DNA from: a virus
Strand: one strand, 5' to 3'
Virus record (IMG/VR): IMGVR_UViG_3300020463_002541
Span: 1-20,346 of that record
DNA: 20,346 nt
Each line of letters starts with the position of its first letter. Within the stretch, counting starts at the first letter, position 1. A model generated the notes under the pieces. The model was given only the letters and a program-made list of their open reading frames with translations. It was not told where the DNA came from and made no database searches. The position numbers and the translations under genes were made by a program. Shown piece by piece: positions 1 to 20,346 of the stretch.

Positions 1-1580
1 TTGCACAAGAAGTAAAAGTAACTGAAACAGATGCATTAACAGACACTAAATTAATTAGTAGCATAATGCCTAGTATTAGTTACATAGCAGGAGGCTATGG
101 AGGTAATGTTCTATTCCGAGAGCGAGGCACACAATCTGTACATACAGCAGTTTACAGAAATGGCATACCCCAAAATACACCTGGTTCAGGCTGGTATGAC
201 TTTGCACATGATATTGTATCAGGCGAAGATGTTAAGGTAATTAGCGGAGCCAATAGTGTTATGTATGGCTCAGGAAGTATAGGCGGAACAGTATTGATAA
301 AAGATATCATAAAGAAAGGTATCACAGGCAGAGTTGGTAATCAATCACACAGATATTTGTCAGTAGCACCTACAAACTGGATGCAAGTTACAGATTTTTC
401 AGTAAAGCAAAATGCTAGAAATGATAATGAAGAAGAAGATACTTATGAAAACACTAGTGCAAAAATTATAGCAGACGCAGGTGACTTTACAATATATGCA
501 AGTGCAACAGATTATGCATACGATTATGATAATTGTTATACTGCTAGTTGGACTCAGAGTAACGACTGCTTACAGGACGGAGAAAGATTTACTGTAAGTA
601 TTAGAAATGAATACTTTACAATTGGTAGAGCAGAGGACAAAGCAGAATACTTTACAGAAGGTGTTAGCACATATCAAAATGAAAGTAGCAGAGACTTTTT
701 TAGAATAAGCGATACAGCACAACTATCTAACTTATTAGATGTTACTTATGGTGTAGATGGTAGCAAAGATCAATACATGGAACAAAAACAGGACAATTAT
801 GGTGCCTTTTTAAGTGTAAATGCCAAGTTTGCATTAGAATATAACTTTGGTATTAGGTACGGAAACGAAGATCAAAATGCATTAAGATTTGGTATTGCAA
901 AAGATCAGTTCTTTTTTAATGTGGGAACTAGTTACAGAAGACCTAACTTATATGAACTTTATGGCGACAGTTGGGTTGATCCAAATGCAGACTTACTTCC
1001 TGAGGAAGGAGTTGGATTTGAAATAGGTTTTGGTGCTATCAGTATTTTTAAATACGAATTTGAAGAAGCAATAGAATATACTGGATCATATTCAGAAACA
1101 GTATTAGTTTCTCCTGCCACATATGATGCAGATGGAAATCTTTTAACTGAGCAAGTGAATGAAACCATTTATTATAATGCAAAATATAATAATTCAGGTT
1201 CATACGATACACAGGGTATCAGATTTGCTAATACATATGGTCCTTTTAGTATTAGTCTAAAAGTTAATGATACAGACCAAACTAGAATACCAGAGTATGT
1301 TGGTGTCATTACATGGGAACAGATGTTTAAAGATGTAAATTATAAAGTACAATACTCAGGACAGTTTGATAGAGCACCTGGACCTTATGACTTTCTTCCA
1401 GAAGGACAAGAGTTCCTAGAAGATCTTACAAAACTTAGTGTGTATATTACAAAAAGATTTACTAATGGAATGAATCTTAACTTTGCAATTGATAACATTA
1501 CTGACGAGGAAGTTGAAGTATTACCATACTACAACAACCAAGGCAGACAAATTAACTTGACATTACAGTACAATTGGTAG
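1..1580 (+). CDS. TonB-dependent outer-membrane receptor, 5' end cut by window
   Basis: The reading frame is open from the left edge (first full codon at 3), so the start lies outside. The first visible residues, AQEVKVTETDA, resemble the end of a signal peptide followed by a TonB box (usual form ETVVVTA), so probably only the signal peptide is missing. A plug-like domain covers about the first 100 residues: a RERGTQSV segment, a substrate-loop-like YRNGIPQ, then VKVISGANSVMYGSGSIGG, the conserved plug ending (usual form VEVLRGPSSALYGSGAIGG). The remaining ~420 residues are rich in alternating polar/hydrophobic stretches and aromatics, as in a 22-strand barrel, and end in INLTLQYNW, a typical terminal strand with a final aromatic. 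Such receptors import iron chelates, cobalamin or glycans using TonB energy. At ~525 visible residues it is short for the family. It ends 11 bases before uvsW on the same strand, and base use matches its neighbours, so it appears phage-borne. Ligand unknown. Confidence 0.85.
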   Translation, partial: AQEVKVTETDALTDTKLISSIMPSISYIAGGYGGNVLFRERGTQSVHTAVYRNGIPQNTPGSGWYDFAHDIVSGEDVKVISGANSVMYGSGSIGGTVLIKDIIKKGITGRVGNQSHRYLSVAPTNWMQVTDFSVKQNARNDNEEEDTYENTSAKIIADAGDFTIYASATDYAYDYDNCYTASWTQSNDCLQDGERFTVSIRNEYFTIGRAEDKAEYFTEGVSTYQNESSRDFFRISDTAQLSNLLDVTYGVDGSKDQYMEQKQDNYGAFLSVNAKFALEYNFGIRYGNEDQNALRFGIAKDQFFFNVGTSYRRPNLYELYGDSWVDPNADLLPEEGVGFEIGFGAISIFKYEFEEAIEYTGSYSETVLVSPATYDADGNLLTEQVNETIYYNAKYNNSGSYDTQGIRFANTYGPFSISLKVNDTDQTRIPEYVGVITWEQMFKDVNYKVQYSGQFDRAPGPYDFLPEGQEFLEDLTKLSVYITKRFTNGMNLNFAIDNITDEEVEVLPYYNNQGRQINLTLQYNW

Positions 1581-1586
1581 TATAAT
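1557..1586 (+). promoter_or_regulatory. sigma70-type early promoter of uvsW
   Basis: A consensus -35 TTGACA (1557-1562) and consensus -10 TATAAT (1581-1586) are separated by 18 bases. It lies inside the last codons of the receptor gene and the short gap. The start codon of uvsW begins 5 bases after the -10 box, so transcription should begin at or next to the ATG, and no Shine-Dalgarno sequence is present. A host-RNA-polymerase early promoter is the natural reading. Confidence 0.8.
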
Positions 1587-1591
1587 AAAGT

Positions 1592-3049
1592 ATGGCAAAA
1601 TGTATTTTAGAAATTAGAGACGAAGTAAACGTCAGATTTCAAGGTCTTGATGTAAAAACAAGACGTAAGATTTCTGACGCCGTCAAATACTTTTTGCCGT
1701 ATGCTTATCACATGCCTGCCTATAAATTAGGCAGATGGGACGGTTGTATTAGATATTGTGATATAGGAGGCAGGACTTATTTCCACTTATTAGATAGGTT
1801 ACTGCCTATTGTTACAGAAGATGGATATGAAATAGAAGTAAAAGACGCCAGAAAGAAGTGGGATTTTAGTTTTACAAATGTTACTAAAGATAGTTATCAG
1901 CATGTTGTATGGCCTAAAAAACATCCTGCAGAAGGAGATCCAATCATATTGAGAGATTATCAGGTTGATATTGTAAACAAGTTTTTAGATAATCCTCAAT
2001 GCTTACAGGAAGTTGCCACAGGTGCAGGTAAAACTCTTGTTACTGCTGTATTAAGCCATAAGTGTCAAGCATATGGCAGGACAATAGTTATTGTGCCTAA
2101 TAAAGATCTTGTTGTACAAACAGAAAAAGATTATAAAAATTTAGGACTAGATGTAGGTGTTTTATATGGAGACAGAAAAGAGTATGATAAAACACATACA
2201 ATTTGTACTTGGCAAAGTTTAGCAGTATTAGAAAAGAAAAGTAAAACCTATGAAGCAGACTTCCCTATAGATGAATTTTTAGATGGAGTTGTTTGTGTAA
2301 TGGTAGATGAGGTACATAAAGCAAAAGCGGAAGTACTTAAAAATTTATTAAGTGGTCCGTTTAAAGGTGTACCAATACGTTGGGGATTAACTGGAACGAT
2401 ACCAAAAGACGAGCATGAAGCAATAGGGTGCCTTTGTAGTTTAGGTCCAGTTGTAGGTAATTTAAGCAGTAAAGAATTGCAAGACATGGGTGTACTTGCT
2501 GACTTAGATATTAATGTTTTACAATTACAAGATGGTATGATACAATTTAATAGTTATGCTCAAGAACTTAAATGGTTAGTTACAGATCCTAAAAGAATAG
2601 ATCAGATCAGTCAAATAATAAATGGATTTAGTGCAAATGGAAATACACTTGTTTTAATAGACAGAATAAAAACTGGAGAGATGTTAGCAGAAAAAAATTC
2701 AGACTGGGTGTTTGTTTCAGGTTCAATGAAACAAGCAGACAGACAAGAAAACTATGATGATGTTTCTGAAATGGATAATAAAGTTATAGTTGCAACTTAT
2801 GGAGTTGCCGCAGTTGGAATCAACATACCAAGAATATTTAATTTAATTATGTTGGAGCCTGGAAAAAGTTTTGTGAGAGTAATACAAAGTATTGGTAGAG
2901 GTATTAGAAAGGCACAAGACAAAGACTATGTTCAAGTTGTAGACTTGACTAGTAATTTAAAATATAGCAAAAGGCATCTTACAAAAAGAAAAGCATTTTA
3001 CAGAGAGCAGAACTTTAGGCATACAGTGACTAAAGTAGAATATAAGTAA
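1592..3049 (+). CDS. uvsW: UvsW-like SF2 DNA/RNA helicase
   Basis: The 485-residue protein is close in length to T4 UvsW. Superfamily 2 motifs occur in order: RDYQ (121-124), Walker A ATGAGKT (142-148), DEVH (239-242), TGT (268-270), and the arginine-finger motif QSIGRGIR (432-439). The ~110-residue N-terminal part before the helicase core matches the UvsW layout. In T4, UvsW unwinds branched DNA and R-loops, helps switch from origin- to recombination-dependent replication and rescues stalled forks. It heads a long rightward gene run and follows a strong sigma70-type promoter placing the transcription start at the ATG. In T4 uvsW is a late gene, so an early-type promoter here would mean different timing. 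Confidence 0.93.
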   Translation: MAKCILEIRDEVNVRFQGLDVKTRRKISDAVKYFLPYAYHMPAYKLGRWDGCIRYCDIGGRTYFHLLDRLLPIVTEDGYEIEVKDARKKWDFSFTNVTKDSYQHVVWPKKHPAEGDPIILRDYQVDIVNKFLDNPQCLQEVATGAGKTLVTAVLSHKCQAYGRTIVIVPNKDLVVQTEKDYKNLGLDVGVLYGDRKEYDKTHTICTWQSLAVLEKKSKTYEADFPIDEFLDGVVCVMVDEVHKAKAEVLKNLLSGPFKGVPIRWGLTGTIPKDEHEAIGCLCSLGPVVGNLSSKELQDMGVLADLDINVLQLQDGMIQFNSYAQELKWLVTDPKRIDQISQIINGFSANGNTLVLIDRIKTGEMLAEKNSDWVFVSGSMKQADRQENYDDVSEMDNKVIVATYGVAAVGINIPRIFNLIMLEPGKSFVRVIQSIGRGIRKAQDKDYVQVVDLTSNLKYSKRHLTKRKAFYREQNFRHTVTKVEYK

Positions 3050-3057
3050 GGAAAATT

Positions 3058-3555
3058 ATGAAAATATTAACAATAGAAAATAGTACATATGATATAGATT
3101 GTGTACCAGATGAAATAGAAGATGTTAGATATTGCGTATTTGATGGTGGCGACGAGGAGTTTCAAGATTACTATTTTTTACCATTAATCTTTTTAGAAAG
3201 TTTTCATGCTCCTGCAATTTGTTTGCAGATAGGTGAGTATAGTTTACAAATGCCAATGGATTGGAGTATATTAACTTGTGATGAGGACTTTGCAGATTTA
3301 GAAATAATACCTTTAGCAAGTTTAAATAATAGAGGATTTTTAAGTCCTATATTAAATCCTATGCACAGTTGGATGCCAAGATCAGAAGAAATACAAATTA
3401 CAAATGTATATCAAGATGTAAAATGGTATTTTCCAAAATTAAAAAATGGTCATATGCTAGTGGTACCTTTAGAGGACAAACCAGAACCTAAGTGTGCATT
3501 ATTTGTAAAAGACTATAAAAAAATTAAAAATATAGATATAGCAGATTTGCTATAG
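3058..3555 (+). CDS. conserved T4-like phage protein of unknown function
   Basis: The 165-residue protein begins 8 bases after uvsW, with AAGGA at 3048-3052 as a plausible ribosome site. I do not recognise a domain. It reads as a soluble, mildly acidic protein with a central hydrophobic part (YYFLPLIFLESFHAPAIC, about residues 38-55) and a well-ordered-looking C-terminal half (DVKWYFPKLKNGHMLVVPLED). The overall pattern resembles a hypothetical protein I remember beside uvsW in cyanophages, from memory only. Its position suggests co-expression with uvsW and perhaps a role in DNA metabolism, but nothing in the sequence proves this. The stop codon overlaps the Shine-Dalgarno of the next gene. 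Confidence 0.8.
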   Translation: MKILTIENSTYDIDCVPDEIEDVRYCVFDGGDEEFQDYYFLPLIFLESFHAPAICLQIGEYSLQMPMDWSILTCDEDFADLEIIPLASLNNRGFLSPILNPMHSWMPRSEEIQITNVYQDVKWYFPKLKNGHMLVVPLEDKPEPKCALFVKDYKKIKNIDIADLL

Positions 3556-3563
3556 GAGGAAAA

Positions 3564-4328
3564 ATGGCAAAAAGAAGATTTAGAATAGAAGGCGGTAATT
3601 ATGGAGGCGAACTTGTTTTAGGAGAAGTTTCTCCTGCATTTGCTAGTCATTATGCAGAAAGTCAAGATCATGTAGTAGAGGCTGTCTTAGAAGCAGATCA
3701 ACATGGTTGGGGTACTAATGATGAACCAGAAGATGCATTGTTAGATCCAGATGCTCCACCACTACCACGTGAAGACTTCAATATGTGGGAAAATGATGAC
3801 ATTGAACATTTAAACGCACCTTATTCAGATGGCGGATTTACTGTCTATGAAGTCCCTGCAGATGGTTCTGACGATTGGGATTATGATAATGAAGTATATG
3901 AAGGAGAAGGCATCTGTGTTTATGGCAGAGAAGGCGGATACTTTGGTCATGAAGAACCTGAATTAGTTAATGAAGAGGACGAAGAAGGAAACAAATATGT
4001 TCCAGTGTTACTTTTCCATAGTTCAGAAAAAGGAAGTTTTGCTTGTTGGTTTGCAGAAACCAATGGAGAAGATTTTGATGAATTTAAACTAGGTTACAGT
4101 ATTATAGAAACCAATTTATGTGAAATGGTTGAAAATGTTTACTATGATAAGCAAGAACTTGACGCAAACTATGATTACAATGACACAACCGGAAAAGGTT
4201 ATGATGCAGAAGTAGGCTGGTTAAATATGAAATGGCATGATAGCGATGAACTTTCACAAGAAAACATGGATGAATATTGGTTAGAATATGATGACATGGT
4301 AGAAGAGGAGAGAGAACTTAGAGGATGA
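3564..4328 (+). CDS. highly acidic protein of unknown function
   Basis: The 254-residue protein starts after a perfect AGGAGG (3554-3559), one of the best ribosome sites in the window, implying strong translation. The composition is extreme: Asp and Glu dominate, especially residues 50-75, 95-145 and 195-254, with very few Lys/Arg outside the basic start MAKRRFR. Tyr, Trp and Phe are also frequent. No catalytic motif is visible. The segment YVPVLLFHSSEKGSFACWFAE (about 149-169) looks like a folded core. Acidic phage proteins of this size can be DNA mimics that block host nucleases or restriction enzymes, or partners of basic DNA-binding proteins; both are inference. The gene overlaps the next by 4 bases (ATGA), indicating translational coupling. 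Confidence 0.8.
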   Translation: MAKRRFRIEGGNYGGELVLGEVSPAFASHYAESQDHVVEAVLEADQHGWGTNDEPEDALLDPDAPPLPREDFNMWENDDIEHLNAPYSDGGFTVYEVPADGSDDWDYDNEVYEGEGICVYGREGGYFGHEEPELVNEEDEEGNKYVPVLLFHSSEKGSFACWFAETNGEDFDEFKLGYSIIETNLCEMVENVYYDKQELDANYDYNDTTGKGYDAEVGWLNMKWHDSDELSQENMDEYWLEYDDMVEEERELRG

Positions 4329-5125
4329 AAAGAGTTTTAATTTTTGGTTTACCTGGTTCAGGTAAATCTACTATTGCAGAGAAACTAGTTGAAGTTTTAG
4401 GAAATGCAGACTGGCACAATGCAGATAAAATAAGAGAAACATTTAACGATTGGGACTTTTCTGAAGAGGGTCGCGAACGTCAGGCCTTGCGTATGCGAGA
4501 TTATGTTCGCAAAAGTGTTGCTAAAAAACGTTATGGTATAGCAGATTTTGTTTGCCCTACAAATGAACTAAGAGAAAAACATGTTCCTGAATATGTTATC
4601 TGGATGGATACTATAGAAGAAGGAAGATTTGAGGATACAAATAAACTTTTTGAGCAACCTGACGGTACAACATTTATAAATGCAAGAATTACTGCTGAGG
4701 AGTGGTGGACAGAAGAAAAATGTGAGGAATGGGCAAAATTATTAGCAGTTGATATTAAGGACCATGAGTTTCAACCAAAGCAACCAACAACACAAATGTT
4801 AGGAAGATTTCAGCCTTTCCATGATGGACATAAAGCATTGTTTGAAAAAGCATTAGCAAAACATGGACAAGTTGCTATACTTGTACGTGATATGCCACTA
4901 ACTGATGATAATCCTTGGCAAGTGGATAAGATATGTGAGAACATAGAGATTGCATTGGCCAAACATGCAGGAAAATTTAGATGTTTTCCTGTTCCTAATA
5001 TAATGAATATAACTTACGGCAGAGACGTAGGATATAAAATAGAAGAAGAAGTTCTTGATAAAGAAACACAAAAAATTAGTGCAACTAAAATTCGTAAACA
5101 AATGAAAAAAGAAGGAAAATTGTAA
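4325..5125 (+). CDS. APS-kinase-like P-loop kinase fused to NMNAT/cytidylyltransferase-like domain
   Basis: The 266-residue protein has two domains. Residues 1-145 are a P-loop kinase: Walker A GLPGSGKST (8-16), NADKIR (32-37), FSEEGRERQ (45-53), FVCPTNELR (75-83) and a YVIWMDT strand (90-96). This order mirrors adenylylsulfate kinase (CysC) DGDNIR / FSEADR / FISPFRADR / VFVDT, except that the Ser of the ISP element is Cys here. Residues 157-266 are a HIGH-superfamily nucleotidyltransferase: GRFQPFHDGH (160-169) and ISATKIR (251-257), the two nucleotide-binding signatures of NMN adenylyltransferase and cytidylyltransferase families. A kinase plus adenylyltransferase could work in NAD salvage, as NadR does with the domains in reverse order, or could activate a sugar or alcohol phosphate. 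The substrate is undetermined. The gene is coupled to both neighbours by overlaps. Confidence 0.85.
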   Translation: MKRVLIFGLPGSGKSTIAEKLVEVLGNADWHNADKIRETFNDWDFSEEGRERQALRMRDYVRKSVAKKRYGIADFVCPTNELREKHVPEYVIWMDTIEEGRFEDTNKLFEQPDGTTFINARITAEEWWTEEKCEEWAKLLAVDIKDHEFQPKQPTTQMLGRFQPFHDGHKALFEKALAKHGQVAILVRDMPLTDDNPWQVDKICENIEIALAKHAGKFRCFPVPNIMNITYGRDVGYKIEEEVLDKETQKISATKIRKQMKKEGKL

Positions 5126-5421
5126 TGGAAGAACTTGTAAAAAAAGTTGAGCAATGGCACGTAGATAGAAATCTTATAGATGGTGCTTCAGATAAAGATC
5201 AGGTATTAAAACTAATCCAGGAAATGGGAGAGTTATCTGACAATGTTTGTAAAGGCAACGATATAAGAGATGACCTTGGAGATATGCTAGTAGTAATGAT
5301 AAACATTATGAAAAGAAATAATATTACTATGGAAGAATGTTTAGCAGTAGCATATATGGATATAAAAGATAGAAAGGGTCGTATGGTAGATGGTATTTTT
5401 GTAAAAGAAGGAGATGCATGA
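5125..5421 (+). CDS. mazG: MazG-like nucleotide pyrophosphohydrolase
   Basis: This 98-residue single-domain protein has the MazG/all-alpha NTP pyrophosphatase signature: QEMGELSD (32-39) supplies the EExxE-type acidic pair, and DDLGDMLVVMINI (49-61) is the second metal-binding helix. Family members hydrolyse (d)NTPs to monophosphates and pyrophosphate. Phage MazG proteins are common in marine T4-like phages, and proposed roles include recycling nucleotides from the AT- or GC-rich host pool and lowering alarmone levels. The start overlaps the previous stop (TAATG) and AAGGA lies at 5112-5116. The last base of the frame overlaps the next small gene (ATGA). Short length is normal for phage versions. 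Confidence 0.88.
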   Translation: MEELVKKVEQWHVDRNLIDGASDKDQVLKLIQEMGELSDNVCKGNDIRDDLGDMLVVMINIMKRNNITMEECLAVAYMDIKDRKGRMVDGIFVKEGDA

Positions 5422-5591
5422 TAGCAAAAGATCCTGGAAAAATGCATTACTACATCAGTTTAGTTAAAAGTGGTGTAAGAATTGCAGGTTGTATTGTAGC
5501 AGTAATGTTACAAAGTATTACAATATTGGCTATTTCTTTTTTAGTTGCTGAAATTTTAGGCATACTAGAAGAAGTAATAGACGATGTTTAA
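5418..5591 (+). CDS. 57-aa small membrane protein
   Basis: This short gene starts at the ATGA overlap with mazG and ends 8 bases inside the next gene. The product (MIAKDPGKMHYYISLVKSGV...) has a soluble basic start, one hydrophobic segment of about 25 residues (roughly 21-45) and an acidic tail EEVIDDV. This suggests a single transmembrane helix. A similar tiny protein with the KDPGKxHYYISLVKSG start exists in cyanophage genomes as I remember them, which supports it being real. The tight overlaps on both sides also argue for a translated gene. Function unknown. Confidence 0.75.
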   Translation: MIAKDPGKMHYYISLVKSGVRIAGCIVAVMLQSITILAISFLVAEILGILEEVIDDV

Positions 5592-5940
5592 AGTATATGA
5601 AATAAAATTTAAAGATGGCTTTGTGTATTATGGATATACTGCAAAGCCTTTTAACCTTAGGCTTACAGAACACTTAAAGGCAAGCCAAAAAGGTAAAAGT
5701 TTACTTTACAAAAAAATGAGAAACGCAGAATATGACTGTGACTGTAGGGTAGTACAAACATTCCCTACAATGGAAGAGGCATTAGATTGGGAAAAGAAAC
5801 TAATTAAAAGGACTCCACACAATTTAAAACTTAATAAAAGTTGGGGAGGAGAGAATGGCGAAAACAATTACAGAAGATGGAAACAACAAGACATCATCAA
5901 AAAACATTACAAAAGGAAAAAGTCTAAATACAAATTTTAG
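5584..5940 (+). CDS. GIY-YIG domain protein, putative endonuclease
   Basis: The 118-residue protein has a GIY-YIG nuclease-type core: VYEIKF (4-9) and VYYGYT (14-19) as the paired beta strands, Arg26 in NLRLTEHL as the expected catalytic arginine, and Glu70 in ALDWEKKLI as the expected metal-binding glutamate. The lysine/arginine-rich C-terminus (IIKKHYKRKKSKYKF) could bind DNA. The first tyrosine motif is degenerate (VYE rather than GIY), so activity is uncertain. Such single-domain proteins in T4-like phages are often free-standing homing endonucleases, but repair or host-DNA degradation is also possible. Its last 86 bases are shared with the next gene in another frame. Confidence 0.75.
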   Translation: MFKVYEIKFKDGFVYYGYTAKPFNLRLTEHLKASQKGKSLLYKKMRNAEYDCDCRVVQTFPTMEEALDWEKKLIKRTPHNLKLNKSWGGENGENNYRRWKQQDIIKKHYKRKKSKYKF

Positions 5941-6223
5941 TCATCCTGCATATACGAGGTATCCACAATTGATGGGAAAAAATTATTTTGGTGTTGCAAG
6001 TGATTACATAAACAGTGAAGGCAACTTGCGATATACTAAATGGAAAAAAACATTTGTATTTACACCAAAGAAAACTATTAGTGGTAAAAAGGTTTGGTTA
6101 AAAACCGTTTACAAAAGAAGGAGATGGTTACACATAGAACCTCCACAATTTCCTGTAGATCATTTTCATGGAATCGAATATGCAGAATGGGACGAAATTT
6201 TAAATTTAAAAATGAAAAATTAA
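5855..6223 (+). CDS. basic protein of unknown function overlapping the GIY-YIG gene
   Basis: The 122-residue product starts at an ATG preceded by GGGGAGGAGAG (5843-5853), a very strong ribosome site lying inside the GIY-YIG gene, so the 86-base overlap appears genuine. The protein is basic and aromatic (many Lys, Trp, Tyr), with a low-complexity Asn/Lys/Thr start and a more ordered segment YFGVASDYINSEGNLRYTKW (about 44-63) followed by KKVWLKTVYKRRRWLHIEPP. No known motif is visible. The N-terminal ~29 residues are constrained by the other frame and may carry no function of their own. The ORF ends one base before the APRT start. Confidence 0.72.
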   Translation: MAKTITEDGNNKTSSKNITKGKSLNTNFSHPAYTRYPQLMGKNYFGVASDYINSEGNLRYTKWKKTFVFTPKKTISGKKVWLKTVYKRRRWLHIEPPQFPVDHFHGIEYAEWDEILNLKMKN

Positions 6224-6224
6224 T

Positions 6225-6767
6225 ATGAAAGATATAAAAGACGCAATAAGAACTGTACCAAATTTTCCTATAGAAGGAATACAGTTTAGAGATATAACAA
6301 GTTTACTTGAAAATACAGAAGCATTTAACAAAACACTAATAGAATTAACTGCTCATTGTATGCTTTTTAAAGCAAGTAAAATTGTAGCAATAGAAAGCAG
6401 AGGATTTTTATTTGGTTCCCCACTTGCTAGAGATATGGAATTACCTTTAATACTTGCAAGAAAGCCTGGAAAGTTGCCAAATCCTACATATCAAAGAAAT
6501 TATCAATTAGAGTATGGCGAGGCAACTTTACATATACAGCAAAATTCTAATCTTAATAGTAAAGACAAAATTGTAATTATAGATGATTTAATTGCAACAG
6601 GCGGAACAGCAATGGCTTTAGCAACATTGATTAGTCAATGTTGGCATGTTCCTAGAGAAAATATATTAATTCTGGCCGTAATAGACTTGATTGATCTTAA
6701 AGGTTGTGCTATAATAGAAGATGCAGGATTTAATGTACAATCACTTATTGAATTCGAAGGAGAATAA
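6225..6767 (+). CDS. apt: adenine phosphoribosyltransferase
   Basis: The 180-residue protein has the full APRT layout and length. FPIEGIQFRDITSLL (14-28) matches the diagnostic N-terminal YPxPGIxFRDITPLL. ESRGFLFGSPLA (57-68) and RKPGKLP (79-85) form the base-side loops. VIIDDLIATGGT (117-128) is the PRPP-binding loop with two acidic residues. The enzyme makes AMP from adenine and PRPP, releasing pyrophosphate. In a phage, it would salvage adenine released when host DNA or RNA is degraded, saving purine synthesis in an AT-rich genome. It stands among nucleotide and DNA genes (MazG upstream). The start has no clear Shine-Dalgarno and is probably coupled to the preceding gene's stop. Other type I PRTases are possible, but the FRDIT motif favours APRT. 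Confidence 0.9.
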   Translation: MKDIKDAIRTVPNFPIEGIQFRDITSLLENTEAFNKTLIELTAHCMLFKASKIVAIESRGFLFGSPLARDMELPLILARKPGKLPNPTYQRNYQLEYGEATLHIQQNSNLNSKDKIVIIDDLIATGGTAMALATLISQCWHVPRENILILAVIDLIDLKGCAIIEDAGFNVQSLIEFEGE

Positions 6768-7234
6768 TGCCTAAAAAACCTCAAATACCTCTTAAAGAAA
6801 TAATGGCGGCTATCGATAAAAAAGATAGAAATTTTTATAACAATTTAAGTGATGAACAAAAGAAGGCTTTTAGTGCCTGGATGATGATGAGATATTGCAG
6901 TAGTGTACAAGGTAGAGATGCCGCAAATTACATATACATGACTAATGAACTTGTAAATTATCAGTTTAGTGAAGTAAGCAAACATCCTGAATTGCAATGG
7001 CTATTGTTAAGTGCATGTGGTGTAGGCAAGATACAATTTCATCCATATTTAAAACCGCCTAATAGTAGAAAAAAGAAAAATAAAATATTTGAGTTTGTTA
7101 GTAATATTTTCCCACATATGAAAGCAGAAGATATTAACAACATGATAGATATTAATACAAAAGAAGAATTAATAGAATTTGCACAATCACACGGACACGA
7201 TGACAAAACAATTAAAGACATCTTTGGAAAATAA
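6767..7234 (+). CDS. possible clamp-loader small subunit (gp62-like)
   Basis: The 155-residue protein starts at a TAATG overlap with the APRT gene, after GGAG. The assignment is by pattern. FYNNLSDEQKKAFSAWMMMRYCSSV followed by YIYMTNELVN, then HPELQWLLLSACGVGKIQFHPYLKP resembles the order in T4 gp62: IAQKDYSKFMVENALSQFP, then YAMNLIG, then HFNYLMAAVPRGKRYGKW. A C-terminal helical part (residues ~110-155) follows, as in gp62. In T4, gp62 joins four gp44 subunits to load the gp45 sliding clamp. Genes 44 and 45 are not in this window, which weakens the case. The alternative is an unrelated helical phage protein. The C-terminal end overlaps the next gene by 35 bases. Confidence 0.45.
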   Translation: MPKKPQIPLKEIMAAIDKKDRNFYNNLSDEQKKAFSAWMMMRYCSSVQGRDAANYIYMTNELVNYQFSEVSKHPELQWLLLSACGVGKIQFHPYLKPPNSRKKKNKIFEFVSNIFPHMKAEDINNMIDINTKEELIEFAQSHGHDDKTIKDIFGK

Positions 7235-7901
7235 CACTTGCAAATGGTGTGAAAAAACTTTTATGAGTGAGCGAACACTTGCGGCTCATATGTGTATTAA
7301 GAAAAGACGTTGGGCGGATAAGGATTTAACACATACAAGATTAGGATATAGAGTGTTTCAAATGTTTTATGAAATGAATACTACTGCAAAAAATCCTAAA
7401 ACACAGGAAGAGTTTATAAAAAGTAAATATTATGAAGGATTTGTAAAATTTGGTAGAAGTTGTCTTACAAATGAATATTTACAACCTGAAAAATTTGCAG
7501 AATGGTTAATTAAAACAGGAAAAAAATTAAAAGACTGGAGTAAAGACAGTTTGTATGATGAGTTTTTATTAACCTATGTAAAAAAGGAACCAGGTATGAA
7601 AGCCTTAGAAAGAAATATTATATACTTGGACACATGGGCAAAGGAACATGATACACAATGGCAAGAGTATTTTAAAGAAGTTTCTACTCCCAGAGCAATT
7701 CATGATATAAGAAGTGCAAAAATATCTCCCTGGCTTATTTATTTGTCCCAGACAGGAGATTCACTACTTACAAGACTAAATGATGAACAGGTAATAATAA
7801 TACAGCATATTATAGAAGCAAACTTTTGGATGAAATTATTTGTACAAAATAAAGAAGAAGTTGCAGAAGTTAAACAAGCATGTGAGGTAGCAGGAATATG
7901 A
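7200..7901 (+). CDS. protein with N-terminal zinc finger, unknown function
   Basis: The 233-residue protein carries CKWCEKTFMSERTLAAHMC near its start: C14-x2-C17-x12-H30-x-C32, a C2H2-like finger with Cys as the fourth ligand (or a later His), and hydrophobic Phe21/Leu27 in the positions normal for C2H2 fingers. The rest is helical, with features such as YYEGFVKFGRSCL and SAKISPWLIYLS. The layout matches a hypothetical zinc-finger protein common in T4-like cyanophages, from memory. A DNA- or RNA-binding role is inferred from the finger. I chose the ATG at 7200 because the upstream 7179 start would add only residues encoded within the preceding gene. No good Shine-Dalgarno is present, so translation is probably coupled. 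It overlaps the following gene by ATGA. Confidence 0.8.
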   Translation: MTKQLKTSLENNTCKWCEKTFMSERTLAAHMCIKKRRWADKDLTHTRLGYRVFQMFYEMNTTAKNPKTQEEFIKSKYYEGFVKFGRSCLTNEYLQPEKFAEWLIKTGKKLKDWSKDSLYDEFLLTYVKKEPGMKALERNIIYLDTWAKEHDTQWQEYFKEVSTPRAIHDIRSAKISPWLIYLSQTGDSLLTRLNDEQVIIIQHIIEANFWMKLFVQNKEEVAEVKQACEVAGI

Positions 7902-8077
7902 GTAATGATAAAAAAGAACAATTTAATTTAAATGATATAGAAAGTATAGCAAATGTATGGAAGCCTAGTGAAGGAATAAATTGGGATATTATACAACGTA
8001 TGAGATTTATGAATGCAGATGCAGAAATAGATCCACAAGATGGTTATACAACCGGCGAAAAAAAATTTAAAAAATAA
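7898..8077 (+). CDS. 59-aa hypothetical protein
   Basis: A short frame starts at the ATGA junction with the zinc-finger gene and stops one base before the next gene's ATG (TAAAATG). The product begins MSNDKKEQFNLNDIESIANV, continues with WKPSEGINWDIIQRMRFMNA and ends with a lysine tail. It is soluble and has no membrane segment or known motif. The exact tiling between two coupled genes is the main support for it being translated. It could be a small regulator or a partner of a neighbouring protein, but nothing shows which. Confidence 0.65.
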   Translation: MSNDKKEQFNLNDIESIANVWKPSEGINWDIIQRMRFMNADAEIDPQDGYTTGEKKFKK

Positions 8078-8078
8078 A

Positions 8079-8741
8079 ATGAAAGTAGTAGATTATTTTG
8101 GTCCTAAAGTTGCAAAAGTAAAACTATCTGAACAAGATTGTAAAACACTTTATAACCATTGTTTAGATGCACATAAGCCACATAATAATAAATTATTAGG
8201 AAATGTTAGAGAGCAAAATAGTTTAACAGAGTATTTACAAAATACAAATTTATGCAAAACATTATCAGATTACATGGAAGATTATCTAAATTTTGTTGAT
8301 GCAGGATTATGGAAGTCAGCAGTAGAATCTAAACAAATACCAAATTTTTTAGAAATGACAGATGCATGGTATAATAAACAAATACATATGGAAAATACTG
8401 TTTTACATGATCATAGACATAGTGCAGATTTAGTTTGTGTAATTTTCCCTAAAATTTATTTAGATGAAGATGCAGAATATTTTACAACAGACCAAATACC
8501 TAATCAGAAAGGACAATTATTTTTTATATATGCTGACTCTATAAAAAATGATTTTGGTAAAAGTTGTATTGAAGTATTGCCAGAAGAAGGAGACATGTTT
8601 ATTTTCCCTTCTCAATTAAGCCATTATACTGCTCCTGTTTTAGGAAAAAGTTATAGATATAGTGTAAGTTGTAATTTTAGTTTTACAGCAAAAGCAAAAA
8701 ATTTATTAAATAAAATGAATAAAAATGAAAATAGATTTTGA
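8079..8741 (+). CDS. 2OG-Fe(II) oxygenase-like protein
   Basis: The 220-residue protein shows the double-stranded beta-helix oxygenase pattern used by many marine phage proteins: a Trp before the first ligand region (WYNK, 97-100), HDHRHSADLVCVIF (110-123) holding candidate iron ligands His112/His114 and Asp117, then GQLFFIY (145-151), VLPEEGDMFIFPSQLSHYTAPV (166-187) with the distal His182, and Arg193 for 2-oxoglutarate, ending YRYSVSCNFSF. Such enzymes hydroxylate proteins, nucleic-acid bases or small molecules; the substrate is unknown. I chose the ATG at 8079, just after the upstream stop, over an in-frame 8040 start that would run through the 59-aa gene. It overlaps the next gene by 17 bases. 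Confidence 0.78.
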   Translation: MKVVDYFGPKVAKVKLSEQDCKTLYNHCLDAHKPHNNKLLGNVREQNSLTEYLQNTNLCKTLSDYMEDYLNFVDAGLWKSAVESKQIPNFLEMTDAWYNKQIHMENTVLHDHRHSADLVCVIFPKIYLDEDAEYFTTDQIPNQKGQLFFIYADSIKNDFGKSCIEVLPEEGDMFIFPSQLSHYTAPVLGKSYRYSVSCNFSFTAKAKNLLNKMNKNENRF

Positions 8742-9300
8742 TGTAGATATAGATATGGGTAATAGAGATGACTTTCTAAAGTTAGTCAATGTTACTCCTG
8801 CAAGTATAGAAAAGGATGGTAAGTTTAATAAGCACAATACTGGTGTTTATTTTCAAAACATTCCTAAGTTTCCTCTAGAAGGTTACAGCACAATAGATCA
8901 TAAACAAGCAGAACAAGAAGGCTGGTTTAAAGTGGATTTCCTAAACAATCATATATACAAAGGCATAAGGGACGAGCAACATTTAGATAAACTGATTGCA
9001 ACAGAGCCTGTATGGGAACTATTTAAACATAAAGAAGTTGTTGAACAATTATTTCATATAAGTAATCATTTTGATATATTAAGTAAATATCCTCCTAAAA
9101 GTTTAGAGGATTTAGCAATAATACTTGCAATTATTAGGCCTGGTAAAAGGCACTTAGTAGGTAAAACTTGGGAAGAAATAAAAGCAGATGTTTGGATAAA
9201 GCCTGATGATAATACCTACTTCTTTAAGAAAAGTCATAGTTATGGCTATGCTTTAGCAATTATAGTACAATTAAATTTAATTTGTGAATTGTTAGATTAG
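8725..9300 (+). CDS. miniature DnaE/Pol III alpha palm-like protein
   Basis: This 191-residue protein resembles, in order, segments of the bacterial replicative polymerase palm. DFDVDIDMGNRD (4-15) aligns without gaps to E. coli DnaE DFDVDFCMEKRD, which carries two catalytic aspartates (here Asp6, Asp8). HNTGVYF (37-43) matches HAGGVVI. EGWFKVDFLNNHIYKGI (65-81) matches GLVKFDFLGLRTLTII, keeping the third catalytic aspartate (Asp71). VEQLFHISNHFDIL and SLEDLAIILAIIRPGKR (126-142) match FQLESRGM and FEDMIALVALFRPGP. HSYGYALAIIVQ (171-182) resembles YGIILYQEQVMQ. The PHP domain, fingers and clamp- and template-binding regions of the ~1,100-residue family are absent. It may be a minimal enzyme or a repurposed domain. 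I recall similar hypothetical proteins in cyanophages. Its stop codon overlaps that of the convergent gene. Confidence 0.7.
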   Translation: MKIDFDVDIDMGNRDDFLKLVNVTPASIEKDGKFNKHNTGVYFQNIPKFPLEGYSTIDHKQAEQEGWFKVDFLNNHIYKGIRDEQHLDKLIATEPVWELFKHKEVVEQLFHISNHFDILSKYPPKSLEDLAIILAIIRPGKRHLVGKTWEEIKADVWIKPDDNTYFFKKSHSYGYALAIIVQLNLICELLD

Positions 9301-9680
9301 TCTTTTGGTTTTATAACAAGTTGTACACCACGCCGTTTAATCCTTTTTCTTAAAAGATTCTGTAAACTAGTCATTGGTCCAAATAATACTTCTATATCTT
9401 TCATTACAAATGTTCTTAAGCAATTATGAAATTGCTTCATTTCATAATGTAAAAATATGTCTATAGGTAGTTGCCTGTTACTCTCCCACCACCAAGTTTC
9501 TCCTAATTCTAAAAATTGTTTTCTTTCTTTATTAGAAGGCATTTTTTCTATGTCATAAAAAGTTAATATGGTATTATCATGATTCACAACTACACCTACA
9601 TATTCTTGACCTGCATAGGTAATTCCTGTTAAAAAAGGGTATTTTTCAGACGTCTCTGTAATTAATTTATCTTTCTCCAC
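9297..9680 (-). CDS. conserved T4-like phage hypothetical protein; start uncertain (GTG 9680)
   Basis: This is the only leftward gene. The conserved part runs from EKYPFLTGITYAGQEYVGVV through FLELGETWWWESNRQLPIDI to VLFGPMTSLQNLLRKRIKRR; a similar protein is common in marine T4-like phages, as I remember it. It looks like a compact alpha/beta protein with a basic end and no known motif. The frame reaches back to an ATG at 9752, but a perfect TATAAATA late promoter lies within it at 9693-9686. A transcript from that promoter would begin near 9680 and exclude the ATG. The only standard start after the promoter is GTG at 9680-9678, at the predicted transcript start. An alternative is a rare ATT at 9662 behind GGAG (9678-9675). 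No ATG precedes the conserved region. Confidence 0.75.
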   Translation of the reverse strand: MEKDKLITETSEKYPFLTGITYAGQEYVGVVVNHDNTILTFYDIEKMPSNKERKQFLELGETWWWESNRQLPIDIFLHYEMKQFHNCLRTFVMKDIEVLFGPMTSLQNLLRKRIKRRGVQLVIKPKD

Positions 9681-9685
9681 AAAAG

Positions 9686-9693
9686 TATTTATA
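9686..9693 (-). promoter_or_regulatory. T4-type late promoter TATAAATA (leftward)
   Basis: On the minus strand 9693-9686 reads TATAAATA, an exact T4 late promoter core recognised by gp55-type sigma with the sliding clamp as activator. It faces the leftward gene and stands 9 bases from the rightward GATAAATA, giving a compact back-to-back late promoter pair. Confidence 0.75.
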
Positions 9694-9702
9694 CGGCCAA
9701 AC

Positions 9703-9710
9703 GATAAATA
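9703..9710 (+). promoter_or_regulatory. T4-type late promoter GATAAATA
   Basis: GATAAATA lies 24 bases before the ATG of the structural-type gene at 9735. The same 8-mer precedes the genes at 13877, 19285, 19668 and 20135, which supports it as this phage's late promoter (T4: TATAAATA). Confidence 0.75.
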
Positions 9711-9734
9711 GTATATTATTAAGAGTAAAAAAAT

Positions 9735-10538
9735 ATGACATATGGCGATCACAGACTTTATCTTTATGAAGATAAATTAGACTTGGTAGTTGATGCCTAT
9801 GGAATCTACGTGGATAATAGACCAATGAATAATAGAAAATTAGTTGCCCATAAAGGCATATACAACGAAATAAAATTTACTATCAGAAACAGAGATAGAA
9901 AATTACAAAATGTTTTTAGCGATACATTATCAGCAACATTAATAAATCCTACAACAAAAAGAAGAATATTTTCTAAATTAATGGAAGATACTGGAGATGT
10001 AGGATGTGTAAAACTTATTTTAGACGAAGGAGATTTACAAGACGTTGATGAAGGTTTATATACGATATATGTAACAAGAGTAAAAACTGACGGCAATGAG
10101 TATCCTGTTTTTGCAGATCAAAATAATGGTCTAAAGTTTCAAATACAGATAGATGCTCAAGCAAAAGCAGAGCCAGTTGAAACACAATTAGCAAATAGTT
10201 TTACACAGGTTGCAAATACAGGCTCTGGAGATCCAGCAAATATATTTACCACAAGTGCATTTTTTGGAAATCAGGATAGGAATTTCAGTTCTGCTTTACA
10301 TAGTATTGCAATTTATCCAAATGCATATACAGGAAATATTACAATACAAGGTAGTTGTATAGAAAATACACCTAATAATGATGATGCCAGTACTGATTGG
10401 TTTGACATACAAAGTAATATTACTTTATCTGCTTCAAGTAGCATTTACCATAAAACATTTACAATGAATGCAAATTGGTTAAGAATATTACACACACCAG
10501 CAAGTGGTAGCATAGATAAAATTCTGGTTAGAAACTAA
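9735..10538 (+). CDS. putative virion structural protein, beta-rich
   Basis: The 267-residue protein looks like two domains. The first (~1-140) is a beta-rich module: YLYEDKLDLVVDAYGIYVDN, NEIKFTIRNRDRKLQNVFSD, LSATLINPTTKRRIFSK and GLYTIYVTRVK read like an immunoglobulin-like or BppU-type baseplate domain. The second (~165-267) is Asn/Ser/Thr-rich with ITIQGSC, NITLSASSS and HKTFTMNANWLRILHTP, typical of a phage tail or baseplate appendage beta-sandwich. No enzyme motif is visible. The late promoter 24 bases upstream supports a virion role. There is no clear Shine-Dalgarno before the ATG. The gene sits alone between a divergent gene and the primase promoter, so it is probably transcribed as a single gene or reads through into primase. 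Confidence 0.72.
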   Translation: MTYGDHRLYLYEDKLDLVVDAYGIYVDNRPMNNRKLVAHKGIYNEIKFTIRNRDRKLQNVFSDTLSATLINPTTKRRIFSKLMEDTGDVGCVKLILDEGDLQDVDEGLYTIYVTRVKTDGNEYPVFADQNNGLKFQIQIDAQAKAEPVETQLANSFTQVANTGSGDPANIFTTSAFFGNQDRNFSSALHSIAIYPNAYTGNITIQGSCIENTPNNDDASTDWFDIQSNITLSASSSIYHKTFTMNANWLRILHTPASGSIDKILVRN

Positions 10539-10566
10539 TTGACTTTTTGTACTTTTCTGCTATAAT
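10539..10566 (+). promoter_or_regulatory. sigma70-type early promoter of primase
   Basis: TTGACT (10539-10544) and TATAAT (10561-10566) are 16 bases apart. The primase ATG starts 6 bases after the -10 box, so the mRNA should begin at the start codon. No Shine-Dalgarno is visible. The -35 box begins directly after the stop codon of the preceding late gene. Confidence 0.78.
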
Positions 10567-10572
10567 ATCCGT

Positions 10573-11550
10573 ATGGATATAGACTTTCTTGTAGAAAAGG
10601 TACATCGCCTCCTTTTAGATAATTTGCCTGTTAGGACAAGCAAAACTCCTAGTGGCTGGATCACTATGGACTGTCCTATGTGTAGTGATAAAAGGAAAAG
10701 AGGAGGACTAATTACTACAGGTGCAAGAATAAGTTATAATTGTTTTAATTGTGGCTTTACAACAGGCTGGGCACCTAATCCTGCTTTAGGGAAAAAATTT
10801 AAAGATTTAGCAACAACATTGGGTGTATCTACAAGTGATATACACAAAGTACAAATTGAATTACTAAAATATAATGATATTTTGGAGCAAGAGGAAGTAA
10901 GTGATTACATATACAACTTACAAAAATTCAACACGGAGAAACTGCCAGAAACAGCCGTAGCAGTAGAAGACTTACCAGATACACATAATGTTAAACAATA
11001 CGCAATACAAAGGGGACTACTTGGTCTATATCCACTGCTATACTTTGATGAAAGTTTATATAAGCAGAGATTGGTTGTCCCCTTTACTTACAATAATGAA
11101 TTAGTAGGTTGGACAGCAAGACATGTAAATCCTCCCAATAAACAAACTCCAAAGTATTTACATAAAATACAACCTGGATATGTTTTTAATATTGACAGAT
11201 TTGCAGACAGTAAACGTGAAATAGTTATTGTAACAGAAGGTGTGTTTGATGCTATACAACTTGATGGTGTAAGCATACAGGGTAATAGTGTTACTCCAGA
11301 GCAGGCACACTTAATTGAAAAATTAGGAAAACGTGTTATACTATGCCCAGATAGAGATAGTGCAGGTAAAGAATTAATTGAGCAGGCATTAGAGTTAGGT
11401 TGGGAAGTAGGATTTCCTCCTTGGAGTAAAGATGTAAAAGATGCCGATGAGGCAGTATTAAAATATGGAAGACTGGCTACTGTGGCAAGTATAATAAAAC
11501 ATGCTACAGATAATAAATTAAAGGCCCAAGTAAAGGCAAAAATGATATGA
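10573..11550 (+). CDS. 61: DNA primase, gp61-like
   Basis: The 325-residue protein is close in length to T4 gp61. An N-terminal zinc ribbon uses C34-P-M-C37 and C57-F-N-C60, as in phage primases that read the priming site. The TOPRIM domain is clear: VTEGVFDAIQ (220-229) carries the catalytic Glu222, and CPDRDSAGK (258-266) supplies the DxD metal-binding pair. HNVKQYAIQRGL (138-149) and FTYNNELVGWTAR (171-183) are typical of DnaG-family cores. It synthesises RNA primers for the lagging strand in complex with the gp41 helicase, which is encoded two genes downstream. The gene starts directly at a sigma70-type promoter, and the ATGA overlap couples it to the next small gene. Confidence 0.93.
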   Translation: MDIDFLVEKVHRLLLDNLPVRTSKTPSGWITMDCPMCSDKRKRGGLITTGARISYNCFNCGFTTGWAPNPALGKKFKDLATTLGVSTSDIHKVQIELLKYNDILEQEEVSDYIYNLQKFNTEKLPETAVAVEDLPDTHNVKQYAIQRGLLGLYPLLYFDESLYKQRLVVPFTYNNELVGWTARHVNPPNKQTPKYLHKIQPGYVFNIDRFADSKREIVIVTEGVFDAIQLDGVSIQGNSVTPEQAHLIEKLGKRVILCPDRDSAGKELIEQALELGWEVGFPPWSKDVKDADEAVLKYGRLATVASIIKHATDNKLKAQVKAKMI

Positions 11551-11711
11551 AACAAAAGTTAAATCACTGGAAAAATGTATGTAAGTTACATTGGAAAGAA
11601 ATTGTAACTCTTTCTATTGCATTACATTGGGCAGTTGATTTGTTAATTTTAGGACCTATAGTTTTCTTTTTAGGTGTTTGGTTTGGAGTACACATAGATC
11701 ATGGACATTAA
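11547..11711 (+). CDS. 54-aa small membrane protein
   Basis: This short frame starts at the ATGA overlap with primase and stops directly before the ATG of the next gene. The product starts with a basic, aromatic segment (MKQKLNHWKNVCKLHWKEIV), continues with a hydrophobic span of about 27 residues (roughly 20-47) and ends HIDHGH. One transmembrane helix or a helical hairpin is likely. The His/Asp-rich tail could bind metal. I remember a comparable tiny membrane protein in cyanophage replication clusters. Function unknown. Confidence 0.72.
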   Translation: MKQKLNHWKNVCKLHWKEIVTLSIALHWAVDLLILGPIVFFLGVWFGVHIDHGH

Positions 11712-12467
11712 ATGAATTTATATACAAATGGTTGTAGTTTTACAGCAGGTACAATAATTGATCAATCGCTTTTTGATAGTAAAAAAATTGGTAAGCCTGA
11801 TTGTGTAAATTGGACATCTTTTTGTAGAAAAGGTCAATATGGTACTTTTAATTATTTCGACACAATAGTAAATGAAGCAGTTGAAGGCGGAAGTAATCAC
11901 AGAGTATTTAGGCAAACAACAGATTTTATTAATAAAACAGATAATTTAGACGATTGGATATTGGTTATACAAATTACTGATCCTGAAAGATTCGAACTTT
12001 TTTATGAAAAGTATGGTGCATGGATAGGAATAATTAAAGACATGCATTTTACTGAGGACAGAGTGTTACAAGAAACACCAGATATTGTAAAAGAGGTAGA
12101 GGATTTTTTTATAAGACTAATTATGCCCACAGTTTTTCTTACAAGAACAGAAGAAGAGGGAATATTTGAACTTTATAATATGCTAAACACATTTATAGAA
12201 TTATGCAAACACAGAAATATAAAGTATTTAATTACAGGTATGAGTAATAAATCTATGCCAAATGTTTTTGAATACTCTGGTAGAGATGATCAGCCTTTTA
12301 ATGGATTAGATTTTCCAGTATTTGACACTAGTAATTTAATTTTGCCTATATCAAATATTGCTAGAGAACATATAATTCATCAAAGTGATCCACATCCAAA
12401 CGAAATAGGACACAGTTTGGTATCAAGATATATAATTAATGAGATAGAAAAAAGATGGCAGATATAA
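11712..12467 (+). CDS. SGNH/GDSL-type hydrolase-like protein
   Basis: The 251-residue protein has the four SGNH blocks: GCSFTAG (7-13) with candidate nucleophile Ser9, EGGSNHR (58-64) with the block II Gly and block III-like Asn62, a central strand WILVIQIT (82-89), and SDPHPNEIGH (225-234) with Asp226 and His228 as the last two members of the triad. This spacing is normal for SGNH esterases, lipases and acetylhydrolases. Phage members may deacylate surface polysaccharides or lipids, or be non-enzymatic. Its place between primase and helicase genes does not explain its role. It directly follows the previous stop (TAAATG) and overlaps the helicase gene by 13 bases. Confidence 0.8.
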   Translation: MNLYTNGCSFTAGTIIDQSLFDSKKIGKPDCVNWTSFCRKGQYGTFNYFDTIVNEAVEGGSNHRVFRQTTDFINKTDNLDDWILVIQITDPERFELFYEKYGAWIGIIKDMHFTEDRVLQETPDIVKEVEDFFIRLIMPTVFLTRTEEEGIFELYNMLNTFIELCKHRNIKYLITGMSNKSMPNVFEYSGRDDQPFNGLDFPVFDTSNLILPISNIAREHIIHQSDPHPNEIGHSLVSRYIINEIEKRWQI

Positions 12468-13837
12468 AAACATACACAGAAGAAACACAAGAATTATTTT
12501 TAAGATTTTTATTAAGTGATCAGGATTTATTTGCAAGGTGTCAGAACATTGTAAAACCTGAGTATTTTAATTTAAAATATAGGAAAGCAGTAGAGTTATT
12601 TGTAAGCCATAGTACAAAACATAATGCTATCCCCACACCAGAACAGGTAAGTGCTGTTGCAGGTGTAACTTTAGAACCTATTCCAAATGTAACTCCAGAT
12701 CATCATGAGTGGTTTATGAATGAATTTGAGACATTTTGTAGACATAAAGCATTAGAAAAAGCCATAATAGAAAGCACAGACTTATTAGAGAATCAAGATT
12801 ATGGTACTGTGGAAAATAAAATCAAAGATGCGAGTCAGGTAGGTCTAGTAAAAGACTTAGGTTTAGATTATTTTGAAAATCCTAAGGAAAGATTACAATG
12901 GATTAAAGATCAGTCTGGTGCAGTTAGCACAGGTTGGAAAGGCATAGATCAAAAACTTTATGGCGGACTAAACAGAGGCGAAATGACTATTTTTGCTGGT
13001 GGATCTGGTGCAGGTAAAAGTTTATTTTTACAAAACTTTGCAGTTAATTGGGCACTAGCAGGTATGAATGTTGTTTACATCAGTTTAGAGTTAAGTGAAC
13101 AACTGATTAGTATGCGTCTTGATGCAATGGTAAGTGGATTTGGCACAAAAGAAATAATGAAAAACATGGACGACGTGGACTTAAAAGTGCGTATGAAAGG
13201 AAAAGGTGCTGGTAAGTTTAGAGTAAAAGCAATGCCTAATGGTGTTAATGTAAATGACATAAGAACATTTTTACGTGAATATGAAATAGCATGTGGTGAA
13301 AAAGTAGATTGTTTACTTGTTGACTATCTGGATTTAATGATGCCTATTAGTGCAAAAGTAAGTGGCAGTGATTTGTTTATTAAAGACAAGTATGTATCTG
13401 AGGAGTTGCGTAATCTAGCAATGGAAAGAGACTTATTATTTGTTACTGCTTCGCAGTTAAACAGAGGTGCTGTAGAGGAAATAGAGTTTGATCATCATCA
13501 TATAGCAGGTGGTATTAGTAAAGTACAAACAGCAGATAATGTTGTAGGTATATTTACAAGTAATGCTATGCGAGAAAAAGGCAGGTATCAGATACAGTTT
13601 ATGAAAACTAGAAGCAGTAGTGGTGTAGGCACAAAAGTAGATCTAAGTTTTGATCCTGACACATTAAGGATAGAAGATCTTGGCGAAGATGAAGATGATG
13701 CAATGACAGTTACAACAAATAATTTAGTAGATCAACTTAAACGCAGTAACTCCATAAAAACAGAGGAACCAGAACAGACAAGCACTATAGAGCAAACAAT
13801 GAACATGCGAGAGTTCTTGAAGAAAACTGACTTATAA
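12455..13837 (+). CDS. 41: replicative DNA helicase, gp41 (DnaB family)
   Basis: The 460-residue protein is close to T4 gp41 in size. An N-terminal helical domain (~1-135) precedes the RecA-like motor: GGSGAGKS (182-189, Walker A), VVYISLELSEQ (206-216), LLVDYLDLM (287-295, Walker B) and FVTASQLNRGA (H3-type motif with Gln), then IAGGISKVQTADNVVGIF and MKTRSSSGVGTKVDLSFD near the end. It forms a hexamer that unwinds the fork 5'-3' on the lagging strand and pairs with the gp61 primase encoded just upstream. The last ~45 residues are polar and acidic, perhaps a flexible partner-binding tail. Confidence 0.95.
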   Translation: MADIKTYTEETQELFLRFLLSDQDLFARCQNIVKPEYFNLKYRKAVELFVSHSTKHNAIPTPEQVSAVAGVTLEPIPNVTPDHHEWFMNEFETFCRHKALEKAIIESTDLLENQDYGTVENKIKDASQVGLVKDLGLDYFENPKERLQWIKDQSGAVSTGWKGIDQKLYGGLNRGEMTIFAGGSGAGKSLFLQNFAVNWALAGMNVVYISLELSEQLISMRLDAMVSGFGTKEIMKNMDDVDLKVRMKGKGAGKFRVKAMPNGVNVNDIRTFLREYEIACGEKVDCLLVDYLDLMMPISAKVSGSDLFIKDKYVSEELRNLAMERDLLFVTASQLNRGAVEEIEFDHHHIAGGISKVQTADNVVGIFTSNAMREKGRYQIQFMKTRSSSGVGTKVDLSFDPDTLRIEDLGEDEDDAMTVTTNNLVDQLKRSNSIKTEEPEQTSTIEQTMNMREFLKKTDL

Positions 13838-13838
13838 T

Positions 13839-13846
13839 GATAAATA
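13839..13846 (+). promoter_or_regulatory. T4-type late promoter GATAAATA
   Basis: GATAAATA follows the gp41 stop directly and stands 30 bases before the GTG of the 89-aa gene. An ATTAT-AG-ATAAT inverted repeat (13849-13860) would lie at the start of the transcript. This is probably the promoter for the block 13877-19181. Confidence 0.72.
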
Positions 13847-13876
13847 GCATTATAGATAATATTTTCTGGAGATGAT

Positions 13877-14146
13877 GTGAAAAAAACCCGTAGTATATTA
13901 GAGGAATTGAATCAAATTTCTGTTGACAGAGATAGAAATCATGTGGTCTCTAATAGAGGCGAGCATGTTATCAATAGTGCTATAAATTTAATAGAGCAAA
14001 TAGAAACTCATTACGATGAGAAAACAGCAAAAGACTTAACTAACAGATTGGTAAACAGTATCAAAGGTAAAGATGTTAGAAAGTTCTCCAGAGGTATTAC
14101 TAAAATTATTAAAGAGTCCCAGAGAGAACAGAAAGATGTTACTTGA
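13877..14146 (+). CDS. 89-aa conserved hypothetical protein (GTG start)
   Basis: The protein starts KKTRSILEELNQISVDRDRN and is predicted helical and charged, with no membrane segment. The sequence closely recalls a hypothetical protein found after gene 41 in cyanophages. The start is GTG at 13877, with GGAG at 13868-13871 spaced 5 bases. Two ATGs between them (13872 and 13875) are followed at once by TGA and cannot encode the protein, which makes GTG the only sensible start. It overlaps the next gene by 11 bases. As the first gene after a late promoter it may belong with virion or head functions, but there is no direct evidence. Confidence 0.78.
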   Translation: MKKTRSILEELNQISVDRDRNHVVSNRGEHVINSAINLIEQIETHYDEKTAKDLTNRLVNSIKGKDVRKFSRGITKIIKESQREQKDVT

Positions 14147-16598
14147 TGATTTTGTAAAACCTATTATAATGGAAACTCCCGCAGATGACATGCGGAGGAA
14201 AGGTATTCCACCTGCATTAGAAAAAGCAGAACCAAATGCTATATTGTCAAGTCTATTAACTTTAGAATCTATACCATCAAGGTATTTTCTAGGGTACACA
14301 GATCCAGACCAAGCAGAACTTGATCAAAATGTTTCGCAGTACTATCATGTTGGATATGATTCCCAAGGCATTTTAGATCAGCCAGGTAATTGGCATGTTT
14401 ATATTGGTGGTACGAAAGATTTTTCAATCAGTAATCCAAATATCATTAACTTTTATAGAACTCTTTTCCCAGATGAAACAGAAGTTATTAGGAACGAAGA
14501 TGAAGTAGAAGTAATAAATTTAAAAGAATATCCCTTAAATACTGCAAAAGTAAGAGCAAAAGAATTAAAAGCATGGTGTAAAGCAGATGGTGGACAAACT
14601 AGGGCGGGCACTGATGGTCATTGGTTTAGGCTTAAAGGTGATGGCAAATTATCTAGAATAAAACAAGAGGAATTCGCTCTTTTACATAAAAAATTGATGC
14701 TTTTTTCTGGTTTTGATGAAAAAGGTAATAGAAGTTTAGAAAGTTTAGAAAAGCATAGGGAAGAAAACGAAAAAAGAATTTTAAATGATCGTGCTAGAGT
14801 AACTGCAACGCCATTAAAAGACGGAGATAAAGCACAGATCCCAGGATTTAAAGATCCTGACACAGGTAAAAGTATAGTTTTTATGTACAAAGGAACTCCA
14901 CCAGAAGGACATTGGGAGTCAGAATTTAGTGGCAAAATAACCGTAGGTTCTCCAGAACATGATATTTTAATGAATATAAAAGGTAAACAAAGTAATGGTG
15001 TAGATCTTTTAGAACCACCAGAACAATTAAAAATATTTGACATTTTAAGTAATCCTTTTAAACTTAGATCATATACAAAAAAGGGTATGAGATTCCAATT
15101 AAATCCAAAATTAAATGCAATGGGAAAATTATTTGGAGTAATTGGTGATGTTGCTGGATCATATATGAAAACAACTTATGATCTAAATAAAGTGGTAGCA
15201 GATTTTAGAAATAACAAAAAAGGTTTTAAGATATTAGCAGATAAATTTGGCACCTACAATTATGAAGATCCCGAAGGCAAACTATTTGATAAAACAAATG
15301 TTGACTCTTTTGTAAATGTATTACAAAAATCTATGATAAGAAATATAGATAAAGGTAATAAAGTAAAAGATGAAAAAGGAAACCTTGTAACTGTAAAAGA
15401 ACTTTATCCAGATTTTGTTACAATAAAAAAACTACTAGATGAAATAGCGGCAGATTATAAAAAAACTTATGGTAAAGATCCTGCACCATTAATGGTGAAT
15501 GATGATGATCCATTAACTTCTGTTAATAATCGAAGAGTAAAAGATAGAAAAACTTTTGATGCATATGGTGACAATATTTACAGGCTTCAAGATAAAATAA
15601 AATTTTTTGTTACACCTAATTTTAAAGAAGGAGATCTTGCTTTATATAAATTAGAATCTGGTGTAGATCGTGGCAAGTTTAGAGGTGTAAACATAGTATC
15701 ACTATTGGATAACAATTATAATTTGGTTATTGTACAAGACACTGATCAACATACTATGCCTCCTTTAGGCAGGATACAAGGTACTAATGAATTCGAACCT
15801 TTAACCAATATGGACCCACGAACACAAAAATATAGAGAAGAATTCACGAAAATACATAAATTTAGTTTACCAGAATATATTATAAAAGCAGACTATAATT
15901 TAGCCTATCTTGGAAAAAAATCAAATGTTGTTGATGGTGCAACTAAAGAGGATATACTAAAACTTAGTAATGCATATAAAGAATTATCTGGTTCAAAATG
16001 GAGTAATGCTCAAAGAAAAGATATTTTAAATAGATTTGGTATTTTTCTTATAAGAGGAGAAAAATTAAGGAAGTATAATCCAGATGCTGTAACAAAATTT
16101 ACTAAAGAAATAGATAACGAAATTAAACTTCTTCCCTCACCAGATACTGAATTAAAAAACCCATTATCAACAATTTTGGCAGATGATAACCAACTAGAAA
16201 AATATTTAAAGGAATTAGAAACATTAAGTTCTGTTAACAGAGACTTTACAACTGGAGAAAATGTCTACTTCTTTGCTGGAAAAAATACTAGTAAACAAGG
16301 ACAAATGATTACTGGCAGAGTAATAGGACCTATCAGAAATAAAGAAGGAAAGCCAGGAGCAACAGTAGGTTTCGAGCCAGGGCAAGAAGATCTTATTTGG
16401 CTTAAAACTAAAGACAATGATGGAAATGGATTTAACATTAGTAGAGAAAGTTTAATGACAGTACAACAAAAGGATGCCCTAGACAAGTTAGGATTAAGTC
16501 CTTTATTAGATGAGTACAAGGGTCAAAAAATTAATCCAAAAGAATTAATGCAAAAATATATACAAATGCTACAAGATGGTTCTGTTGATACAAAATGA
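14136..16598 (+). CDS. 820-aa protein of unknown function, late block
   Basis: I do not recognise this large protein. I chose the ATG at 14136, overlapping the preceding gene by 11 bases, over the in-frame 14073, because the upstream part lies wholly inside the previous gene. It also gives a short N-terminus, MLLDDFVKPIIMETPADD, containing I-M-E|T at residues 11-14, near the T4 prohead-protease consensus (I/L)xE|(A/G). Visible features are two small-domain-like beta segments near 190-260 and 480-560 (TPNFKEGDLALYKLESG), many Lys/Asp-rich helices, and a C-terminal domain with GENVYFFAGKNTSKQGQMI and IWLKTKDNDGNGFNISRESL. No transmembrane segment or enzyme motif is seen. Its late context and coupling (ATGA) to the ligase-like gene suggest a virion or packaged protein. 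Confidence 0.75.
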   Translation: MLLDDFVKPIIMETPADDMRRKGIPPALEKAEPNAILSSLLTLESIPSRYFLGYTDPDQAELDQNVSQYYHVGYDSQGILDQPGNWHVYIGGTKDFSISNPNIINFYRTLFPDETEVIRNEDEVEVINLKEYPLNTAKVRAKELKAWCKADGGQTRAGTDGHWFRLKGDGKLSRIKQEEFALLHKKLMLFSGFDEKGNRSLESLEKHREENEKRILNDRARVTATPLKDGDKAQIPGFKDPDTGKSIVFMYKGTPPEGHWESEFSGKITVGSPEHDILMNIKGKQSNGVDLLEPPEQLKIFDILSNPFKLRSYTKKGMRFQLNPKLNAMGKLFGVIGDVAGSYMKTTYDLNKVVADFRNNKKGFKILADKFGTYNYEDPEGKLFDKTNVDSFVNVLQKSMIRNIDKGNKVKDEKGNLVTVKELYPDFVTIKKLLDEIAADYKKTYGKDPAPLMVNDDDPLTSVNNRRVKDRKTFDAYGDNIYRLQDKIKFFVTPNFKEGDLALYKLESGVDRGKFRGVNIVSLLDNNYNLVIVQDTDQHTMPPLGRIQGTNEFEPLTNMDPRTQKYREEFTKIHKFSLPEYIIKADYNLAYLGKKSNVVDGATKEDILKLSNAYKELSGSKWSNAQRKDILNRFGIFLIRGEKLRKYNPDAVTKFTKEIDNEIKLLPSPDTELKNPLSTILADDNQLEKYLKELETLSSVNRDFTTGENVYFFAGKNTSKQGQMITGRVIGPIRNKEGKPGATVGFEPGQEDLIWLKTKDNDGNGFNISRESLMTVQQKDALDKLGLSPLLDEYKGQKINPKELMQKYIQMLQDGSVDTK

Positions 16599-17854
16599 AA
16601 TTTTTAGATGTTACAAAACCTCTAGTAACACAAATTATACTAGAAGCAGAAAATAAAAATACCCATTTAGAACATTTGGAAGATCATATTTTTAATAAAG
16701 GATATGATGGAGCCAAAGAAGCAGTGGATTATCTTCACAGTTTACATGAAATGCTGGAAGGCAGTAGTAAAACAAAAATATCTATGACAACAAAATGGGA
16801 CGGTGCTCCAGCAATAGTGTGTGGCAGAGATCCTGAATCTGGAAAGTTTTTTGTAGGTACAAAAGGTGTATTTGCACAAAGACCCAAATTAAATTTTACA
16901 GATAAAGACATATTACAAAATCATCCTGATCCTGGTTTACAGGAAATACTAAAAGTAGCATTACAAAATTTATCCAAGTTAAACATAGATACAGTTGTGC
17001 AAGGCGATATGCTTTTTAAAAAAGACACAGTCCAAACAGGCACAATAGATGGAGATAAGGTTGTTTATTTTAAACCAAATACAATTATATATGCTGTACC
17101 TCAAGACAGCGAATTAGCAAAGCAAATACAACAAGCAGAAATGGGTATAGTTTTTCATACTGAATATGTAGGAGGACCTACACTAGCAGACACCTCAGCA
17201 AAGTTTGGATATAATAGTAATGAATTAAATAAAAATCCTGATGTTTGGTTTAGAGATGCTACTATAAAGGACCTTAGTGGTACTGTAACACTTACAGAAC
17301 AGGAAAGTGTTGATTTAATTAAAGCAATTACTGATGCTAATAGTTATCTAACAAAAATAGGTAAGCCAATGTTTGACTGGATAGGCAAAGGTTCAGATGT
17401 AATTGGTAAAGATTTTATACAATATCTAAAAGCACATGTAAACAGTAATATCAGACAAGGATATATTGAGCAAGAGCCTGCCAAATTTGCAAGTGAGTTT
17501 ACACAAAGTTATATTGCTCGTATGGAAAAAAAGATTGAAGGATACAAAACAGAAAAAAAACAAGAAGAATATAGGAAAATTTTAGTAGAAGGTGTAAAAT
17601 TTTTAAAAGAACATGTAAACAGTATTGTAGGTGTATATGACTTATATACTAAACTTATTGGTGCAAAAAATTTAATAGTGCAAAAATTAGAAACTATAAG
17701 ACAAATGCCTACATTTAAAGAAACAGAAAACGGATTTGAGGTAACAGCAGAGGAAGGATTTGTTGCAGTAGACAGAACAGGAAATGCTTTAAAAATTATT
17801 GACAGATTAGAGTTTAGTAGATTAAACTTTGGTTCAGGGAGGCCTGGAGAATAA
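16595..17854 (+). CDS. ligase-like nucleotidyltransferase-fold protein, possible packaged enzyme
   Basis: The 419-residue protein carries an arrangement like that of covalent nucleotidyltransferases (DNA/RNA ligases, capping enzymes). TTKWDGAPAIV (65-75) matches motif I KxDG with Lys67 as the candidate adenylated lysine. FVGTKGVF (86-93) resembles motif Ia (SRxG). VVQGDMLF (134-141) resembles motif III. GIVFHTEY (184-191) resembles IIIa. AEEGFVAVDR (385-394) resembles motif IV EGxV, and ALKIIDRLEF (398-407) resembles motif V. A ~190-residue, mostly helical insert separates IIIa from IV, unlike standard ligases. N-terminal ILEA (15-18) fits the T4 prohead protease consensus (I/L)xE|A. I recall it as a conserved cyanophage protein of unknown function. 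Catalytic activity is inferred, not shown. Confidence 0.7.
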   Translation: MKFLDVTKPLVTQIILEAENKNTHLEHLEDHIFNKGYDGAKEAVDYLHSLHEMLEGSSKTKISMTTKWDGAPAIVCGRDPESGKFFVGTKGVFAQRPKLNFTDKDILQNHPDPGLQEILKVALQNLSKLNIDTVVQGDMLFKKDTVQTGTIDGDKVVYFKPNTIIYAVPQDSELAKQIQQAEMGIVFHTEYVGGPTLADTSAKFGYNSNELNKNPDVWFRDATIKDLSGTVTLTEQESVDLIKAITDANSYLTKIGKPMFDWIGKGSDVIGKDFIQYLKAHVNSNIRQGYIEQEPAKFASEFTQSYIARMEKKIEGYKTEKKQEEYRKILVEGVKFLKEHVNSIVGVYDLYTKLIGAKNLIVQKLETIRQMPTFKETENGFEVTAEEGFVAVDRTGNALKIIDRLEFSRLNFGSGRPGE

Positions 17855-18651
17855 TGGAATTAGACTTTTTAGATAATGAAATCACAGAAGGCAGACTTTT
17901 TAGAACTTCTCGTAATTACAAAAACTTAACTGGCCGTAATGTTGCAGATTTATTTTACTTAACCAGTTTAGCAATATACATAATGGAAAAGGATAGTAAG
18001 CAATCTGATTTTGCAAGAGCATACGCAAAACGTACTACTCAATACGGTCCTTATTCTTTATTTAGAACACATGCAACAGACCTATATTTGTTGGGATATG
18101 TAATTGATAATCCAGACAACGACAATATAATACTTAAAGATCATATAAACAGTACAAATTTTTTAAAAGGAATCAAATTAACAAATAGGAGACATTGGAA
18201 CTTTTTTAATAAAATAGGCAGAGGTGCTATTGTTGATGGACCAGTATCATTTTTTATTAGTTTGGAAAATCAACTTAAAATAAAAGATGCCAGATACAAA
18301 TCCTGGAGAAGATTTGCAACAGATTGGCAAAGTACTAAATTTAGATCTAAGCAATATGTTACATCAAAAATTATACAAGAATTTAGGCGTATAGGTTTAG
18401 GTAGCGAAATGATGGCACCATTACAAACAATGACTAAATACAGAAGTTATGATGTAATTAGCAAATATAAAAAGAAGCCTAGCACTAGCAGAAAAGTTGC
18501 AGGTGCAGTAGCAGGTGCAGTAGCAGGAAGATATGCAGGTAAAAAGATAGCACAAAAATTTGGCAAAGATGTAGATAAATATAAGAGAGCAGGTACAGGC
18601 ATCGGCGCAATAGCAGGATATTGGGCCGGAGGAAGACAAAGGCAATCATGA
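17854..18651 (+). CDS. basic protein with C-terminal glycine zippers, late block
   Basis: The 265-residue protein is basic (many Lys/Arg, Tyr, Phe). Residues 216-229 (AGAVAGAVAGRYAG) and 247-260 (GTGIGAIAGYWAGG) are glycine-zipper motifs, which pack helices in membranes or oligomers, separated by a lysine-rich linker. The N-terminus contains E-I-T-E|G (9-13), an exact match to the T4 prohead-protease consensus (I/L)xE|(A/G). No enzyme motif is visible in residues 20-210. It is coupled to the ligase-like gene by TAATG and to the next gene by ATGA. A membrane-active or DNA-binding internal head protein is a reasonable guess, no more. Confidence 0.72.
   Translation: MELDFLDNEITEGRLFRTSRNYKNLTGRNVADLFYLTSLAIYIMEKDSKQSDFARAYAKRTTQYGPYSLFRTHATDLYLLGYVIDNPDNDNIILKDHINSTNFLKGIKLTNRRHWNFFNKIGRGAIVDGPVSFFISLENQLKIKDARYKSWRRFATDWQSTKFRSKQYVTSKIIQEFRRIGLGSEMMAPLQTMTKYRSYDVISKYKKKPSTSRKVAGAVAGAVAGRYAGKKIAQKFGKDVDKYKRAGTGIGAIAGYWAGGRQRQS
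18499..18527 (+). repeat. 12-nt in-frame tandem repeat in glycine-zipper region
   Basis: The unit GCAGGTGCAGTA occurs twice in succession (18499-18510, 18511-18522) and is followed by a partial copy. It encodes AGAV-AGAV and could expand or contract by slippage without shifting the frame. Confidence 0.7.
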
Positions 18652-19181
18652 AAATTAATGAAATAATATTAAAGGAAGAATTAGACCAAAAAGAAGCCGA
18701 TATGGTTTATCAGGGACTTATTTCTTCTAGTGATCCATATGACAGACAAGTTGCTCAATCGTTTATGAAAACTAGAAACGATCCTAGGCATGCATCTGTG
18801 GATTCTGCTCAACAGGCGGCTGAAACACAGGCTCGTAATGAAATGAAGAAAAAAGTTGCTAAAATTAAACAAGCAGAAGCAGACGGTAAAATTAAAGTAC
18901 AAGAACCTAATAAACAATCAGAAAAAACAAAAAGAGAGTACAGTGATAAGTTTTATGGAAACCAATATGTTCAAATTAAAGGTGATACAGCATTAGTACA
19001 AGATCTTAAAAAATATTTGCCTGTTATAGATCAAGGAATTGTAAAAGCAACTAGTTCGGGTTTAGTTTCAGGTGCAAATTTATCAGGTGCTTTTGACACA
19101 GGTCTAATGGGTCTCTTACCCGCAACAACTGTTAAATATCAATCTAAATTTGGCAGTAAACCAGGATACTTACAAAAATAA
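18648..19181 (+). CDS. 177-aa hypothetical protein, late block
   Basis: I chose the ATG at 18648, which overlaps the preceding stop as ATGA, over the in-frame 18621. The resulting N-terminus MKINEIILKEELDQ resembles the short starts of T4 internal and core proteins. It contains L-K-E|E at 8-11, near but not matching the protease consensus. The middle (about 55-105) is a charged, Ala/Lys/Glu-rich helix or coiled coil, and the C-terminal 70 residues (YVQIKGDTALVQDLKKYLPV onward, then a Gly/Ser/Leu-rich part) look globular. No known domain is recognised. It is the last gene of the block, followed by a 103-base non-coding stretch. Confidence 0.72.
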   Translation: MKINEIILKEELDQKEADMVYQGLISSSDPYDRQVAQSFMKTRNDPRHASVDSAQQAAETQARNEMKKKVAKIKQAEADGKIKVQEPNKQSEKTKREYSDKFYGNQYVQIKGDTALVQDLKKYLPVIDQGIVKATSSGLVSGANLSGAFDTGLMGLLPATTVKYQSKFGSKPGYLQK

Positions 19182-19189
19182 ATATTTTT
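19174..19189 (+). other. AT-only hairpin at the end of the late block
   Basis: AAAAATA-AA-TATTTTT is a perfect inverted repeat spanning the stop codon and ending in five Ts. It could act as a weak terminator, but has no GC pairs and so may be chance in AT-rich DNA. Confidence 0.3.
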
Positions 19190-19230
19190 ATTCAAAGTTA
19201 AGATCTATAACTAATTTTTTATACAATTTA

Positions 19231-19238
19231 GATAAATA
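19231..19238 (+). promoter_or_regulatory. T4-type late promoter GATAAATA
   Basis: An exact GATAAATA lies 46 bases before the 89-aa gene at 19285, leaving a leader of about 40 bases with a hairpin and a good ribosome site. Confidence 0.8.
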
Positions 19239-19247
19239 AATGTAACG

Positions 19248-19262
19248 GCGATAAAATATCGC
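19248..19262 (+). promoter_or_regulatory. 5'-leader hairpin
   Basis: GCGATA-AAA-TATCGC is a perfect 6-bp stem with a 3-base loop, starting about 4 bases after the predicted transcript start and ahead of the ribosome site (AGGAG at 19273-19277). Such 5' hairpins can protect mRNA from 5'-end-dependent decay. Confidence 0.6.
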
Positions 19263-19284
19263 TAAACAATTTAGGAGAATTAAA

Positions 19285-19554
19285 ATGGCACAAGCAGATA
19301 GAAGAGCGGCGGCACCAATTGAAGTATTTGGTAAAGATGTATTCTTAAAAAGTTTTCAACAACAAGCAGGAAATATATCACAATCACAATTGAATGCATT
19401 AGTCAGTTCAGTACAAAACTTAAACTTAACAATTTTAAAAGTTGGATCTTTTACAGCAGGTGCACAGGCAACTGTAAACTTTGTATTAGAAGGTGCAGAC
19501 AACCTAGCAAACGGTGACCTAGCAGGACACGTTATTGGTGATGTCTCATTCTAA
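19285..19554 (+). CDS. 89-aa small virion protein candidate A
   Basis: The protein starts MAQADRRAAAPIEVFGKDVF and has a helix-like middle (SQLNALVSSVQNL, about 38-50) and a beta-like end (LTILKVGSFTAGAQATVNFV). It has a private late promoter, leader hairpin, strong ribosome site (AGGAG) and a downstream terminator, so it is probably made in large amounts as a single-gene mRNA. The region LTILKVGSF...QATVNFVLEG resembles LSILGMSAL...QTIAFMVDG in the next protein, suggesting the two are distant paralogs. A minor structural or decoration role is inferred from expression signals; no family is recognised. Confidence 0.75.
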   Translation: MAQADRRAAAPIEVFGKDVFLKSFQQQAGNISQSQLNALVSSVQNLNLTILKVGSFTAGAQATVNFVLEGADNLANGDLAGHVIGDVSF

Positions 19555-19575
19555 GTTTAATTAACTTATTTAAAA

Positions 19576-19602
19576 AATCCTCACTAGTTGGGGATTTTTT
19601 TT
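19576..19602 (+). terminator. rho-independent terminator 1
   Basis: AATCCTCA and its partner TGGGGATT form an 8-bp stem including one T-G pair and a 5-base loop (CTAGT), extended by flanking A/T pairs and followed by eight Ts. It ends the 89-aa gene's transcript. Confidence 0.85.
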
Positions 19603-19614
19603 GACTTTAAAAAA

Positions 19615-19622
19615 GATAAATA
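19615..19622 (+). promoter_or_regulatory. T4-type late promoter GATAAATA
   Basis: An exact GATAAATA, 12 bases after the terminator's T run, serves the 123-aa gene at 19668. Confidence 0.8.
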
Positions 19623-19632
19623 CTTGCATAGG

Positions 19633-19646
19633 ATACTTTTAAGTAT
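19633..19646 (+). promoter_or_regulatory. 5'-leader hairpin
   Basis: ATACTT-TT-AAGTAT is a perfect 6-bp inverted repeat placed 10 bases after the late promoter core, nearly the same spacing as the hairpin at 19248. The ribosome site AGGAG follows at 19656-19660. Confidence 0.5.
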
Positions 19647-19667
19647 TCAGTAACATAGGAGAATAAC

Positions 19668-20039
19668 ATGGCACAAACTAAAGTAAATCCTGTATATGTA
19701 GATGAAGAAAAGTTTTTTATTGGTCTTAAACCAACGTTTTTTGAAGTAACGTTTGGAGCGGCCGTAAACGCAAAAACTGGACCTGAAAGTACAATACAGA
19801 CAGTTATACATGCTATTTTAAATGAAAATCTTTCAATCCTAGGCATGAGTGCATTGTATGACACAAACCAAACAATAGCATTTATGGTTGATGGTGAAAA
19901 AGGCACTGACACATATGACGGTTCAAACAGTGAAACCCTAGCGGTTCACTTAGAAGACGTTATTCAAGCATTAGGAACAGTTGACGGAATCAACTTAGCA
20001 AGTGCTTCATGTACAGCAAAAACATTTGTATTAGCATAA
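19668..20039 (+). CDS. 123-aa small virion protein candidate B
   Basis: The protein starts MAQTKVNPVYVDEEKFFIGL. It shows a helix (IQTVIHAILNENL) followed by beta-like segments (SILGMSALYDTNQTIAFMVDG) that parallel candidate A, then a second helix (LAVHLEDVIQALGTVDGINL) and a terminal strand. Its own GATAAATA promoter, leader hairpin, AGGAG ribosome site and terminator form a self-contained late cassette. No family is recognised. A repeated structural or decoration protein is the simplest reading. Confidence 0.75.
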   Translation: MAQTKVNPVYVDEEKFFIGLKPTFFEVTFGAAVNAKTGPESTIQTVIHAILNENLSILGMSALYDTNQTIAFMVDGEKGTDTYDGSNSETLAVHLEDVIQALGTVDGINLASASCTAKTFVLA

Positions 20040-20058
20040 CCTTAAAAAGGTAAAAAAG

Positions 20059-20085
20059 AATCCTCACTTAGTGGGGATTTTTTTT
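20059..20085 (+). terminator. rho-independent terminator 2
   Basis: AATCCTCAC-TTA-GTGGGGATT forms a 9-bp stem (one T-G pair) with a 3-base loop, followed by a run of Ts. It is almost identical in sequence to terminator 1. Confidence 0.88.
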
Positions 20086-20106
20086 GATCTGGAAATCTGA
20101 AATCCT

Positions 20107-20114
20107 GATAAATA
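20107..20114 (+). promoter_or_regulatory. T4-type late promoter GATAAATA
   Basis: An exact GATAAATA lies 20 bases before the ATG at 20135. The leader here is short and has no hairpin. Confidence 0.8.
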
Positions 20115-20134
20115 GTACAAAGACGGAGACACAC

Positions 20135-20346
20135 ATGAGTTTACCAAATAGAAGTGGAGCAATGGGTAGCAGTGAAGTGCTATCAAGTAATATAGAATAT
20201 TACTCGTTATTCACAAAAATAGATATTACCAGTACTGGAGACTTTACTGATAACACACAAAAAGATTTTGAAAGTGTTGTACAAGTAATAGGATTAAGGG
20301 CACAACCAGTTGTTATGAATAATCCTGTTAATCTGAATGGCGCAGG
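20135..20346 (+). CDS. small virion protein candidate C, 3' end cut by window
   Basis: The frame is open to the right edge, giving 70 visible codons starting MSLPNRSGAMGSSEVLSSNI. CGGAG (20124-20128) is a fair ribosome site, and the gene has its own late promoter. The stretch TQKDFESVVQVIGLRAQPVVM resembles the helix-then-strand region SQLNALVSSVQNLNLTILKV of candidate A, so it may be a third member of the same family. This was read by eye over a short stretch. Structural role inferred from the promoter and neighbours. Confidence 0.65.
   Translation, partial: MSLPNRSGAMGSSEVLSSNIEYYSLFTKIDITSTGDFTDNTQKDFESVVQVIGLRAQPVVMNNPVNLNGA

Follow-up and report, generated by a model that had tools for sequence, protein, structure and literature searches.

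Four consecutive late genes in a 20-kb virus record encode proteins that each begin with a short leader ending in (I/L)xE. Do these leaders direct the proteins into the phage head, in the manner of the internal proteins of phage T4? We addressed this question for the whole stretch of 20,346 nucleotides, referred to below as the window, and for the relatives of its genes.

The window and its four leader genes

A search of 50,697 phage records gave no close DNA match to the window. Its gene order runs from replication genes (a DnaB-like helicase and a primase-like Toprim protein) through a gene for an 89-aa protein and the four leader genes to small proteins. The 89-aa protein (13877..14146, + strand) matches phrog_11854 (1.6e-23), a PHROG with the annotation "virion structural protein". 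It is followed on the same strand by P820, an 820-aa protein (14136..16598); a DUF6267 protein of 419 aa (16595..17854; Pfam PF19782, 3.7e-106); GLZ, a 265-aa protein with a C-terminal glycine-zipper-like segment (17854..18651); and P177, of 177 aa (18648..19181). P820, GLZ, and P177 were delimited as open reading frames and by comparison with their relatives, which for P820 are homologues in the same slot with similar leaders. The block belongs to a larger late cluster that includes modular fusions. As main relative we used G001 (locus L039), a contig of 250,519 bp whose DUF6267 protein is 88% identical to that of the window; it was inspected over its full length, with 267 genes called by our own script.

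The preliminary description had reported four consecutive proteins with (I/L)xE leaders, and the open reading frames confirm this. With a slash for the predicted cut, the leaders are MLLDDFVKPIIME/T in P820, MKFLDVTKPLVTQIILE/A in the DUF6267 protein, MELDFLDNEITE/G in GLZ, and MKINEIILKE/E in P177; the sites IME/T, ILE/A, ITE/G, and LKE/E lie at residues 10-17. Two of them had been described as matching the T4 consensus exactly and two nearly. The sites stand and the count does not: all four fit the T4 rule, because cleavage after L/I-x-E has no stated requirement at P1' (PMC9026906). All four leaders have I or L at P3, and the A-x-E motif of the SPN3US/phiKZ type was not found in them. T4 internal proteins have propeptides of 10-19 residues, and in IPIII the first 10 residues are enough (PMC9026906); a propeptide of about this length ending in L/I-x-E is present in all four proteins. 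The predicted cuts fall after E13 in P820 (leader 14136..14174, +), E17 in the DUF6267 protein (16595..16645, +), E12 in GLZ (17854..17889, +), and E10 in P177 (18648..18677, +), whose 10-residue leader has the length of the IPIII capsid targeting sequence.

Each of the four genes overlaps its neighbours by a few bases; the first 11 nt of the P820 leader, for example, overlap the 3' end of the 89-aa gene. These overlaps span only the first one to four codons, and the IxE lies downstream of them. All four start codons are backed by relatives in which the same ATG is used, overlapping or abutting the preceding gene. For P177 this ATG overlaps the GLZ stop codon, and the mechanical open reading frame begins at a TTG at 18621. 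The N-terminus of the 89-aa protein, KKTRSILE/E, also fits the motif; it is uninformative, because the entire N-terminus of this protein is conserved.

Conservation of the leaders

The DUF6267 family is present in 465 phage records. We aligned the protein from the window with 19 others that are 55-93% identical to it. E17 is invariant in all 20 proteins, whereas the length and sequence of the leader vary. Leaders are also present in Melnitz (ending in KYITE/), C48C1 (NFITE/), DLP6 (QFLAE/), and HTVC008M (LLVE/). In cyanophages S-PM2, P-HM2, S-SZBM1, DSL-LC02, S-PRM1, and S-CAM9 the DUF6267 protein has no leader. These orthologues start with MAKNTHLEH, MSKNTHLEH, or similar, at about the position of the cut predicted here, which would leave AENKNTHLEH as the mature N-terminus; this prediction is drawn from the alignment and from the leaderless orthologues. 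K67, W68, D69, and G70 are also invariant in the 20 proteins and resemble ligase motif I. DUF6267 is the sole Pfam match of this protein, and neither its sequence nor its predicted structure (pLDDT 68) has a match in the PDB, so the KWDG motif is the one ground for calling it ligase-like.

P820 has no match in Pfam or PHROG, and neither P820 nor P177 has a match among annotated phages. A predicted structure of P820 was discarded as unusable (pLDDT 47). Five P820 proteins were aligned, and within residues 1-45 invariance is limited to M1, L2, L3, D5, F6, and E13. The proteins encoded between the 89-aa gene and the DUF6267 gene (slot 1) range from 151 to 1031 aa. They represent about seven architectures, which for the most part have only short segments in common. 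Most of these proteins follow leaders of the type MLINEI.., MLLEDF.., or MRILEV.. that end in an IxE-like site; the site is lost in L041 and L044-L046. The common ML[IL] may be caused in part by the overlap of the first codons with the upstream gene.

Nearly all proteins in the P177 slot (slot 4) have leaders of the form MKI....I..xE. The window and L033 have the leader MKINEIILKEE in common; its coding sequences in the two differ by five synonymous and zero non-synonymous changes, although the bodies of these two proteins cannot be aligned directly by BLAST. We considered that the bodies in this slot might be non-homologous and dropped this idea, since single-linkage BLAST joins them through intermediates into one diverged family. 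The comparison therefore indicates that the bodies diverged fast while the leader stayed constant, and does not prove that they were replaced. Likeness also extends across families: the slot-1 leader MLINEVILQE/A of L012 resembles the slot-4 leader MKINEIILKE. The comparisons in both slots thus give the same picture of a leader common to otherwise different proteins. The leader is a portable tag, behind which the bodies change, fuse, and split.

Frequency of the motif

By itself, the loose [IL]xE motif is weak evidence, barely above chance. With E at residues 9-18, it occurs in 16% of the G001 genes and in 11% of internal windows. When the G001 gene order is shuffled, 13% of the shuffles contain at least four genes with the motif in a row; the run of five genes that G001 displays is reached in 2%. 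An alternative pattern, picked after looking at the data, is found in 6 of the 19 block genes against 10 of the 248 others (p = 3e-4). We judged the leader motif to be real because it is conserved across relatives of the DUF6267 protein, P820, GLZ, and the P177 slot.

GLZ, fusion proteins, and superoxide dismutase

E[IL][ST]E[AG]RL is present in nearly all relatives of GLZ; the site is lost in L037 and L041-L046. The glycine zipper matches of these relatives are below the Pfam cut-off, and the glycine-zipper-like tail suggests membrane contact. In many relatives GLZ is fused in frame behind one or two extra modules. One of these is ParB-like (phrog_8071, 1.4e-9), one has a DGNHR motif and looks ParB-like, and two are unnamed. 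The leader site of GLZ is internal in these fusions, far from any start codon, and reads EISE/A or EITE/G. Several other fusion junctions also carry the motif (GIRE/A, NINE/A, LTE/T).

Gene 30 of G001 (G001:21958-26202, - strand) encodes a related protein of 1414 aa that combines a Cu/Zn superoxide dismutase (Pfam, 5e-40) with ParB-like domains and relatives of the other modules. Comparing linkers with domains in this protein, we found no significant excess of sites in the linkers (p = 0.1-0.4). In all 36 distinct contexts from marine virus contigs, [ILV]xE directly precedes the dismutase core; the proteins range from about 190 aa, with a leader at the N-terminus, up to 2000 aa. Multi-domain or small leader-bearing Cu/Zn superoxide dismutases occur in at least 147 marine virus contig stretches (loci L085-L164). 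The phage collection has only four weak matches to the dismutase; two of these come from Acinetobacter records in which sodC is annotated.

Head proteins and prohead protease

The preliminary description had named similar sites in the head proteins of the phage as a check. The window is a fragment, and a prohead protease of the gp21 type (S77) is not on it. The check was made on the close relative. G001 encodes a Peptidase_S77 (gp21-type) prohead protease (E = 3.3e-27) and a homologue of the T4 capsid protein gp23 (E = 1.6e-44), and sites of the kind sought were found in the latter at residues 41 and 18. At the first, near the position of the T4 maturation cut, L39 and E41 of LxE/A or S (LSE/A in G001) are invariant in 42 sequences, whereas residues 38 and 40 vary. 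The site at residue 18 is also conserved.

Published cyanophage virion proteomes

We compared detected with undetected proteins of cyanophage S-CREM2 using its annotated genome and the published proteome (PMC10665884). The [IL]xE motif is present in 11 of 29 detected non-tail proteins and 25 of 167 undetected proteins (p = 0.006). The strict form [IL]xE[AG] shows no enrichment in the same material (2 of all 52 detected versus 4 of 167 undetected, p = 0.44). The pattern F[ILMF]xE, chosen after looking, is found in 6 of 26 detected non-structural and 3 of 167 undetected proteins (p = 2e-4). The virion enzymes have the T4-like pattern MKxFxxFLxE: a SAM hydrolase begins with MKDFDSFLEE, an APH-like kinase with MKRFDAFLTE, and a cytidylyltransferase with MKNFSSFLTE/A. 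Further virion leaders are ..FASFMAE/A in gp12, MKDLHSFLTE in gp13, and MQTFSMFFSE in gp136. The detected gp12 (OR473000, 7704-10313) is annotated as a Cas9-like nuclease; its FMAE/A at residue 25 suggests packaging by the same leader route.

In the published virion list of S-SZBM1 there is a cytidylyltransferase (MRFRQFIIE/A) whose gene adjoins that of the DUF6267 protein; the leaderless DUF6267 protein itself was not seen in that list. Virions of S-SM1 also contained the cytidylyltransferase T4-GC190 (PMC3037559). The consulted passages of the S-CREM2, S-SZBM1, and S-SCSM1 papers do not mention the leaders, and our literature search found no description of such leaders in cyanophages or of prohead-processed cargo polyproteins.

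A capsid-targeting reading and its alternatives

We consider it likely that a T4-type marine myophage packages the four proteins as cargo inside its head, and that their leaders are T4-type capsid-targeting propeptides. The propeptide of 10-17 residues would dock each protein to the prohead core, and a T4-type prohead protease would cut after the glutamate of (I/L)xE, so that the mature protein is freed within the head. We infer such targeting and cleavage of the four proteins from what is known of T4 and from the published cyanophage proteomes. At infection the mature proteins would presumably exit the head along with the DNA and enter the host cell. Related packaged proteins would be chains of several domains, with sites of this kind at a number of their junctions. 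The suggestion of capsid-targeting propeptides in the preliminary description is supported by the conserved and portable leaders and by the gp21-type protease and gp23 sites of G001. As far as sequence can tell, the system has the features of T4 capsid targeting, and that description appears right in kind. Counting against the capsid-targeting reading are the glutamate at P1' in P177, the commonness of the loose motif, the relatives that have lost the site, the missing enrichment of the strict form among S-CREM2 virion proteins, the DUF6267 protein not seen in the S-SZBM1 list, and the sites of the 1414-aa protein, which are not significantly denser in linkers.

A motif as short as (I/L)xE could have arisen by chance where I, L, and E are abundant in the proteins, with four in a row owed to luck and to the choice of starts, and the frequency of runs of four in the shuffled gene orders is in keeping with this. 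Conservation, however, appears largely to refute it: the P177 leader changes only synonymously, the glutamate is invariant, and leaders are common to several families. The motif is also enriched in the block and, in the S-CREM2 proteome, among detected virion proteins, and we regard chance as very improbable. Equally improbable, in our view, is a role of the conserved N-termini in translation or in the gene overlaps, through coupling in the start region, rather than in packaging. All four genes do overlap their neighbours, but the IxE lies beyond the few codons involved, the P177 peptide is kept while its codons vary, and the fusions keep the motif far from start codons.

Two further alternatives retain a role in the head. 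The leaders might attach to the scaffold or to some other component of the head and so bring the proteins in, with the IxE as part of an uncut binding surface; P1' is variable, and in T4 targeting and processing are separable, in that Asp at position 10 blocks only the latter (PMC9026906). Yet the glutamate is the most constant residue and stands where T4 needs it for processing, the motif recurs at domain junctions, before the dismutase core in all 36 contexts, and in gp23, and the leaderless DUF6267 orthologues begin at about the predicted cut; docking without cleavage is thus unlikely. A variant of the cargo reading keeps leaders and cutting and denies delivery: once cut, the proteins would remain in the head or exit it as structural parts of the virion (of the core, the neck, or an inner-body scaffold) and would not be injected effectors. 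In T4, the same protease also processes core proteins, among them gp22 and gp67, whose role is in head assembly (PMC9026906). The 89-aa neighbour, moreover, matches a structural PHROG. Against this, the bodies differ greatly among close relatives, and the leader proteins of related phages include enzymes (a SAM hydrolase, a kinase, a cytidylyltransferase, and superoxide dismutase) for which we know of no structural role. We think this variant rather doubtful.

Comparison with known systems

The cargo proposed here resembles T4 IPI-IPIII and Alt in propeptide length (10-19 residues in T4, 10-17 here), in the hydrophobic residues before L/I-x-E, in a common leader on diverged proteins, and in a gp21-type protease, here encoded in the close relative. 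It differs in that the bodies are larger and showed no Pfam or PHROG link to T4 internal proteins, in the modular fusions with junction sites, and in that the block is known from sequence alone. Ejection proteins of the SPN3US/phiKZ type likewise form a large set of head proteins, several of them processed after Glu by the prohead protease; however, their motif is A-x-E and most of their propeptides have 111-254 residues (PMC10052503), in contrast to L/I-x-E and short leaders here. In the cyanophages S-CREM2, S-SZBM1, and S-SCSM1, several detected virion enzymes have similar CTS-like N-termini. S-SZBM1 shares the neighbourhood of DUF6267 and cytidylyltransferase, and differs in its leaderless DUF6267 protein.

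In uncultured marine phages, the T4 system would extend to a cargo set that is modular and rich in fusions; our literature search found no earlier description of such a set. The leader would provide a sequence rule for picking out, from the many hypothetical proteins encoded by marine T4-type phages, those that may be carried in the particle and be the first to enter the host. For DUF6267, a family without assigned function, it would point to a function in one branch, that of packaged cargo. More tentatively, uncultured marine T4-type phages might carry a large and swappable library of cargo modules as polyproteins (superoxide dismutase, ParB-like domains, DUF6267, and membrane-active glycine-zipper proteins) that are docked in the head by the leader, cut into individual enzymes by the protease, and injected to protect or reprogramme the host. 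We regard this broader scheme as possible rather than probable.

Other genes of the window and of G001

The window begins with a TonB-dependent outer-membrane receptor (3-1577, +; Plug domain, Pfam 3.6e-9), and G001 has a full copy of 676 aa (G001:52682-54712, -; Plug domain, 1.2e-9). This receptor has no match in the 50,697 phage records; it could perhaps serve superinfection exclusion or nutrient uptake during infection. At 4325-5125 (+) the window encodes a fusion of a P-loop kinase-like and a cytidylyltransferase-like domain in a NadR-like arrangement, both near the Pfam cut-off, and at 5584-5940 (+) a GIY-YIG endonuclease (Pfam 9.3e-9) that is possibly a homing enzyme.

In G001, a single open frame of 6236 aa (G001:133638-152348, +) lies apparently in the tail or baseplate cluster. 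It may be ordinary, because S-SZBM1 has a baseplate wedge protein of 6619 aa. Two small, strongly basic proteins of G001 begin with leaders, MRLEEFTEEPILE/A at G001:32859-33146 (-) and MLIKDIITE/T at G001:20670-20837 (-). They resemble the basic internal proteins of T4 in character, and Melnitz and C48C1 have similar basic neighbours.
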